Origin: Fundidesulfovibrio terrae | GTDB lineage: Bacteria > Desulfobacterota > Desulfovibrionia > Desulfovibrionales > Desulfovibrionaceae | DNA length: 64,000 bases | Direction of reading: 5' to 3' | NCBI RefSeq assembly: GCF_022808915.1 | Contig: NZ_JAKZFS010000002.1 | Span: forward strand, 124,001 to 188,000 | Part shown: positions 1 to 64,000 of the stretch, in pieces | Layout: the number at the start of each line of letters is the position of its first letter | How positions within the stretch are numbered: the stretch's first letter is position 1 | Translations under genes and position numbers: made by a program | The notes under the pieces: generated by a model | Told to the model about the DNA's origin: nothing | Databases searched by the model: none | Seen by the model: the letters and a program-made list of their open reading frames with translations, nothing else

Positions 1-2
1 CC

Positions 3-200
3 ATCAAGTTCCAGGGACCGACCGACCACGAGACCGCGGCCAAGTTCTGGGCCTTCCCGGGCTCGCGGCTGGTGCACCTGTACAACAACAAGCACGAGCT
101 GACCTGGGTGCTTCTGGACAAGGAGGAGTTCCCCAGCTTCGCGCCGGAGGAGCCGGGCGGCAAGCTCGGCGAGTTCGGGATGCCGGAAGAGGGCGCGTAA
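3..200 (+). CDS. Hypothetical protein, C-terminal fragment cut by the window edge
   Basis: An open frame runs from the left edge to a TAA at 198-200 and gives about 65 residues. It includes the stretch KFWAFPGSRLVHLYNNKHEL and an acidic, proline- and glycine-rich tail. I do not recognise the family. The codon pattern (G or C in third position) matches the neighbouring real genes, and the frame is fully open to the edge, so it is probably the end of a genuine gene. It converges with the next gene on the minus strand, 27 bases away. Confidence 0.55.
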   Translation: MKFQGPTDHETAAKFWAFPGSRLVHLYNNKHELTWVLLDKEEFPSFAPEEPGGKLGEFGMPEEGA

Positions 201-227
201 GCGCCCCGGAAGGCGGGCCGGGCGGAA

Positions 228-575
228 CTATTCCGTGCTGCCGGGCTCGTCCTTGCTCTTGAAGGAAAGCACCTTGCCCTTGGTCTTGGCCTTGGGCTTC
301 TCGGGCTGCGGGTCGGCGTGGTTGGGCACGGCCTCGATGAGCTGCTTGGGCGGGGGCGTCTCGCCCGGGGTGCGGCCTTCGGACCAGTTCAGGTTGAAAA
401 GCTGGTTCTTGAACCGCACGGCCTGGATCATGGACAGGATGAGCACGGCCTCTTCCCACCGCTTGGACGGCTCGAAGCGTTTGACCTGCTCGGCGTAGCG
501 CTCCCACATGCTGGTCAGCGACGCCTCGTCGAAGTTGTTGAGCTGCCTGGCCAGCTTCACCAGAACTTTTTCCAC
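228..575 (-). CDS. Conserved hypothetical protein, 115 aa
   Basis: Small soluble protein, unrecognised. The N-terminal half looks helical (MEKVLVKLARQLNNFDEASL, then WERYAEQVKRFEPSKRWEEA), followed by a conserved-looking middle with VRFKNQLFNLNWSE. The last 45 residues are a low-complexity tail rich in proline and lysine (for example PEKPKAKTKGK). No signal peptide or membrane segment is visible. It is divergent from the AICAR transformylase gene, with 126 bases between the two starts that must hold both promoters. The two plus-strand frames over the same DNA have no recognisable content. Function unknown. Confidence 0.7.
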   Translation of the reverse strand: MEKVLVKLARQLNNFDEASLTSMWERYAEQVKRFEPSKRWEEAVLILSMIQAVRFKNQLFNLNWSEGRTPGETPPPKQLIEAVPNHADPQPEKPKAKTKGKVLSFKSKDEPGSTE

Positions 576-701
576 GATCCCTCCGGAAGTGACGCAGCCC
601 CTCTAGCACGAATTCCCGGCGCGGCCAATGGCCGTTTGCCGCCCGGGGCCGCCTGTGATAGCCTGCGGCCTCTTTCGCACCCCACCCACGGAGCATATCC
701 C

Positions 702-1979
702 ATGAGCGACCTCAAGAAGATGTATACCACCATCCAGGGAGACCCCTTCCCGGCGGACATGACCATAACCCTCGGGGACCGCACCCTGGTTTTCAAGAAG
801 CGCACCTGGACTATAGACGGCGAAGTGAAGGGCCTGCGTTACGGGGAAAATCCGGACCAGCCCGCCGCCGTCTACCAGCTGGCCGAGGGCGGCCTGGAAC
901 TGGACGGCGTGAAGTTCCGCGGTCCCGAGCGCGGGCTCGTCTCGGCTCTCACCGAGGAGCACCTGATCCAGTCCGGAAAGCACCCGGGCAAGACCAACCT
1001 CACCGACGTGGACAACGGCCTGAACATCCTGCAGTACCTTTCGGCCAAGCCCGCCGCCGTCATCCTCAAGCACAACAACCCCTGCGGCGCCGCCTGGACC
1101 GACGAGGGCCTGGCCGTGGCCTTCGAGCGAGCCAACCTCTCCGACCGCATCGCCGCCTTCGGCGGGGCCATCGTGGTCAACCGCACCCTCGACAAGGCCA
1201 CCGCCGAGCTCATCACGGCCAACTATTTCGAGGTGGTGGCCGCGCCCGGCTACGAGCCCGAGGCCCTGGCCATCCTCAAGACCAAGAAGAACCTGCGCAT
1301 CATCGCCATCCCCGGCATCGCCAAGCTCCCCGACTACCTTGGCGAGCCCTTCCTGGACGTGAAGAGCCTCATGGACGGCGGCATGGTGGTGCAGTTCTCC
1401 TTCCGCAACCGCATCCTCTCGGCCGACGACTTCCTGCCCGCCAAGGGGTCGACCAAGGACGGCAAGGACTTCATCTCCCGCGCCCCCAGCCCCCGCGAGG
1501 CCGAGGACCTGCTCTTCGCCTGGGCCGTTGAGGCCGGAGTCACCTCCAACTCGGTCATTTTCGTGCGTGACGGCGCCACCGTGGGCATCGGCACCGGCGA
1601 GCAGGACCGCGTGGGCGTGGTGCAGCTCACCATCCACAAGGCCTACACCAAGTACGCCGACCTCCTGGCCTTCGAGCGCCACAAGCTCTCCATCCACGAG
1701 CTGCGCGAGAAGGCCGCCTCCGACCCCGCCCTGGCCAAGGAGCTGGCCGACATAGAGGCCAAGACCCAGGCCGACCGCGGCGGACTGCCCGGCAGCGTGC
1801 TGGTGTCCGACGGATTCTTCCCCTTCCGCGACGGCGTGGACCTGGCGCTGAAGCAGGGCGTCACCGCCATCGCCCAGCCCGGCGGCTCCATCCGCGACTG
1901 GGAAGTGGTCCAGGCCGTCAACGAGGCCACCCCGCAGGTGGCCATGGTCTTCACCGGGCAGCGGTCGTTCAAGCACTAG
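702..1979 (+). CDS. purH: AICAR transformylase (stand-alone PurH C-terminal domain)
   Basis: Transfers a formyl group from 10-formyl-tetrahydrofolate to AICAR in the penultimate step of IMP synthesis. The 425-residue product shows the AICARFT hallmarks: LRYGENPDQPA near residue 48, the KHNNPCG catalytic Lys-His motif, SDGFFPFRD, GVTAIAQPGGSIRD and the C-terminal MVFTGQRSFKH. The N-terminal MGS-like IMP cyclohydrolase domain of bifunctional PurH (about 190 residues in E. coli) is absent, so IMP cyclisation must be done by another gene. The frame is open upstream to 318, but the ATG at 702 is chosen because the upstream part encodes no family sequence and overlaps the minus-strand gene. Start context is weak (no strong Shine-Dalgarno). 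Confidence 0.9.
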   Translation: MSDLKKMYTTIQGDPFPADMTITLGDRTLVFKKRTWTIDGEVKGLRYGENPDQPAAVYQLAEGGLELDGVKFRGPERGLVSALTEEHLIQSGKHPGKTNLTDVDNGLNILQYLSAKPAAVILKHNNPCGAAWTDEGLAVAFERANLSDRIAAFGGAIVVNRTLDKATAELITANYFEVVAAPGYEPEALAILKTKKNLRIIAIPGIAKLPDYLGEPFLDVKSLMDGGMVVQFSFRNRILSADDFLPAKGSTKDGKDFISRAPSPREAEDLLFAWAVEAGVTSNSVIFVRDGATVGIGTGEQDRVGVVQLTIHKAYTKYADLLAFERHKLSIHELREKAASDPALAKELADIEAKTQADRGGLPGSVLVSDGFFPFRDGVDLALKQGVTAIAQPGGSIRDWEVVQAVNEATPQVAMVFTGQRSFKH

Positions 1980-1982
1980 CTG

Positions 1983-2069
1983 GCTGGGGCTTCGCCCCAG
2001 ACCCCACCAGGGCTCCGCCCTGGACCGGCCGGGGTGAGAGCCTCCCCCCGGACCCCGGCGACGGGGGGG
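1983..2069. repeat. GC-rich tandem-hairpin intergenic repeat (family C)
   Basis: Directly after the AICAR transformylase stop, three short inverted repeats follow one another: GGGGCTTCGCCCC, then CCAGGGCTCCGCCCTGG, then a looser CCGGGG/CCCCGG pair. The same order, with other stem bases, recurs at 23074-23152 and, in the other orientation, at about 24256-24322. It may act as a terminator for the gene before it, but there is no T-run. Confidence 0.6.
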
Positions 2070-2214
2070 CGCAGGACGAACGAGCGGTGCGGCGTCCGTG
2101 TGCGGGAGCACTGCGCAGGGCAGGCCGGAAGGATTTGCGCCTCCCGGCGCACGCGGCCAAGGCGGCCGGCCTGAAGCGGGACGTGTTCAGGCCACAGCGA
2201 AGCGGGTTTCGACC

Positions 2215-3231
2215 ATGACCAAGAGCTTAAAGATCCTGCTGCCCGCGTTCGCGCTGCTGCTGGCGCTCTCGCTCGTGGTTTTCCTGCTGCGCAACATCGT
2301 GATCCTGTCCGATGTGGTCTCGGCGTTCCATCCGGCCACCGGCGTGTTCGTGAAATACGGCCTGTCGCTCCTCGTGGCGGCGGGCGTGTTCTGGCTGGCC
2401 GGAACGCTCCTGTTGCGGCCGAAGGCGCTGGTTCCGCCCGTGGACCCTTCCCCCGAAGAGAAGGCCCGCTACCTGGCCCGGCTCGACTCGCGCCTGAAGA
2501 GGAACAAGCTGCTGCGAGGGGCCGCCGTGCCGGCCGGTCCGGAGGGCGCCCAGGCAAGGCTTGCCATCCTGGACCAGATGGCCGAGGGCGAGATACGCGC
2601 CTGCGCCCGGAAGGTCTTTTTGTCCACGGCCATCGCCCAGAACGGGCGGCTGGATTCGCTCATCGTGTTCGTCTCCATGGCCGCGCTGGTCTGGCGGGTG
2701 TCGCACATCTACAACCAGCGGCCGTCGCTCAAGGAGATGTACTCGATCTACGTCAACGTGGCCGGTTCGGCGTTCGTCTCCTACGGCGTGGACGAGATCG
2801 ACATCAAATCCCAGATCAATGCGCTCGTCGAGCCGCTCATGGCGGGCGCGGCCGGACGGCTGCCGGTGGTCTCCTCGGTGACGTCGGCGCTGGGGAACGC
2901 CTTTTTCCACGGTGCCGTCAACTGCATCCTGGTGTGTCGCGTGGGGCTCATGACCAAGAATTACCTGGGAGTCGGGTACGACCCGGAGTCGGGCCTTCGC
3001 AGAACCTCCTTCCGGGATGCCCTCGTCCTGGCGCGCGGGGTGTTCAAGGGATCGTTCCAGGAACTCGGGAGCGCCATCATGGATGTGGCCGCCGCGCCGG
3101 TGGAAAAGTTGAAGACAAAAACCGCGGAAGCTGCGAAGAGCGCCGCCGGGGCTGTGGGCGGCGCCTGCGGAGCCGTGGCCTCAACCGGAAGGAAAATGGG
3201 CTCCCTGCTCAAACGCAACAGGGAACAGTAA
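2215..3231 (+). CDS. Membrane protein, probable DUF697 family
   Basis: Product of 338 residues. Two strong membrane segments lie at about residues 7-26 and 48-67, then a charged linker (residues 75-125), then a hydrophobic core from about 125 to 290 with LDSLIVFVSMAALVWRVSHI and an NVAGSAFVSYGVDEIDI stretch that resembles DUF697 (YcjF-like, often linked to stress or GTPase partners). The tail (about 290-338) is an alanine- and lysine-rich, probably helical, extension. The ATG at 2215 is chosen because it begins directly with the first membrane helix; the frame is open further up to 2098. No partner GTPase is adjacent. The DUF697 assignment is from memory of the family pattern and is only moderately certain. 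Confidence 0.65.
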   Translation: MTKSLKILLPAFALLLALSLVVFLLRNIVILSDVVSAFHPATGVFVKYGLSLLVAAGVFWLAGTLLLRPKALVPPVDPSPEEKARYLARLDSRLKRNKLLRGAAVPAGPEGAQARLAILDQMAEGEIRACARKVFLSTAIAQNGRLDSLIVFVSMAALVWRVSHIYNQRPSLKEMYSIYVNVAGSAFVSYGVDEIDIKSQINALVEPLMAGAAGRLPVVSSVTSALGNAFFHGAVNCILVCRVGLMTKNYLGVGYDPESGLRRTSFRDALVLARGVFKGSFQELGSAIMDVAAAPVEKLKTKTAEAAKSAAGAVGGACGAVASTGRKMGSLLKRNREQ

Positions 3232-3318
3232 GGCGGATGGCTGCCGTTGACCCAAGGCGAACGTGAATAGACCCCGGGCCGCGTCCCCGCGCGAAGCCCG
3301 CTAAAAGTTTTTGAGAGA

Positions 3319-3365
3319 GTCCAGAGAGAACTTTTTGAAAAAAGTTCTCTCTGGCCGCCGGAGGC
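3319..3365 (+). repeat. Dispersed hairpin repeat, family A, copy 1
   Basis: A 14-bp perfect stem (CCAGAGAGAACTTT / AAAGTTCTCTCTGG, loop TTGAAA) is followed at once by the fixed tail CCGCCGGAGGC. The tail ends 9 bases before the nuclease start codon, so its GGAGG could act as that gene's ribosome-binding site. See the finding on this family. Confidence 0.7.
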
Positions 3366-3374
3366 ATCCTACTC

Positions 3375-5492
3375 TTGACGACCAAGCACCCGTCGATCCA
3401 AACCGTCCCCACTCCCGGCTGCATCGTGGAGTTCATGCAGGGCAACGAGCCCCACATCGCTTGGGTGGAGGAAGCCTCCGGCGACAAGCTGCGCCTGTAC
3501 ACCCTGAACAAGCGCGAAACCAAGCTCCCGTCCTCGCGGCTGCTGCCCTGGGCCGGCCCCCGCTTCGAGGGCAAGTTCACCCGCGAGGCGATCCTCGAGA
3601 AGCTGCGCGAGCACGCCAAGCTGCGCGAGGAGCTGGCCTCGGGCGTCGACCCGCTGGAAATCTGGGAACTGGCCCAGGGCGAGGTGACGCAGGCCTCGGC
3701 CGTGTGGTTCGCGGGCCTGGCCTTCGAGGACCCGGACGTGGACCGCGTGGCGGCCATGGGCCGGGCGCTTCTCGGCGTGAAGACGCATTTCAAGTTCCAG
3801 CCGCCCAATTTCGAGGTGCATCCGGCGGAGGTGGTGGAGCGCCGCATCGCCGAGCAGGAGGCCGCCCGCGAGCGCGAGCTGGTGGTGGACGCCGGCCACG
3901 AGTTCTTCCACGAGCTGTGGACGGGCTGGGCGTCGGGGCGCCGCAAGGACGTGGCCAAGCTCGCGTCCCAGCTCGATCCGGTGGCCGCCGTCAAGCTCGA
4001 GGCGCTGCTGCGCGGGCTTCTGGCCGACGCCGAGAACCAGGAACTGGCCCCCCTGTGGCAGAGCCTGCGCAAGGGGCTGCCCGAGCATCCGCACCAGCCG
4101 CTGATCCTGGCCACGGAGTGGGGCATCGTGGCCCCGCACCACAACTATTTGCTGGACCAGGCCGGGTACGAGCCGGGCGACGCCTGGAGCGCGGCCTTCG
4201 AAGGCGAGATCGCCTCGCTCGAGAAGGAGTTCCAGGCCAAGCGGGCCGAACCCGAGCCCGTGGAGTACGTGAGCGTCGATTCGCCCACCACCCGGGACAT
4301 CGACGACGCCTTCCACGTGGAGAAATCCCCGGAGGGCTGGCGGGTGTCCATGGCCCTGGCTCGGCCCACGCTGTCGTGGGACTTCGAGGGCGGGCTCGGG
4401 CGCGAGGTGTCGCGCCGGGCGTCCAGCCTGTATCTGCCCGAGGGCGTGAGCCACATGATGCCGGAGCGCCTGGGGTGCGGGCTCTACAGCCTGAACGCCG
4501 GGGAGGACCGTCCCGCGCTCATCCTCGATTGGACGCTGGACGCATCCGGCAGCGTCACGGATTTCTCGCCCAGGCTGGCCTGGGTGCGGGTGGCGGCCAA
4601 TCTTACCTACGAGGGTGTCGAGCGGACGCTTACGGACGGCTCGGCCGGGGCGAGCGTGAGCGCCGCCCACGAGCTGGCCGGGATGCTGCGCGCGGCGCGC
4701 ATCGATCGCGGCGCTGTGGTCATCGACCGGCCCGAGCCCAAGATCCGCTTGGAAGGAGCGCCCGCCGACATCCGGGTGGACATCGTCCACCTGGAGGAGC
4801 ACCCCGAGGCCCAGATGACCGTGAGCGAGCTCATGATCCTGGCCAATACCTCCATGGCGGCCTGGGCCGCGCAGCACGGCGTGGCGCTGATGCACCGCGT
4901 GCAGGACATCTCCATCCCACACAGCTACTCCGGCGTGTGGACCGACCCCGTGGACATGCACCGGGTGGTGAAGCAGCTGGCCGGAGCCACCATGGAAGTC
5001 CGCCCCGGAAGGCACGCGAGCCTTGCGGCTGAGGCTTACGCGCCCATCACTTCGCCCCTTCGCAGGCTCACTGACCTGGTCAACCTGTCCCAGGTGGAGT
5101 CGTACCTGGCGTCGGGAGCGCCGCGCCTCTCCCGCGACGAGCTCGTGGCGAGGATGCCGGGCATGGCGGCCAGGCTGGACGCCGTGGGGCAGGTGCAGCG
5201 CTTCCGGCCTCGCTACTGGAAGCTCTTGTACATGCGCGAGCAGTCAAGGCAGCGTGAGTTCGAGGCAGTGGCCGTTGAGGACTGCGGGCCGGTGGCCGTG
5301 CTGAGTCTCGTTGAGCTGCAGATGTACGTGCGCTGCGGCCGGGACACGCTGGGCGGTTCGGTCACGCCGGGGCAGAAATTCTGGCTCAAGCTCGGTAAGG
5401 TCGATCCCCTGACCAACGAATTCCGAGTGCTCGGCGCGCGCGAGGCCGAGGAGAAGCCCGAACCGGGCGACTGGCCGCCGCAAGTGGACTGA
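3375..5492 (+). CDS. RNase II/R-family 3'-5' exoribonuclease (RNB domain), divergent
   Basis: Degrades RNA processively from the 3' end; cytoplasmic. The 705-residue product has an N-terminal region of about 290 residues with no clear cold-shock domains, then an RNB domain (about 297-585). The metal-binding cluster DSPTTRDIDDAF places Asp302, Asp308, Asp310 and Asp311 as in RNase II, and the late motif ITSPLRRLTDLVN is present. A weak S1-like segment may follow (about 610-700). The start is taken as TTG at 3375, with GGAGG in the upstream repeat 9 bases before it; the frame has no better ATG before the conserved region. It is shorter and more divergent than enterobacterial RNase R (about 800 aa). 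Stand-alone; a gap of 136 bases precedes plsY. Confidence 0.85.
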   Translation: MTTKHPSIQTVPTPGCIVEFMQGNEPHIAWVEEASGDKLRLYTLNKRETKLPSSRLLPWAGPRFEGKFTREAILEKLREHAKLREELASGVDPLEIWELAQGEVTQASAVWFAGLAFEDPDVDRVAAMGRALLGVKTHFKFQPPNFEVHPAEVVERRIAEQEAARERELVVDAGHEFFHELWTGWASGRRKDVAKLASQLDPVAAVKLEALLRGLLADAENQELAPLWQSLRKGLPEHPHQPLILATEWGIVAPHHNYLLDQAGYEPGDAWSAAFEGEIASLEKEFQAKRAEPEPVEYVSVDSPTTRDIDDAFHVEKSPEGWRVSMALARPTLSWDFEGGLGREVSRRASSLYLPEGVSHMMPERLGCGLYSLNAGEDRPALILDWTLDASGSVTDFSPRLAWVRVAANLTYEGVERTLTDGSAGASVSAAHELAGMLRAARIDRGAVVIDRPEPKIRLEGAPADIRVDIVHLEEHPEAQMTVSELMILANTSMAAWAAQHGVALMHRVQDISIPHSYSGVWTDPVDMHRVVKQLAGATMEVRPGRHASLAAEAYAPITSPLRRLTDLVNLSQVESYLASGAPRLSRDELVARMPGMAARLDAVGQVQRFRPRYWKLLYMREQSRQREFEAVAVEDCGPVAVLSLVELQMYVRCGRDTLGGSVTPGQKFWLKLGKVDPLTNEFRVLGAREAEEKPEPGDWPPQVD

Positions 5493-5628
5493 CGCGGCAG
5501 GGGAGGCGGGCGGACCCGTTTCGTCTCCGGCCACGGGCGGATTTTCGGCCCGGCGGAAGCCGGACGGGCCGCGTTGACCGGCCGCCCCGGCTCTGGCAAA
5601 TATCCCGGATCAAGCAAAGGAGAGTGAC

Positions 5629-6222
5629 GTGTTCGCCAAGCTCATCTGGCTCGCATTGGCCTACCTGGCCGGGTCCTTCCCCTTCGGGTTGTTCATCGCC
5701 CAGGCCGCCTGCAACATAGACCCCCGCACGGCCGGCAGCGGCAACATCGGCGCCACCAACGTGGCCCGGCTCTGCGGCACGAAGCTCGGCGTGGCGACGC
5801 TTCTCCTCGACGCCCTCAAGGGCTTCGCCCCCGTGGCCATCGCCTGGCAGATGTCCGACGGAGGGTGGTTCGCGGGTTTCGCCGCCCTGGCCACGGTGTG
5901 CGGCCACATGTTTCCCGTGTTCCTGGACTACAAGGGCGGCAAGGGCGTGGCCACCACCATCGGGGCCTTCCTGGCCTTGTGCCCCGGCGCGATCACGGTG
6001 TCCGGGCTTCTGTGCGCCGGGGCCATCGCGGCCACGGGCTTCGTGTCCGTGGGGTCGCTCCTTCTGGCCGCCAGCCTGCCCTTCACGGTGTGGTGGCTGG
6101 GACAGGGAAGCCTCGTGCCGGTGAGCTTCGCCGTGGGCGGACTGGTCATCTGGAAGCACAAGGACAACATCCGCAGGCTTCTTGCCGGCGAAGAGAAGCC
6201 CTGGAAAAAGAGCAAGTCGTGA
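5629..6222 (+). CDS. plsY: Acyl-phosphate:glycerol-3-phosphate acyltransferase PlsY
   Basis: Transfers the acyl group from acyl-phosphate to glycerol-3-phosphate, the first membrane step of phospholipid synthesis. The 197-residue, multi-spanning product carries the three family motifs: SGNIGATNVAR (about 38-48), GHMFPVFLDYKGGKGVATT (about 88-106) and KHKDNIRRLLAGEE near the C-terminus. Start is GTG at 5629 with AAAGGAGAG nine bases upstream. Its TGA overlaps the ATG of the next gene (TGATG at 6220-6224), so the two are translationally coupled. Confidence 0.95.
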   Translation: MFAKLIWLALAYLAGSFPFGLFIAQAACNIDPRTAGSGNIGATNVARLCGTKLGVATLLLDALKGFAPVAIAWQMSDGGWFAGFAALATVCGHMFPVFLDYKGGKGVATTIGAFLALCPGAITVSGLLCAGAIAATGFVSVGSLLLAASLPFTVWWLGQGSLVPVSFAVGGLVIWKHKDNIRRLLAGEEKPWKKSKS

Positions 6223-8600
6223 TGCCGGATGTCTCGCGCGGCGTGTCGGCTCGCGTTTGTCTGTTTTTCTTGCTCACGGCCGGTTTCGCGCTGAGGAGCT
6301 ACAATCTGGGCGTGCCGTCCCAATGGATGGACGAGATTCTGGTCCCCCTGAACGCCAGCCATCCCATTGAATACATCTTGGAGCTTTCCCGGCGTATAGA
6401 GGTCCACTCCCCGCTCTTCTACGGGATCATCAAGGGCCTGACTCTGGTCGACTCGGGCGATTTCCTCCTGCGCCTGCCGTCAGCCCTGGCAGGAGCGACC
6501 ACAATCTACTTGGTCTACAGGCTGGGGACAGAACTCTTCGACGCCAACGTAGGTTTGTACGCGGCGGTGTTTACCGCCCTCAATCCTCACCACATGTATC
6601 TCTCGAGATACATCAGGCCATACTCCCTGGTGGTGTTCCTATTCGCCCTGTCCCTGCTGCTGACCTGGCGTGTGGCCAGGGACGGGAAGATGCGCGACTG
6701 TCTTCTGTTACTGATCGTGGACGCGGTGGTGCTCCTGCTGCACAACCTTGCGGTGCTGCTCGTGGGCACACAACTGCTGTACCTGGGACTAAGCCGAGTG
6801 GCCGGGAAAAGCCGGATGGGCTGGAACGGAATCACCGTGTTGGGTTCGGGAGTGGCAGTGATCGCGGCCTGTCTGTGGTGTTTTTTCCTTCGAGACAGCA
6901 GTGTGGCGGGGGAGTTTCTCGCCCAGCCCATGGGCTCATGGGATGCATTTCTGGTTGTCGGCGAATGTTTCCTGCGCAACCTGTTCTATTTCGATGTCCC
7001 GTTGGCTTGGGGCTTGGGGCTGACGGCCTGCGTCGCGGGCTTGGTGATGATGTGGCGTTCGCGGCCATGGCCCGCGCTGTTCGTTTCGCTGTTCCTGCTG
7101 CTCCCTCCTGCAGCCCTCGTGGTGACTGGGATGGCCTGGAACCTGTGGGCCAGGCACTTGAGTCCCATGATCCCGTTGGCCGCGCTGTCCTGGGCGGTCG
7201 TGGTTGCATCGCTTAGGCTTTCCCCGGCGCGGCACGCGCAGTTTGTCGTCATCCTCTGCGTGCTGGGCCTCGCTGCCTATCTCGGTCCCGCTCATGGCCG
7301 GTTCTTCGAGGTTGACAGCTACCGCGACCGGGTGATCGGTACCAACTACGAGGTGCTTTCCGGCGAGGTACAGGCGCTGATGAGCACGGGGGACGTCATC
7401 GTGGTGACGCACGACTATTTCCGCAACGGCCTGAACTGGTACGCCGACCGGCTGCCGCCGCCGAACCGCTTCCGCTCCCAGTCTGTAGATTCCAAAGCCG
7501 ATCCTCTGAAGGTTCACGTTCTCGCCGACCTGCATTACGGTTATATCGCTAAGAACCGTCAGGACTTCCGGGATCACTATGAGCCAGAGAGCGAGAACTC
7601 CCTTGAGGAAAACGTTCAGATGTTCACCTTGGAGGTTAAGCGCTCGCCTGAGTTCGTCGTTCGTCAGGACCAGCGGATTCTCTCGGTCCCAATGGACCTC
7701 AAGGGGTTCTATTCCAGGGTTGGGAGACTACGGGACGCCGTTTTTTCCCAGGACGCGCGGGGACCGTTCGTGATGGCGACGCGAAACAACACCCAGGCCG
7801 AAGTGGAGTATGTGTTCGTCAACGGGACCGGGCAGGCTGTGCCCGAGGTTGTCCTCAATTTCTATTTCCGTAACACCGGCAAGGGAAACCACATCCTGGC
7901 GGAAACCGTTTTCGACGATGAGCCGCCCTCGGAGTATCCCCTGTCTATAGGGCCGGACCCAAGGAGCAACTTCTCCGTAGCTCACCACAGGTCCGGCTCG
8001 TTCAAGACCCTCACGGTACGCCTGAAGATGGTCTGCGCCCCCCTGACGCCGCTTTTCCCAGGAGGCAACTACGAAACCCTGCGCTTCGAGGGGCTGGACG
8101 CGGCCTTCGGCGCGCCCGGCGGGGACGAGGCGCTCGCTCGCGACATGGCTGGACGCCTCCGGGCGAACTCCCTGCGAAATTTCCTGGCCGAGCGGTTCAT
8201 CCCGAAAAGCCGGTTGGAGCAGCGCATGGTCGCCGGAAGCGATCTCGCCAGCAACGCAGATGCGGACATGCCGGGATGGAGCAGGCTGGAGGTGTCGCTG
8301 GAAAAGGAGCAGGGTGTCTTCCTGGCCGAGCTCGACCCCGGAGTGCAGCAGATGATCGTCTATCCGCGCGTGGGCGACGGGTCGTCCGTGGGTTTTTACC
8401 AGTTGGGTCCAGACGGTAGGCGCGAGGAACTCCTTGCCCTGCACGGCGCAGGAGAAGCCTGGACGCCTATATCCGCGCAGTACCCCATTATGCTCAACCC
8501 TGGTCTCACGATCGGTGGCAAGTACCGCGTCGAAATCCTGCTCCAGGGGCGCTGGGCCCAGGTCTGGAATAAAAACGGAACAATTTTCTTCGAGAAATAA
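6222..8600 (+). CDS. GT-C family membrane glycosyltransferase (PMT/ArnT-like) with large C-terminal domain
   Basis: Product of 792 residues. The N-terminal 355 residues hold about ten hydrophobic segments and the motif PSQWMDEILVPL (Asp37-Glu38) in the first extracytoplasmic loop, as in polyprenyl-phosphate-sugar-dependent GT39/ArnT enzymes. An HSPLFY loop and RYIRPYSL follow. From about residue 358 to the end (about 435 residues) the protein has no membrane helices and looks like mixed alpha/beta extracytoplasmic domains; I recognise no family there. Substrate unknown: it may glycosylate lipid, glycan or protein. Coupled to plsY through TGATG. Third-position G+C is visibly lower in the middle of this gene than in neighbours, which may mean transfer. 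Confidence 0.75.
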   Translation: MPDVSRGVSARVCLFFLLTAGFALRSYNLGVPSQWMDEILVPLNASHPIEYILELSRRIEVHSPLFYGIIKGLTLVDSGDFLLRLPSALAGATTIYLVYRLGTELFDANVGLYAAVFTALNPHHMYLSRYIRPYSLVVFLFALSLLLTWRVARDGKMRDCLLLLIVDAVVLLLHNLAVLLVGTQLLYLGLSRVAGKSRMGWNGITVLGSGVAVIAACLWCFFLRDSSVAGEFLAQPMGSWDAFLVVGECFLRNLFYFDVPLAWGLGLTACVAGLVMMWRSRPWPALFVSLFLLLPPAALVVTGMAWNLWARHLSPMIPLAALSWAVVVASLRLSPARHAQFVVILCVLGLAAYLGPAHGRFFEVDSYRDRVIGTNYEVLSGEVQALMSTGDVIVVTHDYFRNGLNWYADRLPPPNRFRSQSVDSKADPLKVHVLADLHYGYIAKNRQDFRDHYEPESENSLEENVQMFTLEVKRSPEFVVRQDQRILSVPMDLKGFYSRVGRLRDAVFSQDARGPFVMATRNNTQAEVEYVFVNGTGQAVPEVVLNFYFRNTGKGNHILAETVFDDEPPSEYPLSIGPDPRSNFSVAHHRSGSFKTLTVRLKMVCAPLTPLFPGGNYETLRFEGLDAAFGAPGGDEALARDMAGRLRANSLRNFLAERFIPKSRLEQRMVAGSDLASNADADMPGWSRLEVSLEKEQGVFLAELDPGVQQMIVYPRVGDGSSVGFYQLGPDGRREELLALHGAGEAWTPISAQYPIMLNPGLTIGGKYRVEILLQGRWAQVWNKNGTIFFEK

Positions 8601-8641
8601 GTTGGTTGTGACGCCTTTGCTGCCGCTGGCCCCATGTGAAA

Positions 8642-8670
8642 TTGACATGTCCATCGGGACGGCCTAATTT
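8642..8670 (+). promoter_or_regulatory. Sigma-70-type promoter for the riboswitch-nrdGD transcript
   Basis: TTGACA at 8642-8647, 17 bases, then TAATTT at 8665-8670. The start point would fall just before the riboswitch aptamer. Position and perfect -35 box support it; the -10 box is only fair. Confidence 0.6.
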
Positions 8671-8672
8671 GT

Positions 8673-8822
8673 CAGCAACGCCCCGGAAAACGGAAGACGG
8701 TGCAAATCCGTCGCAGGCGCGCTGCTGTAACCGGCGATAAAACGGGCGGAAAGCCACTGGGTAAGGCACCCGGGAAGGCTCCGCGCACCACCCGGCCGGA
8801 AGTCAGAAGACGTTCCTGGGGA
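8673..8822 (+). promoter_or_regulatory. Cobalamin (B12) riboswitch
   Basis: Binds adenosylcobalamin in the nascent mRNA and shuts the downstream genes off. Family signatures appear in order: GACGGTGCAAATCCGTC (8696-8712), CTGTAACCGG (about 8725), GCCACTGG (about 8753), the ACCCGGGAAGGCT segment (about 8768-8780), and a B12 box CCGGAAGTCAGAAGACG (8796-8812), close to the consensus GCCACTG/GGAAGTCAGGAGAC pattern. It leads into nrdG-nrdD, the B12-independent class III reductase. Class III can therefore be switched off when B12 allows another reductase to work; that B12-dependent class II enzyme (NrdJ) is not in this window. Confidence 0.92.
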
Positions 8823-8964
8823 GAATCGGCCAGGTCCCGCGAACGGACCATGGTTCCCGCGACGAGCCCTGCCGCGCAGGCGGCCGGGCTATCATCACCC
8901 GTCATCGTGGCGTAGCGTCTCTTTTTTTCGTTTTTGAAAATGCAAGCCTTTCGAGGTGTTGCGA

Positions 8965-9004
8965 GCTTTAATTGACAAGCGCCCAATATGTCGAAGCTTT
9001 TTTT
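8965..9004 (+). terminator. Candidate expression-platform terminator of the riboswitch
   Basis: AGCTT and a GACA segment pair with TGTC and AAGCT around an 11-base loop, followed by seven T residues. The stem is imperfect (internal loop). It sits 150 bases beyond the aptamer and 53 bases before nrdG, so it could be the off-state terminator. A second T-rich run at 8921-8936 is an alternative. Only weakly supported. Confidence 0.35.
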
Positions 9005-9056
9005 GCTTCTTCGCGGCCCTTGCCTCTGTTAGAAACCCCGGAAACTCCGGAAACGC

Positions 9057-9794
9057 ATGGACAACGAAACTCAGCAGGACATCCCGGCCGAAAAGGCCCG
9101 AATCAGAGCCGTCACGCCCCTGTCGCTGTGCGACTGGCCCGGGCGTAGCGTCTCCGTGGTCTACCTGGGCGGATGCAACCTGCGCTGCCCCACCTGCCAC
9201 AACGCCACCCTGGCCTTCACTCCGAGCCTGCACCCGCGCCTGGACACCGACGCGGTGCTGCGCGCGCTTGCCGCGCGCAAGCGCTGGCTGGACGGGGTGG
9301 TGGTCTGCGGCGGCGAACCCACCCTGGACCCCGGCCTGCCCGCGCTTGTGGACGCGCTGCACGGGCTCGGCCTGCCGGTCAAGGTGGACACCAACGGCAT
9401 GCTGCCGGAGGTGGTGGCGGCCGTCCGGGAGCGCAGCCCGGGCACGCTCTTCGCCGTGGACGTGAAGGGTCCGTGGGAGAAGTATCCCGTCCTCACCGGT
9501 GGCGCGGCGACGCCCGCCCAGGCGCGAGAGCGGCTTGGATCGATCTTCGCCCTGGCCTGGGCCTCGCCCCAGTCGTTCCTGTTTAGGATCACCCTCGTTC
9601 CCGGGCTCGGCCCGGAGGACGTCCAGACCGCGCGGGAGTACCTGCCCAGCGGTTTCACTCTGAGAGAACAACCCTACGTCCAACCCGCGCGGAGGGAGGA
9701 GAGCCCCTATGCCCCTGCAGATACAGAAACGCGACGGCTGCCTGGAAACCTGGTCCCTGGAACGGATCGCCCAAGCCATACTGAAGGCCCTTAG
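9057..9794 (+). CDS. nrdG: Anaerobic ribonucleotide reductase activating protein (radical SAM)
   Basis: Uses a 4Fe-4S cluster and S-adenosylmethionine to place the glycyl radical on NrdD. The 245-residue product has the radical-SAM signature CNLRCPTC (Cys40, Cys44, Cys47), the preceding LCDWPGRSVSVVYLGGC and a CGGEPTLD glycine motif. The ATG at 9057 is chosen because it directly precedes the conserved start; Shine-Dalgarno is weak (CCGGA), which may matter for riboswitch control. Its reading frame runs 86 bases into nrdD, giving a proline- and arginine-rich tail that is probably not part of the catalytic fold. Confidence 0.92.
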   Translation: MDNETQQDIPAEKARIRAVTPLSLCDWPGRSVSVVYLGGCNLRCPTCHNATLAFTPSLHPRLDTDAVLRALAARKRWLDGVVVCGGEPTLDPGLPALVDALHGLGLPVKVDTNGMLPEVVAAVRERSPGTLFAVDVKGPWEKYPVLTGGAATPAQARERLGSIFALAWASPQSFLFRITLVPGLGPEDVQTAREYLPSGFTLREQPYVQPARREESPYAPADTETRRLPGNLVPGTDRPSHTEGP

Positions 9795-11778
9795 GGCCAG
9801 CGGCATCCAGGACCCCCTGCTGGCCAAGCGCATGGCCCGCAAGGTGGAGGAGAAGCTGGGCGACGAGCCCGTCGCGCTTCAGGAGAACGTGCAGGACATG
9901 GTTGAGCGCGTGCTCATGGAGTCGCGCCTGTTCGACGTGGCCAAGCGCTTCATCATCTACCGCGAGAAGCGCCGCACCCTGCGCGAGCAGAAGGCCGCCT
10001 ACCTGGACATCAAGGACACCATCGACAACTACCTCTCCAAGGCCGACTGGCGCGTGGCCGAGAACGCCAACATGGCCCACTCCTTCCAGGGGCTCATGCT
10101 GCACCTGTCGGGCACCGTGCAGGCCCGCTACGCCCTGGAGAAGTATCCCGAGGAAGTGCGCGCCGCCCACGACCACGGCTATTTCCACATCCACGACCTG
10201 TCCTTCGGCCTGGCGGGCTATTGCGCGGGCTGGAGCCTGCGCGACCTGCTGCTGGAAGGCTTCAACCTGGACGGGCGCTCCTCCGCCGGACCGGCCAAGC
10301 ACTTCGACTCGGCCCTGGGCCAGATGGTCAACTTCCTGGGCACGCTCCAGAACGAGTGGGCCGGCGCCCAGGCCTTCAACAACGTGGACACCTACCTGGC
10401 CCCCTTCATCCGCCACGACGGGCTGGACTACGACAAGGTGCGCCAGGCCGTGCAGAAGTTCGTGTTCAACCTGAACACCACCTCGCGCTGGGGCGGCCAG
10501 ACCCCCTTCACCAACCTGAGCTTCGATCTGACCCCGCCCAAGCACATCGCCAAGGAGGCGGTCATCATCGGCGGCAAGCTCCAGGACGCGGTCTACGGCG
10601 ACTTCCAGGCCGAGATGGACATGTTCAACCAGGCTTTCCTGGAGGTCATGGCCGAGGGCGACTACTTCTCGCAGATATTCTCCTTCCCCATCCCCACCTA
10701 CAACGTCACCGAGGACTTCCCCTGGGATTCGCCCATCGGGACGAGGCTTCTGGAGCTCACCGCCAAGTACGGCGCGCCCTACTTCCAGAACTTCATCAGC
10801 TCCGACCTCTCCCCCGAGGACGTGCGCTCCATGTGCTGCCGCCTGCAGATGGACCTGCGCGAGCTGCGCAACAAGGTGGGCGGGCTCTTCGGCGCGGGCG
10901 ACCTCACCGGCTCCATCGGCGTGGTGACGCTCAACCTGCCCAAGCTGGCCTATCTGTCGCAGGGCGAGGAGGACTTCCTGGACCTGGTGGCCGAATACGC
11001 CACCATGGCCAAGGACGCCCTGGAATTCAAACGCAAGCTCATCCAGGACTACCTGGACCGGGGCATGTTCCCCTATTCGGCGCGCTACTTAAAAAACGGC
11101 TACAAGGGCCACTTCTCCACCATCGGCCTGGTGGGCGGGCACGAGGCCTGCCTGAACATCCTGGGCAAGGGCATCGAGACCGACGCCGGCATCCGCCTCA
11201 TGACCCGGGTGCTCAACCACCTGCGGGAAATCACCTCCCGCTTCCAGGAGGAGACCGGGCACCTCTACAACCTGGAGGCCACCCCGGCAGAGGGCACCAG
11301 CTACCGCCTGGCCAAGATCGACAAGAACCTCTACGCGGACATCAAGGCCTCGGGCAACGGCACGCCGTACTACACCAACTCCACCAACCTGCCTGTGGGG
11401 CAGTGCGAGGACGTCATCGCCGCCCTGGAGCACCAGAACAAGCTGCAGCCCCTGTATACGGGCGGCACGGTGTTCCATACGTTCTTGGGCGAGGCCGTCG
11501 TGGACACCGAGGCGCTCAAGAACTTCATCATCAAGGCCTTCCGCATGACCAAGATCCCGTACCTGTCCATCACGCCCACCTTCAGCGTGTGCAAGCAGCA
11601 CGGGTACATGTCGGGGGAGCATTTCGAATGCCCCACCTGCGGCGAGGACGCCGAGGTGTTCACCAGGATCGTCGGGTACTACCGGCCGGTGTCGCGCTGG
11701 AACAAGGGCAAGAAGGCGGAGTACGTGGATAGGGTGACGTACGTGGGGACGTGCGGCTGCGAGCCGGGGCAGTTGTAG
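9709..11778 (+). CDS. nrdD: Anaerobic ribonucleoside-triphosphate reductase, class III
   Basis: Makes deoxyribonucleotides without oxygen using a glycyl radical. The 689-residue product begins with an ATP-cone regulatory domain (about 1-95), followed by the ten-stranded barrel with FNLNTTSRWGGQTPF and NSTNLPVG. The C-terminal zinc region includes CxxC at 641-644. The radical site is RIVGYYRP (Gly656), and a second Cys pair (682, 684) lies at the end. Start is ATG 9709 with a strong GGAGGGAGGAG nine bases before. Overlaps nrdG by 86 bases and is followed by a perfect terminator, so riboswitch-nrdG-nrdD is a complete unit. Confidence 0.97.
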   Translation: MPLQIQKRDGCLETWSLERIAQAILKALRASGIQDPLLAKRMARKVEEKLGDEPVALQENVQDMVERVLMESRLFDVAKRFIIYREKRRTLREQKAAYLDIKDTIDNYLSKADWRVAENANMAHSFQGLMLHLSGTVQARYALEKYPEEVRAAHDHGYFHIHDLSFGLAGYCAGWSLRDLLLEGFNLDGRSSAGPAKHFDSALGQMVNFLGTLQNEWAGAQAFNNVDTYLAPFIRHDGLDYDKVRQAVQKFVFNLNTTSRWGGQTPFTNLSFDLTPPKHIAKEAVIIGGKLQDAVYGDFQAEMDMFNQAFLEVMAEGDYFSQIFSFPIPTYNVTEDFPWDSPIGTRLLELTAKYGAPYFQNFISSDLSPEDVRSMCCRLQMDLRELRNKVGGLFGAGDLTGSIGVVTLNLPKLAYLSQGEEDFLDLVAEYATMAKDALEFKRKLIQDYLDRGMFPYSARYLKNGYKGHFSTIGLVGGHEACLNILGKGIETDAGIRLMTRVLNHLREITSRFQEETGHLYNLEATPAEGTSYRLAKIDKNLYADIKASGNGTPYYTNSTNLPVGQCEDVIAALEHQNKLQPLYTGGTVFHTFLGEAVVDTEALKNFIIKAFRMTKIPYLSITPTFSVCKQHGYMSGEHFECPTCGEDAEVFTRIVGYYRPVSRWNKGKKAEYVDRVTYVGTCGCEPGQL

Positions 11779-11793
11779 GAACGATTAATGATA

Positions 11794-11831
11794 AAAAGCC
11801 CTTCAGATGTTGCAGCATCTGAAGGGCTTTT
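11794..11831 (+). terminator. Rho-independent terminator of nrdGD
   Basis: Perfect 16-bp stem (AAAAGCCCTTCAGATG and its complement) around a TTGCAG loop, ending in TTTT, 15 bases after the nrdD stop. Confidence 0.92.
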
Positions 11832-12134
11832 GAAAAGAGCCCCGAAATTTCAACTTGTGGCTGGTTCGGGGACTCCTTGCGGGGAATGGTGCCCGCTATC
11901 GCTTGGCTTAACTAACGCCTGGGCACTTCTCCGTCAAGGAAAGCCACTTGAGTGGAGGCTTTCATGACGTTCAAGAAAAACAACACAAGTTAACACGCAT
12001 GGTTATCGAACGACATGGATGGTTCATGTCGCTGAGAAATCGCTAAGGTGAACTTTCGCCGTCTGTTATTGAGGCGGTAGTTTTCCTGCAACGTCAGCTA
12101 TGCAGGGGAAACACCTTTTAGCTTGTTGCAGGTG
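11832..12134. other. AT-richer non-coding stretch, no gene seen
   Basis: Base composition falls to roughly even A+T and G+C after the nrdD terminator. I see no plausible open frame. There is an imperfect hairpin at about 11939-11965 (GAAAGCC ... GGCTTTC). No tRNA, tmRNA tail or attachment-site duplication could be recognised. The stretch leads directly into the promoter of the small gene at 12195; it may be the flank of a transferred fragment or hold an unrecognised small RNA. Confidence 0.4.
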
Positions 12135-12163
12135 TTGTTAACAGCCAATTGATTAAATATACT
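12135..12163 (+). promoter_or_regulatory. Sigma-70-type promoter of the small duplicated protein
   Basis: TTGTTA (12135-12140), 17-base spacer, TATACT (12158-12163), one mismatch from the -10 consensus. Immediately after it, AGCCCAATGGGCT (12164-12176) forms a short inverted repeat at the likely transcription start, a possible operator. Confidence 0.65.
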
Positions 12164-12194
12164 AGCCCAATGGGCTGGATAAGGTGTTCTAGTT

Positions 12195-12443
12195 ATGCCG
12201 AAAAATACCAAACAATCGTCTCCTGACATTGCCAAGCTTGCTGCGAGCGTACTTGCTGATCCGCATGCTTCGGGCATTCAGAAGAGCCTTGCGGGGTCTG
12301 CTCTGTCTCAAACTGGGACTGGTAAACAAACCGGAGCAGACATGGAGTCAAAGGCTTCGAAAGCTTTGCACAATCCAAACTCAGCTGAGATAACGCAGGC
12401 GCTCGCGGGAAGCGTCCTGTCTCAGGCCAATAAAGATCGTTAA
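12195..12443 (+). CDS. Small two-repeat protein of unknown function, 82 aa
   Basis: Two similar units are visible: residues about 15-38 (SVLADPHASGIQKSLAGSAL) and about 57-78 (KALHNPNSAEITQALAGSVL), each ending LAGSxLSQ. The segment between, GTGKQTGADMESKAS, links them. I recall proteins of this build scattered in unrelated bacteria, often of uncharacterised role; that is memory, not a search. There is no signal peptide or membrane helix. Start ATG 12195 has AAGGTG eight bases upstream. Codon use is clearly less GC-biased than neighbours. It has its own promoter (12135-12163) and terminator (12460-12484), so it is a self-contained, probably acquired, unit. Confidence 0.85.
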   Translation: MPKNTKQSSPDIAKLAASVLADPHASGIQKSLAGSALSQTGTGKQTGADMESKASKALHNPNSAEITQALAGSVLSQANKDR

Positions 12444-12459
12444 CCACAACCAATCGAGG

Positions 12460-12484
12460 GAGGCCCTGGATTTTCCGGGGCCTC
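12460..12484 (+). terminator. Terminator of the small protein gene
   Basis: Ten-base stem GAGGCCCTGG / CCGGGGCCTC (one wobble) with an ATTTT loop, 16 bases after the stop. The following T-run is short. Confidence 0.7.
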
Positions 12485-12534
12485 TTCTGTGACAAATTGA
12501 TATTTTTGCGAGAAGGATATACCCGCCTCCTGTG

Positions 12535-13098
12535 ATGCGTATATCCCGGCGATCCGATGAGACGGTGAAAGCGAGTCTCGTTTACACCATCGGCCACTCC
12601 AACCACCCGGCCGAACGCTTTCTCGATCTTCTGCGAGAGCACGCAATCACCGCCGTGGCCGACGTGCGCTCCAAACCCTACACCAAATACGCCAAGCACT
12701 TCTGCCGCGAGCCCATCGAGCGCCTGCTGCGCGCTTCGGGCATCGCCTACGTCTTCCTGGGCGACCTGATCGGCGGCAAGCCGGACGACCCGGACCTGCT
12801 GGGCCCGGACGGCAAGCCCGACTATGCCCGCATCGCCGCATCCGAGGCGTTCGCACGGGGCATCGACCGCCTGGTCGCGGGCGCGGCCACGCACACCATC
12901 GCCCTCATGTGCGGCGAGGAGGACCCCTCCCGCTGCCACCGCCGCCACCTGATCGCCCCTCGGCTTACCGCGCGCGGCGTCACCGTCCTGCACATCCGGG
13001 GCGACGGGCGCGTCCAGGACGAGGCCGCGCTGGCCGAGGCGGAGGCAGGTACGCGAGGTACCCCCGCAGAGCCGTCGCGGCCGACTCTCTTCGACTAG
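12535..13098 (+). CDS. DUF488 family protein
   Basis: Product of 187 residues with the DUF488 pattern: YTIGHSNHPAERFLDLL near the start, AVADVRSKPYTKY, and a late MCGEEDPSRCHRRHLIAP motif in which the Cys, Arg and His residues are conserved in the family. The function is not established; the fold is soluble and the conserved Cys/His/Arg cluster suggests an enzyme or nucleic-acid-related role. Start is ATG 12535 (GTG at 12532 is adjacent; a GTG at about 12565, directly before the conserved LVYTIGHS, is another option). Single gene. Confidence 0.85.
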   Translation: MRISRRSDETVKASLVYTIGHSNHPAERFLDLLREHAITAVADVRSKPYTKYAKHFCREPIERLLRASGIAYVFLGDLIGGKPDDPDLLGPDGKPDYARIAASEAFARGIDRLVAGAATHTIALMCGEEDPSRCHRRHLIAPRLTARGVTVLHIRGDGRVQDEAALAEAEAGTRGTPAEPSRPTLFD

Positions 13099-13168
13099 CG
13101 TCGCGGTCGGGTTGCCCCAGCGCCCGATGCGGATGATTCCGGGAGCGCGACGGCGAAGGGAGAAAGAC

Positions 13169-13207
13169 GCCTCCGGCGGCCAAAGGAACTTCGTTCCTTT
13201 GGAATCC
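13169..13207 (-). repeat. Dispersed hairpin repeat, family A, copy 2
   Basis: Minus orientation: the tail (seen as GCCTCCGGCGG on plus) is followed by the stem CCAAAGGAAC / GTTCCTTTGG with a TTC loop, then AATCC. Confidence 0.75.
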
Positions 13208-13305
13208 TTTTTCGCTCCGCGCCGGTCCGGCGAAAGGACGTCCGGGATGACTTGCCGTAAAGGGCGTGGCAGGGTGCGGCGACCGTGACAATCATGGGAG
13301 GCGTG

Positions 13306-14445
13306 ATGGAACAGCGGCAACGGATGCTCTTCGTGGACAACCTGCGCCTCGGCGTCATCGTCCTGGTGGTCTGCATGCACGTGGCGGTCACCTATTCCGG
13401 CCTGGGCGACTGGTACTACAAGGAAGGCCTCCCCCTCGGCACGGCATCGTTTATCTTCTTCGCCGTATTCCAGTGCTTCCTCCAGGCGTTCTTCATGGGG
13501 ACGCTCTTCATGCTGGCGGGCTACTACGCCGCCGCGTCCCTCGCCTCCAAGGGCGCGGGCGGGTTCATCAAGGGCCGCCTGATCCGCCTGGGCGCGCCGA
13601 CCCTCTTCTACATGCTGGTGATCAACCCGTTCACGGTCTATTACCTGAAGGACTGGGACCACACGCTCTATCCCGTGCCCTTCACCCGCTTCTATGCCGC
13701 CTACATCGAGGGCGGCCGGGTGCTCGGCGGCACCGGCCCCATGTGGTTCGCCCTGGCCCTGCTCATCTTCTGCGTGGTGTTCGCCGCGATCAGGCAACTG
13801 TCCGGGACGCCCGGCCGGACGCCCTCGCCGCGCCCCTTCCCCTCGCGCCTGCCGGTGCTGGTGGCCCTGGCGGCAAGCGCCCTGGCCTTCGCGCTGCGTC
13901 TCGAATGGCCCATCGGGACCAATTTCCTCAACATGCAGCTGTGCTATTTCTCGCAGTACGTGATCCTGTTCTGCTTCGGCATCGCCGCCCACGGCAACGG
14001 CTGGCTGGAGCGGATCGAATACCCGCTGGCCGTACGTTGCCTCGCGGCGGCGGGGCTCGGCATGGCGGTGCTGCTGGGATTCTTCTTCCTGAGCGGGGCC
14101 ATGGCCGGGGACCAGTCCTTCCGTGGCGGGTTCACGTGGCAAAACGCGGCCTTCTCGCTGTGGGAGTCCTTCACGGGGGTGTTCATGACCGTGGGGCTGG
14201 TGGGCGTGCTGCGCAGGCACTGGAACACCCAGGGCGCGTTCGCCAAGAGCCTCTCGGACAGCGCCTTCGCGGTTTACGTGTTCCACGCGCCCATGTTGGT
14301 CTTCATCTCGCTGATGCTGCGCGGCGTCGAACTGGCGGCGCTTCCGAAATTCCTGCTGGTCTGCGCGGTGGCGCTGCCTGTCTGTTTCGCGGCTGCCCGG
14401 CTCATACGGGCCACCCCCGTCCTGCGCTCCCTGGTCCGTTCCTGA
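13306..14445 (+). CDS. Membrane acyltransferase, acyltransferase-3 family
   Basis: Multi-spanning enzyme of the family that O-acylates sugars, lipids or peptidoglycan. The 379-residue product begins with the family signature FVDNLRLGVIVLVVCMHVAV, where Arg and the His of CMH are the usual catalytic residues, followed by about nine more hydrophobic helices (YDV-type short loops, a proline/arginine-rich cytoplasmic loop near residue 175, and PMLVFISLMLRGVEL near the end). Start ATG 13306 is preferred over the upstream 13285 GTG because GGGAGG lies at the right distance. The substrate cannot be told; it is not near the glycan genes by operon. Confidence 0.8.
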   Translation: MEQRQRMLFVDNLRLGVIVLVVCMHVAVTYSGLGDWYYKEGLPLGTASFIFFAVFQCFLQAFFMGTLFMLAGYYAAASLASKGAGGFIKGRLIRLGAPTLFYMLVINPFTVYYLKDWDHTLYPVPFTRFYAAYIEGGRVLGGTGPMWFALALLIFCVVFAAIRQLSGTPGRTPSPRPFPSRLPVLVALAASALAFALRLEWPIGTNFLNMQLCYFSQYVILFCFGIAAHGNGWLERIEYPLAVRCLAAAGLGMAVLLGFFFLSGAMAGDQSFRGGFTWQNAAFSLWESFTGVFMTVGLVGVLRRHWNTQGAFAKSLSDSAFAVYVFHAPMLVFISLMLRGVELAALPKFLLVCAVALPVCFAAARLIRATPVLRSLVRS

Positions 14446-14487
14446 CGTCCCCGCCGCTCAGGGAAACTGCTGGCGGGAGGCTTGGGG

Positions 14488-16611
14488 TCAGCGCGAAGGT
14501 CCGGCGCCCAGCGGCAGCTCGATGACGAACCGCGTCCCTCCGCCGGGTGGCTCCTCCACCCGGATGCTCCCGCAGTGGTTGTTGGACACGATGAAGTAGG
14601 ACACCGACAGCCCGAGCCCCGTGCCGTCGCCGGGCGCCTTGGTGGTGTAGAAGGGTTCGAACACCTTCTGGCGCAGGGCAGGATCGATCCCCGGCCCGTT
14701 GTCCTCCACCTCGACTACTGCCATGGCTCCGGAGGAGCGCACGCGCAAGGTGATCGCCGGGCGTTGCTCCCCGTAGTTCTTGGAAGCCATGGCCTGCGCC
14801 GCGTTTTTCAGCAGGTTGAGCATCACCTGCTCGATCTCCATGCGGGAGCAGAATACCGGAGGCAGGCCGGGGTCGTACTCCTTGAGGATGGATATGTGGC
14901 GGAAGTCGTACTTCTTCTTGAGATCGTAGTCGTTGGAGGCGAGCTCCACGCTTTTGTCCACCAGATCCGAAAGCTGGACGAATTCCTTGCTGGTGTCGCT
15001 TTTGCGGCTGAACTCGATCATGTTGGAGACGATCCGGCTGGCTCGCAGCCCCCCCTCGCGGATGTTCTCCAGGAAGGAGAAGATGTTCTTGTCCTCGAGA
15101 TAGCGCCGTAACCCGTCCAGGTCGCACCCGGATTTGCGCGCGGCCGCCTGGTTTGCCTCGCGAAACGGCGAGAGGCGCAATTCGATGAGCTGGGCCGACT
15201 GGAGGATGGCCCCCAGCGGGTTGTTGATCTCGTGGGCCATTCCGGCCGCCAGTCCGCCCACGGACATCATTTTTTCGGTCTGGATCATCATCTCCCGCAG
15301 GCGTTCCCGTTCGCTGACGTCGTCCATGCGGATGACCACGCCGTTGATGCCGTTGGCGACCAGCGGATAGAACTGGATGTCGAGCAGATGCACCGACCCC
15401 TCGCGCACCAGGGGCTGCTTCTCCAGCGTCTCGACATGCCGTTCGCTGAGAGCGGCGGCCATCTTGTCCAGGTGCTTTCCCATGAACGGCAGGGCCTGTT
15501 GCAGCGGATGCCCCACCACGTCTTCGGGATGCTTGCCGAAAAGATCGCTCGCACAGGCGTTCCAATGGTTGACCACGCCGTGTTCATCCACGCCGATGAT
15601 GGCCGAGGGGGCCGACTCCAGGATGTTCTTGATGAGGTTGCGGGATTTCTCGAGCTCCCTCTCGGCCTCGATGCGCTCGGTGATGTCGAAGCCGACGCCC
15701 ACGATCCCGGTGACCGTGCCGGACGCGTCGTGCAGAAGCGCCTTGTGGAGCTGGACCTCCCGCATGCCGCCTTCACTGGATCGCACCTGGGTGGAGTAGG
15801 CCTGCCGCTCCCCGGTATCGAGCAGCGCCCTGTCCATCCGCTCGTAAACCCGCGCCAGGTCGGGAACGCAAAAGGACCCTGCCGTGGAGCCGAGCATGCG
15901 CTCCCTGGGCAGCCCCATCATCTGCTCGAAGGCCGCGTTGCAGCCGGTGTAGGCCAGGTCCTTGTTTTTTGTGAACAGCGGGGTGGGGATGGTCTCGAAA
16001 ATGGACTGCATGTAGGCCCGCTGGTCGTCCAGGCCCTTTTTGACCTGCTCGGTGGCTTCCAGCTGGCGGCGGAGCAGGAAATTGCTCTCGGCGAGACTGC
16101 CGATGAAGGACGCCAGCGCCCTGTTGTAATCGAGGATGTTTTCCACCTTGGCGCGCGTGAACACGGGCACCTTGTCCAGCGCCTCAAGGTAGGCGTGCTT
16201 GTCGAACCCGAACTGGTCCGCTTGGCGTTCGAAGAAGGTCCGGTCGGCCGCCTCGTCTTCGAAGAGGAACTGTCCGAGAAAGAACGTGGCCAGGTGTTTC
16301 CCGGCGACGAAGATGGGAATGCCGATGTCCCACATGCCGTTGGGGCACTTGTAACCGTGGGAGTTTCCATCGGCGATGTGCTGGGCGATGGCCAGGTCGC
16401 TTTGGCGGCAGCGGGCGGCGGTGTCGGGGTTGGCCCGATGGAAATGGACGCAGATGTCCTGCCACCCGGTTCCGGCCAGCACGGCGCCTTCCCGAGCGTC
16501 GATGACGCCGCTCGGCATTCCTGCTGCCTGGTAGTGGGCATCCAGCATACGTTGGATGTCGGAAAAGTTGATGAGGTCGACGATTCCCGGCTCGGATACT
16601 TCCTGTACCAT
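14488..16611 (-). CDS. PocR-PAS-PAS sensor histidine kinase
   Basis: Orphan cytoplasmic sensor kinase of 707 residues with no membrane segment. An N-terminal PocR ligand domain (about 10-180) shows QDICVHFHRANP, RCRQSDLA and KCPNGMWDIGIPIFV with conserved Cys54, Cys68 and Cys89. PAS domains follow at about 200-320 and 325-440. The HisKA box GLAAGMAHEINNPLGAIL has phospho-acceptor His460. The ATPase domain has NLLKNAAQAM, VEDNGPGID and DGTGLGLS. PocR was first defined in the B12-dependent propanediol regulator and is thought to sense small hydrocarbon derivatives. Start ATG 16611 has GGAGGG five bases before. No response regulator is adjacent. Confidence 0.92.
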   Translation of the reverse strand: MVQEVSEPGIVDLINFSDIQRMLDAHYQAAGMPSGVIDAREGAVLAGTGWQDICVHFHRANPDTAARCRQSDLAIAQHIADGNSHGYKCPNGMWDIGIPIFVAGKHLATFFLGQFLFEDEAADRTFFERQADQFGFDKHAYLEALDKVPVFTRAKVENILDYNRALASFIGSLAESNFLLRRQLEATEQVKKGLDDQRAYMQSIFETIPTPLFTKNKDLAYTGCNAAFEQMMGLPRERMLGSTAGSFCVPDLARVYERMDRALLDTGERQAYSTQVRSSEGGMREVQLHKALLHDASGTVTGIVGVGFDITERIEAERELEKSRNLIKNILESAPSAIIGVDEHGVVNHWNACASDLFGKHPEDVVGHPLQQALPFMGKHLDKMAAALSERHVETLEKQPLVREGSVHLLDIQFYPLVANGINGVVIRMDDVSERERLREMMIQTEKMMSVGGLAAGMAHEINNPLGAILQSAQLIELRLSPFREANQAAARKSGCDLDGLRRYLEDKNIFSFLENIREGGLRASRIVSNMIEFSRKSDTSKEFVQLSDLVDKSVELASNDYDLKKKYDFRHISILKEYDPGLPPVFCSRMEIEQVMLNLLKNAAQAMASKNYGEQRPAITLRVRSSGAMAVVEVEDNGPGIDPALRQKVFEPFYTTKAPGDGTGLGLSVSYFIVSNNHCGSIRVEEPPGGGTRFVIELPLGAGPSR

Positions 16612-16777
16612 CGGACCCTCCAGCGTACGGATTGCTCGAGAGCTTCAGACCATGGTCCTATGAAAGAGGTAACCCCATTACCCGGCAGGACACAATCATC
16701 TTGTGGCGATTCCCAGCCATTTGGCTGCGATTGCCTCCGCGGTCAAGGATGCCCGTCGGGCCGGGCGGAAAAACGGC

Positions 16778-16812
16778 AAAAAGCCGGAAGCGCGGCCTTG
16801 CGCGCTTCCGGC
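16778..16812 (-). terminator. Rho-independent terminator of the 16918-17997 epimerase gene
   Basis: On the minus strand a perfect 12-bp stem (GCCGGAAGCGCG and complement, loop of six) runs into TTTTT. It lies about 105 bases beyond the epimerase stop, after a family A repeat. Confidence 0.75.
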
Positions 16813-16849
16813 CCGACATGATTCACAGCGATCGACGCGAAGCGATAAG

Positions 16850-16888
16850 GGATTCCAAAGGGAGGAACTCCCTTTGGCCGCCGGAGGC
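16850..16888 (+). repeat. Dispersed hairpin repeat, family A, copy 3
   Basis: GGATT, then stem CCAAAGGGAG / CTCCCTTTGG (loop GAA), then the tail CCGCCGGAGGC, ending 29 bases before the stop of the epimerase on the opposite strand. Confidence 0.75.
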
Positions 16889-16917
16889 TTCTTCCCTCTC
16901 GCTCCGGTTGGGGGCTT

Positions 16918-17997
16918 CTACAGCTTCGCCAGCGTCTCCAGCTCCTTTTCGTGCTCTTTCACCCACGTGAACAGGTCTTCCAGCACGTTGCGGGCGCTCT
17001 TCTTGGGTTCCCAGCCGAAGGTGTCCTTCACCTTCTGGGCGTCGGTAATGTAAATCGCCATGTCGGCCGGGCGGTTCACCGGGTCCACGTCCACCTGGAT
17101 GCGGTTGCCGGTGATCTCCTCGCAAAGCATGGTGGTCTCCAGGAGCGACAGGCTCACTTCCAGGCCGCCGCCCACGTTGAAGATGCCGCCGTCGGCCTTG
17201 GACCAGTCCGCCAGCTGGAGTTCCAGCAGGTCGAAGAGGTCGGCGGGGTGGAACAGGTCGCGCACCTGCTTTCCGGTGCCATTAAAGCCGATGTACTTGA
17301 GCTTGCGCTTGAAATAGTGGGCCTGCATCCACAGGGAGAACACGCCCTGGTCCACCTTGCCGAACTGCCACGGCCCGGCGATGACGCCGCAGCGGTTCAC
17401 CACGCCGCGCACGCCGTACATGGCGCGGTATTCCTCCAGAACGAACTCCGAGCAGAGCTTGGTGGCCCCGTACATGGACTTGGCCCCGTAGATGGGGAAG
17501 CGCTCGGACACGCCCTGGGGGGACCAGCCTTCGGGGCCGGTCTCGGCGGCCCAGACCAGACGGGTGGCCCCTTCGGCAACCGGGATCTCGTTCAGGGGAT
17601 CATAGGCGTAGACGCGGCTGGTGGAGAGGAACACCACGTCGGCCTTCTGCTTGCGGCACACTTCCAGGCAGTTGATGGTGCCCACCAGGTTGGTGTTCAC
17701 CAGGTATTCGGGGCTGCCGCCGAATCCGGCCAGCACGGAGGGCTCGGCCGAGCACTCCAGCAACAGGTCGATCTTGGACTCGAAGCTCAGATCCTCGGGA
17801 TTTCTTATGTCGCCGTGGACGAACTTGATCCCGGCCTGGGCCAGACGGGGCAGGTTGAACTCGGAGCCCCGGCGCTTCAGGTTGTCCAGGACGATGATTT
17901 CCTGCTTGGGGTAACGGGCCTTGAAGGCCATGGCCAGGTTGGAGCCCACGAACCCGGCTCCGCCGGTGATCAGGATCGCGCCGTCGTATTTTTTCAT
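16918..17997 (-). CDS. NAD-dependent sugar-nucleotide epimerase/dehydratase (CDP-paratose/tyvelose-epimerase-like)
   Basis: Extended short-chain dehydrogenase of 359 residues acting on a nucleotide sugar. It has the Rossmann motif ITGGAGFVGSNLA (residues 9-21), STSRVYAYDP with the catalytic Ser/Thr, and an intact YGATK catalytic Tyr-Lys pair in KSMYGATKLCSEF. GTGKQVRDLFHPADL is the usual sugar-binding segment. The overall pattern resembles CDP-paratose 2-epimerase or related enzymes; exact substrate uncertain. Upstream is an MFS carrier on the same strand, 113 bases away, with a fragmentary repeat in between. Part of the glycan locus. Confidence 0.88.
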   Translation of the reverse strand: MKKYDGAILITGGAGFVGSNLAMAFKARYPKQEIIVLDNLKRRGSEFNLPRLAQAGIKFVHGDIRNPEDLSFESKIDLLLECSAEPSVLAGFGGSPEYLVNTNLVGTINCLEVCRKQKADVVFLSTSRVYAYDPLNEIPVAEGATRLVWAAETGPEGWSPQGVSERFPIYGAKSMYGATKLCSEFVLEEYRAMYGVRGVVNRCGVIAGPWQFGKVDQGVFSLWMQAHYFKRKLKYIGFNGTGKQVRDLFHPADLFDLLELQLADWSKADGGIFNVGGGLEVSLSLLETTMLCEEITGNRIQVDVDPVNRPADMAIYITDAQKVKDTFGWEPKKSARNVLEDLFTWVKEHEKELETLAKL

Positions 17998-18007
17998 AGG
18001 AAGAAGA

Positions 18008-18025
18008 GCCTCCGGCGGCCAGGGG
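18008..18025 (-). repeat. Family A hairpin repeat, truncated copy 4
   Basis: Only the tail and first half of the stem (GCCTCCGGCGGCCAGGGG) remain; the matching second arm is missing. Confidence 0.55.
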
Positions 18026-18110
18026 AACCATGCAGGTCATCCCGCACGCCGCGCTTGGTGTCGTATGATAGGCGGCCTGGGTAACAGGCGCGGACCCGAA
18101 AGGGAAGGGG

Positions 18111-19256
18111 CTAGCGCGCCGGGGTCTGGGACGGCGTGCGCACCAGCTGCGCCAGCAGAAGCGACACCGCGCCCATGGCCGCTCCGGCCAGGAAGGGGAT
18201 GCGGTAATTGAAGGTCCACAGCCAGCCGCCCATGACCGGGATGAACACGGCCGCTATGTGGTTGATGGTGAACCCCACGGCCGAGGAGGGGGCGATGTCC
18301 GGCCGGTCGGCGATCTTCTGCAGGTAGGTGCGGATGCAGACCACGAAGTTGAAGGCCAGGCTGTCCAGGATGAACATGGCTCCGGCCAGCACGTGCGACT
18401 CGGTGAACGCGTAGGTGAGGAACACCAGGATGGCCGAGGCGTACTCCACGCTCATGAGCGCCCGCTCGCCGAAGCGGTTGATCATGCGGCCGATGATTGG
18501 GTTGGCCACCCAGGCCACCAGGTTGTTCACCACGAACAGCGCGCTCATGGCCGTGAGCGAGTACTCGAACTTCTCCACCAGCAAGAACGCGGCGAACACC
18601 ATGAATATCTGGCGGCGCGCCCCGGAGAGGAAGGTCAGGGCGTAGTAGAGCCAATAGCGCGAGCGCAGGACCATCTTCTTGTGCTGGGGCGGCATGGACT
18701 TGTCGGACGGGTCCTGCAGGACGGCCCACAGGCCCATCAAGACCACCGCACCGCCGATGAGTCCGAAGAGGCTCGGGTAGCCGAGCCTGCCGGCCAGGGC
18801 GAAAATGAGCACGCCCACGGCGATGTTGGCTATGGCCGAGGCCGCGCGCAGCTTGCCAAGCACCACCGGGGCCATCTCCAGGCTGAAATACTGCAGCGAC
18901 AGCGACTGGTTGAGCGTCTCGTAGTAGTGGAACCCCGTAGACATGATGAGCGTGGTGAACACCACCCCCCAAAAGCTCGGAACCAGCCCGGACAGGGCCA
19001 CTCCCAGGCCCAGGAGCAGGATGGACAGGGCGGCGGCCCTGTGCTCCGAGAGCACCAGCAGCACGTAGATCACCAAAAGCGAGAGGAATCCGGGAATCTC
19101 GCGGATGGACTGCACCAGCCCCATGCGGAAGGCGTCCAGCCCGGCGGCCTCGACGCCGAAGTTGTTGATGAGCGTGACCCATCCCTGCATGCCCACCTGG
19201 GAGGCGATGGTGGCCACGAGCAGGAAAATGTACATCCGGCGTTGCGAATCAGACAT
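18111..19256 (-). CDS. Major facilitator superfamily transporter
   Basis: Inner-membrane carrier of 381 residues with about 11-12 hydrophobic helices in two halves, split by the cytoplasmic loop QDPSDKSMPPQHKKMVLRSR (about residue 170-190). The second half has VVNNLVAWVANPIIGRMINRFGERAL, close to the MFS loop signature. The start ATG 19256 leads directly into the first helix. The substrate is not visible. Its position between two epimerase genes of the glycan locus is suggestive, but such MFS proteins may be unrelated to glycan export. Confidence 0.85.
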   Translation of the reverse strand: MSDSQRRMYIFLLVATIASQVGMQGWVTLINNFGVEAAGLDAFRMGLVQSIREIPGFLSLLVIYVLLVLSEHRAAALSILLLGLGVALSGLVPSFWGVVFTTLIMSTGFHYYETLNQSLSLQYFSLEMAPVVLGKLRAASAIANIAVGVLIFALAGRLGYPSLFGLIGGAVVLMGLWAVLQDPSDKSMPPQHKKMVLRSRYWLYYALTFLSGARRQIFMVFAAFLLVEKFEYSLTAMSALFVVNNLVAWVANPIIGRMINRFGERALMSVEYASAILVFLTYAFTESHVLAGAMFILDSLAFNFVVCIRTYLQKIADRPDIAPSSAVGFTINHIAAVFIPVMGGWLWTFNYRIPFLAGAAMGAVSLLLAQLVRTPSQTPAR

Positions 19257-19438
19257 GCGGGAATCCTTGTGGGCGGATCGGGAGGAGCAGATTCATGCCA
19301 GAAAAGGGGTGAGGGGTCGAGCGCCGTTTCGCCCGAAGGCGCGTTCCGGGTGCAAAATACGGGGTGGGCGTGGTGGAAAAAGCGGCCGTCATGGGGTAAA
19401 GAGCGGCCTCCCGTGTCGTTTCGGAAGGATGTGTTCGA

Positions 19439-20611
19439 ATGCCGAGCCTCGATTTGCTGTCCGTGGCCATCGTTGGGCTGATGCTGCACTCGGCGCTGGC
19501 CCTGGTGATGATCCAGACGTACCTTACCCGGAAGACTTATCCAGGGTTCAGCAGCTGGACCCTGTCGCAGATCAGCTGGGTGCTGGCCTGCGCGGCGTTC
19601 TTCCTGCGTCCGGCCATCGGAGAGCCCGTCTCCATCGTCTTGAGCAACCCCCTTTTTTTCCTGTTCGCGATCCTGTCGCATCGCGGGTTCATCAGATTCT
19701 TCGGCCTGGGCGACCCCCGGCGGCTCCTGCGGTGGGACGTGGGCGTGTCGCTGGCCTGTCTGGCGGTCATCTATTGGAACTACTTCGTTGTGGACAGCGT
19801 GGGCGCCCGGGTGGGCGTCAATTCGCTGGCCATGTGCTTTCTCCTGTTCAGGGCCGGGCTCCGCGCGCGCAAGGTTCCCCGGGAGACGCGCAACAGGGCG
19901 AACCTCGGCCTGGGCCTCTGGCTGGTGGCCGCGCTTCTGCTGCTGCGGGCCTGCGCGGTGGTGATCGGTCCGCAGAGCGAGCACCCCCAACTGCTGGACC
20001 CGATCCTGAAGCTTGTGATCATGCTGGGGATCTTTCTCATGGCCTTCATGGTCTACGGCTACATAGCCCTGATGCACGAGCGCCTGGAGGAGGACCTGCT
20101 CCAGGCGCAGTCGCTCTTGCGGCAACAGGCTAACACCGACCCACTCACCGGGCTTCTGAACCGCCGGGGGTTCATGGAGATTGCGAACCACGATATCCGC
20201 ATGTCCAGGCGCTATGGGCACCGCATGAGCCTGATCCTCTTCGATCTGGACCACTTCAAGAACATCAACGATACCCACGGCCACGCCGTGGGCGACACGG
20301 TGCTGGCGGCGGTGGGCGGGGCCAGCCTCGGGGCCATGCGCGAGGCGGACACCCTAGCCCGCTGGGGCGGCGAGGAATTCGCGGTGCTCCTGCCCCAGAC
20401 CGGCCTGGAGGACGCCCGGCTGACCGCCGAGCGCCTGCGTGAATTGTTGCGGGGACTGCGGCCCAAGTCCGGGGCGGACATCATGACCACCGCCAGTTTC
20501 GGCGTGGCCGAACTGCGTGACGAGAGCTTCGACGAACTGGTGGCCAGCGCCGACCAGTGCCTGTACCGGGCGAAACGGGAGGGGCGCGACCGGGTGTGCG
20601 TAGCGGGCTGA
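19439..20611 (+). CDS. Membrane-anchored diguanylate cyclase (GGDEF), first of a tandem pair
   Basis: Makes cyclic di-GMP. The 390-residue product has six or seven membrane helices (about 1-215, starting SVAIVGLMLHSALALVMIQT), a short coiled linker (ERLEEDLLQAQSLLRQQ), then GGDEF (about 230-388). The active motif is RWGGEEFAVLLP, and the allosteric I-site RxxD (READ) lies five residues upstream. Metal-binding Asp is in FDLDHFKNIND. Start ATG 19439 has GGAAGGA nine bases before. It is divergent from the MFS gene and embedded in the minus-strand glycan locus. Confidence 0.93.
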   Translation: MPSLDLLSVAIVGLMLHSALALVMIQTYLTRKTYPGFSSWTLSQISWVLACAAFFLRPAIGEPVSIVLSNPLFFLFAILSHRGFIRFFGLGDPRRLLRWDVGVSLACLAVIYWNYFVVDSVGARVGVNSLAMCFLLFRAGLRARKVPRETRNRANLGLGLWLVAALLLLRACAVVIGPQSEHPQLLDPILKLVIMLGIFLMAFMVYGYIALMHERLEEDLLQAQSLLRQQANTDPLTGLLNRRGFMEIANHDIRMSRRYGHRMSLILFDLDHFKNINDTHGHAVGDTVLAAVGGASLGAMREADTLARWGGEEFAVLLPQTGLEDARLTAERLRELLRGLRPKSGADIMTTASFGVAELRDESFDELVASADQCLYRAKREGRDRVCVAG

Positions 20612-20707
20612 TAGGATTTTTTGGGGGCCGAACCGCTGGATTCCGGCCTCTTGGAGGTATATGGATGCAGCCGCTGAGTGCGTAGCGCGAATGCCTGGAT
20701 GCAACCA

Positions 20708-21889
20708 ATGCCGATTCTGGATCTGAAAACCGTCGCCGTCATAGGGCTGGTGCTGCATACGGCCCTGGCGCTGGTGATGCTCCAGACCTACCTCACGAGG
20801 AAAATCTACCCCGGGTTCCGCAGCTGGACCATCGGCATCGCCTGCTGGGTGCTGGCCAGCGGAGCGTTTTTCTCCAGGTCCGTCATCGGAGACACCATGA
20901 CGGTCCTGCTGGGAAATCTGCTCCTGTATCTGTTCGGCATACTCATGCACAGCGGCCTGATGCGGTTTTACGCCATGGAGAACCGCAAGCGGCGCCTCGC
21001 CGTGGATGTGGCCGTGGCCTGCGCGGGCCTGTGCGTCGTGTATTGGAATTTCTTCACCTGGCAGAACTCCAACCTGCGGGTGTTCGTGAACTCGCTGGTG
21101 ACGGGCTTCCTCCTGCTGCGGGCCGGGATCGCCCCCCTGCTGATCGCCAGGGCGCGGCACAACCTAGTCCAGCTGGGCATCAGCCTGAGCTTCGGAGTCA
21201 TCGCCGGGCTGCTCTTCGTCCGGGCCGCCATGGCCGTGATCGACGCCCCATACCCCAGCATGCAGCTGCAGGACCCCCTGCTCAAGCCCCTGCTGCTCCT
21301 GGGGCTCTTCGGGGTGGTCATTGCGGTCTACGGCTTCATCTCGCTCATGCACATCCGCCTGGAGGAAGAGCTGCGCGACGCCCAGTCCCGGCTGCGGGAG
21401 ATCGCCGACACCGATCCGCTGACCGGACTTCTGAACCGGCGGGGCTTCACCGAGATGGCTGCCCACGACGTCAGGATGGCCCGGCGCTACGGACACCGCA
21501 TGAGCCTGATCATCTTCGACCTGGACCACTTCAAGAGCATCAACGACACGCACGGCCACGCCGTGGGCGACGCGGTGCTGGCGGCAGTGGGCGGGGTCTG
21601 CCTCGGGGCCATGCGCGAGGTGGACACCGTGGCCCGCTGGGGCGGCGAGGAATTCGCGGTGCTCCTGCCCCAGACAGGCCTGGAGGACGCCCGGCTCAGC
21701 GCCGAGCGGCTGCGCGGGCTGCTGCGTAGCCTGCGCCCCATGCCCGGGACGGACATCATGACCACGGCCAGCTTCGGCGTGGCTGAAATGGGCAGCGAGG
21801 GATTCGAGGAATTGGTGGCCCGCGCCGACCAGTGCCTGTACCGGGCGAAACGGGAAGGGCGGGACAGGGTGTGCGTGGCTGCGGGATAA
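20708..21889 (+). CDS. Membrane-anchored diguanylate cyclase (GGDEF), second of a tandem pair
   Basis: Paralogue of the preceding gene, same layout: membrane region about 1-215, linker HIRLEEELRDAQSRLREIAD, GGDEF domain with RWGGEEFAVLLP and I-site REVD. The cyclase domains of the two proteins are nearly identical over long blocks (for example the LDHFK(N/S)INDTHGHAVGD region), while the membrane halves differ more. The start is uncertain. ATG 20708 matches the paralogue's beginning (MPILDL versus MPSLDL) but has no Shine-Dalgarno. ATG 20699 and GTG 20678 are in frame. The only strong site, TTGGAGGT at 20651-20658, fits a 21-codon ORF at 20661-20726 that overlaps this start. Confidence 0.9.
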   Translation: MPILDLKTVAVIGLVLHTALALVMLQTYLTRKIYPGFRSWTIGIACWVLASGAFFSRSVIGDTMTVLLGNLLLYLFGILMHSGLMRFYAMENRKRRLAVDVAVACAGLCVVYWNFFTWQNSNLRVFVNSLVTGFLLLRAGIAPLLIARARHNLVQLGISLSFGVIAGLLFVRAAMAVIDAPYPSMQLQDPLLKPLLLLGLFGVVIAVYGFISLMHIRLEEELRDAQSRLREIADTDPLTGLLNRRGFTEMAAHDVRMARRYGHRMSLIIFDLDHFKSINDTHGHAVGDAVLAAVGGVCLGAMREVDTVARWGGEEFAVLLPQTGLEDARLSAERLRGLLRSLRPMPGTDIMTTASFGVAEMGSEGFEELVARADQCLYRAKREGRDRVCVAAG

Positions 21890-21903
21890 AATTGGGATGG
21901 GCT

Positions 21904-21946
21904 GCCTCCGGCGTCCAGGGGGATCATCCCCCTGGACGCCGGAGGC
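21904..21946. terminator. Bidirectional terminator formed by a family A repeat (copy 5)
   Basis: Perfect 19-bp inverted repeat around ATCAT in which both flanks carry the family tail (GCCTCCGGCGTCC ... GGACGCCGGAGGC). It lies between the convergent GGDEF and epimerase genes, and runs into GTTT on the plus strand, so it probably stops transcription from both sides. Confidence 0.75.
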
Positions 21947-21965
21947 GTTTAATTCTCCAGGCTCG

Positions 21966-23051
<1,086 letters not shown>

Positions 23052-23073
23052 GAAGTAGCTCCTTGAAGAGTAA

Positions 23074-23152
23074 GTTGGGGCGCTGCCCCAAACCCCGGCA
23101 GGGCTCCGCCCTGCACTCGCCAGGGGTATGATCCCCCGGGACCCTGCAATAG
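23074..23152. repeat. GC-rich tandem-hairpin intergenic repeat (family C)
   Basis: Successive inverted repeats TTGGGGCGCTGCCCCAA, GCAGGGCTCCGCCCTGC and CCAGGGG/CCCCCGG, in the same order as at 1983-2069. Located between two minus-strand glycan genes. Confidence 0.6.
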
Positions 23153-23158
23153 GGGGGG

Positions 23159-24127
23159 TTACCGTTTGATTTTGTCCAGTATGAACATGAAGCCCACCAG
23201 AAAACGCAGGAAATACATGCCGAAGGCCAGGCGGGGATGCGACGCGAGCCGCCGCCAGCGGCCGTTTTCCAGAAAGACCCCGAAGAACCTGTACGCGGCT
23301 CCGAACTGGCGCTTGATGTCCGGATCGCCTGCGGGCCACTTGGCGATATAGGCTTCAAAGGACCCGCCGTAGTACGTCTTCTTGGTCAGATACCGCCACA
23401 GGTCGAAGGCCGCCTCGTTGTGGAACAGGAGCGGCGTGTCGTCCCGGGAGAAATTTTCATAGCCGGAAAGTTTCGAGACCATGTCCGATCCGGCGATGGT
23501 GCAGCCGCAGGCGGCACGCGACCCCGCAGCGTCCGGAAGCGAGGACACGTAGGCGTCCACCCGGTCGAAATCGTATTCGGACAGGACCCCCACCCGGCAG
23601 CGGTTGCGCATGTGCCGGTCGAAGTCCCAGTCCTCGGGGCCGGTGAGGCTCTCGTCAAAGCCGCCGATGTCCTCGAAGGCCTCGCGGGTGAAGATGCGCA
23701 CGCAGTCGATGACCGTGCCGTCGTAGAAGCTGCGTTCGAAGCGGCGCACCGTGGGGAAGAATCCCTTCCCGAGCACGATCTCGGGGATGTACAGGGCGCA
23801 GAGCGCCTCGCGGCGCATCTTGGCCACCGAGCGCTCGACCACGGTGGCCGAGAGGATCATGTCCGCGTCCAGGAACATGAACAGGTCCCCGGTGGCTTTG
23901 GCGAAGCCGAAGTTGCGCTGGGCGCTCCTCTCGGGGCCCTTGTCGAAGACCTTGTCCGTGAAGCTCCCGGCGATGGCTTTGGTGTCATCCGTGGACTGGT
24001 TGTCCACCACGATGATCTCGATGAGCTCGGCGGGATAGCTCTGGGCCTTGATGGACTCCAGGCAGTTGCCGATGTTTCGGGATTCGTTGCGGGTGGTGAT
24101 GATGACCGAGACGCGCTCGCCGTTCAT
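23159..24127 (-). CDS. Family 2 glycosyltransferase
   Basis: Product of 322 residues with a GT-A fold: [20 protein letters not shown] at the start, [15 protein letters not shown], the DxD-type metal motif FLDADMILS at about 86-94, and [11 protein letters not shown], equivalent to the ED acceptor-base motif. A C-terminal hydrophobic stretch ([18 protein letters not shown]) may attach it to the inner membrane. It transfers a nucleotide-activated sugar to a growing glycan; donor and acceptor unknown. It follows the radical SAM gene by 195 bases filled with repeat DNA. Confidence 0.9.
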
Positions 24128-24164
24128 GATAGCTCGTATGTCTCCGATAAAACGCTAAAACCCC

Positions 24165-24322
24165 CTATCGAGGGGGCCCGGGGGAAATCATGGACTCGGG
24201 CCATCCTTGCCCTCGCCCTTCGGGCGCTGCTTCGCAACGCCCGATTGCGCTGTCCCGCGCAATTGTCCCCCCAGCGGGGTAATGCGCAGAGCCCTGCCGG
24301 GGTGCGGGGCGTAAGCCCCGCC
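24165..24322. repeat. Composite GC-rich repeat block (families B and C)
   Basis: Contains CCCCCT/AGGGGG (24164-24178), a family B unit (24192-24242: CGGGCCATCCTTGCCC, CGCCC TT GGGCG, GCTGCTTCGCAACGCCC) matched by 27783-27833, and a family C unit read on the minus strand (24256-24322). No gene fits here. Confidence 0.55.
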
Positions 24323-25795
24323 TTACTTCTTGCACTCCGAACAACCCTTGCGGGTGTTCAGCAAATGTCCGATCAGCTTCCCGGCGGCGCGGTAGAAGAA
24401 CGCGATATCGTCCACGCTGCGGATCGACAGAATCTTGCGCAGGATGAATGCCGGGGTCAGGGCGGCCTTATACAGTTCGTTCTTGAATTGCAACACGTCA
24501 TCGCTTGAGATGGGCGACTTCCACACGCTTCTGCGCATGTCGTAGTCTTCCCAGTTCTCGGTGGTCAGCCAGCCCTGCTTCTTGGCCTCTGCAAAAAGAG
24601 GCGTGCCGGGGTAGGGCACCACGATGGTGGCCTGGAGCGTGTCCAGGTAGCCCTGGGTGAACATGCGCTTGGCGAAGTCGATGGTGGCGCGGGCGTCGGC
24701 CATGGTTTCCCAAGGGTAGCCCACCATGGTGGTGATGTGCGGGGCCAGTCCGGCCTTCTTGCACATCTTGAGCGTCTCCTCGATCTGGGCCACCTTGATG
24801 CCCTTGACCAGACGGTCCAGCGTGGACTGCACCACGGACTCAAGCCCGATCAGGATGAACCGGAAATTGGCGGCCTTGAGCAGGTTCCACTGCTCCTGCG
24901 ACAGCGCTCCCACGCGCATGTTGCAGCCCATGACCACCTTCTTGTTGAGGCCGCGCTTGATCATGCCGCGGCAGAAGTCCTCCAGCCACTTACCCTTGGG
25001 GAAGCAGCCCGAGTCGTCGAAGATTTCCTTCACGCCGAGCGCCACGAGCTTTTCGATCTCGTCCAGGTGGCGTTCCACGGAGACGGTGCGGTAGTTGCGG
25101 CCCGGATACAGGGTGGTCCAGGAGCAGAAGGTGCACTTGCCCCACCAGCAGTCGCGGCCGGCGTAGACGTAGGTGCCGGGGGTGTATTTGAAGTTGCCGT
25201 TCTTGTAGGCGTAGAGTTCCCACCGGGTCAGCTCGCGGTCGATGTAGGGCAGCTTCTCCAGGTCGTGCTCGAGGCTGGCCGGGCCGCTGTCCTTGATCTC
25301 GCCGCCTTCACGGTACCATACGCCGCCGGGCAGGGTCGGGGACTTGCCCGAGAGGTGGTCGGCCAGGTCGCCCAGGATGAAGTCGTAGTCGCCGCCCGCA
25401 ATGACGAAGTCCACCGGGCAGTTCTCCATGGATTCGCGCGGCAGGGCGGTGACGTGGTCGCCCATGAGGGCCACCTTGGAGCCGGGCAGCTCGCGCTTCA
25501 GCTCCTCCACGATCTTCCAGTGGCGCTTGATGACCGGGGTCTTGGACTCCAGCGCGATCAGGTCCGGCTTCTCGCGCTTGATGCGGTCGAGCCAGGCCGC
25601 GTAGGTCATTTCCTCGGCAATGCCGTCGTCCCAGAACACCTCATGGCCGCGCGCCTTGCACAGGCTGGCCGCGTAGGAGGGCACCATGGGGTAGATGTAG
25701 GTGGGGTTGGTGAACCACTGGAACTGGCGGTTCTGGGACAACAGGGCCACGCCCTTGGAGGATTCCAGGGGAGGATAGGAAACGGATACTTTCAT
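24323..25795 (-). CDS. B12-binding-type radical SAM protein
   Basis: Product of 490 residues. An N-terminal Rossmann-like cobalamin-binding-type domain (about 1-150; VSYPPLE, PDLIALESKT, ALMGDHVTALP) lacks the DxHxxG lower-ligand motif. The radical SAM core follows with the cluster motif GRDCWWGKCTFCSW (Cys216, Cys221, Cys224), that is Cx4Cx2C rather than the common Cx3Cx2C. Later motifs IFDDSGCFPKG and GLESVVQSTLDRLVKG fit the barrel, and a Cys-containing tail ends the protein. Such enzymes methylate or rearrange unreactive carbons. It is packed in an operon with two GT2 genes (no gap to the one upstream), so the substrate may be a lipid-linked sugar or the lipid carrier (inference). Confidence 0.88.
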   Translation of the reverse strand: MKVSVSYPPLESSKGVALLSQNRQFQWFTNPTYIYPMVPSYAASLCKARGHEVFWDDGIAEEMTYAAWLDRIKREKPDLIALESKTPVIKRHWKIVEELKRELPGSKVALMGDHVTALPRESMENCPVDFVIAGGDYDFILGDLADHLSGKSPTLPGGVWYREGGEIKDSGPASLEHDLEKLPYIDRELTRWELYAYKNGNFKYTPGTYVYAGRDCWWGKCTFCSWTTLYPGRNYRTVSVERHLDEIEKLVALGVKEIFDDSGCFPKGKWLEDFCRGMIKRGLNKKVVMGCNMRVGALSQEQWNLLKAANFRFILIGLESVVQSTLDRLVKGIKVAQIEETLKMCKKAGLAPHITTMVGYPWETMADARATIDFAKRMFTQGYLDTLQATIVVPYPGTPLFAEAKKQGWLTTENWEDYDMRRSVWKSPISSDDVLQFKNELYKAALTPAFILRKILSIRSVDDIAFFYRAAGKLIGHLLNTRKGCSECKK

Positions 25796-26788
25796 TTATC
25801 TGCCGAGGGTGCTCTTGAGATCGTTGGTGAACCAGCCGCGCAGGAAGCGCCAGCCGTACCAGAGGTGCGTGAGAACGATGTAGGGGACGGCGGCCAGGGT
25901 CACGTCCAGGGGCTCGTGGCGCTTGATGTCGATCGCGGCCAGGGCCAGGGCGGCGCCGTACACGAACAGGCCCGTCTCGTAGAGGGAGCAGGGCAGCACG
26001 AGAGAGCCCAGCACCAGGAAAAGAAGCCACAGAACAGGCATGAAGTAGGGCAGGCGGCGCGAGGTTTCAGGATAGTTGCGGGCGAAATAGCCCCGGTGCG
26101 CGCCGTAGTTGCCCACCTGGCGCAGGTGCTTGCACAGTCCCTCGCGGCGGTGGTGCCACACCAGCATCTCGGGCAGGTAGAGAATCTTGCCGCCGGTCTT
26201 GCGCACCAGGTCCATGCAGAACTTGGTGTCCTCGCCGGGCCAGTACTCGTTGTCGAATCCGCCCACGTCCAAGAACGCCTCGCGGCGCACGATGAGGTTC
26301 ACCGTGGGCCAGTCGTCCACGTAGCGGCGCGGGGGGAGGGGCAGGTAGCGTTGGGGGAATCCGCCCGAGAGGCGCGACAGGAACACGGCGCCCGAGGCCC
26401 TGGCCCAGAAGGGGTCGGACACGGGGGTCTGGGCCGGTCCGCCCACGGCCGCCACGCCGGGCTCGCGCTCGAACGCCTGCAGGGCGAAGGTGAGCCAGTA
26501 GGGCTCGGGATAGGCGTCGTCGTCGATGAAGGCCAGGTACTCGCCTTTGGCGGCCTCGGCGCCCTTGTCGCGCTTGATGGCCGGGCTCACCGCGCCGGTG
26601 GGCAGGATGCTCACCGAAGGATGGGCGTACACGCCCTTGACCGCCTCGGGGGCGAGGGGGGCGTCGGGCAGCAGGATGACCTCGTAGCGGGTCTCGTGCA
26701 TGGCGAAGATGTGGCGAAGGCTCTCCTCCACCAGCACGCCCGGCTCCTTGAAGGGGATGATGATGGAAAACAGGGGGGTGTCCGCCAT
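25796..26788 (-). CDS. Family 2 glycosyltransferase with C-terminal membrane helices
   Basis: Product of 330 residues. The GT-A domain begins FSIIIPFKEPGVLVEESL and contains the metal motif AFIDDDAYPEP and WPGEDTKFCMDL as the acceptor-base region, with WHHRREGL after it. The C-terminal third has two or three hydrophobic segments (PVLWLLFLVLGSLVLPCSLY, VYGAALALAAIDI, VTLAAVPYIVLTHLWYGW). Start ATG 26788; the stop abuts the start of the radical SAM gene (25796/25795) and only three bases separate it from the upstream GT2, so the three form one operon. Confidence 0.92.
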   Translation of the reverse strand: MADTPLFSIIIPFKEPGVLVEESLRHIFAMHETRYEVILLPDAPLAPEAVKGVYAHPSVSILPTGAVSPAIKRDKGAEAAKGEYLAFIDDDAYPEPYWLTFALQAFEREPGVAAVGGPAQTPVSDPFWARASGAVFLSRLSGGFPQRYLPLPPRRYVDDWPTVNLIVRREAFLDVGGFDNEYWPGEDTKFCMDLVRKTGGKILYLPEMLVWHHRREGLCKHLRQVGNYGAHRGYFARNYPETSRRLPYFMPVLWLLFLVLGSLVLPCSLYETGLFVYGAALALAAIDIKRHEPLDVTLAAVPYIVLTHLWYGWRFLRGWFTNDLKSTLGR

Positions 26789-26791
26789 GGT

Positions 26792-27742
26792 CTACTCCCA
26801 GGTGCCCGCGCGTTCGCGGATGATGTACAGCGGTCTTTGCACCACTTCCGTATGGATGTGGCCGATATAGAGCGACACCATGCCCAGCCCGCAGAGCACG
26901 ATGCCGATGAGGAACGTGTTGAAAACCATGAAAAAGGCCATGGGGGTGTAGTTGGCGCCCCACAGCACGTTTCCGGTCATCATGAGGATCAGAAAGAGAA
27001 GCGACACCGCGATGATGGTCAGCCCCAGGTAGCCCGTGAACCGAAGCGGCAGGAGCGAAAAGGAGGTGAAGCTGTTCACGGCCAGGTTGAAGAGCTTCTT
27101 GAAGGAGTATCCCACCTGGCCGGTGTCGCGGGCCGGGGCCACGAAGGGGATGTAGATCTTCTTGAAGCCCATCCAGTCGATGAGGCCCCGGAACATGCGG
27201 GTGCGCTCGGTGAACTGCAGAAGCGTCCGGACCACCTTGCGGTCCAGAAGGCGGAAATCCGTGCTGGAGGGGGGGATGTCCAGGTCGGAGAAGCGGGTCA
27301 TCACCCAATAGAACGCCTTGGAGCCGAGCTTCTTCATGGGCGAGTAGTCGGCCACGGCTTCGCGCACGGTGGCCACGATCTCGTAGCCCTCCTCCCACTT
27401 GGCGGTCAGCGTCGGGATGAGTTCGGGCGGATGCTGCAGGTCGGCGTCTATGCAGATGACCGCATCCACGTCGGGACAGAGCTCCACCCCGGCGGTGAGG
27501 GCCATCTCCTTGCCGAAGTTGCGCGAGAGCATGAGGCCCTTCACGCGCGGGTCGCGTCCGGCGATCTCGCGGATCTTGTCCCAGGAGCGGTCGGGGCTGC
27601 CGTCGTCCACCAGGATGATCTGCCAGTCGTAGGGCAGCGTTTCCAGGACGGCGCGCAGGCGCGCGTGCAGCGCGTCGAGGCCCTGGGACTCGTTGTAGAC
27701 CGGGACCACGACCGCCAGGGATTTGGGAGAAGAATCGGGCAT
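26792..27742 (-). CDS. Polyprenyl-phosphate sugar transferase (GtrB/DPM1-like GT2)
   Basis: Moves a sugar from a nucleotide donor onto polyprenyl phosphate at the inner membrane. The 316-residue product has VVVPVYNESQGLDALHARL, VDDGSPDRSWD, ICIDADLQHPPELI (metal motif), LLSRNFGKEMALTAG-type conserved region and SSTDFRLLDRKVV, then RTRMFRGLIDWMGF. Two C-terminal membrane helices (about 232-255 and 268-292) match bactoprenol glucosyltransferases. Start ATG 27742 is chosen because it begins just before the conserved sequence; the open frame above it runs into repeat DNA. First gene of the three-gene operon. Confidence 0.92.
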   Translation of the reverse strand: MPDSSPKSLAVVVPVYNESQGLDALHARLRAVLETLPYDWQIILVDDGSPDRSWDKIREIAGRDPRVKGLMLSRNFGKEMALTAGVELCPDVDAVICIDADLQHPPELIPTLTAKWEEGYEIVATVREAVADYSPMKKLGSKAFYWVMTRFSDLDIPPSSTDFRLLDRKVVRTLLQFTERTRMFRGLIDWMGFKKIYIPFVAPARDTGQVGYSFKKLFNLAVNSFTSFSLLPLRFTGYLGLTIIAVSLLFLILMMTGNVLWGANYTPMAFFMVFNTFLIGIVLCGLGMVSLYIGHIHTEVVQRPLYIIRERAGTWE

Positions 27743-27782
27743 GTAAGAATACTCTTGAGAGGAAACTTCCTGAAAAAAGTTT

Positions 27783-27833
27783 GACGCGGGCCGTCCTGGC
27801 CCGCGCCCTGATGGGCGCTGTCGCACAGCGTCC
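27783..27833. repeat. Dispersed repeat, family B
   Basis: Same order of short inverted repeats as 24192-24242: CGGGCC-TCCT-GGCCCG, CGCCC..GGGCG and GCTG-TCGCA-CAGC, with many identical bases between them. Confidence 0.55.
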
Positions 27834-28014
27834 AACTTTTCTTCCTGAAAAGTTGTCCTCTCAAACTCTCCTTCAAAAACTTTCAAATGGCTTCGCGTTC
27901 ATCGGCGGCCAGATTGTACGGTTAAATCATACATCCGGGCCGAGACGAACGCATCATAAGCCGCCCCGCAAAGGCTCCCGGCTGGGGCTGCGGGGTGCGG
28001 CGGCTAACCGCCGG

Positions 28015-28051
28015 GTCCAGGGGGAGGCTTCTCCCCCTGGCCGCCGGAGGC
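28015..28051 (+). repeat. Dispersed hairpin repeat, family A, copy 6
   Basis: Stem CCAGGGGGAG / CTCCCCCTGG with loop GCTT, then tail CCGCCGGAGGC, ending four bases before the uxs stop. Confidence 0.75.
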
Positions 28052-28055
28052 ATCC

Positions 28056-29006
<951 letters not shown>

Positions 29007-29084
29007 GTCGGATGATCCTTTAATGGGTGAGATGAAAAGGTCCTTGCCGCAGGGCTGTAAACCGGTTCGGGAGGTTTGTAAATC

Positions 29085-29103
29085 GGGTTCGGGCCCGAAC
29101 GGG
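29085..29103. terminator. Possible terminator of the lysin gene
   Basis: The inverted repeat GGTTCGGGCCCGAAC lies 22 bases after the stop of the minus-strand lysin gene. No clear T-run follows, so the role is uncertain. Confidence 0.3.
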
Positions 29104-29124
29104 TAGGTGTCCTGGGCCGCGCAA

Positions 29125-30558
29125 TCATTTCAGGAAGGCGACCTCGAAGTGCATGCCGTCCAGCCGAGATTGGAAGTGACCGCCCCAGTAGAAGCCCCAG
29201 GCGTTCGCCAGGGACACGAGTTCGCGCAGCGAGCCCTTCTGCCCTGCCAGGGGAGGTCGCGCGCCGATGGGATTCGACCCCGCGTTGAGGTCGAAGGCCG
29301 TGCCGAAAGCGTGGTTGCTGAGTGTCGTCTGGCTGTGGCGGATGAACCGGGCGTTGAAGGACCCTTCATAGCTCAGGATGCGGTCCAGGAGTCCGTTCTT
29401 TTCCCAGTCCGCCCACACCCCCTGGAGTTGCGCCGCCGCCAGGCGGTGGAACCGCATGGTCCTCGGAGCGCCGGGCCCCAGGGCTGCGCGCAGCTGGGGA
29501 ATCTCCACGTCAACAATGGTTTTCGCCTCCCAGTCGCCCAGGATGCGGACGGCCTCCGGATTGCCCGGGGTTGGCTCGGACACGTAGCTGAAGGCGCCAA
29601 AGACCGCCTGCCGGCCAGCCAGGCCCTTCAAGGGAGGGAAGTTTGGACGCAACGGAAAGTTGGAGCCGCTCGTGTCGGCCGCCGGCTCCTCCAGCAGTTC
29701 GAAGCTCTGATCAACGGCCTTGAGCAGCGTCTGCCGCCCGGCTACGCCATCGGCAGCCAGCCCGTTTTTCTGTTGGAAGGCCACCGTGGCGGCAAAGGTC
29801 TTGTCGCCGAAGATGCCGTCCGCCTCGCCGGGCGCGAAGCCGCTCCCGCACAGAAAGCTCTGCCAGGCGCGCACGAATTCACCCTCGGAGCCCAGGCGCA
29901 GGGCCCGGAGAACCACCGGGGCCGTGCCCGGGGGCACTTCCGGCTCCGGTGGCGGGAAGGCCGAGGCCACAGAGGCGGCCGCCTCGGCATCGTCAGACGG
30001 AAGGAAGCTCATGGCGAACGCCATGGCCTTGTTCCAACGGTTGACCAGCCCGTTCCAGAACTTGCTGCTCTCGTCGCGGCGGACAACGTCACGCTCGTAC
30101 TGCTCGCGGGCGACACGCAAGGACTTGAGCAGCGGCAGCGGGGCCGTCTCCTTTTCGGACAGTGCGGCCCGCGTGACGGGGCCGACCACGCCGTCGTCCT
30201 TCACCTCCAGGGCGCGCTGCAGGATGCGCCCGGCCCCGCGGAGCCCCCGGTTGAACGCGCAATCGCGCAGGTAGCTTTCCACTGCCGCACAACCAGACCA
30301 GGAGCTCACCGTGTCCGTGAACGTGGCGATGAACTCCAGGGCCGCCTCCTCCGCTTCGGGGAACCGGCCCTCGTTGATGAGTTCGGCCAGGAGCCGGGCC
30401 TCCTCCGGGTGGTAGCGCTCGTTGATGCCGGCCACCTCGAAGGTGCCGCCTCCGTCGCCGTCCGGCAGCATGTAGACCTGCAGCCTGCCTTGGTCCCGGC
30501 GGGCTTCGAAATCAAGGATCGAGGCCGCGATCTTCTTGCGTTGTTCAGGAGTAACCAT
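29125..30558 (-). CDS. Three-module peptidoglycan hydrolase (GH108-like, PG-binding, M15 peptidase)
   Basis: Cuts cell wall. In 477 residues: a GH108/secretion-activator-like lysozyme part (about 1-90, with FEARRD near residue 17 and [17 protein letters not shown]) plus its helical PG-binding-3 companion (about 90-135, [20 protein letters not shown]); a PG-binding-1 domain (about 215-280, [32 protein letters not shown]); and a VanY/endolysin-type M15 peptidase (about 330-477) with zinc ligands His416, Asp423 and His470 ([21 protein letters not shown]). No signal peptide, as in phage endolysins. Start ATG 30558 is chosen over the longer open frame because upstream DNA is AT-rich and non-coding in character. 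No phage genes are nearby. Confidence 0.85.
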
Positions 30559-30585
30559 CTTATTTCGCTCGCATTTTGATTGTTG

Positions 30586-30606
30586 ATGTTCCTTTAAAAG
30601 GAACAT
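30586..30606. promoter_or_regulatory. 21-bp palindrome upstream of the lysin gene, candidate operator
   Basis: ATGTTCCTTT-A-AAAGGAACAT is perfectly symmetrical and lies 28 bases before the lysin start codon. Its symmetry and site suggest a repressor-binding site. Confidence 0.5.
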
Positions 30607-31043
30607 TCCCAATGGGAAAGCCAAGCCAAACCGGAACAAAACAGAACAACATCGCCTGCGGTGAAGACGCTCAGGATGATACTTTGCCGTGTTCTTAGTA
30701 GGGATATGAATGGTTGTCAGCATCGAATTGGAAAACACGGAATGGTATTCCGCTATTCGTCTGTCGTCATGGACAAATGCCGTTGAAACAGGTGTTTGGA
30801 TATTGCTCTACTGGAGTCATTCCGGATGTTCATTGCGGATGAACGTGCGTGCGACGGCTTGTGCCGGGGCAACTGGGAGCCGCCCCTTGAGGAATCATCG
30901 CGCACATCCGCCGGGCCTGGTCCCGCAGTCCTGCGCCGGTACCCTCCCGGTGCCTGCGTATCTTCCCGGTAAGCGGTTGAGCGATGCCCCGTCCGGGCGT
31001 ACAGGCTCGGATGAAAACCGGCCGACCGGCCGAGGGAGGATCA
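30607..31043. other. Non-coding interval between divergent lysin and flavoprotein genes
   Basis: The first 200 bases are AT-rich, unlike the surroundings; the rest returns to high GC. I see no convincing gene. An open plus-strand frame at 30710-31165 has no family features and overlaps the flavoprotein start. GAGGGAGGA at 31033-31041 is the ribosome-binding site of the next gene. Confidence 0.5.
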
Positions 31044-31718
31044 ATGAACATACTGGCGTTCAACGCAAGCCCGCGAAAGAAATGGAACACGGCCACCATG
31101 CTCGCGCACGTCCTGGACGGGGCGAGGAGCAAGGGGGCCGAGTGCGAGATGATCCATCTCTATGATCTGGCGTACAAGGGATGCATCAGCTGCTTCGAGT
31201 GCAAGAAGATCGGCGGCAAGAGCTACGGCCGTTGCGCCGTGAAGGACGAGCTGGCCCCGGTGCTCGAGCGCGCGGCCAGGGCCGACGCCCTGGTGTTCGG
31301 CTCGCCGGTGTACTTCGGCACGGAGTCGGGCGAGGCGCGCTCGTTCCTGGAGCGGCTGCTCTTCCCCTTCGTGACCTACACGCCGGGCTATCAGGCCATC
31401 GCGCCCAAGAAGATGCCAACGGCCCTCATCTACACCATGAACGTGAAGGAGGAGGCCCTGGGACAGCTGGGCTACAACACCTTCATGAACCGCATGCAGG
31501 GCACCATGGCCCGGGTCTTCGGTTCCTGCGAGGTGCTTACGGCCACGGACACGTGCCAGTTCAAGGACTACGGGAAATACCTGACCACCGCCTGGGACGC
31601 GGCGGCCAAGGCCAAGAGGCGCGAGGAGGTCTTCCCCCAGGACTGCGCCAAGGCGTACGCCCTGGGAGAGAGGCTGGCCGCGCCCCAGGCGGGTGAGCCC
31701 ATCAGAGGAGCGATGTAA
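31044..31718 (+). CDS. Flavodoxin-like NAD(P)H-dependent FMN oxidoreductase
   Basis: Product of 224 residues of the NADPH-dependent FMN reductase / iron-sulfur-flavoprotein superfamily. It has ILAFNASPRKKWNTATML (phosphate-binding loop), a Cys group CISCFECKK with a further GRCAVKD, and ALVFGSPVYFGTESG (FMN-binding). The Cys spacing (CxxCxxC) could hold an iron-sulfur cluster as in archaeal iron-sulfur flavoproteins. Electron donor and substrate unknown. Start ATG 31044 has GGGAGGA at good spacing. It stands alone and is closed by a strong terminator. Confidence 0.85.
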   Translation: MNILAFNASPRKKWNTATMLAHVLDGARSKGAECEMIHLYDLAYKGCISCFECKKIGGKSYGRCAVKDELAPVLERAARADALVFGSPVYFGTESGEARSFLERLLFPFVTYTPGYQAIAPKKMPTALIYTMNVKEEALGQLGYNTFMNRMQGTMARVFGSCEVLTATDTCQFKDYGKYLTTAWDAAAKAKRREEVFPQDCAKAYALGERLAAPQAGEPIRGAM

Positions 31719-31720
31719 CG

Positions 31721-31765
31721 AAAACCGGCGGCCCGGACGCGCTTTTGCGTCCGGCCGCCGGTTTT
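31721..31765. terminator. Rho-independent terminator of the flavoprotein gene
   Basis: Stem AAAACCGGCGGCCCGGAC / GTCCGGCCGCCGGTTTT (one bulged base), loop GCGCTTTTGC, followed by TTTT. It is near-symmetrical and may also serve the minus-strand prmA, which ends at 31792. Confidence 0.88.
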
Positions 31766-31791
31766 CATTCTGAACCGTGACGGGATATACC

Positions 31792-32691
31792 CTACACCCA
31801 GAAGAGTCCCGTCCACTCCCCGTCGTCTTTCCTAGCCGGTTCGGGCAGCCCCTGCATGACGTAGGCCTTGGCCACGCCGTCGGCCTGGGTGGTCAAAATG
31901 CCCGAGAGGATCAGCGCCCCGCCGGGCTTCAGGTGCTTCAGCAGATACGGAGCCATGTCGATGAGCGGCTGGGCCAGGATGTTGGCGACAATGCAGTCGA
32001 ACGTGAGCTCCGGGTGCAGGCTCTCCAGGCCGCCGACCGCCAGCTGGATGGGCGCGCCGGGCGTGCCCGAGGCGGGCAGGCCGTTCAGGGCCAGGTTCTC
32101 GGCGGCGCAGAAGATGGCCTGGGGGTCGATGTCCACGGCCACGCCCGAGCAGCCGAGCTTGGCCAGGCCGATGGCCAGGATGCCCGAGCCCGTGCCCAGG
32201 TCCAGGAACTTCGCGCCCTTGGCCAGGCGTCCGGATTCCACCAGCTTGGTGATTCCTTCCAGGCACAGGGCCGTGGTGGCGTGGTGGCCGGTGCCGAAGG
32301 CCATCTTGGGCTCGATGATGATGGGCTCAAGGCCGTGGTGGTCGTTGTCGGCCAGCCAGGGCGGCACGATCTCGAAGCGCCCGCCGATGTCGATGGGGGT
32401 GAAGAACTCCTTCCAGGCGGCGGACCAGTCCTGTTGCTCCATGGATTCCATGGAGACGCGGGCCTCGGGCCAGCGCGCGGCCACCTGGTCCTTCAACGAC
32501 CCGGCCAGGGGCGACTCGGGCTCCAGGTAGAAGCGGAAGGTCAGGTCGCGGGTGGCGGGGGCGGTGAGTTCCTCCCAGCCCTGCAGGGAGTTGGCGGCCA
32601 GGAAGCCATCGATTTCCTCGCCGATGGATTCCGGGTCCAGTCCGGCGATGGTGCCGGGGACGACGATTTCGGTCTTGAGAAGTCGGGACAT
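31792..32691 (-). CDS. prmA: Ribosomal protein L11 methyltransferase
   Basis: Methylates ribosomal protein L11 using S-adenosylmethionine. The 299-residue product has a divergent N-terminal recognition region, then WSAAWKEFFTPI, IIEPKMAFGTGHHATTALCL (PrmA hallmark), the SAM-binding FLDLGTGSGILAIGLAKLG and the NPPY-like motif CIVANILAQPLIDM. Start ATG 32691; the frame is open further upstream into argD but that is a shadow. GAGGATA precedes the start. It lies 68 bases after argD on the same strand, with an intrinsic terminator between them. Confidence 0.93.
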   Translation of the reverse strand: MSRLLKTEIVVPGTIAGLDPESIGEEIDGFLAANSLQGWEELTAPATRDLTFRFYLEPESPLAGSLKDQVAARWPEARVSMESMEQQDWSAAWKEFFTPIDIGGRFEIVPPWLADNDHHGLEPIIIEPKMAFGTGHHATTALCLEGITKLVESGRLAKGAKFLDLGTGSGILAIGLAKLGCSGVAVDIDPQAIFCAAENLALNGLPASGTPGAPIQLAVGGLESLHPELTFDCIVANILAQPLIDMAPYLLKHLKPGGALILSGILTTQADGVAKAYVMQGLPEPARKDDGEWTGLFWV

Positions 32692-32704
32692 AGCTCTATC
32701 CTCG

Positions 32705-32735
32705 AAAAAGGGGCCGGGCCTCGCGGCCCGGCCCC
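32705..32735 (-). terminator. Terminator between argD and prmA
   Basis: On the minus strand a perfect 11-bp GC stem (GGGGCCGGGCC and complement, 4-base loop) followed by TTTTT. It follows argD by 25 bases and precedes the prmA start by 13 bases, so prmA expression needs read-through or a promoter hidden in this short gap. Confidence 0.85.
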
Positions 32736-32759
32736 GGATTATGTGTCGGCCGTAGCGGG

Positions 32760-33971
32760 CTACTGCTCCGAGAGCACGTCGCCCAGGGCCTGTGCGAAGC
32801 GCCGCAGGTCCTCCTGCTCGATGGTCAGCGGGGGCAGCAGGCGCAGCACCGTGCCCTGGGTCAGGTTCAGGATGAAGCCGCGCTTGACGAGTTCCTCCCA
32901 GACCTTCTGGCCGCCCCCCGGGATGTCCGATGCCAGGTCGATGCCGATCATGAGCCCCAGGCCGCGCACCTGGGCGATCTTGCCCGGGTTGTCGGCGGAA
33001 ACGTCCTCGAAAAGCGCCTTGGCGAAGTCGCCCATGCGGGCGGCGCGCTCGGGCATCCGGTCGCGGTTCATGATCTCCAAGACCCTGCAGGCGGCTGCGG
33101 CCACCACGGGGCCGCCCCCGAAGGTGGTGGCGTGGGAGCCGGGCTCGAAGCCGCCCGCCACTTCCTCGGTGGCCAGCACCGCGCCCATGGGCAGGCCGTT
33201 GGCCAGGCCCTTGGCGATGGTGATGACGTCCGGTTCCAGGCCGTAGTTCTGGTGCGCCCACCATTTGCCGGTGCGGCACATGCCGGTCTGGATTTCGTCC
33301 ACCATGAAGAGGACGCCTTTTTCGCGGCACAGGGCCTGGACGCCCTTGAGATAGTCGGCGGGGAAGGGCTTCACGCCTCCCTCGCCCTGCACGGCCTCCA
33401 GGAGCACGGCGGCGGTTTTGTCCGTCACGGCCGCGCGCATGGCCTCGAGGTTTCCTGCCTCCACGGTGGCGAACCCTTGGGGCAGGGGATCGAAGCCCTC
33501 CTTGACCTTGTCCTGGCCGGTGGCGGTCAGGGTGGCCAGGGTGCGGCCGTGGAAGGAGCCGGTGAGGGTTATGATCTCGTAGCGGTCCTGGTTCTTGACC
33601 TTGCGCATGTAGCGCCGGGCCAGCTTGATGGCCCCTTCGTTGGCCTCGGCTCCGGAGTTGCAAAAGAACGCCCGGCCGGGCCGCCACGTGGCGATGAGCG
33701 CTTCGGCCAGGGCCACCTGGGGCTCCTGGTAGAAGAGGTTGGAAACGTGCACCAGTTCGCTCGCCTGGGCGCACATGGCCTGGGTCACTTCCGGGTGGCA
33801 GTGCCCCAGGTTGGTGACGGCGATGCCGGCCAGCAGGTCCAGGTATTCGCGCCCGTCCAGGTCGTAGAGGAGGCAGCCCTTGCCCCTGGCCAGGGCAAGG
33901 GGGTAGCGGCCGTAAGTATTCATGACGGACTTCGAGGTCCGGTCCTTCAATTCGTCGAATTTCTCGCTCAT
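32760..33971 (-). CDS. argD: Acetylornithine/succinyldiaminopimelate aminotransferase
   Basis: PLP-dependent class III aminotransferase of arginine (and possibly lysine) biosynthesis; 403 residues, the normal length. Motifs: LLAGIAVTNLGHCHPEV, FCNSGAEANEGAIKLARRY, FHGRTLATLTATGQ, MVDEIQTGMCRTGKWWAH (PLP Asp), and the Schiff-base lysine in DVITIAKGLANGLPMGAVL. The start ATG 33971 precedes MSEKFDELKDRTSKSVMNTY, which aligns with the family N-terminus. It lies downstream of dut on the same strand; family A copy 7 sits between. Confidence 0.93.
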   Translation of the reverse strand: MSEKFDELKDRTSKSVMNTYGRYPLALARGKGCLLYDLDGREYLDLLAGIAVTNLGHCHPEVTQAMCAQASELVHVSNLFYQEPQVALAEALIATWRPGRAFFCNSGAEANEGAIKLARRYMRKVKNQDRYEIITLTGSFHGRTLATLTATGQDKVKEGFDPLPQGFATVEAGNLEAMRAAVTDKTAAVLLEAVQGEGGVKPFPADYLKGVQALCREKGVLFMVDEIQTGMCRTGKWWAHQNYGLEPDVITIAKGLANGLPMGAVLATEEVAGGFEPGSHATTFGGGPVVAAAACRVLEIMNRDRMPERAARMGDFAKALFEDVSADNPGKIAQVRGLGLMIGIDLASDIPGGGQKVWEELVKRGFILNLTQGTVLRLLPPLTIEQEDLRRFAQALGDVLSEQ

Positions 33972-34036
33972 GTCGTCCTCGCCTCCCGCGCCGCCTTGGG
34001 CGGCGCGGGATCGTTACATGCAGATACTCTAAGGGA

Positions 34037-34070
34037 GTCCAGAGGGCGCAGCCCTTTGGCCGCCGGAGGC
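34037..34070 (+). repeat. Dispersed hairpin repeat, family A, copy 7
   Basis: Stem CCAGAGGGC / GCCCTTTGG (loop GCA, one A-T/G-T irregularity), then tail CCGCCGGAGGC. The left flank CTCTAAGGGAGT resembles the flank of copy 1. Confidence 0.7.
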
Positions 34071-34151
34071 TTCATTCGGGCCATTGCCTGCGCGGATCGT
34101 GCGCGGTGGCCTCAGGCGGGATCTTCAGGACCCGCCCGGGGGCGTTCGCGT

Positions 34152-34622
34152 CTACACCGTGCCGGTGTGGCCGAATCCCCCGCCGCCTCGGCAGGTTTCG
34201 CCCAGTTCGTCCACGGCCGTAATCAGGGCTTGCCTGAAGGGCATGACGACGAGCTGGGCAATGCGCTCTCCCCGCGCGACGGTTTTGTGCGTTTCCGAGG
34301 TGTTGAGCAGCCAGACCACGATCTCGCCCCGGTAGTCCGGGTCGATGACGCCAACTCCCTGGGCCACGGTAAGGCCGTGCTTGGCCCCGAGCCCGGAGCG
34401 CGAGAACACGAACCCGGCCAGGCCCGGCTCGCAGATCTCGATGGCCAGCCCCGCGCCGAAGGCGTGGCGGCCGCCCGGGGGGATGTCCACGGAGGGCTCG
34501 TCCATGCAGGCGCGCAGGTCGATGCCCGCCGACCCGGGGGTGGCTTGTTCGAGGGGGAATTCGCTCCACACCGGGTGGAGGTATTTCACCTTCATGGGAA
34601 CTTGAATCGAGGAAAGGCTCAC
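34152..34622 (-). CDS. dut: dUTP diphosphatase
   Basis: Hydrolyses dUTP to dUMP, keeping uracil out of DNA. The 156-residue trimeric-type enzyme shows all five motifs: SAGIDLRA (about 31-38), RSGLGAKHGL, GVGVIDPDYRGEI, RGERIAQLVV and the C-terminal RGGGGFGHTGTV arm. Normal length. Start ATG 34622. It is divergent from the glucan phosphorylase gene. Confidence 0.96.
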   Translation of the reverse strand: MSLSSIQVPMKVKYLHPVWSEFPLEQATPGSAGIDLRACMDEPSVDIPPGGRHAFGAGLAIEICEPGLAGFVFSRSGLGAKHGLTVAQGVGVIDPDYRGEIVVWLLNTSETHKTVARGERIAQLVVMPFRQALITAVDELGETCRGGGGFGHTGTV

Positions 34623-34781
34623 GGCTGCTCCTTGAGGCGTCGGCGTCGCCTTCCACTAGCGTTTTTGGCCCCCGGGCAAAAGCGAAAAATGGGCGGGAGG
34701 GGCAATGTTTCTGTCTCCTTGCCATTTCCCGGGAGGACTGGCATGGTGCCCATGCTGAAACTCTTACATCGAGGATCGCCC

Positions 34782-37355
34782 ATGCAGCCCTTGCGCGTCT
34801 ACAGCGTCGTCCCCAAACTGCCTCCCAAGCTCAAGCCCCTGTGGGAACTGGCCTACAACTGCTGGTTCTCCTGGAACACCGAGATCGCGGAACTGTTCGC
34901 GCAGGTGGACCAGAAGCTCTGGCGCGAATGCGAGAGCAATCCCGTGGGCTTTTTGAACAGGCTGCCCCAGCGAACGCTGGAAAGCCTGGCCGGGGACCAA
35001 TTCTTCCTGGACCGCCTAACCGAGCTGCGCAAGAGCCTCGAGCATTACCTTTCCAAAACGGCCACCTCCATCCCCTTCCCCGAGAACGAAGGGCAGGAGC
35101 CGGTCATCGCCTATTTCAGCCTGGAGTACGGCGTGTCCAAGGCGCTGCCCATCTATTCGGGGGGCCTTGGAATCCTTGCGGGCGACCATCTGAAGTCGGC
35201 CAGCGACCTCTGCCTGCCCCTGGTGGCCATCGGCATCGCCTACCAGCAGGGCTACTTCCGCCAGTACCTCACTCCCGACGGCTGGCAGCAGGAGCGCTAC
35301 CCCATCTACGACTTCGAGCAGATGCCCATGACCCTGGCCACCGATGCCGAGGGCAAGCGCGTGCTCGTCTCCGTGGACCTGAAAGGCGACCGCATCTTCG
35401 CCCAAATATGGAAGGTGGCGGTCGGGCGCATCAAGCTTCTGCTCCTCGACACCAACATCGCGGAGAACCAGCCCCAGTTCAAGCAGATCACCACGCGCCT
35501 CTACGGCGGCAACCTGGAGATGCGCCTGTGGCAGGAGATTCTGCTCGGCATCGGCGGCATCAAGGTCCTGGACCTTTTGGGCTACAAGCCCAAGGTGATC
35601 CACATGAACGAGGGCCACTCGGCCTTCGCGGGCCTGGAGCGCATCCGCCGCTTCATGGAGGACTCCAAGCTGACTTTCGAGGCCGCGGCCGAGTTGGTGG
35701 CCTCGTCATCCATCTTCACCACGCACACTCCGGTCCCGGCGGGCAACGACCGCTTCCCGCCCGACCTCATGCAGCCCTATTTCGAGGACTACGCCCGCAA
35801 GCTCGGGCTGGCCTGGAAGGTGTTCCTGGCCCTTGGCCGCGAAGACCCGCGCAACGACGCCGAGCCCTTCTGCATGACCGTGCTGGCGCTTCGGCTCTCG
35901 CGCATCAACAACGGCGTGTCCCTGCTGCACGGCCACGTGTCGCGCAACATGTGGAAGCGGGTCTGGCCGCAGTATCCCGTGGAGGACGTGCCCATCGGGG
36001 CCGTGACCAACGGCGTGCACGCCCCGTCCTGGGTGGCCCCGGACATGGCGCTGCTCTTCGACCGCTACATGGGCTCCAACTGGCGCGAGGATCCGGACTG
36101 CACCCGGGTGTTCGAGCAGGCCGAGGCCATCTCCGACGCCGAGCTCTGGCGCACCCACGAGCGGCTGCGCGAACGCCTCATCGACTACGTGCGCCGCAAG
36201 CTCCACGACCAGCTCCTGCAGCGCGGGGCCAAGCGCAAGGAGCTCCAGATGGCCGAGGAGGTCCTGGACCCCCAGGCCCTGACCATCGGCTTCGGCCGCC
36301 GCTTCGCCACGTACAAGCGGGCCACGCTGATCCTTTCCGACCAGGAGCGCCTGATCAAGATTCTCTCCGAGTCGCCGCGCCCGGTGCAGTTCATCTTCGC
36401 GGGCAAGGCCCACCCCCACGACAACGAGGGCAAGAAGCTCATCCAGCAGCTGGTGGCCCTGTGCGGCACGCCCGAATGCCGCTACAGCATGGTCTTCCTG
36501 GAAGACTACGACATGGAGGTGGCCTCCTACATGTACCAGGGCTGCGACGTGTGGATGAACACCCCGCGACGCCCCCTGGAGGCCTGCGGCACCTCGGGCA
36601 TGAAGGCCATGGTCAACGGCGTGCTCAACTTCTCCACCCTGGACGGCTGGTGGGCCGAGGCCTGGCGGCCGGACAACTCGCTGGGCTGGGCCATCGGCCT
36701 CGGCGAGGAGTACGAGGACGTCCAATATCAGGACTTCGTGGAATCCCAGACCCTCTACAACGTGCTGGAGAACGAGATCATCCCCACCTTCTACGACCGG
36801 GGCCACGGCAACCTGCCGCGCGCCTGGATAAGGAAGATGAAGGACTCCATCCGCTACCTCGGCCCCGTGTTCTCCTCGCACCGCATGGTGGAGGATTACG
36901 CCAAGGTGGCCTACGGCCCGGCCATCGAGAACTACAACAGGCTGGTCAAGAAGGACTTCGCCGCCGCCAAGGACCTGGCCCAGTGGCGGATGGACATGAT
37001 GACCAAGTGGTCCAGCCTGGACATCCGCAACGTCCACGCCACGGACCCACAGCAGGTGTTCGTGGGCGAGCCCATCGTGGTCACGGCGGAGATCAACCTG
37101 AACGGCATCCGCCCCCAGGACGTGCGGGTGGAGATATACTCCGGCCCCGTGGACTTCGAGGGCAAGTTCAGCCAGCGCGAGACCACCATCATGCAGCCCG
37201 CGGGCGACATGCAGGAGGGCTGGCAGCAGTTCAGGGGCGAGGTGATGCCGGTGGAGGCCGGGCGCTTCGGCTTCACCGTGCGCATCCTGCCGCACCACCC
37301 GCTGCTTCTGGACAGCCACTCCCTGGGGCTCATCCGCTGGGCGGACCAGGGGTAG
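34782..37355 (+). CDS. glgP: Alpha-glucan (glycogen) phosphorylase, DUF3417-containing type
   Basis: Releases glucose-1-phosphate from glycogen-like glucans with PLP; GT35. The 857-residue product starts with a DUF3417 domain (LRVYSVVPKLPPKLKPLWELAYNCWFSW), then EYGVSKALPIYSGGLGILAGDHLKSASDL, HMNEGHSAFAGLERI and GFGRRFATYKRATLI. The C-terminal region has CDVWMNTPRRPLEACGTSGMKAMVNG, which includes the PLP-phosphate binding segment. Two starts are possible: ATG 34743 (strong GGAGGA) and ATG 34782 (GAGGA). The latter is used because it aligns with the family. No other glycogen genes are adjacent. Confidence 0.92.
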   Translation: MQPLRVYSVVPKLPPKLKPLWELAYNCWFSWNTEIAELFAQVDQKLWRECESNPVGFLNRLPQRTLESLAGDQFFLDRLTELRKSLEHYLSKTATSIPFPENEGQEPVIAYFSLEYGVSKALPIYSGGLGILAGDHLKSASDLCLPLVAIGIAYQQGYFRQYLTPDGWQQERYPIYDFEQMPMTLATDAEGKRVLVSVDLKGDRIFAQIWKVAVGRIKLLLLDTNIAENQPQFKQITTRLYGGNLEMRLWQEILLGIGGIKVLDLLGYKPKVIHMNEGHSAFAGLERIRRFMEDSKLTFEAAAELVASSSIFTTHTPVPAGNDRFPPDLMQPYFEDYARKLGLAWKVFLALGREDPRNDAEPFCMTVLALRLSRINNGVSLLHGHVSRNMWKRVWPQYPVEDVPIGAVTNGVHAPSWVAPDMALLFDRYMGSNWREDPDCTRVFEQAEAISDAELWRTHERLRERLIDYVRRKLHDQLLQRGAKRKELQMAEEVLDPQALTIGFGRRFATYKRATLILSDQERLIKILSESPRPVQFIFAGKAHPHDNEGKKLIQQLVALCGTPECRYSMVFLEDYDMEVASYMYQGCDVWMNTPRRPLEACGTSGMKAMVNGVLNFSTLDGWWAEAWRPDNSLGWAIGLGEEYEDVQYQDFVESQTLYNVLENEIIPTFYDRGHGNLPRAWIRKMKDSIRYLGPVFSSHRMVEDYAKVAYGPAIENYNRLVKKDFAAAKDLAQWRMDMMTKWSSLDIRNVHATDPQQVFVGEPIVVTAEINLNGIRPQDVRVEIYSGPVDFEGKFSQRETTIMQPAGDMQEGWQQFRGEVMPVEAGRFGFTVRILPHHPLLLDSHSLGLIRWADQG

Positions 37356-37375
37356 GGGGCGCGCGTTTGCTTGGC

Positions 37376-37416
37376 GTGAAAAGCGGCGGCGGGCCTGGCC
37401 CGTCGCCGCTTTTCAC
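37376..37416. terminator. Bidirectional terminator after glgP
   Basis: GTGAAAAGCGGCG-GCGGGC pairs with GCCCGTCGCCGCTTTTCAC around a short loop. It ends the phosphorylase transcript and overlaps the stop codon of the convergent small membrane gene. Confidence 0.85.
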
Positions 37417-37556
37417 ATTCTGCCGTGTGTGAGCCCCAGCAGGCCGATGATGATCAGGTATATGGCTACGATGTAGTTGAGCAGCCTGGGCATCACGAGG
37501 ATCAGAATCCCTGCGATCAAGGCGATCATGGGCTGCATGGCGAATCCGAATATCAT
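37413..37556 (-). CDS. Small DUF3096-type membrane protein, 47 aa
   Basis: Two membrane helices make up almost the whole product: MQPMIALIAGILILVMPRLL and NYIVAIYLIIIGLLGLTHGRM. This matches the DUF3096 pattern (IALIAGILIL.MPRLLNYIVAIYLI). The start ATG 37556 has AAGGAGAAGG eight bases before it. The frame is open upstream for another 32 codons, but those lack hydrophobic or conserved character. Function unknown; such proteins are widespread in bacteria. Confidence 0.85.
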   Translation of the reverse strand: MIFGFAMQPMIALIAGILILVMPRLLNYIVAIYLIIIGLLGLTHGRM

Positions 37557-37773
37557 GGTCCTTCTCCTTTCGCGGACCAGACCAAACGGCGTCTGGGTTG
37601 AATGCCGAAGCGCCGGGCGGCTTGCGCTGCGCGGCGCGCCTGATACCACCACTGGCCTTAGTATCCGCCCGGCCGGGGTGCGGCAAGCTTAAAAGGAGAT
37701 GAACGCGGGTAGGCCGCAGGGGCGGTTTCGTCCCTCGCCCCCCGATCCACAGCATGACGATGTAGCAATGATC

Positions 37774-37804
37774 CGGCGCGGGGGCTTTGCCCTCGCGCCG
37801 TTTT
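37774..37804 (+). terminator. Terminator-like hairpin in the corA leader
   Basis: CGGCGCGGGGGC / GCCCTCGCGCCG (one G-T pair), loop TTT, followed by TTTTCGTTT. No plus-strand gene lies between the glgP terminator and this hairpin, so it appears to sit in the corA mRNA leader, 30 bases before the start. A possible Mg-responsive attenuator (inference). Confidence 0.6.
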
Positions 37805-37834
37805 CGTTTAGAGCGGCCGCAAGGAGCACTTTGC

Positions 37835-38911
37835 ATGTTCGAATACCTCCGCCGCAGAAGCCAGTCAGCCGGGCGCCCGCCCGGGACCCCCATGTACGTG
37901 GGCGTAGAACGCAGCGATCCCGTCAGCGTGGAGATGATCGCCTACGACAAGGGCGGGGCCACCGTGACCCAGCCCAAGGTGCTCCGCGAGTGCGCCTGCT
38001 TCGAAGAAGGCCCCAAGGTCACCTGGGTCAACATCGACGGCCTGCACGACATGGACGTCATCAACCAGGCCGCCGAGGTCTTCCACATCCATCCTCTGGT
38101 GACCGAGGACATCGTCCACACCGGCCAGCGCCCCAAGATGGAGGAACTGGGCGACTCGGTCTTCGTCATCCTCAAGATGCTCACCTACAACGAGAAGGAT
38201 CGCCGGATCGAGGACGAGCAGGTGAGTTTCATCCTGGGGCGCCACTCCCTGCTCACCTTCCAGGAGAAGCCCGGCGGCGACGTGTTCGACGAGGTGCGCA
38301 AGCGCATCCTGGGCCAGAAGGGGCGGGTGTGCGGGCTCGGGCCGGACTACCTCATGTACGCCCTCATGGACGTCATCGTGGACAACTATTTCGTGGTGCT
38401 GGAGCGCATGGGCGAGGAGATCGAGGACATCGAGGAGAAGCTCCTGAACGCGCCGCGCCCGGAGCACCTGGAGGCCCTGCACGCGCTGCGGCGCGAGGCC
38501 CTGTACCTGCGCAAGTACATCTTCCCCCTGCGCGAGGTGGTGGCCAAGCTGGAGAAGGGCGGCAACGACCTCATCGCCGACAACACCATCTTCTACCTGC
38601 GCGACCTCTACGACCACACCATCCAGGTCATGGACACTGTGGAGACCTTCCGGGACATGCTGGGAGGCATGGTGGAGCTCTACCTCTCCAACATCAGCCT
38701 CAAGATGAACGAGATCATGAAGGTGCTGACCATGTTCTCCAGCCTCTTCATACCCCTGACCTTCCTGGCCGGGCTCTACGGCATGAACTTCAAGCACATG
38801 CCCGAGCTGGACCTGGAGTGGGGATATTACGGTGTGCTCGGGGTGATGGGCGTGACGGCCGTGAGCATGCTGTTCTTCTTCAGGCGCAAGGGGTGGATCG
38901 GCGGGCGTTAG
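37835..38911 (+). CDS. corA: CorA-family magnesium/cobalt transporter
   Basis: Pentameric inner-membrane channel for Mg2+ (and Co2+). The 358-residue product has a long cytoplasmic N-domain (about 1-290) with VTWVNIDGLHDMDVI and HPLVTEDIVHTGQRPK, a long helix region, then two C-terminal membrane helices flanking the signature YGMNF (in FLAGLYGMNFKHMPE). Start ATG 37835 with AAGGAG eight bases before is chosen over 37787. It converges with cbiK, overlapping it by four bases. Confidence 0.93.
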   Translation: MFEYLRRRSQSAGRPPGTPMYVGVERSDPVSVEMIAYDKGGATVTQPKVLRECACFEEGPKVTWVNIDGLHDMDVINQAAEVFHIHPLVTEDIVHTGQRPKMEELGDSVFVILKMLTYNEKDRRIEDEQVSFILGRHSLLTFQEKPGGDVFDEVRKRILGQKGRVCGLGPDYLMYALMDVIVDNYFVVLERMGEEIEDIEEKLLNAPRPEHLEALHALRREALYLRKYIFPLREVVAKLEKGGNDLIADNTIFYLRDLYDHTIQVMDTVETFRDMLGGMVELYLSNISLKMNEIMKVLTMFSSLFIPLTFLAGLYGMNFKHMPELDLEWGYYGVLGVMGVTAVSMLFFFRRKGWIGGR

Positions 38912-39726
38912 CCTTCGGACGCGCAAGCCCGCTCAAGCCATAGCCGCGCGAACGCCTCGCGCTCCACGAGCCCGGCGAGGTCGGGCATACTTGTGATCCC
39001 GTGCCGCAGGAGCACTGACTTCCACGAACCGGGCTGATCCCCGGCCAGATCCTTGTGGGCGTGGCGTCCGGCCACGGTGAGGAAGGGGATGAGCCGGGCC
39101 GCGCGCACGCCCGAGGCCGCCAGGTCCCTGGCGATGGCGTGTATGGACAGGGGATCGTCCGGGTCGGCAGCCTCCAGAACCCCGAGCCTGGTCCGCGCGC
39201 ACGCGCCGTTCAGTTCCCGCGCGAGAATCCGGTAGAGTTCCTGGGCGTCGTGGGTGGTGCCGTGCCCCATGAGCACGCAGGCCTGGGGCGCGGAGCCTCC
39301 GGCCGCGCTGGATTTCTCGGCCGTCCCGAAGCTTTCCAACAGCGCCCGGGCCACGCCGGGCGCGTCCCCCGGGCCGGAAAGAAGCGGCCCCGAGACGGCA
39401 AGCCCCGCCCCGCGCGCCGTGGAGAACGCCGCGAGCGTCTCGCACATCCTGTCGAACTCGTCGCCCGCGATGACGTGCAGCGACTGTACCCGCAAATCGA
39501 GCGGACCCTCCCCGCCAAGCCCCGCCAGAACGTCCTCCAGGCCGCAGCCCGGGTAGCGCGACGGATGATGCCCGCCGGTCCGGCTGACCGCCGTGTACGC
39601 CAGCAGCACCCGCGAGGCCTGCGCGGCCGAACGCACCCGCGCCGCGAAGCCCTCCAGCGCCGTGCGCGCGCCGGGATGCGAGGAGCCGTGAGCGGCCAGG
39701 ATGAGGACGGTGTCCGGGTTGGTCAT
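38908..39726 (-). CDS. cbiK: Sirohydrochlorin cobaltochelatase, CbiK type
   Basis: Inserts cobalt into sirohydrochlorin in the anaerobic B12 pathway (or iron, for sirohaem). The 272-residue product has the N-terminal VLILAAHGSSHPGARTAL, the metal-site His in CVLMGHGTTHDAQELYRIL and the second His in VAGRHAHKDLAGDQPGSW. No signal peptide is present, so it is the cytoplasmic type; Desulfovibrio also has a periplasmic CbiK (family knowledge). Start ATG 39726. Upstream lies the csoR promoter region. Confidence 0.92.
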   Translation of the reverse strand: MTNPDTVLILAAHGSSHPGARTALEGFAARVRSAAQASRVLLAYTAVSRTGGHHPSRYPGCGLEDVLAGLGGEGPLDLRVQSLHVIAGDEFDRMCETLAAFSTARGAGLAVSGPLLSGPGDAPGVARALLESFGTAEKSSAAGGSAPQACVLMGHGTTHDAQELYRILARELNGACARTRLGVLEAADPDDPLSIHAIARDLAASGVRAARLIPFLTVAGRHAHKDLAGDQPGSWKSVLLRHGITSMPDLAGLVEREAFARLWLERACASEG

Positions 39727-39854
39727 GGGAGGGGGAAATCCCTAGCAGACTTCGCACCGCGAGCCAATGCCCGAGAGGCCGGGAGCGGGGCCTCCCCGGC
39801 GCTGAAACTGCGAGACGGAACGCTCGCGGCGTGGGCGCCCATGGGGGGGAGGAA

Positions 39855-39893
39855 GCCTCCGGCGGCCAAAGGGACCAGTCCCTTTGGAATCCC
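39855..39893 (-). repeat. Dispersed hairpin repeat, family A, copy 8
   Basis: Minus orientation: tail GCCTCCGGCGG, stem CCAAAGGGAC / GTCCCTTTGG with loop CA, then AATCCC. Located between divergent cbiK and csoR. Confidence 0.75.
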
Positions 39894-39945
39894 GTATAGG
39901 GCCGTGTTTCGTGGATGCGAATTCCGGTGTTCTCTGGAGAGGCTC

Positions 39946-39991
39946 TTGACAGAATACCTGGGGGGAGTATCTAGATACCCAGGCGGGGTAT
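39946..39991 (+). promoter_or_regulatory. csoR promoter with two overlapping CsoR-type operators
   Basis: TTGACA (39946-39951) is followed after 16 bases by TATCTA (39968-39973). Two 17-bp inverted repeats overlay it: ATACCTGGGGGGAGTAT (39954-39970) and ATACCCAGGCGGGGTAT (39975-39991). The ATACC...GGTAT arms around a G-rich centre match known copper-CsoR sites, so the repressor should block its own promoter until Cu(I) binds. Confidence 0.75.
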
Positions 39992-40005
39992 CCTGGAGGG
40001 AAAGA

Positions 40006-40317
40006 ATGGGCTGCGAGAAATGTTCGAAAGAGGCCGCGACGGACAGGAAGATGACCGCGCGGGTCAAGCGCATCGCCGGGCAGGTGGCGGGAATCGAGCG
40101 CATGCTGGATGACCGGCGCTATTGTGTGGACATCCTGAACCAGATCTCAGCCGTGCGCTCGGCTCTCGACGCCCTGGGAGTGGAGCTCCTGACCAGGCAT
40201 CTGGAAAGCTGCGTGCTGGGTCACGGCAGCGGAACCGAGCACGAAAAAGCCCGGCCCATGACCCAGCCGGAACTGCTGGACGAAGTCAAAACCGCCTTGT
40301 CGCGATTTTTGAAATAG
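40006..40317 (+). CDS. csoR: Copper-sensing repressor, CsoR family
   Basis: All-helical DUF156 repressor of 103 residues. The Cu(I) ligands Cys40 (RRYCVDIL), His65 and Cys69 (TRHLESC) are in the CsoR arrangement, and the RVKRIAGQVAGIERML DNA-binding helix is intact. Two extra Cys lie at the N-terminus (MGCEKC). Start ATG 40006 with GGAGGGAAAG just upstream is much later than the open frame start, which is shadow. Two palindromes overlap its promoter, and copA follows 157 bases on, so it controls copper efflux. Confidence 0.92.
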   Translation: MGCEKCSKEAATDRKMTARVKRIAGQVAGIERMLDDRRYCVDILNQISAVRSALDALGVELLTRHLESCVLGHGSGTEHEKARPMTQPELLDEVKTALSRFLK

Positions 40318-40392
40318 GAACGGGAATCATGCACGCGACAGCCTTTGGGGCCCGGTCCGCGTGGATGCCCGGCACACCACGATAATAAAAGG

Positions 40393-40429
40393 GGATTCCA
40401 ATGGGCGAAGCCCTTTGGCCGCCGGAGGC
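40393..40429 (+). repeat. Dispersed hairpin repeat, family A, copy 9
   Basis: GGATT, stem CCAATGGGC / GCCCTTTGG (loop GAA, with a mismatched pair), tail CCGCCGGAGGC; lies between csoR and copA within their presumed shared transcript. Confidence 0.7.
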
Positions 40430-40474
40430 TTCCAACACCGAAGCCCCCGCGCGATTCCCCATGAGGAGTGCGCC

Positions 40475-42952
40475 ATGGAAAAGCTGACCATGCCCGTCAA
40501 AGGCATGCACTGCGCCTCGTGTTCGAGCCGCATCGAAAGGACCGTGGGCAAGATGGAGGGCGTGGAGTCCGTAGCCGTAAACCTGGCCGCCGAGACCATG
40601 GACGTGAGCTTCGACCCCTCCATCGTCACGCTCGACGGCATCACGGCCCGCGTGGCGGAACTCGGCTTTACGGCCGTTCCCCCGGCCCCCGCAGGGATCG
40701 TGCGCCTGGCCATCGGTGGCATGCACTGCGCCTCCTGCTCGCGGCGCATCGAGACGGTGGTGGGAGGCATGGAGGGCGTGGCGGCCATGCGCGTCAACCT
40801 GGCCACCGAGACCGGCGAGCTGGAGCTGGCCCCCGGCGGTCCTGCCCTGGATGTGGTCATCGGGCGCATCGCGGGCCTCGGGTTCACCGCATCCCCCCTG
40901 GCCGGGGACGACGAATCCCTGTTCGAGGCCCAGCAGCGCGACGCCGCCGAGCGGTTGGAAATGCGTCGCAAGGCCCTGGGACCGCAGCTGACGCTGGGCG
41001 GGTTGGTTCTCCTGATCGCCATGGGGCCCATGCTCGGGCTGCCCCTGCCCGCGTTCCTCTCGCCGGACACCTCGCCCGCCGTCTATGCGCTCACGCAGCT
41101 GGCGCTCACCCTGCCGCTCCTGTGGCTGGGGAGGCGCTTCTACCTGGACGGCGTGCCCGCGCTCCTGCGCGGCGGGCCCAATATGGATTCGCTCATCGCC
41201 CTGGGTACGGGCGCGGCCTTCCTGGCCTCGCTCTGGACCACCCTGGAGATCGTCCTGGGCCATGGGGCCGCGCACAACGCCCATGGGCTCTACTACGAGT
41301 CCGCCGCGGTCATCATCGCGCTCATCTCCCTGGGCAAGTACTTCGAGGCCCGCTCCAAGTCCCAGACCACCGAGGCCGTGAAGTCGCTCTTGTCGCTTGC
41401 CCCGGACACGGCCACGCTGGTCGGGCCGGATGGCGCGAAGAGCGTGGCGGTCAAGCTGGTGCGTCCGGGCGACATGCTCCTGGTGCGCCCCGGCGAGCGC
41501 GTGCCCGTGGACGGAGTGGTGGTGGAGGGGGCTTCCGAGGTGGACGAGTCCATGCTCACGGGCGAGTCTGTTCCCGTGGCCAAGAACCCCGGCGATCCGC
41601 TGGCCTCCGGCACGCTCAACGCCCTGGGGGCGCTGACCATGCGCGCCGAGCGCGTGGGCGCGGACACGGTGCTGGCCCGCATCATCCGCCTCGTGCGCGA
41701 CGCTCAGGGCTCAAAGGCCCCCATAGCAAGCCTGGCGGACCGGGTGAGTCTCTATTTCGTGCCCGTGGTCATGGCCCTGGCCGTGCTTGCGGCGCTCGCC
41801 TGGCTGTGGGCCGGGGAGGGCTGGGGCTTTGCGCTTCGCATCTTCGTCTCGGTAATGGTCATCGCCTGCCCCTGCGCCATGGGGTTGGCCACGCCCACGT
41901 CCATCATGGTGGGCACCGGGCGCGGGGCCAGGCTCGGCGTGCTCATCAAAAGCGGGCGCGCCCTGGAGACGGCCAGCGCCGTGAACGCCGTGGTCCTGGA
42001 CAAGACCGGAACGCTCACGCTGGGCAAGCCCTTGCTTACGGACGTGCTCCCGGCTCCCGGCGCGGACTCCTCGCGCCTGCTTGCCAGCGCCGCCGCAGTG
42101 GAGGCCCTGTCGGCCCATCCGCTGGGGCAGGCCGTGGTGCAGGGCGCGTCGGCGCGGGGTCTTGCATTGCCTGGCGCCTCGGATGCCTCGGCCGTGCCCG
42201 GCCAGGGCGTGTCAGGAATGGTGTCGGACGCGGGGTTGGGCCAGCGCGTGCTGGTGGGGCGCTCGAGCTGGCTGGCCGCCGAGGGAACCGCTGTCCCGCC
42301 TGAGCTGGAAGCGCAGGGCGCGGAGCTTTCCGCCGCCGGCAAGACGCCGCTCTTCGTGGCCGAGGGAGCGCGCATGCTTGGCGTGCTGGCCGTGGCCGAC
42401 GCGGTGCGCCCGGAAGCTGCCCAGGTGGTGGGCGAGCTCGGCCTCATGGGCGTTCGCGTGGTGATGCTCACGGGCGACAACCCGCGCACGGCCCGGGCCG
42501 TGGCCGATCAGGCGGGCGTGACCGAGGTGCTGGCCGAGGTTCCCCCCGAGGGCAAGGCCGAGAAGGTCCGCGCCCTCAAGGATGAGGGACTGACGGTGGC
42601 CATGGTGGGCGACGGCATCAACGACGCGCCGGCCCTGGCCGTGGCCGACGTGGGCATCTCCATGGGAACGGGCATCGACGTGGCCATCGAGGCCGGGGAC
42701 GTCGTGCTCATGCGCGGCGACCTGCGCGGCGTGCTCACGGCGATCAGGCTTTCCAAGGCCACGGTGCGCAACATCAAGGAGAACCTGTTCTGGGCCTTCG
42801 CCTACAACGTGCTGGGCATTCCGGTCGCGGCCGGGGTGCTGCACGCCTTCGGCGGCCCCACGCTTTCGCCCATGATCGCGGGCGCGGCCATGGCCATGAG
42901 TTCGGTCTCCGTGGTGTCGAACGCCTTGCGGTTGCGTTTCTTCAAGGGATAG
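40475..42952 (+). CDS. copA: Copper-exporting P1B-type ATPase
   Basis: Pumps Cu(I) out of the cytoplasm. The 825-residue product has two N-terminal heavy-metal domains, each with GMHCASC (Cys13/16 and Cys85/88), and eight membrane helices. Also present are the actuator motif TGES, the transmembrane CPC (Cys465-Pro-Cys467), the phosphorylation motif DKTGT (Asp509), and GDGINDAPAL. Near the C-terminus are the Cu(I)-ATPase residues AYN (FAYNVLG) and MSSVSVVSNALRL. Start ATG 40475; GAGGAG lies eight bases before. It follows csoR and is probably in the same copper-induced unit. Confidence 0.96.
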   Translation: MEKLTMPVKGMHCASCSSRIERTVGKMEGVESVAVNLAAETMDVSFDPSIVTLDGITARVAELGFTAVPPAPAGIVRLAIGGMHCASCSRRIETVVGGMEGVAAMRVNLATETGELELAPGGPALDVVIGRIAGLGFTASPLAGDDESLFEAQQRDAAERLEMRRKALGPQLTLGGLVLLIAMGPMLGLPLPAFLSPDTSPAVYALTQLALTLPLLWLGRRFYLDGVPALLRGGPNMDSLIALGTGAAFLASLWTTLEIVLGHGAAHNAHGLYYESAAVIIALISLGKYFEARSKSQTTEAVKSLLSLAPDTATLVGPDGAKSVAVKLVRPGDMLLVRPGERVPVDGVVVEGASEVDESMLTGESVPVAKNPGDPLASGTLNALGALTMRAERVGADTVLARIIRLVRDAQGSKAPIASLADRVSLYFVPVVMALAVLAALAWLWAGEGWGFALRIFVSVMVIACPCAMGLATPTSIMVGTGRGARLGVLIKSGRALETASAVNAVVLDKTGTLTLGKPLLTDVLPAPGADSSRLLASAAAVEALSAHPLGQAVVQGASARGLALPGASDASAVPGQGVSGMVSDAGLGQRVLVGRSSWLAAEGTAVPPELEAQGAELSAAGKTPLFVAEGARMLGVLAVADAVRPEAAQVVGELGLMGVRVVMLTGDNPRTARAVADQAGVTEVLAEVPPEGKAEKVRALKDEGLTVAMVGDGINDAPALAVADVGISMGTGIDVAIEAGDVVLMRGDLRGVLTAIRLSKATVRNIKENLFWAFAYNVLGIPVAAGVLHAFGGPTLSPMIAGAAMAMSSVSVVSNALRLRFFKG

Positions 42953-43057
42953 AGGGTCTTGTCCTGCTTGACAGTGCGCGGTGAAAAGAGGAGTGGTCAT
43001 GCGAACGTCGGGGACCTGAATCCCCGAGCGCCGTCCAGCAACATCCCGGAGGTCCTC

Positions 43058-43954
43058 ATGCGTGTGCTCCGTTTTGTCCCGGATCGCGTCCTGGCCGGAC
43101 TGGTTGCCTGCATGGCCGTATCCGTCCTGGCGACAGCCGCCCAGGCCCAGTCGCTGCAGGCCAAGTACGCGGAGCGCCTGCGCGAGATCAGCCTGATCAC
43201 GTCCATGGAGTCGTCCCTGTTCGCGGCCTCGGAAGCCGAGAAGCTCGCGGTCATGGCCGACACCGACGAGGCGTCGGTGGAATTCGCGGACAAGGCCACG
43301 GCCATCGCCAACGCCATCGAGAAGGCCCGGCAGGAGCTGTCCGAGCTGGTCAAGCAGGGCAAGCTGGACAAGGAAGCCGCGCTGCTGGCCGACTTCAGCA
43401 CCTGCTGGACGGAATTCCGCAAGCTGGACAAGGAAATCCTCGATCTTGCGGTGAAGAATACCAACATCAAGGCGGCGCGGCTCTCCCAGGGCAAGGCCAG
43501 GGAGCTCGTGGCCGCCTTCGCGGACTGCCTGAACCGGGTCCTGTCCGGTCCACAGGGGGCGACGCCCGATCCTGCGGCCCGGGTGCTGGCGGACAAGGCC
43601 CTGATCGCCGTGCAGCAGGTGCAGATCCTGCATTCTCCGCACATCGACGAATCGGGCGCGTCCCGCATGGACGCCCTGGAGGCGGAAATGCGGTCGCGCG
43701 AAGCCGAGGCCCGGGACGCCCTGTCCCGGTTTTCCGGCCTGCCGGGCGCAAGTGGCGTCAAGGAGTGCGGGGCCATCCTGGAGGAGTACGCCCAGGTCAC
43801 GGCCTCCATCGTGGCCCTGTCGCGCCAGAACACCAACCTGGATTCGCTGCGCCTGTCGCTCAGCCGCAAGCGCTCGGCCACGGCCAGCTGCTCGGAGATA
43901 CTGGCCGCGCTCAAGAAGACCGCTTTCGACCGTGGATTCAAGGCCACGCGCTAG
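43058..43954 (+). CDS. Periplasmic helical protein resembling a four-helix sensor domain
   Basis: Product of 298 residues with a clear signal peptide (about 1-30: VLAGLVACMAVSVLATAAQA, cleavage after AQA). The mature part looks wholly helical, with repeated heptad-like segments (AKYAERLREISLITSMESSL, EKARQELSELVKQGKLDKEA) and two matching stretches, NTNIKAARLSQGKARELVAAF and NTNLDSLRLSLSRKRSATAS. The pattern recalls the four-helix-bundle ligand domain of chemoreceptors, but there is no signalling domain, so it may be a soluble binding protein. Start ATG 43058 has GGAGGT five bases before. Function unknown; the next gene is a permease. Confidence 0.75.
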   Translation: MRVLRFVPDRVLAGLVACMAVSVLATAAQAQSLQAKYAERLREISLITSMESSLFAASEAEKLAVMADTDEASVEFADKATAIANAIEKARQELSELVKQGKLDKEAALLADFSTCWTEFRKLDKEILDLAVKNTNIKAARLSQGKARELVAAFADCLNRVLSGPQGATPDPAARVLADKALIAVQQVQILHSPHIDESGASRMDALEAEMRSREAEARDALSRFSGLPGASGVKECGAILEEYAQVTASIVALSRQNTNLDSLRLSLSRKRSATASCSEILAALKKTAFDRGFKATR

Positions 43955-44019
43955 GCGGCGGCGACCGTCAGGATCGGACCGGTCGTCCGTCAATCGACTT
44001 TTGCGCTCCGGGGAGGAAC

Positions 44020-45042
44020 ATGAGCTCAGTCCACGCGAGGCCCACGTCTTACGACGTCGCGGCCTGGATTCTGGCCGGCTTCGGGCTTCTGCTGGTCTTT
44101 CCGCTTCATCTGTTCTCGGCCCTGATGGCGGGGCTGCTCGTTTGCGAGCTCGTCCATCTGGCCGCGCCGCTTCTCAACGTCGCCAGGATCAGCCACCGCC
44201 GGGCCAAAATGGTGGTGGTCGGGCTTCTCGCGGCGGTGATCGTCTCGGTATTGGCCGCCCTGATCTGGAAGGCGGCCGTGTTCTTCCAAAGCGAAGAGGC
44301 GAGCCTGCAGGCCCTGCTCAAGAAGATGGCGGAGATTCTCGACAACGTTCGCGCCAAGGTGCCTGCCTGGGCGCTGGACAGCCTTCCGGAGAACGTCGAG
44401 GACATCAACCTGGGCGTAGCGTCGATGCTGCGGGAACACGCCGCCACCATGCAGGAGGCGGGAAAGGGGATCGGGCTGACCCTGGCCCACGTGGTCGTGG
44501 GAATGGCCCTGGGAGCCATCGTCTCGCTGACCGCCGAGACGACGCGGGAAGGCGGGTACGGCCCCCTGTCCGCCGCCCTGGTGGAGCGCGTCAGGCGCGT
44601 GGGCGACGCCTTCCGCTCCATCGTCTTCGCCCAGGTCCGCATTTCGGCGGTGAATACGCTGCTGACCTTTCTCTATCTCATCGTGGTCCTGCCCGCGCTG
44701 GGAGTCCACCTGCCCCTGGTCAAGACCATGGTGGCCATAACCTTCGTGGCGGGCCTTTTGCCGGTGGTGGGCAACCTGATCTCCAACACGGTCATCGTGG
44801 TGGTGAGCCTGAGTTATTCCTTCTCCATGGCGCTGTGGTCCCTGGCCTTTCTGGTGGTGATCCACAAGCTGGAGTATTTCCTCAATGCCCGCATCGTGGG
44901 TGGGCACATCAACGCCAGGACCTGGGAGCTCCTGCTGGCCATGGTGGTCATGGAGTCGGCCTTCGGGCTGGCCGGGCTGGTGGCCGCGCCGATCTACTAC
45001 GCCTACGTGAAGCGGGAACTCAGCGATCGGGGGCTTGTCTAG
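44020..45042 (+). CDS. AI-2E-family membrane permease
   Basis: Product of 340 residues, the usual length for AI-2E/PerM (YdiK-like) proteins. About seven hydrophobic segments: two close pairs near the N-terminus, a long amphipathic cytoplasmic region (SEEASLQALLKKMAEILDNV), then VNTLLTFLYLIVVLPALGV, VAITFVAGLLPVVGNLISNT with the family's PxxGxxI motif, and HKLEYFLNARIVGGHINARTWEL. Transport substrates in this family vary (autoinducer-2, Na+/H+). Start ATG 44020 with GGGAGGA. Follows the periplasmic helical gene by 65 bases. Confidence 0.85.
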   Translation: MSSVHARPTSYDVAAWILAGFGLLLVFPLHLFSALMAGLLVCELVHLAAPLLNVARISHRRAKMVVVGLLAAVIVSVLAALIWKAAVFFQSEEASLQALLKKMAEILDNVRAKVPAWALDSLPENVEDINLGVASMLREHAATMQEAGKGIGLTLAHVVVGMALGAIVSLTAETTREGGYGPLSAALVERVRRVGDAFRSIVFAQVRISAVNTLLTFLYLIVVLPALGVHLPLVKTMVAITFVAGLLPVVGNLISNTVIVVVSLSYSFSMALWSLAFLVVIHKLEYFLNARIVGGHINARTWELLLAMVVMESAFGLAGLVAAPIYYAYVKRELSDRGLV

Positions 45043-45097
45043 GGCGTTCGCAGGGACATTCACGGACAACACGCCCGCTCAACCCCGCGAAGCTGAA

Positions 45098-45137
45098 GGG
45101 GATCCCAAAGGGACTGGTCCCTTTGGCCGCCGGAGGC
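45098..45137 (+). repeat. Dispersed hairpin repeat, family A, copy 10
   Basis: GGGAT, stem CCCAAAGGGAC / GTCCCTTTGG (loop TG), tail CCGCCGGAGGC, ending 15 bases before the cupin stop on the other strand. Confidence 0.75.
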
Positions 45138-45152
45138 TCTTCTTCTCCCGCC

Positions 45153-45521
45153 TTACCCTTCCAGGTAAAGCGTTTCGCCCTGCGTCCTTTCGTCTCCGGT
45201 GGCGTCGCCGGTGTTCACGGTGGTGGCCGGTTCGATGAGCATGATGTGGACCTCTTCGGGCGCGTGGGGGCAGTGCTCCACGCCGCGCGGGATGGCCAGG
45301 GCCTGGCCTTCCTCCAGCCACACGTCGCCGTCGCGCAACTTGATGCACAGGCGGCCCTTGAGGACCACGAACATCTCATCCTCGTGCTCGTGGGCGTGCC
45401 AGACGAAGTCGCCCTGGATGCGGGCGAGCTTCACGAAGGTGTCGTTGATTTTGGCCGCCACGCGCGGCGACCACAGGGCGTCGATGCCGGAGACGGCTTT
45501 TTTCAGGTCGAGTGCTTTCAC
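45153..45521 (-). CDS. Small cupin-domain protein
   Basis: Product of 122 residues forming a single cupin barrel. The metal-binding motif is FVWHAHEHEDEMFVVLKG (three His and a Glu), with the second motif PRGVEHCPHAPEE supplying another His. Such proteins are often sugar or small-acid isomerases or regulators; substrate unknown. It lies 15 bases after the TPR/GGDEF gene on the same strand and is probably co-transcribed. Confidence 0.88.
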   Translation of the reverse strand: MKALDLKKAVSGIDALWSPRVAAKINDTFVKLARIQGDFVWHAHEHEDEMFVVLKGRLCIKLRDGDVWLEEGQALAIPRGVEHCPHAPEEVHIMLIEPATTVNTGDATGDERTQGETLYLEG

Positions 45522-45536
45522 GTTTCCTCCGGTTCG

Positions 45537-47942
45537 TTACGCCCGCGCTAAGGCCTGCCGCGCCTCCTCAACCTTCCCCTGCTTCTCCAGCGCCCGGGCC
45601 AGGTCCTTCCAGAACTGCTTCTGGTCGGGCCGGAGAGCCGCGCTCTGCCGCGCCAGGGCCTCGGCGATGGCCGGGTCCTCGCCGCCGTCCAGGTACATCC
45701 GGGCCAGCAGGTTCAGCGAAAACGCGTCCTTGGGGTCGTGCAGCAGGGCTTGGTGCAGGTACTCCCTGGCCTTCTCGGCGTGGCCCGAGGCCAGCTCCAC
45801 CCTCGCCAGGTGACGCACGGTGAGCTCCTTGCCCGAGGGCAGGGCCGCCGCCTTCTCGTAATACTTGCGCGCGTTGGCCAGCTTTCCGGCTTCCTCGGCC
45901 ATGCGCCCGAGGCGGAGCAGGCTGTACACATCCTGGGTGTTGAGCTTCAGGCAGCGCTGGAAGGCCTTGCGCGCCGCGGCTTCCTCTCCCAGGCGGTGGC
46001 AGGCGTGGCCCAGGTTGTACAGGGCCATGATGTTGCGCGGGTCCTTGGCGAGCACCCGTTCGAACTCGGCCTTGGCCTGGGCCATGCGTCCGAGCCTGGC
46101 CAGGCAGATGCCCAGCGAATTGCGCGCCAGCAGGTTCTCCTCGTCGGCCAGCAGGGCCAGCTTGTAGTCCTCCACGGCCCCGTACACGTCGCCCAGGGTG
46201 AAGAGCCGGTCGGCGCTGATGGTGAGCGAGATGGAGTCGAACACGGCGAGCTTTCGCCCCTGTGCGATGAGCAGCGAATGGTCCAGGGCCTTGCGGCAGT
46301 TCTCCAGCACGTCGGCCTTGCCGAAATTCAGGAACGGATATCCGGCCAGCCCCACGGCCAGCTTGAGCCCGAGGCGGGCTTCGGCCTGCTCCATGAAGGC
46401 GGCGAAGCGCTCCTTGAGCACCAGGGGATCGTGGCCGGGCACGAAGAGGATCAGGCTGCCGGTGGAGAAGCGCCCGCCCTGGGCGTCCTGGCCGAAGAAC
46501 TCGCGGCACAGGGCCGTGACCTCCTGCACGCGGGCCTCGGCCGGAGAGCCGCCTTGGAGCTGGCGTTCCTTGCCCGGCTCGGGCAGGCGGATGAGCGCCA
46601 GGGTGAACACGCTCTGGGCCTCGCGGGCCAGGCTGATGTGGCGGATGAAGTCGCGGTGGCCGAGCAGCCCGCTGACCATGTCGCGCTGCGGCGGCGCTGC
46701 GGGCTCGGAGTCGGCCGCGAAGAGGTCCTCGGGTTCCTGGGCCAGAAGCAGCCGGTCGCCGGGTTCGATGGTCCAGGAGGCGTCGGTCAGGTGCAGCACC
46801 TCGGCGAAGCTCACGTCCTCCTGGGTCTCCATGAGGATGATCTCGCCCTTGACCATGGCCGGATAGCGCCCGGACACCCGGTGGTCTCCGCCGCGCACCA
46901 GGGCGTGCGCCCCGTCGAAGCGCGGGGACCACACCAGGAAGCGCTGGCCCTCCTTGGCGTCCACGCCCCGTCCCAGGCTGACCGCCAGGCGGCCGAGCGG
47001 CAGGCATTCCAGCACCTGCCCTCCCTCGCGCAGGAGCTTCGAGAAGCTCATGACCTGGTCGCGGCCCAGGTCCTTGGCGCAGGCCAGGGTCTTGCGGGCC
47101 TTCTGCACCAGGATGCGCGCGGCCTCGCCCACCGGGGCGGCCAGCTGCCCGCCGTGCAGGTCGCGGGGATAGACCGCGAAACCGGCGCTCACCGTGAGGC
47201 GCACCCGCTCGCCGTTGACCGGGTATTCGTAGATCTCCTCGGCCACGGCGGCGCGGAAGGACTCGGCCAGTTCCTGGCAGCGGGCAGGGGAGGCCCCGGG
47301 CAGGAGCACCGCGAACACGTCCTCGCCCAGGCGCGCGCAGAGGGCGCCGTCCGGCGCCTTCTCGGCCAGCAGCGCGCCGAGCTTGGCCAGCAGCGACTCG
47401 CCGAAGAGGTAGCCGTACCCTTGGTTCACCCAGGAGAAGAAATCCACGTCGAAGAGCGCAAGCCCGAAACTGCCGCGCGCCTCGCCCGGAGCGTCCAGAC
47501 AGCTGGCCGAGCCGGGCAGGATGCAGGCCTGCACCAGCTCGATTTCGCGTTCCATGGCCCGCATGAGGCTGGCCCGGTTGTCCAGGCCCGTGACCGCGTC
47601 GGTGCGGCAGGCCTTGGAAAGCAGCAGGTTCTCCAGGCAGAGCGCGGCCGCCCGAGAGAGAAGCGGCAGCATTTTCGCCTGCACGCCCTTGGCCCCTTTG
47701 GCCATGAACATCCCCAGAAGCTCGCCGTCAAGCGTCAGCGGCAGCAGGAGCTTCTGCTCGCCCCGCAGGTATTCGGCAGTCAGCGTCCCGGCGTCGGCGT
47801 CCGACGGCGGGAAGTACAGGCTGTAGGACTTGAAGGGGACGAAAGCCTGCAGGGCGTCCTTGAGGGCGTGCTCCCCGGCGATGAGGTCGCGGCGGGTGAG
47901 GCTGACTCCCAGGGGGCGCTTGGGGGGGGTGCTCTGTCGCAT
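45537..47942 (-). CDS. Degenerate GGDEF protein with C-terminal TPR repeats
   Basis: Product of 801 residues. An N-terminal GAF-like region (about 15-110) leads into a GGDEF domain (about 110-270) whose active motif reads RLGEDVF at 204-210 instead of GGDEF, so catalysis is unlikely. A middle part (about 290-560) contains a second GGDEF-like fold (GHRDFIRHISLAREAQSVFT, FSTGSLILFVPGHDP) with no signature. From about 590 to the end come five or six TPR-like units (NSLGICLARLGRMAQAKAEF, NLGHACHRLGEEAAARKAF). It may be a scaffold or nucleotide sensor rather than an enzyme. Start ATG 47942 lacks a good Shine-Dalgarno and is uncertain. Confidence 0.8.
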   Translation of the reverse strand: MRQSTPPKRPLGVSLTRRDLIAGEHALKDALQAFVPFKSYSLYFPPSDADAGTLTAEYLRGEQKLLLPLTLDGELLGMFMAKGAKGVQAKMLPLLSRAAALCLENLLLSKACRTDAVTGLDNRASLMRAMEREIELVQACILPGSASCLDAPGEARGSFGLALFDVDFFSWVNQGYGYLFGESLLAKLGALLAEKAPDGALCARLGEDVFAVLLPGASPARCQELAESFRAAVAEEIYEYPVNGERVRLTVSAGFAVYPRDLHGGQLAAPVGEAARILVQKARKTLACAKDLGRDQVMSFSKLLREGGQVLECLPLGRLAVSLGRGVDAKEGQRFLVWSPRFDGAHALVRGGDHRVSGRYPAMVKGEIILMETQEDVSFAEVLHLTDASWTIEPGDRLLLAQEPEDLFAADSEPAAPPQRDMVSGLLGHRDFIRHISLAREAQSVFTLALIRLPEPGKERQLQGGSPAEARVQEVTALCREFFGQDAQGGRFSTGSLILFVPGHDPLVLKERFAAFMEQAEARLGLKLAVGLAGYPFLNFGKADVLENCRKALDHSLLIAQGRKLAVFDSISLTISADRLFTLGDVYGAVEDYKLALLADEENLLARNSLGICLARLGRMAQAKAEFERVLAKDPRNIMALYNLGHACHRLGEEAAARKAFQRCLKLNTQDVYSLLRLGRMAEEAGKLANARKYYEKAAALPSGKELTVRHLARVELASGHAEKAREYLHQALLHDPKDAFSLNLLARMYLDGGEDPAIAEALARQSAALRPDQKQFWKDLARALEKQGKVEEARQALARA

Positions 47943-48036
47943 GCCAAGGTCATAGCTGGCGCGGCGCGCCGCGGCAAGGGGGGCGGGGTTGCCCGGGCAT
48001 CCTGCGTGGTATAGGATTGACGCCCGGAGACACGCC

Positions 48037-48570
48037 ATGAAGGACAATCCAGTACTCGCGGCCATGCGCGAGCGCCGCAGCATCCGCCGCTACACGCAGG
48101 AGCCGGTCACGCTTCAGGAAATCGAGGCCATCCTCGAGGCCGGGCGCTGGGCCCCCAGCGGGCTCAACAACCAGCCCTGGCGGTTCCTGGTGGTGCGCGC
48201 GGGCGATCCCCGCCAGGAGATCCTGGCCGGCAAGACCAAGTACGCCCACATCGTGAGCCGGGCTCGCGCGCTTTTCTGCGTCTTCCTGGACCGCGAGGCG
48301 GGCTACAACCGCTCCAAGGACCTCCAGGGAGTGGGGGCCTGCCTGCAGAACATGCTGCTGGCGGCCCACGCGCAGGGGCTTGGCGCCGTATGGCTGGGCG
48401 AGATCATCAACCAGGAACCGGAAGTGACCAGGGCGCTCGGACTCGACCAGTCCCGCCTGGAGCTCATGGCCGTGCTGGCCGTGGGCAGGCCCGACCAGGC
48501 CGGGTCGTCGGACCGCAAACCGCTGGGCGAGCTCCTCCTGGAGCCGGTGGCGCGCAAGGAGCAGGCATGA
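48037..48570 (+). CDS. Nitroreductase-family flavoprotein
   Basis: FMN-dependent oxidoreductase of 177 residues. RERRSIRRYTQEPVTLQEIE at the N-terminus carries the FMN-phosphate Arg residues, APSGLNNQPWRFLVV is the central FMN motif, and GACLQNMLLAAHAQGLGAVWLG is the typical helix. Substrate unknown. Start ATG 48037. Its TGA overlaps the next ATG (ATGA at 48567-48570), so it leads a tightly coupled four-gene operon ending with comF. Confidence 0.9.
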   Translation: MKDNPVLAAMRERRSIRRYTQEPVTLQEIEAILEAGRWAPSGLNNQPWRFLVVRAGDPRQEILAGKTKYAHIVSRARALFCVFLDREAGYNRSKDLQGVGACLQNMLLAAHAQGLGAVWLGEIINQEPEVTRALGLDQSRLELMAVLAVGRPDQAGSSDRKPLGELLLEPVARKEQA

Positions 48571-49193
48571 GGGTCGAGACGTTCGCATTGGGGCCGCTTG
48601 AGACCAACAGCTATCTGGCCATCGAGGGCCGGAACGCCGTGGCCGTGGACGCGGGGGGCGACCCCGCTCCCATGCTCCGCCACATCGCCAAGCACGGCCT
48701 GACCCTGACCCACGTGCTGCTCACGCACTTGCATTTCGACCACACCTATGGGGCCCAGGCCCTGCACGAGGCCACGGGAGCGCCCGTGCTGGCCGGGTCC
48801 GGGGACGCCTACCTGATGGATTCGGAGCTGGGCCAGGGCGGCTTCATGGGGCTGCCGCGCATCAAGCCGTTCACGTACACGGCCATCGAGCCCGGCGACT
48901 TCGAGGTGCTCGGCCAGCCGTGCACGGCCCTGTTCACGCCCGGGCACACCGCGGGCAGCCTGTCCTACTATTTCCCCCAGAGCGGCGTGGTCTTCGCCGG
49001 GGATGTGCTGTTCTTCCGCAACATCGGGCGCACGGACTTCCCGGGCGGGAGCATGGAGACGCTGCTGGACTCGGTGAAGACGCAGATTTTCAGCCTGCCG
49101 CGCGAGACCGTGGTCTATTCGGGCCACGGCCCCGAGACCAGCGTGGGGGAGGAGATCCTGCACAACCCGTATTTCTCGGACTTCGCGCGCTAG
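48567..49193 (+). CDS. Metallo-beta-lactamase-fold hydrolase (glyoxalase II-like)
   Basis: Product of 208 residues with the di-metal motif THLHFDHTYG, downstream His in FTPGHTAGSL and Asp in FAGDVLFF, and final SGHGPETSVGEE. The LFFRNIGRTDFPGGS segment is typical of the glyoxalase II-like hydrolase branch. It probably hydrolyses a thioester or related bond. Start ATG 48567 overlaps the nitroreductase stop and has AAGGAG before it. A three-base gap separates it from the next gene. Confidence 0.92.
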   Translation: MRVETFALGPLETNSYLAIEGRNAVAVDAGGDPAPMLRHIAKHGLTLTHVLLTHLHFDHTYGAQALHEATGAPVLAGSGDAYLMDSELGQGGFMGLPRIKPFTYTAIEPGDFEVLGQPCTALFTPGHTAGSLSYYFPQSGVVFAGDVLFFRNIGRTDFPGGSMETLLDSVKTQIFSLPRETVVYSGHGPETSVGEEILHNPYFSDFAR

Positions 49194-49196
49194 GCC

Positions 49197-49823
49197 ATGG
49201 AAAGCATCGTCCGGAACATCGGCGAGGAGCATCGCCCTCTGGTGCTGGCGTGCAGCCCGCGCAAGGGCGGCAACTCCGACCTGGGGGCCGGGCTGATCGC
49301 CCGGGGGCTTGAGTCCGCCGGAGCCGAGGCGCGCGTCGTCCACCTGCGCGAGCGCTCGGTCCTGCCCTGCAAGGGCTGCCAGGGGTGCGGCCCGAAATCC
49401 GGGTTCGCCTGCCCGCTCATGAAGCGCGACCAGGCCGAGGAGCTGTTCGGGCTGATCCTGGCCGCGCCCATGCTGTTTTTCGCCTGCCCCATCTATTTCT
49501 ACCACGTCCCGGCCCTGTTCAAGGCCCTCATCGACCGCGCCCAGCGCTACTACGAGGCCAAGAACGCCGGAGACCCGGTGCTCACCGCCATTCCCAAGAG
49601 AAAGGCCCACGTCTTCCTGGTGGGCGGCAGGTCGCGGGGCGAGCGGCTCTTCGAGGGGACGCTTCTGACCATGCGCTACTTCCTGTGGCCCTTCGGCGCG
49701 ACCCTGGCCGGTGACCTGTGCCTGCACGGCATCGACGCCCCGGGCGACCTGCGCGCCGACGAGGCCGCGCAGGCCCGCGTGACGGCCTTCGCCCGTGACG
49801 CCTGGGAGGGGCGCGGGCGCTGA
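49197..49823 (+). CDS. Flavodoxin-like NAD(P)H oxidoreductase with Cys cluster
   Basis: Product of 208 residues of the NADPH-dependent FMN reductase family. Features: LVLACSPRKGGNSDLGAGLI (phosphate loop), LPCKGCQGCGPKSGFACPL (four Cys, possible cluster or disulfide centre) and MLFFACPIYFYHVPALFKALIDR (FMN site). The Cys pattern resembles the flavoprotein at 31044. Start ATG 49197 (three bases after the previous stop). Its TGA overlaps the comF ATG (TGATG). Confidence 0.88.
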   Translation: MESIVRNIGEEHRPLVLACSPRKGGNSDLGAGLIARGLESAGAEARVVHLRERSVLPCKGCQGCGPKSGFACPLMKRDQAEELFGLILAAPMLFFACPIYFYHVPALFKALIDRAQRYYEAKNAGDPVLTAIPKRKAHVFLVGGRSRGERLFEGTLLTMRYFLWPFGATLAGDLCLHGIDAPGDLRADEAAQARVTAFARDAWEGRGR

Positions 49824-50548
49824 TGTTCGGCCTGTTGCGCCGTCTGGCCGGCTCGCGCTGCCTGGTGTGCGCGGCCGTGACCGATGGCCCCGGGCTGTGC
49901 GCGCGCTGCGCCGAGGGGCTCAGGCCACGCCTGTCGGGATTCTGCCCGGGCTGCGGGGAGATGCCCGAAGACGAGGCCCAGGCCGTGACCCTGTGCGCGG
50001 CGTGCCGGCTTACGCCCCGGCCGTGGGCCGCGCTGGGATTTTTCGGGGAGTATTCCGGGGCGCTGCGGGATGCGGTGCTGTCGCTCAAGTTCGGCGGCAG
50101 GCTCGGCTCCATGGGGCTTCTGGGCGACCTGGCCCGGCACGCCTACCGGCTGAACCGGGAGCGCCCCGGCGGATTCTGCGCCGAAGGCCCCGAGGTGGTG
50201 GCCGCCGTGCCCATGCATTGGCGAAGGCTCTTGACGCGCGGCTACAACCAGAGCATGGAGCTGGCCCGGGCCGTGGCCGCCGGGCTCGGCAGGCCGCTCG
50301 CACTGCGGGCGCTTGCCAAGGTGCGCCACACCCGCCCCCAGAGCAGGCTTTCGGCCAGGGAGCGCAAGGCCAACCTGGACGGGGCCTTTGCGGCGGACGC
50401 CGCCATCGTGGGCGGCAGGCGGGTGCTGCTGGTGGACGACGTGATGACCACCGGCTCCACTCTGGAGGCGGCCTCGCGGGCGCTCCTGTCGGCCGGGGCC
50501 GACCGGGTTGAGGTGCTCGTGCTGGCGCGGGATCGAAAAAGGGGTTGA
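49823..50548 (+). CDS. comF: ComF family phosphoribosyltransferase-like protein
   Basis: Product of 241 residues. The N-terminal zinc-finger region has Cys pairs (CLVCAAV, CARC, CPGCGE, CAAC), followed by the double-glycine region and the PRTase signature VLLVDDVMTTGSTLEAA. Linked in other bacteria to DNA uptake and helicase partners, but its general role in non-competent bacteria is unclear. Last gene of the nitroreductase-MBL-flavoprotein-comF unit, translationally coupled to the gene before. The rplU promoter overlaps its stop codon. Confidence 0.92.
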   Translation: MFGLLRRLAGSRCLVCAAVTDGPGLCARCAEGLRPRLSGFCPGCGEMPEDEAQAVTLCAACRLTPRPWAALGFFGEYSGALRDAVLSLKFGGRLGSMGLLGDLARHAYRLNRERPGGFCAEGPEVVAAVPMHWRRLLTRGYNQSMELARAVAAGLGRPLALRALAKVRHTRPQSRLSARERKANLDGAFAADAAIVGGRRVLLVDDVMTTGSTLEAASRALLSAGADRVEVLVLARDRKRG

Positions 50549-50573
50549 CTTTTTTTGGGGCCGTCCTTAAGAA
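50545..50573 (+). promoter_or_regulatory. Probable sigma-70 promoter of rplU-rpmA
   Basis: TTGACT (50545-50550), 17 bases, TAAGAA (50568-50573). The -35 box overlaps the comF stop. Spacing is ideal, the -10 box is fair. A weak inverted repeat (CCGTCC/GAACGG) lies in the leader. Confidence 0.5.
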
Positions 50574-50604
50574 CGGCTTCCCCGTTTGCGGAGGTCTATC
50601 TATC

Positions 50605-50916
50605 ATGTACGCTATTGTTGAAACTGGCGGTAAGCAGTACCGCGTCGAGGAAGGCGCCAAGATCACCGTGGAGAAGCTCACGGCTGACGCTGGCGCGGAA
50701 GTGGCCCTGGAGAAGGTTCTCCTGGTGGGCGAAGCCGCTGGCCTGAAGGTCGGCGCTCCGTACGTGTCCGGCGCCAAGGTGACTTGCGAGGTGGTCGAGC
50801 ATATGCGTGGCCCCAAGATCGTGGTCTTCCACAAGTGGCGTCGCAACGACTCCCACAAGAAGACCGGCCATCGCCAGGATCTTACCACCCTGAAGATCAA
50901 GTCGATCCAGGCATAG
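50605..50916 (+). CDS. rplU: Ribosomal protein L21
   Basis: Large-subunit ribosomal protein binding 23S rRNA. The 103-residue product begins [20 protein letters not shown] and ends with the RNA-binding segment [20 protein letters not shown] and [11 protein letters not shown]. Normal length. Start ATG 50605 has GGAGGT upstream. It is followed after ten bases by rpmA, the usual pair. Confidence 0.98.
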
Positions 50917-50926
50917 GAGGCACACC

Positions 50927-51196
50927 ATGGCTCACAAAAAAGCAGGCGGCAGTTCGCGTAACGGCCGCGACAGCGCCGGACAACGCCGCGGCGTCAAGCG
51001 CTACGGCGGCCAGGTGGTCAAGGCCGGAAACATCCTGGTGCGCCAGCTGGGCACCAAGTTCCATCCCGGCGAAAACGTCGGACTGGGCAAGGACTTCACC
51101 CTGTTCGCCCTGATCGACGGCACCGTGGCTTTCGAGAAGTACACCCGCAACCGCAAGGTGAAGACCCGGGTGAAGATCGTTCCCCTCGCCGCGTAA
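50927..51196 (+). CDS. rpmA: Ribosomal protein L27
   Basis: Large-subunit ribosomal protein near the peptidyl-transferase centre. The 89-residue product starts [16 protein letters not shown] and continues [20 protein letters not shown], fully typical. No N-terminal extension of the kind cleaved in Firmicutes. GGAGG precedes the ATG. In the usual order, obgE would follow, but here motB does, after a terminator. Confidence 0.98.
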
Positions 51197-51224
51197 CGCG
51201 CGCGCCGGGAACACCATTTTCCGG

Positions 51225-51260
51225 AAGCGGGGCGATCCGATTGGATCGCCCCGCTTTTTT
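51225..51260 (+). terminator. Rho-independent terminator of rplU-rpmA
   Basis: Perfect 14-bp stem AAGCGGGGCGATCC and complement, loop GATT, followed by TTTT. Confidence 0.93.
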
Positions 51261-51325
51261 GCGTGCCGCTTGCATCGGGGCCTTGGGCGACCTATCTAGA
51301 TGGGCGTCAGGCGGAATAATTCGCA

Positions 51326-51341
51326 TGGCCCGGGTATTGCA
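51326..51341 (+). promoter_or_regulatory. Sigma-54 (-24/-12) promoter of motB-motA
   Basis: TGGCCCGGGTATTGCA matches TGGCACG-N4-TTGCA with one mismatch, and the invariant GG and GC are exactly ten bases apart. The expected start at about 51351 leaves a short leader with GGAAGGGAG before the motB ATG at 51368. Flagellar genes are often sigma-54 dependent, which fits. Confidence 0.7.
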
Positions 51342-51367
51342 TTGATTTTCCCCCGGAAGGGAGCGCC

Positions 51368-52351
51368 ATGGCGGACAAGGAACACAAGAAAGTCATCATC
51401 AAGAAGGTGAAGAAGGGCGGACACGGCGGTGCGCACGGCGGCAGCTGGAAGGTGGCCTATGCCGACTTCGTCACCGCCATGATGGCCTTCTTCCTGGTCA
51501 TGTGGCTGGTCAACTCCGTCACCGTGGAGAAGCGCGAGCAGATCGCCCAGTATTTCCAGTCCTTCAGCCTCATCGACACCGGGGGCAGGCCGGGGCTCAT
51601 CCCGGCCACGGACCTCTCCCAGGTCGCCCAGGAGAACAACCCTCCGAACATCGTGGAGCCCATCTCCGAGAACCCGGCCAGCCCGGCCAAGGAGAAGTCC
51701 GAGGCCGAGAAGGCCGCCGAGGCCATCAAGGAGGCCATCGAGGCCAAGACCCCGGACATGAAGGACCAGATCATCGTCAAGACCGAGGCGGACAAGGTCA
51801 TCGTGGAGGTGACCGACGACGCCAAGGGCAAGCCGCTCTTCGCCCTGGGCAAGTCCGACCTGACCCAGGACGCCAAGCGCGCCCTGGCCGCCGCCGCGCC
51901 GCCCATATCCAAGGCGGGCAAGGGCAAGCTGACCATCGAAGGCCACACCGACGCCTACACCTACGCCGGGGAGCGCTTCACCAACTGGGAGCTCTCCACC
52001 GACCGGGCCTCGGCCGCGCGCAGGGAGCTGGAGAAGGCGGGCGTGTCGCCGGACTCCGTGGGCGTGGTGGCCGGGTACGCGGCCACGCGGCCCTTCGTGC
52101 CGGACAACGTCTACGACCCCAAGAACCGCCGCATCCGGCTGGTCATGGAGGTGCCCCAGCCGCCCAAGGAGGCAGGCAGCGACTCCGGGGCCAAGGCCAA
52201 GACAGCCGAGGCCAAGGGCAAGCCCAACATCTTCGACAAGCCCCAGGAGCCTCCGGCCCCGCCGGTATCGCCCATCCCCAAGGAGAAGCGGGAAATCCTG
52301 GACCAGCAGATCGAAAGGCTTTACGACGAAAGCATCAAAGGCAAACAATAA
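51368..52351 (+). CDS. motB: Flagellar motor stator protein MotB, copy 1
   Basis: Inner-membrane stator subunit that anchors to peptidoglycan and forms the ion channel with MotA. The 327-residue product has a basic N-terminus, one membrane helix with the ion-binding Asp33 (SWKVAYADFVTAMMAFFLVMWL), a linker rich in Glu, Lys and Ala (about 100-150), then an OmpA-like domain (about 150-260) with LTIEGHTDAYTYAG and NWELSTDRASAARREL. A proline-rich, charged tail of about 60 residues follows, longer than usual. It precedes motA, the reverse of the common motA-motB order. Sigma-54 promoter upstream. Confidence 0.93.
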   Translation: MADKEHKKVIIKKVKKGGHGGAHGGSWKVAYADFVTAMMAFFLVMWLVNSVTVEKREQIAQYFQSFSLIDTGGRPGLIPATDLSQVAQENNPPNIVEPISENPASPAKEKSEAEKAAEAIKEAIEAKTPDMKDQIIVKTEADKVIVEVTDDAKGKPLFALGKSDLTQDAKRALAAAAPPISKAGKGKLTIEGHTDAYTYAGERFTNWELSTDRASAARRELEKAGVSPDSVGVVAGYAATRPFVPDNVYDPKNRRIRLVMEVPQPPKEAGSDSGAKAKTAEAKGKPNIFDKPQEPPAPPVSPIPKEKREILDQQIERLYDESIKGKQ

Positions 52352-52371
52352 CAGGCACGGATGCGTAACGC

Positions 52372-53232
52372 ATGTTCGCCATCATAGGCATTATCACGGT
52401 TCTGGGCGCGGTGGTCCTGGGGTATGTTCTGGAGCACGGAAACTTCAGCGTGCTCTGGCAGCCCGCCGAACTGGTGATCATCTTCGGGGCGGCCTTCGGC
52501 TCGCTGGTGCTGGGCTCGCCCAAGGAAGTGGTGATCGGCGCGCTCAAGGGCATCGGAGGCATCTTCGGGTCCGGCAAGACCAGCAAGGCCTTCTTCCTGG
52601 ACATGCTCATCATGCTCTCCATGCTCTTCATGAAGATCCGCCGCGAGGGCCTGGTGGCCATCGAAAAGGACATCGAGGCCCCGGAGTCCAGCCAGATATT
52701 CACCACCTTCCTCAAGGACAAGTCCAACAAGTTCATCGTGGAGTTCGTCTGCGACACCATGCGGGTGTTTTCCACGGTGAACATCGAGCAGCACGAGTTC
52801 GAGAACATCATGGAGGCCGACATCGAGGCCTATTCCCACGAGGCCGTGGGCCCCGCCGGAGCGGTGAACAAGATGGCCGACGCGCTGCCTGGCCTGGGCA
52901 TCGTGGCGGCGGTTCTGGGCGTGGTCATCACCATGGGCGTCATCAGCGAGCCGCCCGAAGTCATCGGCCACCACATCGGCGCGGCGCTGGTGGGCACGTT
53001 CATGGGCGTGCTCATGTGCTACGGCATCGTGGGGCCCATCGCGGCCAACATGGAGACCAAGGCCAAGGAGGGCGAGCACTGCCTGGTGGTGGTGAAGTGC
53101 GCCCTGGCGGCCTTCGTGGGCGGCAACCCCCCGCCCGTGGCCCTGGAGGCAGGCAGGCGGGCCATCCCCAACCACCACCGCCCCAGCTTCGCGGAGCTCG
53201 AGGAAGCGGTGAAGGTGTCCAAGGGCAAGTAG
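52372..53232 (+). CDS. motA: Flagellar motor stator protein MotA, copy 1
   Basis: Inner-membrane ion-channel subunit of 286 residues with four membrane segments. Residues include LWQPAELVIIFGAAFGSLVL, the cytoplasmic loop MKIRREGLVAIEKDIEAPES with the rotor-contacting charges, GLGIVAAVLGVVITMG, HHIGAALVGTFMGVLMCYGIVGPIA and RRAIPNHHRPSFAELEE. The start ATG 52372 follows motB by 20 bases. It is followed after one base by a receiver gene. Confidence 0.95.
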   Translation: MFAIIGIITVLGAVVLGYVLEHGNFSVLWQPAELVIIFGAAFGSLVLGSPKEVVIGALKGIGGIFGSGKTSKAFFLDMLIMLSMLFMKIRREGLVAIEKDIEAPESSQIFTTFLKDKSNKFIVEFVCDTMRVFSTVNIEQHEFENIMEADIEAYSHEAVGPAGAVNKMADALPGLGIVAAVLGVVITMGVISEPPEVIGHHIGAALVGTFMGVLMCYGIVGPIAANMETKAKEGEHCLVVVKCALAAFVGGNPPPVALEAGRRAIPNHHRPSFAELEEAVKVSKGK

Positions 53233-53233
53233 C

Positions 53234-53611
53234 GTGGAGAACATCCGTGTGTTGCTGGCCGAGGACGTGGCCATCCTGCGCAAGGGCTTGAGGGCCATGC
53301 TCTCGGCCTATCCCGACATCGAGATCGCGGGCGAGGCCGAAGACGGCCTGGAGGCCGTGCGCCTGGTCGGGGAAATCTCGCCCGATGTGGTGCTCATGGA
53401 CCTGTCCATGCCGCGCCTGGACGGCATTGGGGCCATCGCCGAGGTCAGGCGGCTTTACCCGGAAACCGGAATCCTGGCCCTGACGGGCTCCGCCGAGGAG
53501 GACCTGGTGCGCAGGACCATGTCGGCCGGGGCCGACGGGTATCTGCTCAAGAACGTCGCGCCGGGCGATCTGGCCCAGGCCATCCGGCAGGCCGCGCGCC
53601 GCAACTCCTGA
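53234..53611 (+). CDS. Stand-alone response-regulator receiver
   Basis: Single receiver domain of 125 residues, like CheY in size but with NarL/FixJ-like sequence: LLAEDVAILRKGLRAML, phospho-acceptor Asp in VVLMDLSMPRLDG (about residue 55), and AGADGYLLKNVAPGDL. No DNA-binding domain remains. GTG start 53234 lies one base after the motA stop, so it is translated with the stator genes. It may be the output partner of the adjacent hybrid kinase (inference). A short AT-rich inverted repeat (AAAAACA/TGTTTTT, about 53610-53630) separates it from the convergent kinase. Confidence 0.92.
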   Translation: MENIRVLLAEDVAILRKGLRAMLSAYPDIEIAGEAEDGLEAVRLVGEISPDVVLMDLSMPRLDGIGAIAEVRRLYPETGILALTGSAEEDLVRRTMSAGADGYLLKNVAPGDLAQAIRQAARRNS

Positions 53612-53642
53612 AAAACAGGTCCATGTTTTTGAGGACGCGACG

Positions 53643-56600
53643 CTAGCCGGTGACGGCCGGGGCCGCGCCGCCATCCGTTTCCACCCCTCCCGGCGATTCC
53701 AGCTCCGCCAGGACCTCAAGGATTTTTTCCGCCAGTTTCGCGGCCAGGGCGGCGTTGCCGTCCTGGCAGGCCGCCTCCAGCATGGCTCCCAGTTCGTTCA
53801 CGCGGTGCGCCCCGAAGGCCATGGACGTCCCTTTCACGTCATGGCCCGCCTTGGCTGCCATGTCGAACTCTCCCGCGGCGACGTGGCCCAGGGCGTCCGA
53901 GGCCCGCTGGCCCACGTAGGCGATGAATTCCTCCTGAAGCGGCTTGAGGGCCTCCCGGACGTCCTCGCCCGGGGAAGGGGCCGGCTCAGGGACATCGCCG
54001 GGCGAGCCCGCGAATTCCGCCACCGCCGCCTGGAGCTGGTCCAGGGGGACGGGCTTGGGCAGGTAGCCGGACATGCCCGCCTCCAGGAACCGTTCACGGT
54101 CCCCGCTCATGGCGTAGGCGGTCAGGGCCACCACCGGAATGCCGGCGGCGGCCTCGCCGCATTCGCCCGCGCGCAGCCTGCGCACCGCCTCCAGCCCGTC
54201 GATCACCGGCATCTGCACGTCCATGAAGACCAGGTCGTACGGCTCACGCGCCAGCGCCTCCAGGGCCTGGCTGCCGTCGGTGACGCAGGCCACGGCGTAG
54301 CCCTGCGAGAGCAGGAATTCCTTAAAGACGTGCCGGTTGACGGTATTGTCCTCGGCCACGAGGATTCTCACGCCCGCCGCCGATTTCCCGGCGGCAGGGA
54401 GCGCGCGCCGGCTGGAGGCGAGGGCGCCGCGGTCGATGCCGAAACGGGCCGTGAACCTGAAGGCGCTGCCCTTTCCGGGCTGGCTTTCCACCCAGATCCT
54501 TCCGCCCATGAGCGCGGCCAGTTCCCGGCTGATGGCCAGGCCGAGGCCGACACCCTGGTACGACTTGGAAAAAGAGGAGTCGGCCTGGCGGAAGCTGTCG
54601 AAGATGACCCCGGTCAGTTCCGGGAGGACGCCGATGCCGGTGTCCTCGACGCTGAAGAGAAGGACGACATCGTCTCCGTCCTGCGGGCTTGCGGGCAGGT
54701 CTCCCAGCCCGTCTTCCAGGGACGTCACGGTGACGTCGATGCGCCCGGAGGCGGTGAACTTGACGGCGTTGCCGACGAGGTTTGCCAGAATCTGGCCCAG
54801 GCGGACCGGGTCGCCGGTGAGGCCGCCGGGAATGCCTGGGGCCAGGTTCACGGCCAGGTCCAGGCCCTTGTCCGCGCAGGCCGCCCGGAAGGTTCCCGCG
54901 GCCCGATTGACCACAACGGCCAGGTCGAAGGGCTTGTCGTCCAGGAAGAGTTTCCCGGCCTCCACCCGCGAGAGGTCCAGCACGTCCCCGATGATTCCCA
55001 GCAGGGTCTGGGCGGATTCGGCGATCATGCGCAGGTGGACGGCGGTCTTGGCCGGATCGGCGTTGCGCTGTGAGAGTTCCGCCAGTCCGAGGATGGCGGA
55101 AATGGGGGTGCGTATCTCGTGGCTCATGTTGGCCAGGAAGTCGGTCTTGGCCTTGCTGGCCGACTGGGCCTGTTCGTGGGCGGCGCGCAGGTCCTCCTCG
55201 CCCTCCTTGAGGCGCGTGATGTCCATGACGGAGATGAGCACCCGGTCCATGGACTGCTCGGAGCCGGGCAGGGGGCGCAGGCCCACGATGGTGTGCCGCA
55301 TGCGCCCGCCGATGGTCCTGAAGGTGGATTCGTAGCCGCAGGACGGCGCTCCCGCCCGGAATACGCCGCTCCCCCTGAGGAGCCCGAACGACTGGGGGAG
55401 GACGATGCGGTCCAGGTTGGCCAGCAGTTCGGCCTTGGAGGCGGCTCCAGCCATCTCCACCGCCGCCGGGTTGGCGTCCAGGACCCTGACCATGCCCAGG
55501 AGGTCGGCCGCGAAGTCCGGCTTGCGCTTGGCCAGGGCCGTGACGTCGTCCACGGAGGCCATCTCGGGAGAGGCCAGGAACTGCAGGAGCGAAGCGAGGT
55601 TCACCTCCAGGAAGGCCACGGGGGAGTTCATGAACAGGCTGCGGTACCGGGCTTCGCTGTTGCGCAGGCGGGCGTTGGCCGCTTCCAGCGCGGCCGTGCG
55701 CACCCCGACGCGGTTTTCCAGCTCCAGGTTGAGTTCTTCCAGCTCGTGCTTCGATGCGGCCAGCGCTCCTGCTGTGGCCCGCTGCGTGGCCGCGGCCTCC
55801 CGCAGCCCGGAGATGCCCGCGTCCAGAGCGTCGAGGGTGTCGGCCCAGGCCGAGGCCAGGATCGCCGTTTCGCCGGGATTGCGCTGCGCAAGCCCGCGTA
55901 GCTGCCTGGCGGTTTCCGGCCCCGCGCCGTCGATGAGGTTGAAGTCCCGCGCCTTGGCCGCCAGGTCCAGGATAGGACGGGTGAGCTTCTGGGTCATGAT
56001 CGCGGCCAGCGCGGCGCCGGCCGCGAACACCAGGAGCAGGGCGTAGCCCAGCCGCCTGGCCAGGGTCACGGCGGGCTCGGCCAGTTCGTCCTGCTCCATG
56101 ATGATGCCCAGCTCCCAGCCCATTCCGGGAAGGAACAGGGCCTGGGCCACGTATCCGCCCTGCCCGTCGTTCCAGGAGAAATGAGAGGGGGACTCGAGAT
56201 TGGCCAGGGCGACCCTCAGTTCATTTTCATGGGCGTCCAGCACGGCCCGGGCGTTCCCCGTCGGTACAAGAAGGAACGAGGCCCCGTTGGCTTCCAGGAC
56301 GAACATGCGTCCGGTCCGGCCAAGGCTGACCCGGGACAGGGAGTCGAGCAGGCCCCGGACCATGTGCAGCCTGTCCTGGGTGGCCCGGGAGGCCAGGTGC
56401 TCATAATCGACGCTCACGCCCAGGTACCATCCCCATTGCGCGAAGGTGGTGATGCAGGCCAGATGCCTGGCCGCGACTCCGGCGGCGCTCGTGGGCCATT
56501 GGACGAGCAGCGTGTCCCAGCCGTCGCGGTCTGCGATGCTCGCGGCGAATTCCAGCGCCCCGATCCCCGAGTCCCCCTTGATGTCGCGCCAGTTGCGCCC

Positions 56601-57026
56601 GGCCAGGGACTGGTCCGTGTGGAACAGTCCGGAGAGGTTCTTGTCGAAGATGAAGAAGTCGTGCCCGGTGCGTTCGCTGATCCGGGCCGCCGCGGCCAGA
56701 ACGTCGCGCTGGGCTGCTTCCGTGGATTTCCCCGCGGCCTGGGCTGAGGCGTACTGTTCTTCGAGGGCGCCCACGAACAGGGCCAGGTCCGATTTGAGTC
56801 CGGTCCGCTGTTCCTTGATGAGCCTGGTTCGGTTGCTCGCCTGGTCTTCGTGGCGGTCGCGCAGGAGGCTGGCCGCCATGGTGAGCGTCTGGGACAGGCG
56901 CTCCTGCTGCTCCGCCAACTGGCTGCCGGAGTAGGAGTACCAGATCAGCCCGAAGGCGCTGGCCGCCGACGCGGCCATGATGGCCGTCACCAGGAAGAGG
57001 ACCCGGCTCTTGAGCGAAGAAGGCAT
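53643..57026 (-). CDS. Hybrid sensor kinase: Cache-PAS-HisKA-HATPase-REC-HPt
   Basis: A complete phosphorelay in one 1127-residue membrane protein. It has a membrane helix (about 8-31), periplasmic Cache-like sensor (about 32-320, with FFIFDKNLSGLFHTDQSLAG and WGWYLGVSVDYEHL), and a second helix (about 325-345). Then come a HAMP-like linker, coiled coil (about 405-455) and a PAS-like domain (about 455-605). HisKA has His636 (FLANMSHEIRTPISAILGLA); the ATPase has NLVGNAVKFT and DTGIGV, GVGLGLAIS. The receiver carries Asp936 (VFMDVQMPVIDG) and an HPt domain carries His1062 (AGHDVKGTSMAFG). Start ATG 57026. It lies between two stator pairs and is seven bases from motB2. Confidence 0.94.
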   Translation of the reverse strand: MPSSLKSRVLFLVTAIMAASAASAFGLIWYSYSGSQLAEQQERLSQTLTMAASLLRDRHEDQASNRTRLIKEQRTGLKSDLALFVGALEEQYASAQAAGKSTEAAQRDVLAAAARISERTGHDFFIFDKNLSGLFHTDQSLAGRNWRDIKGDSGIGALEFAASIADRDGWDTLLVQWPTSAAGVAARHLACITTFAQWGWYLGVSVDYEHLASRATQDRLHMVRGLLDSLSRVSLGRTGRMFVLEANGASFLLVPTGNARAVLDAHENELRVALANLESPSHFSWNDGQGGYVAQALFLPGMGWELGIIMEQDELAEPAVTLARRLGYALLLVFAAGAALAAIMTQKLTRPILDLAAKARDFNLIDGAGPETARQLRGLAQRNPGETAILASAWADTLDALDAGISGLREAAATQRATAGALAASKHELEELNLELENRVGVRTAALEAANARLRNSEARYRSLFMNSPVAFLEVNLASLLQFLASPEMASVDDVTALAKRKPDFAADLLGMVRVLDANPAAVEMAGAASKAELLANLDRIVLPQSFGLLRGSGVFRAGAPSCGYESTFRTIGGRMRHTIVGLRPLPGSEQSMDRVLISVMDITRLKEGEEDLRAAHEQAQSASKAKTDFLANMSHEIRTPISAILGLAELSQRNADPAKTAVHLRMIAESAQTLLGIIGDVLDLSRVEAGKLFLDDKPFDLAVVVNRAAGTFRAACADKGLDLAVNLAPGIPGGLTGDPVRLGQILANLVGNAVKFTASGRIDVTVTSLEDGLGDLPASPQDGDDVVLLFSVEDTGIGVLPELTGVIFDSFRQADSSFSKSYQGVGLGLAISRELAALMGGRIWVESQPGKGSAFRFTARFGIDRGALASSRRALPAAGKSAAGVRILVAEDNTVNRHVFKEFLLSQGYAVACVTDGSQALEALAREPYDLVFMDVQMPVIDGLEAVRRLRAGECGEAAAGIPVVALTAYAMSGDRERFLEAGMSGYLPKPVPLDQLQAAVAEFAGSPGDVPEPAPSPGEDVREALKPLQEEFIAYVGQRASDALGHVAAGEFDMAAKAGHDVKGTSMAFGAHRVNELGAMLEAACQDGNAALAAKLAEKILEVLAELESPGGVETDGGAAPAVTG

Positions 57027-57033
57027 GGAATGT

Positions 57034-57792
57034 CTAGTTCACGACCCGGTAGTTCATGACTTCCGGCCGGTGGAAATAGAACTCGACCCTGCGGTTGAGC
57101 GCCTCGCCCTCCGGGGTCAGGGCCGGGGAGAGGGGGAGGGTGTCGGAGTAGGCGATCGCCCGGATGCGGTTGGGGGCAATGGCCTTGTCCGCGAGCACGG
57201 CCCGGACAACCGCCCCGGCGCGCGCTCCCGAGAGCTCCCAGTTGGAGGGGAATGTCCCGGCCTTGTACTCGCCTGGAACGGCGTGGCCGCGCACCACCAG
57301 GTACAGGTTGAACGTCTTGAGTACATCCTGGACTTCCTTGACCACCTTGACGGCCTGCGGGGACAGTTCGGCGGAACCCGCCTTGAACATGAGGTCGTTG
57401 TTGACCCGCAGGAGCACCCCGGTGTCGTCGGAGCTGACTCCGGAGCTCTGCTTGAGGAAGGGGTCCTCGGTGATGATCTTCTTGAAGCGCATGGCGATGG
57501 CGTACCGGGCCGCCTGCTCCTCGGAGAGCTGCTGCTGCTTCACGTCGGGGCTGCCCATGAGGGCGGAGTTGGGGTCGGGGCTGACCTTGCCCAGGTTGGT
57601 GTCGGCCTTGAAGTAGGTCTCCAGGGCTTTCTGCACGTCCTTGGGCACGATGTTGAGTATCCACATGAGCAGGAAGAAGGCCATCATGGCCGTCACGAAG
57701 TCGGCGTAGGCCACCTTCCAGCTGCCGCCGTGGAATTTGGGAGGACGCCGGGAGCTCGCGCGGATGGGGGTGGATGCGTGTTTTGCGGCCAT
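57034..57792 (-). CDS. motB: Flagellar motor stator protein MotB, copy 2 (unusual OmpA domain)
   Basis: Second MotB, 252 residues. One membrane helix with ion-binding Asp31 (WKVAYADFVTAMMAFFLLMWIL) is intact. The OmpA-like domain (about 110-245) reads LYLVVRGHAVPGEYKAG where MotB1 has IEGHTDAYTYAG, so the TD of the peptidoglycan-binding GHTD motif is missing; NWELSGARAGAVVRA and LNRRVEFYFH are kept. Start ATG 57792. It follows motA2 directly on the same strand (stop and start four bases apart) and precedes the hybrid kinase, so all may share a transcript. Confidence 0.92.
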   Translation of the reverse strand: MAAKHASTPIRASSRRPPKFHGGSWKVAYADFVTAMMAFFLLMWILNIVPKDVQKALETYFKADTNLGKVSPDPNSALMGSPDVKQQQLSEEQAARYAIAMRFKKIITEDPFLKQSSGVSSDDTGVLLRVNNDLMFKAGSAELSPQAVKVVKEVQDVLKTFNLYLVVRGHAVPGEYKAGTFPSNWELSGARAGAVVRAVLADKAIAPNRIRAIAYSDTLPLSPALTPEGEALNRRVEFYFHRPEVMNYRVVN

Positions 57793-57795
57793 GGT

Positions 57796-58641
57796 CTAAC
57801 CCCGGATCATGCGCTCCATCTCTTCGAAGGTGGGGCGGTAGAAGTCCGGCACGGAGCGGCGGCCGAATTCCAGGGCGATCATGGGGGTGGCCCCGTGGGC
57901 CGTGCCGGAGATGGTGGCCCGGATGACGCCGAAGAACGCCTCGCGTTCCTGGGAGCGGTTTTCCAGCTTGGTGGCCATGGGGCCCACGAACCCGTAGCAC
58001 ATGAGCACGCCCAGGAACGTGCCCACCAGGGCCGCGCCGATGGAGTGGCCCAGCTCGTCGGGCGGGGCGGTGATCTTCTGCATGGTGAGCACCACGCCCA
58101 GCACCGCCGCCACGATGCCCAGGCCCGGCAGGGACTCGGCCACCTTGGAGATGTTGTGGGCCGGAAGCGAGGCCAGCGTGTGCATGGACTCCATGTCCGC
58201 ATGCATGATGCCCTCGATCTCGGCGGGCTCGCCCGTGACCAGGTACACCCGGAAGGTGTCGCAGATGAAGCGCACCACCTGGGAGTCGTCGCGGATGCGC
58301 CGATGGGTGGAGAAGATGGCGCTGGACTCGGGGTGCTCGATGTCGTTCTCCACGCTGGCCAGACCCTCGCGCCGGATCTTGATGAGCAGGCGGGCCAGCA
58401 GGCTCAAGACTTCCAGGTAGTCGTCGCGGCCGTAGTGCTTGCCTGAGAACACGTCGCCCAGGTGACTCAGCAACAGCGACAGGGTGGTCTTGGTGGAGGC
58501 GATGAGCAGCGACCCCAGGGCCGCTCCGCCGATGACCAGTATCTCCGCCGGCTGCAGGAGCACGCCGAACTTGCCCCCCGCCACCCAGTAGCCGCCGGCC
58601 ACGCAGCACACGACCACCAGGATTCCAAGAATAGCCGTCAT
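57796..58641 (-). CDS. motA: Flagellar motor stator protein MotA, copy 2
   Basis: Second MotA, 281 residues, four membrane segments. LLQPAEILVIGGAALGSLLI, RREGLASVENDIEHPES, GLGIVAAVLGVVLTMQ, HSIGAALVGTFLGVLMCYGFVGP and RRSVPDFYRPTFEEMERM match copy 1 closely in layout. The start ATG 58641 overlaps the stop of the PilZ-like gene (ATGA), so the two are coupled; the frame is open further upstream but that part has no family similarity. Confidence 0.94.
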   Translation of the reverse strand: MTAILGILVVVCCVAGGYWVAGGKFGVLLQPAEILVIGGAALGSLLIASTKTTLSLLLSHLGDVFSGKHYGRDDYLEVLSLLARLLIKIRREGLASVENDIEHPESSAIFSTHRRIRDDSQVVRFICDTFRVYLVTGEPAEIEGIMHADMESMHTLASLPAHNISKVAESLPGLGIVAAVLGVVLTMQKITAPPDELGHSIGAALVGTFLGVLMCYGFVGPMATKLENRSQEREAFFGVIRATISGTAHGATPMIALEFGRRSVPDFYRPTFEEMERMIRG

Positions 58642-59237
58642 GATTGCTCCTCGCCCCCCTGGCACGGATTGGTCAGGGCGGTCTCAATCTCGGTGAGCAG
58701 GTTGTCCATGTCCAGTCCGCCGCAGGGGCGTCCGGGCGCGATGGCCACCCCCCGGGAGATGTTGTCGCACCAGTGGGCCAGGGCGGAGACGCCGCAGGCT
58801 TGTGCGTCCAGGAAATCCAGGGACTTCTCCAGCCGCGAGCCCACCGCGAAGCGCACGAAACGTGATCCCAGAAACAGCGCGCCGTTTTTCTCGGCCACCC
58901 GGACGAGATCGTTATAGGTGAACACCGAGAGCACCCCGTAGGGGTCGTCGGCCGAGGGATCCCAGAGCTGGAGGTAGCTGAAACAGGCCTTGGCCGACAG
59001 AAGCTTGTCGATGGCCTCCTGGGGGATGGAGGCCAGCAGGCCGAAACCCCGGATGGACAGGTCGGACAGGACCATGCGCCCGGAGCCCAGCCGCGAGGAC
59101 AGCAGGTGCGGCCGGCCAAGCTCCTCGGCCGACAGGCGCACGTAGTTCTTGCAGGGACAGAACCAGACCGCGATCTCCCTGACGTAGGAGCCGGGGACTT
59201 CAACCCTGTAGTCAGCCCGTCTGTTCGATGACTCCAC
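58638..59237 (-). CDS. PilZ-like protein coupled to the second stator
   Basis: Product of about 199 residues. An early RRADYRVEVPG and later LSDLSIRGFGLL correspond to the RxxxR and (D/N)xSxxG motifs of PilZ, the c-di-GMP receptor domain, although the match is loose. The second half (about 100-199) has FSYLQLWDPSADDPYGVLSV and a Cys/Gly-rich end. The GTG at 59237 with GGGAG seven bases before is preferred. The longer alternative from ATG 59393 adds 52 residues of low-quality sequence and would overlap the divergent gene. Translationally coupled to motA2, so a brake or modifier of stator function is a fair guess. Confidence 0.6.
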   Translation of the reverse strand: MESSNRRADYRVEVPGSYVREIAVWFCPCKNYVRLSAEELGRPHLLSSRLGSGRMVLSDLSIRGFGLLASIPQEAIDKLLSAKACFSYLQLWDPSADDPYGVLSVFTYNDLVRVAEKNGALFLGSRFVRFAVGSRLEKSLDFLDAQACGVSALAHWCDNISRGVAIAPGRPCGGLDMDNLLTEIETALTNPCQGGEEQS

Positions 59238-59342
59238 CGCGACGCTCCCGGTTCCATGCTTGGTTTGCTTGCCGTTTCGAGGCTTACACCGCCGTGAAGC
59301 CTCAAGGCAAGGCGGTTCTAGTGTTGGCGGCGCAGAAGAGGA

Positions 59343-59370
59343 TTGTTTCTTGGCGGCAAGGATGTATAGA
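59343..59370 (+). promoter_or_regulatory. Possible promoter of the PP2C-STAS-RsbW operon
   Basis: TTGTTT (59343-59348), 16 bases, TATAGA (59365-59370). It would start transcription a few bases before the ATG at 59383, which makes ATG 59392 a credible alternative start. Confidence 0.4.
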
Positions 59371-59382
59371 TCGGCGTGAGAG

Positions 59383-61470
59383 ATGCCCCACATGCCCCAC
59401 GACCCGTCATCGCCGCTCGCCCCGCCTGCGCAGTCCGCCGCCCGGGACCTGTTGCCACTGGCCAGGGCGCTGGCCGCCAGCGAGGCCCTCGCCAGCCTCG
59501 TGCTGGACCGTTCCGGGCGCGTGCTCTCGGCCAGCCCCGGCGCTGCGTCGCTCTTTGGCCTGCCGGGGCCGCCCCCGCCCGGTCAGCCCGCCGTGGAGCT
59601 TCTGCCCGGCCAAAGCCGGGCGAGCTTCCTGGAGCTCCTGCGCGTCGCGCAGGAGCTCGGCGAAGCCCGCACCGCGCTTCTGCGCCTGGGCGGCACCGAC
59701 GACCAGCCCCGCATGGCCGCCGCCTCCATGCTGCCGGTGCCCGGCGGGGAACCGGGCGAGGACGCGCCCGCCCTGGCCTTCCTGGCCCGCGACATCACCG
59801 GCGAGCACGAGCAGACCGAACGCCTGCGGCGCGGCACTCTGGAGGTCATCCGGCTCAACGCCGAGTTGCGCACCATGTCCGTGTCCAGGGAGCTCGCCCT
59901 GCAATCCCTGGAGGAGCTTTCCGGCAGGCTCAAGGGGGTGCTGGAGGCCGCTTCCCGGGTGGTCATCGTGGCCATCAGCCAAAGCGGGATCATCACCATG
60001 TTCAACCCCGGCGCGGCCAACCTGCTGGGGTTCGCCGCCGCCGAGATGGAAGGGCTGGAAACCCCCCTGGCCTTCCTGGACGAAGAGGAGCTTTCGGCGC
60101 GCGGCAAGGCGCTCGGCTTGGCCGACGGCCGGACCTACGCCGGGGTAGGGGTGGTCATGGCCCTGGCCCGGTCAGGGCGCAGGGATTCCGGCGAATGGAC
60201 CCTGGTCCGCAAGGACGGCGGCCGTTTCGCGGCGGAGCTGGCCCTGTCGGCCATAGAGGGCCCACACGGGGTGGAGGGCTACTTGATCGTGGGCGTGGAC
60301 GTGTCCGGGCGCAAGCAGGCCGAGGAGGCCATGCGCGAGCGGGAAGCCCGGCTGCGGGCCATCCTGGACGGGGCCGCCGACGGCATCATCACGGTGGAGC
60401 GGGGCGGGCGCATCGAAACCCTGAACCGCGCCGCAGAGGCCATGTTCGGCTACACAAGCGCCGAGATGGCGGGTCGCTCCCTGGACCTGATCGCTCCCGC
60501 GGCCCTGAACGCGCCTCCGCCTCGCGCGGGCGCGTCCGCCCGGGAGGTCATGGGGCTCAGGCAGGACGGGACGGGTTTCCCCATGGAACTCTCCATGAGC
60601 ACGGTGGATCTGCCCTCCAGGACCATATCCATCTGCATCGTGCGCGACATCACCGCCCGGCGCAAGGCCGAGGAGGCGCAGCGGCTTTTCACCAGGCGCC
60701 TCGCCGAACAGCAGGCGTCGCTTGAGCGCGACCTCAAGGCCGCGGCCGAGATCCAGAAGAGCCTCCTGCCCAAGGACCTGGCCCCGGATTCCCGCTACGA
60801 GGCCCGGTGGCTCTTCGAGCCCAGCGCTACCATCGGCGGGGACATCTTCAACATCCTCACCCTGGGGCCGGACCACATCGGGGCCTACATGCTCGACGTG
60901 AGCGGGCACGGGGTGCCCTCGGCGCTGGTGGCGGCGGCCGCCGCCCAGGCCCTGCAGTTCCATTCTCGCGCCGGGTACGGGCCCGACAAGGTGCTGGCCG
61001 CGCTGGACGCGGAGTTTCCCCTCACCCGTTTCGACCGCTACTTCTCCATGTTCTACTGCATCGCCGATCTGGAGGCGGGCTCCATCAGCTATTCCAACGC
61101 CGGGCACCCCCCGCCGCTTTTGGTCCGGGCCTCGGGAGGCGTCGAGGAACTGGACGCGGGAGGCACGGTGGTGGGCCTGGGAGGGCTGCTGCCCTTCGAA
61201 ATCGGACTGGTCGAAGTCCGACCCGGGGACATGCTGGCTGTCTACACCGACGGCCTGACGGAATTCGAGGACAGAAGGGGTCGCCGCTTCGGCGTCAAGC
61301 GCCTGCGGCGCTGGCTGGACGGATGCGCGGGACTGGGCGCGGACGAGGCTCTTTCCGGACTGCGCCGCGAGATCAAGGCTTTCGGGGGCAAGGCGAGTCC
61401 TCAGGACGACCTGTCCGTGCTGTTGGTAAGGTTCGGGAGGGGGATCCCCCCGGACGGGAGGAATCCATGA
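59383..61470 (+). CDS. PAS-PAS-PAS-SpoIIE/RsbU-type serine phosphatase
   Basis: Sensor phosphatase that dephosphorylates a STAS-type anti-sigma antagonist. In 695 residues: three PAS-like domains (about 30-140, 185-310 and 320-430), a coiled-coil linker (about 430-460), then a PP2C SpoIIE domain (about 470-690). The metal-binding Asp residues are in TIGGDIFN (Asp487), MLDVSGHGVPSAL (Asp505), YTDGLTEFED (Asp623) and SPQDDLSVLLV (Asp676). No membrane segment, so it senses a cytoplasmic signal. Start ATG 59383 or 59392. The stop overlaps the STAS gene start (ATGA). Confidence 0.93.
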   Translation: MPHMPHDPSSPLAPPAQSAARDLLPLARALAASEALASLVLDRSGRVLSASPGAASLFGLPGPPPPGQPAVELLPGQSRASFLELLRVAQELGEARTALLRLGGTDDQPRMAAASMLPVPGGEPGEDAPALAFLARDITGEHEQTERLRRGTLEVIRLNAELRTMSVSRELALQSLEELSGRLKGVLEAASRVVIVAISQSGIITMFNPGAANLLGFAAAEMEGLETPLAFLDEEELSARGKALGLADGRTYAGVGVVMALARSGRRDSGEWTLVRKDGGRFAAELALSAIEGPHGVEGYLIVGVDVSGRKQAEEAMREREARLRAILDGAADGIITVERGGRIETLNRAAEAMFGYTSAEMAGRSLDLIAPAALNAPPPRAGASAREVMGLRQDGTGFPMELSMSTVDLPSRTISICIVRDITARRKAEEAQRLFTRRLAEQQASLERDLKAAAEIQKSLLPKDLAPDSRYEARWLFEPSATIGGDIFNILTLGPDHIGAYMLDVSGHGVPSALVAAAAAQALQFHSRAGYGPDKVLAALDAEFPLTRFDRYFSMFYCIADLEAGSISYSNAGHPPPLLVRASGGVEELDAGGTVVGLGGLLPFEIGLVEVRPGDMLAVYTDGLTEFEDRRGRRFGVKRLRRWLDGCAGLGADEALSGLRREIKAFGGKASPQDDLSVLLVRFGRGIPPDGRNP

Positions 61471-61823
61471 CCGTGGTGGAGAGCGTGATCAACGGCGTGA
61501 CCGTGCTGGCCCCCCTGGGGACGCGCCTGGACGCCGGCGGATGCGGCGAATTCCGCCGGAGGCTCGAGCAGGTGCTGGCCCGGGGCCAGAAGTTCATCGC
61601 CCTGGATCTGGGCGCGGTGCGCTTCATGGACTCCACGGGCCTGGCGGTGATTTTGTCGGCGCTCCAGGGGCTGGCCGGGGAGGGGCGGATAGCCTGCGCC
61701 GGGGCGGGCGCCCAGGTCCGCAAGCTCTTCGAGGTGACCAGGCTGGACCAGGGTCTCGTGAGCCTTTACTCCTCGGTGGACCAGGCTGTGGACAGCCTCG
61801 CCCGAACCCAGGGGAGGCGGTGA
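61467..61823 (+). CDS. STAS-domain anti-sigma factor antagonist
   Basis: Product of 118 residues, a single STAS domain. The phosphorylatable serine is Ser56 in VRFMDSTGLAVILSAL, and the C-terminal helix RLDQGLVSLYSSVDQAVDSL fits RsbV/SpoIIAA. It should be the phosphatase's substrate and the anti-sigma kinase's partner. Start ATG 61467 with GGGAGGA in the preceding gene. Its TGA overlaps the next ATG (TGATG at 61821-61825). Confidence 0.93.
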   Translation: MTVVESVINGVTVLAPLGTRLDAGGCGEFRRRLEQVLARGQKFIALDLGAVRFMDSTGLAVILSALQGLAGEGRIACAGAGAQVRKLFEVTRLDQGLVSLYSSVDQAVDSLARTQGRR

Positions 61824-62251
61824 TGCCCAAAACCAGAACGCTTACGATGACCATCGACAGCTCGTTGGACAACGTCTCCCTGGTGGGCAACGCGGTGCGG
61901 GGCATCCTGGAGAACGAGCCTGGCCCCCGCCACGACATCCCGTTGGTGGAGCTGGCCGTGTGCGAGGCGGTGAACAACGCCATCATCCACGGCTACGACC
62001 AGAAGGAGGGTTTCCCTGTGGAGGTCTCCCTGAGCCTGGCCAAGGGGAAGCTCATCGTGACCGTGGCCGACCGAGGCCGGGGATTCTCCACCTTTCCCGA
62101 CGCCCTGCCCAAGGTCCCCGCCGGCGAGGACCTCCAGAACATGCCCCTGGGGGGCTGGGGACTTCGGATCATGGGCGAGGTGATGGAGCAGGTGCGCTAT
62201 TCCAGCGACGCGGGGCGCAACGAGCTGACCATGTCTCGGGCCTGGGCTTAA
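61823..62251 (+). CDS. Anti-sigma factor serine kinase, RsbW type
   Basis: HATPase_c kinase of 142 residues. The N-box is LAVCEAVNNAIIHGY, the G1 box is VADRGRGFSTF and the last box is GGWGLRIMGEVMEQVRYS. It phosphorylates the STAS protein and sequesters its target. No sigma factor gene is beside it, so the target may be a different protein, such as a motor or second-messenger component (inference). Start ATG 61823 is coupled to the STAS gene. Confidence 0.93.
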   Translation: MPKTRTLTMTIDSSLDNVSLVGNAVRGILENEPGPRHDIPLVELAVCEAVNNAIIHGYDQKEGFPVEVSLSLAKGKLIVTVADRGRGFSTFPDALPKVPAGEDLQNMPLGGWGLRIMGEVMEQVRYSSDAGRNELTMSRAWA

Positions 62252-62409
62252 GCCGGGGTTGCCAAGCCGGTCTCTTTGACATACTTTGCGCGCCACGGAC
62301 GCCTCCACCGGGGTATTTCGGACCGGTCTTTTCCCCTTTCACGCTCGAACATCACATCCTCCGCGACCGAAGCGGGGGTGGCCTCGGGGCCGTCGCGTCC
62401 GGCAGGGCC

Positions 62410-63849
62410 ATGATCCTAAGCACAGCCAAGCAGATCTCAGCGCGCAACGTGCTCGAGGGCCTGAGACAGGGCCTGAGCCGTTTTTCCGGACCCAGCCGGG
62501 CAGCCCTCATCATGGCCGAGACGCCTGACGCGCCTCTCGTGGTCCACGATCCGAGGCGGCTTCTGCGCGGCCACGAGCCCAAGCTGGCCAAGGTTTTCCT
62601 GGAATCGTCCGGGTGGCGGGACATGGCCCCGGACACCGCTGCCATGAAGCCCTTCGGCCAGGCCGCCTGGGCCGAAAAGCTCCACCTCACCGGGCTCATC
62701 TGCGCCGGTGGCTACTCCCAGCCGCTCTTCTACCAGATGTGGTTCACGGAACGGCACCCAAACATGTGCTCCACCGGGCCCACCGAACGCTGGCTCGAGC
62801 ACGCCGTCTGGCTGCTGGCCCACGACTACGCCTCCGAGGGCGCGTTCTTCACCTCCGCCTCCAAGCACGCCCTGGAGGCTTTCGAGCACCACGCCGTGCG
62901 CAACCACATTTTCGCCGAAATGAGCAAGGGCCTGGGCCGGCCCCCCCACATTCCGCTCTATCCCATCCTGGCGGCCGTGCTGGACATATCCACCACCCGC
63001 GAGGAGGGGGCGCGTCCCACCGGGCAGGTCATCTTCGTGGAACCGTCCGACGCGGACAACGTGCCCTGGCTGATCCGCTTCCCCGAGGTCGAGCGGCCAT
63101 ACCTGCACAATGCCAAGCACGTGCGCAAGCTCCTGTCGTGCGTGGAGAACTCCAGCCGAAGGCTGGTCAGCGACGGCGACAGGGTGCTCGGGGTGAGCGG
63201 TCCGGCCAACGGGCTCGCCAACCGGCTCACCGCCGACTTCCAGGACCGTTTCGGCTTCCTGCGCCTGGGGGGCAAGCCCGTGTGCAGCTTCGTGGACGGC
63301 GTCTACCAGTCCACCACGCGCAAGCCCAACCTGGTGGTGCTGGAGGAGGCCCTGCTGGAGGCCCAGGCCGGTCCCGATCAGGGGCACTCCCTGTTCCAGG
63401 TGGCCAGCGCCATCGTGGACGAGGCGCGCGTGGAAGGCTTCGGCTGCACCCTGGTGCTGGACCCCAAGGCCACCCATCCGGCCCTGGCCGGGCAGAGCGT
63501 CCACCCGTCCCTTTTCCTCGACGATCCGCTGCACCTGGACCTGGCCAAGTCCCTGGCCAAGCTCGACGGCGCGCTGCACCTCACCGGCGGCGGCGAGTTG
63601 CGCGCCTTCGCCTGCCTGCTGGACGGCCGGTCCGTGGAGTCCGAGGACCGCTCGCGCGGGGCGCGCTTCAACTCGGCCCTGCGGTTCACGGCCATGCACC
63701 CGGGCGTCATCGTTGTGGTGGTCTCGGCGGATTCCCCGGTGTTCATCTTCCAGGGAGGGCTCCAGCTCAACGCCATGTGCGATCTGCGCCAGGAGGCCGA
63801 CCTGGAGCTCGATCCCCCCACCCTCGAAAAATGGCTGAGCGAACAATGA
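62410..63849 (+). CDS. DisA_N-domain protein, diadenylate-cyclase-like, divergent motif
   Basis: Product of 479 residues. The C-terminal part (about 360-450) is a DAC/DisA_N fold: LAKLDGALHLTGGGELRAF carries DGA (386-388), the second block reads RGARFNSALRFT (416-427) where cyclases have RHR, and IVVVVSADSPVFIF ends the fold. The N-terminal 330 residues are unrecognised and could be one of the probable sensor domains described next to such DAC domains. Catalysis is therefore uncertain: it may make c-di-AMP, another nucleotide signal, or only bind. Start ATG 62410 is preferred because no family pattern appears in the frame before it; its Shine-Dalgarno is weak. 158 bases separate it from the anti-sigma kinase. 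It overlaps the next ATG by four bases. Confidence 0.75.
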   Translation: MILSTAKQISARNVLEGLRQGLSRFSGPSRAALIMAETPDAPLVVHDPRRLLRGHEPKLAKVFLESSGWRDMAPDTAAMKPFGQAAWAEKLHLTGLICAGGYSQPLFYQMWFTERHPNMCSTGPTERWLEHAVWLLAHDYASEGAFFTSASKHALEAFEHHAVRNHIFAEMSKGLGRPPHIPLYPILAAVLDISTTREEGARPTGQVIFVEPSDADNVPWLIRFPEVERPYLHNAKHVRKLLSCVENSSRRLVSDGDRVLGVSGPANGLANRLTADFQDRFGFLRLGGKPVCSFVDGVYQSTTRKPNLVVLEEALLEAQAGPDQGHSLFQVASAIVDEARVEGFGCTLVLDPKATHPALAGQSVHPSLFLDDPLHLDLAKSLAKLDGALHLTGGGELRAFACLLDGRSVESEDRSRGARFNSALRFTAMHPGVIVVVVSADSPVFIFQGGLQLNAMCDLRQEADLELDPPTLEKWLSEQ

Positions 63850-64000
63850 ACATGCGCGGCGCCTACGTCGTCTACCGCCGGACCCGCGACGGGCGGCTGC
63901 GCTGGGGCTTCAGGATTCCGGCCTGGCTGCCGGTGGCCCTCATGGCCCTCTCGGTTGCCGGGGCCATTCACCTGGCTTGGCGCCTGCCCGAGATCGCGGG
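63846..64000 (+). CDS. Membrane protein, N-terminal fragment cut by the window edge
   Basis: ATG 63846 overlaps the previous stop (ATGA), so it is coupled to the DisA_N gene. About 51 residues are visible: a basic start (MNMRGAYVVYRRTRDGRLRW), then a membrane helix (about 28-47, PVALMALSVAGAIHLAW). No family can be named from this part. Confidence 0.65.
   Translation, partial: MNMRGAYVVYRRTRDGRLRWGFRIPAWLPVALMALSVAGAIHLAWRLPEIA

What the first reader, a model, noticed from the sequence alone, without database searches (positions are those of the whole stretch)
59383..64000. Complete partner-switch module running into a DisA_N protein and a coupled membrane protein
A triple-PAS phosphatase, a STAS protein and an anti-sigma-type kinase are coupled by overlapping codons, but no sigma factor follows. 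Instead a DisA_N protein comes next, coupled by ATGA to a membrane protein cut by the edge. The partner switch may control a nucleotide-signal enzyme or the nearby stators instead of transcription. I think this is the best candidate for an undescribed system in the window.
Basis: partly seen in the sequence, partly recalled or inferred. Interest (0 to 1): 0.6.

Follow-up and report, generated by a model that had tools for sequence, protein, structure and literature searches.

The report
Unusual DAC protein beside partner switch
A common three-gene protein switch happens to sit next to a separate gene pair made of a cell-wall-cutting enzyme and an unusual relative of the enzymes that make the signal molecule c-di-AMP, and that relative carries the same altered active-site motif as the relatives of an enzyme recently shown to help bacteria fight viruses.

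Summary
The genes are as described: triple-PAS SpoIIE phosphatase, STAS protein and RsbW-like kinase, joined by overlapping codons, no Sigma70_r2 gene on the contig. But the kinase is not coupled to the DisA_N gene: 158 nt separate them, holding a promoter-like block conserved in six genus members (Fundidesulfovibrio, inferred), three of which lack the switch. In 81 family loci the switch lies beside this gene in 3, so a five-gene system is not supported. The tighter unit is DisA_N plus its coupled partner, an M23 peptidoglycan hydrolase (7 of 81 loci, 6 of 6 in the genus). The DisA_N protein (DACND-DACNH-DAC) belongs to a Desulfobacterota family whose RHR motif, essential in a studied diadenylate cyclase, is replaced by RGAR[FY]NS (81 of 81). 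Its nearest NCBIfam relative is not DisA but the DAC of DS-2, a CBASS-like anti-phage system; plasmid DS-2 DACs carry the same altered motif. I read it as a DAC-fold nucleotide enzyme or sensor of a non-RHR class, co-expressed with a wall hydrolase. Related partner switches recur beside PilZ proteins, so the switch's likelier output is the neighbouring PilZ-like/MotAB genes.

The parts
59383..61470 (+). PAS-PAS-PAS-SpoIIE (PP2C) serine phosphatase, 695 aa
   Evidence: Pfam PAS regions at 39-142, about 196-308 and 323-425, SpoIIE 496-684 E 1.9e-42; motifs GGDIF, DVSGHG, PQDDLS
61467..61823 (+). STAS protein (anti-sigma-factor-antagonist type), 118 aa, with FMDSTG serine motif
   Evidence: Pfam STAS_2/STAS; best solved relatives are anti-sigma F factor antagonists; FMDSTG kept in 3 of 3 orthologues
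61823..62251 (+). RsbW/SpoIIAB-like serine kinase, 142 aa
   Evidence: HATPase_c_2 E 8.6e-23; RsbW and anti-sigma F factor in PDB at E 2e-7 to 3e-7; motifs taken as N, G1 and G2 boxes
62259..62287 (+). conserved promoter-like block TTGCCA-17-TACTTT upstream of the DAC gene
   Evidence: 137-152 nt before the ATG in 6 of 6 genus members, with or without the switch; best 34-mer block (five sequences, L088 dropped as near-identical to L084) scores 89 against a maximum of 80 in 60 block shuffles; not called by the stricter consensus scan
62410..63849 (+). DACND-DACNH-DAC protein, 479 aa, non-RHR DAC
   Evidence: Pfam; AF2 mean pLDDT 89.7; DAC fold Z 15.9, rmsd 2.6, 130 residues to CdaA 8c4n; NF053872 DS2_3_antiphage E 8.4e-18
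63565..63573 (+). DGA motif, residues 386-388
   Evidence: D and G in 81 of 81, A in 79 of 81
63658..63678 (+). GARFNSA, residues 417-423, at the place of canonical GTRHRAA
   Evidence: GAR[FY]NS in 81 of 81; aligned to GTRHRAA of S. aureus DacA 6gyw (a weak profile match, E 0.58) and of the genome's own CdaA-like protein; the fold alignment covers this region
63846..64000 (+). start of an M23 peptidase with an N-terminal hydrophobic stretch; continues to G000:C2:188730 (L003:9847-10731)
   Evidence: PF01551 E 5.4e-33; H[KN]GxDI and HLHYE motifs in 7 of 7 orthologues
58638..59237 (-). PilZ-like protein, divergent neighbour (ORF opens at 59393; likely start GTG at 59237)
   Evidence: RxxxR and DxSxxG motifs in 6 of 6; no Pfam or NCBIfam match
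57796..58665 (-). MotA-type stator protein
   Evidence: MotA_N, MotA_ExbB
57034..57792 (-). MotB-type stator protein
   Evidence: MotB_plug, OmpA

Best explanation
Two independent units stand side by side. Unit 1 is a partner switch (triple-PAS PP2C phosphatase, STAS, RsbW-like kinase). It is present in only half of the genus loci compared and so is dispensable to its neighbours; its likeliest output, inferred only, is the neighbouring PilZ-like/MotAB genes. Unit 2 is a DAC-M23 gene pair with its own promoter-like block. Its DAC protein belongs to a non-RHR class of DAC-fold proteins (DACNH-type; RG[AS]R[FY]NS instead of GTRHR) that also contains the CBASS-linked anti-phage DAC of DS-2. Proposed mechanism: the DACND and DACNH domains sense a cytoplasmic state; the DAC domain binds a nucleotide and either makes a cyclic-dinucleotide signal with an altered active site or works as a nucleotide sensor; co-expression with a membrane-anchored M23 hydrolase ties this to peptidoglycan turnover in this genus. 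Shown: gene order, predicted fold, motif exchange, class membership by sequence, conserved block, neighbour counts. Inferred: nucleotide chemistry, sensing, the link to the wall, and the output of the switch.
For: The switch is beside the DAC gene in 3 of 81 loci and in 3 of 6 of the genus; DAC-M23 in 6 of 6 of the genus plus L092. Conserved block upstream of the DAC gene in both kinds of genome. DAC/M23 overlap, or lie at most a few nt apart, in 7 of 7 (M23 starts inferred). Fold: CdaA/DisA structures Z 13.0-15.9. GAR[FY]NS 81 of 81, 23 of 23. NF053872 DS2_3_antiphage matches 55 of 55 alignment members, DisA 1 of 55. Plasmid DS2_3 members over the cut-off (804 and 712 bits against 630) lie next to a patatin phospholipase and the DS2_2 nucleotidyltransferase and carry RGSRYNSG / RGARYNSA. 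Profile match of the family to the Citrobacter DS-2 DAC: 97.7%, E 1.7e-12.
Against: The genus sample is six loci. In the DAC tree with outgroups the module-bearing L091 branches first and the module-free lineages nest inside (supports 66-89), but the outgroup L092 lacks the module too, so one gain with two losses costs as much as two gains with one loss; the concatenated tree is weak (nodes 48, 74). The promoter-like block fails a stricter consensus scan and read-through from the kinase is not excluded. The link to DS-2 is distant (17% identity over 422 positions), the NF053872 score is far below its cut-off (64 against 630 bits), and the N-terminal domain differs (DACND against DACNG). No nucleotide product or binding is shown. 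M23 is adjacent in only 7 of 81 loci. The PilZ-like assignment rests on motifs only; its AF2 model failed (pLDDT 54).
Confidence: 0.68

Rival explanations
1. One five-gene system: the kinase/STAS pair binds or phosphorylates the DAC protein and so controls a nucleotide signal, with the M23 hydrolase as output.
For: Same strand and order in 3 genomes, with orthologous modules (kinase 70% and 64% identical to the window's). Partner-switch-type proteins linked to a nucleotide cyclase have precedent.
Against: Absent in 3 of 6 genus loci that keep DAC-M23 and MotAB-PilZ-like, and in 78 of 81 family loci; 158-188 nt gap with a conserved promoter-like block.
Confidence: 0.1
2. The partner switch acts on the divergent PilZ-like protein and the MotAB stators (motility), analogous to the PilZ-linked switches elsewhere in the family. 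(Compatible with the best explanation.)
For: Related modules have a PilZ-domain gene directly beside the kinase in 6 of 7 non-orthologous cases, from 4 genera. A PilZ query finds 16 of 198 family genomes and all 16, the query's own locus included, have STAS and/or kinase within about 1.5 kb; nine of them had not been seen before. The window's PilZ-like gene is the divergent neighbour of the phosphatase and carries RxxxR...DxSxxG in 6 of 6.
Against: MotB-MotA-PilZ-like persists without the switch in 3 of 6 genus loci. The window's PilZ-like protein is not recognised by the Pfam PilZ model and is not the same protein as the one in those modules (no match to that query in the window's genome). 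In nine further phylum genomes the PilZ query finds no kinase neighbour. No interaction data.
Confidence: 0.4
3. The kinase is a classical anti-sigma factor whose sigma factor lies elsewhere in the genome. (Compatible with the best explanation for unit 2.)
For: Best solved relatives are RsbW and anti-sigma F factor; NCBIfam spIIAB/RsbW models match below their cut-offs; 8 Sigma70_r2 matches exist in the genome.
Against: None of them lies on the window's contig.
Confidence: 0.25
4. The DAC protein is a canonical c-di-AMP synthase and the motif exchange is neutral.
For: The DAC fold and the DGA motif are kept.
Against: RHR to AAA abolished ATP binding and activity in M. tuberculosis DacA (PMC3328451, abstract and passages); the exchange to GAR[FY]NS is in 81 of 81 family loci and shared with DS-2 DACs; the genome has a separate GTRHR-bearing CdaA-like protein.
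Confidence: 0.2
5. The DAC domain is catalytically dead and only binds a nucleotide.
For: Loss of His and Arg of RHR; loss of the SEE(T/R)G segment in the DACND branch (mostly SxDRP instead).
Against: Many invariant polar residues remain. In DS-2, whose DACs share the motif class, mutating two predicted catalytic residues eliminated defence (PMC13092281 passage; which residues was not seen), so the site matters there.
Confidence: 0.3

Closest known systems
DS-2 anti-phage system, third protein (NCBIfam NF053872 DS2_3_antiphage; DAC of a CBASS-like system; PMC13092281, passages seen)
   Same: DACNH + DAC domains, RG[AS]R[FY]NS in place of GTRHR, LDG between the two motifs
   Different: N-terminal DACNG instead of DACND; the DS-2 members seen lie beside a patatin phospholipase and a nucleotidyltransferase on plasmids, whereas the window's family shows one DACND match in 81 of 83 genomes (two more split between pieces) and no recurring specific neighbour
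CdaA / DisA diadenylate cyclases
   Same: DAC fold (Z up to 15.9), DGA motif
   Different: no RHR; 12-20% identity in the fold alignments; extra DACND and DACNH domains
RsbU-RsbV-RsbW / SpoIIE-SpoIIAA-SpoIIAB partner switches
   Same: PP2C phosphatase, STAS with DSTG serine, HATPase_c_2 kinase, overlapping codons
   Different: no Sigma70_r2 gene on the contig
HsbA-HsbD and SiaC-SiaD of Pseudomonas (PMC5085249 title and passages; PMC8457831 abstract; further detail recalled)
   Same: partner-switch-type proteins without an adjacent sigma factor, linked to a nucleotide cyclase or to motility
   Different: there the cyclase is a diguanylate cyclase with experimental links; here the neighbouring cyclase-like gene is not a conserved partner
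DACND/DACNH domain architectures (Galperin 2023, 'All DACs in a row', known here only from recall and as reference 54)
   Same: Pfam domain names and the general architecture (recalled)
   Different: paper not held, so whether it notes the motif exchange is unknown

Membership tests
RsbU/V/W partner switch | PP2C (SpoIIE) phosphatase with sensor | tested here: met
   SpoIIE E 1.9e-42 and three PAS regions
RsbU/V/W partner switch | STAS protein with phosphorylatable Ser | tested here: met
   FMDSTG, 3 of 3 orthologues; phosphorylation itself not tested
RsbU/V/W partner switch | RsbW/SpoIIAB-type kinase with N, G1 and G2 boxes | tested here: met
   (box names recalled)
RsbU/V/W partner switch | cognate sigma factor encoded nearby | tested here: not met
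   0 of 8 Sigma70_r2 matches on contig C2
Diadenylate cyclase (CdaA/DisA) | DAC fold | tested here: met
   predicted model; Z 15.9, rmsd 2.6, 130 aligned to 8c4n
Diadenylate cyclase (CdaA/DisA) | DGA motif | tested here: met
   79 of 81 DGA, 81 of 81 DG
Diadenylate cyclase (CdaA/DisA) | RHR motif | tested here: not met
   GAR[FY]NS in 81 of 81
Diadenylate cyclase (CdaA/DisA) | c-di-AMP synthesis from ATP | not testable with these tools
   needs an enzyme assay
DS-2 third protein (NF053872 equivalog) | curated score cut-off 630 bits | tested here: not met
   64 bits, residues 190-444 only: a relative, not a member
DS-2 third protein (NF053872 equivalog) | DACNH-DAC with RG[AS]R[FY]NS | tested here: met
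DS-2 third protein (NF053872 equivalog) | CBASS genes adjacent | tested here: inconclusive
   none seen by eye among the window gene's neighbours; in 29 representative loci no specific neighbour family recurs widely; CBASS models were not scanned locus by locus
M23 peptidase | HxxxD and HxH zinc ligands | tested here: met
   7 of 7; PF01551
PilZ domain (divergent neighbour) | RxxxR and [DN]xSxxG | tested here: met
   6 of 6
PilZ domain (divergent neighbour) | Pfam PilZ match or PilZ fold | tested here: inconclusive
   no Pfam match at E 0.1 and not among the genome's PilZ matches; AF2 pLDDT 54

The most novel reading that the evidence does not exclude
DACNH-type DACs (RG[AS]R[FY]NS, no RHR) are a second class of DAC-fold enzymes that make a nucleotide signal other than, or by a route different from, canonical c-di-AMP. 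The Desulfobacterota DACND branch is a vertically inherited chromosomal version of the enzyme that mobile elements use beside CBASS, and in Fundidesulfovibrio its output is tied to a co-translated peptidoglycan hydrolase, so that envelope or phage stress could trigger wall remodelling or self-lysis.
Probability: 0.22. Interest if true: 0.78.

Novelty: new variant of a known kind. Interest (0 to 1): 0.48.

Why it matters
The proposed five-gene system dissolves, but a more specific question replaces it. A large family of DAC proteins in Desulfobacterota, which I could find named only by its domains, shares an altered active-site motif with the relatives of an experimentally validated anti-phage DAC. 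If this class makes a different nucleotide or uses different chemistry, c-di-AMP cannot be assumed from a DAC domain match, and the Desulfobacterota branch offers a model outside mobile elements for the DS-2 enzyme. Separately, partner switches in this family recur beside PilZ and exopolysaccharide-type genes, which gives a concrete place to test non-sigma outputs.

Tried and rejected
Five-gene conservation: rejected on 81 loci. In the same call L072 has a weak STAS/kinase pair (32 and 31 bits) about 4 kb from the DAC gene on the other strand, and 11 loci outside the genus have weak phosphatase-like hits (25-113 bits) without STAS or kinase; none was counted as the module.

Conserved neighbour of the DAC gene: in 29 representative loci (at most two per genus, 19 genera, 6 kb either side) the wide clusters were the DAC gene itself in sense, antisense and shifted frames; outside it, two mixed-strand kinase/PAS-like clusters reached 14 and 6 genera and the rest at most 5. 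In 100 loci of the wider set, some of them the same organism twice, the widest cluster covered 24 loci (mixed strands, kinase-like) and the next 13.

Sigma70-type scan of 62100-62450: no promoter called at its threshold, no terminator. AF2 of the PilZ-like protein failed (mean pLDDT 54), so no fold search was made with it. N-terminal DACND region against PDB: only Z about 7 matches (PBP3, Mon1-Ccz1 and others), within what the tool says unrelated models give. Sequence search of A1 against PDB chains: one match, at E 0.58. PADLOC library: no match for the four proteins scanned. Phage records: no match for the window DAC or for the prophage-like relative L347. The DAC-only tree placed the single CdaA outgroup at a 17% node inside the DS-2 branch on a very long branch, so it says nothing on rooting.

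Literature: searches for the domain names, for DAC with Desulfovibrio or Deltaproteobacteria, for the RHR motif, and for partner switch with PilZ or c-di-GMP. No paper on the DACND family or on a partner switch-PilZ pair was found in that open-access library by those terms. Galperin 2023 was not held and is recalled.

Full report
WHAT IS THERE. The window is G000:C2:124001-188000 of a 3.9-Mb genome. Its genus is, by inference, Fundidesulfovibrio: L241 (F. agrisoli SG106) lies on a contig of the same length, 103,611 bases, as the contig of same-genus genome G009 that holds L084. Domains: three PAS regions + SpoIIE; STAS; HATPase_c_2; DACND + DACNH + DAC.

THE FIVE-GENE ORDER IS NOT A UNIT. The DACND domain occurs in 83 of 199 genomes drawn from the family. 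I fetched about 9 kb on either side for 80 of them plus the window's own locus; two genomes with matches split into pieces (G077, G082) were left out, and some stretches are cut by contig ends. Phosphatase, STAS and kinase orthologues lie next to the DAC gene in 3 of 81 loci (L003, L085, L091), all in the window's genus; the other three genus loci (L083, L084, L088) have MotB-MotA-PilZ-like directly upstream of the DAC gene and no switch. A seventh genus genome (G118, 66% complete) has no DACND match. The kinase orthologues are 70% and 64% identical to the window's; the next best in the genus is 40% and lies elsewhere. A DAC tree with outgroups puts the module-bearing L091 first and the module-free lineages inside (supports 66-89). 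As the outgroup L092 also lacks the module, one gain with two losses and two gains with one loss cost the same; the concatenated tree is weak (nodes 48, 74). Either way the switch comes and goes while the neighbours on both sides stay.

OWN PROMOTER-LIKE BLOCK. Upstream of the DAC gene all six genus members share a GGTTGC-type word with a TA-starting hexamer 17 nt after the TTGCCA-like hexamer, 137-152 nt before the ATG; in the window TTGCCA 62259-62264 and TACTTT 62282-62287. Over five sequences (L088 dropped as near-identical to L084) it is the best conserved 34-mer in the 220 nt before the ATG (score 89; 60 block shuffles: mean 74, maximum 80). A stricter consensus scan does not call it, so I call it promoter-like.

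THE DAC-M23 PAIR. M23 follows the DAC gene in 6 of 6 genus loci and in L092 (genus g31), with start and stop overlapping or a few nt apart, and in none of the other 74 loci at the threshold used. Zinc-ligand motifs are kept in 7 of 7.

THE DAC PROTEIN IS NOT CANONICAL. The AF2 model has mean pLDDT 89.7. Its C-terminal part matches CdaA and DisA structures (Z 13.0-15.9; 8c4n: Z 15.9, rmsd 2.6 over 130 residues), well above the next rows at Z 7.5 and below. DG is kept in 81 of 81 loci and DGA in 79 of 81; the RHR site reads GAR[FY]NS in 81 of 81 and in 23 of 23 matches of DACNH across the phylum, three of which are from genomes already counted. In 100 further or overlapping loci the motif is in all, but 80 of those came from a scan that used this motif as one of two patterns, so that count is biased. 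The placement against RHR comes from a weak profile match (6gyw, E 0.58), from the alignment with the genome's own CdaA-like protein, which has GTRHRAA, and is in line with the fold alignment. In M. tuberculosis DacA, RHR to AAA abolished ATP binding and activity (PMC3328451, abstract and passages).

NEAREST RELATIVE: DS-2. Against NCBIfam the protein matches one family, NF053872 'DS2_3_antiphage' (E 8.4e-18, residues 190-444; 64 bits against a cut-off of 630). All 55 members of alignment A1 match it; one of 55 matches DisA. DS-2 is a phospholipase, a cGAS and a DAC; mutating two predicted catalytic residues of the DAC eliminated defence, and 15 of 30 DAC homologues lay beside CBASS (PMC13092281, passages). 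I searched plasmid records with L347, a DS2_3-like protein (578 bits) that had itself been found by a motif pattern. Seven records matched. The Citrobacter (804 bits) and Gluconobacter (712 bits) proteins are over the cut-off, and each lies next to a patatin phospholipase and a DS2_2 nucleotidyltransferase; Dyadobacter scores 435 and one Priestia 241 bits; two other Priestia proteins were not scored. Their DAC domains read, in the order Citrobacter, Gluconobacter, Dyadobacter and three Priestia, RGSRYNSG, RGARYNSA, RGARYNSA, RGSRYNSA, RGARFNSA, RGARFNSA; none has RHR. The seventh, from Phycisphaera (395 bits), reads RGARLNAT, a variant. Three IMG/VR contigs also carry RGAR[FY]NSA but were found with that motif as a pattern. 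Profile comparison of A1 with the Citrobacter protein gives 97.7% probability, E 1.7e-12, aligning both motifs. The two branches are separated by a long branch (support 100 on DACNH + DAC, 96 on DAC alone), identity is about 17%, and the N-terminal domain differs (DACND against DACNG). So the window protein is a relative of, not a member of, DS2_3.

WHAT THE SWITCH MAY DO. No Sigma70_r2 gene lies on the contig (0 of 8 matches). Among the ten kinase matches at E 1e-15 or better in 198 family genomes, three are the orthologues; of the other seven, six, from four genera, have a PilZ-domain gene directly beside the kinase and one (L228) has none within the 1.5 kb seen. Seven such PilZ proteins, the six and the one of a second module in G106, match PF07238 at E 8e-7 to 2e-4: four over the cut-off, three just under. 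In reverse, that PilZ protein as query hits 16 of 198 family genomes, its own locus and six already seen included; kinase is within about 1.5 kb in 15, STAS in 15, one or the other in all 16, and a GH26-like gene in 14. In nine further phylum genomes phosphatase and/or STAS is near in 5, GH26/GT2 in 3, and a kinase in none. The window genome has 11 PilZ matches in all, so chance adjacency should be rare (inference). The window's own neighbour is a different, PilZ-like protein with MotAB; by analogy I favour it as the output, but it persists without the switch in three genomes.

VERDICT. The interpretation as one undescribed system is not supported. What is worth attention is the class of DAC-fold proteins without RHR that unites a Desulfobacterota family with the relatives of a validated anti-phage enzyme. 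Its chemistry is unknown; I give 0.22 to a different nucleotide signal tied to wall hydrolysis.

Noticed in passing
L217:2450-11780, L216, L324-L335: A recurring cassette in the window's family: GT2 glycosyltransferase, GH26-like hydrolase, PilZ-domain protein, and an RsbW-like kinase/STAS/PP2C partner switch; PilZ with STAS and/or kinase in 16 of 16 family loci, GH26 in 14 of 16. It looks like a partner switch wired to a c-di-GMP effector and exopolysaccharide synthesis.
   Followed up: partly
L350:3051-6725, L352:3046-6716: DS-2-like gene sets (patatin phospholipase, DS2_2 nucleotidyltransferase, DS2_3 DAC; in Gluconobacter the DAC is divergent) on a Citrobacter and a Gluconobacter plasmid; the Citrobacter DAC is annotated only as hypothetical protein.
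   Followed up: partly
L347, L348, L349: DS2_3-related DAC proteins on IMG/VR contigs, next to what look by eye like integrase or phage genes; on L348 a TIR-like gene also lies nearby by eye.
   Followed up: no
L353:1743-4732: On a Priestia megaterium plasmid a DACNH-DAC protein lies near a nucleotidyltransferase that matches CBASS_cyclase_b (below its cut-off) and SMODS, not DS2_2.
   Followed up: no
window:58638-59393 (-): The PilZ-like ORF as opened overlaps the phosphatase start on the other strand by 11 nt; a GTG at 59237 gives a likelier start and leaves room for divergent promoters.
   Followed up: partly
window:62428-62937: The DACND domain has a confident predicted fold but no clear solved relative in the whole-protein search (only Z about 7); it was not folded and searched alone.
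   Followed up: no
G000:C5:341720-342076 (-): The genome has a second, GTRHR-bearing CdaA-like DAC, so both DAC classes coexist.
   Followed up: partly
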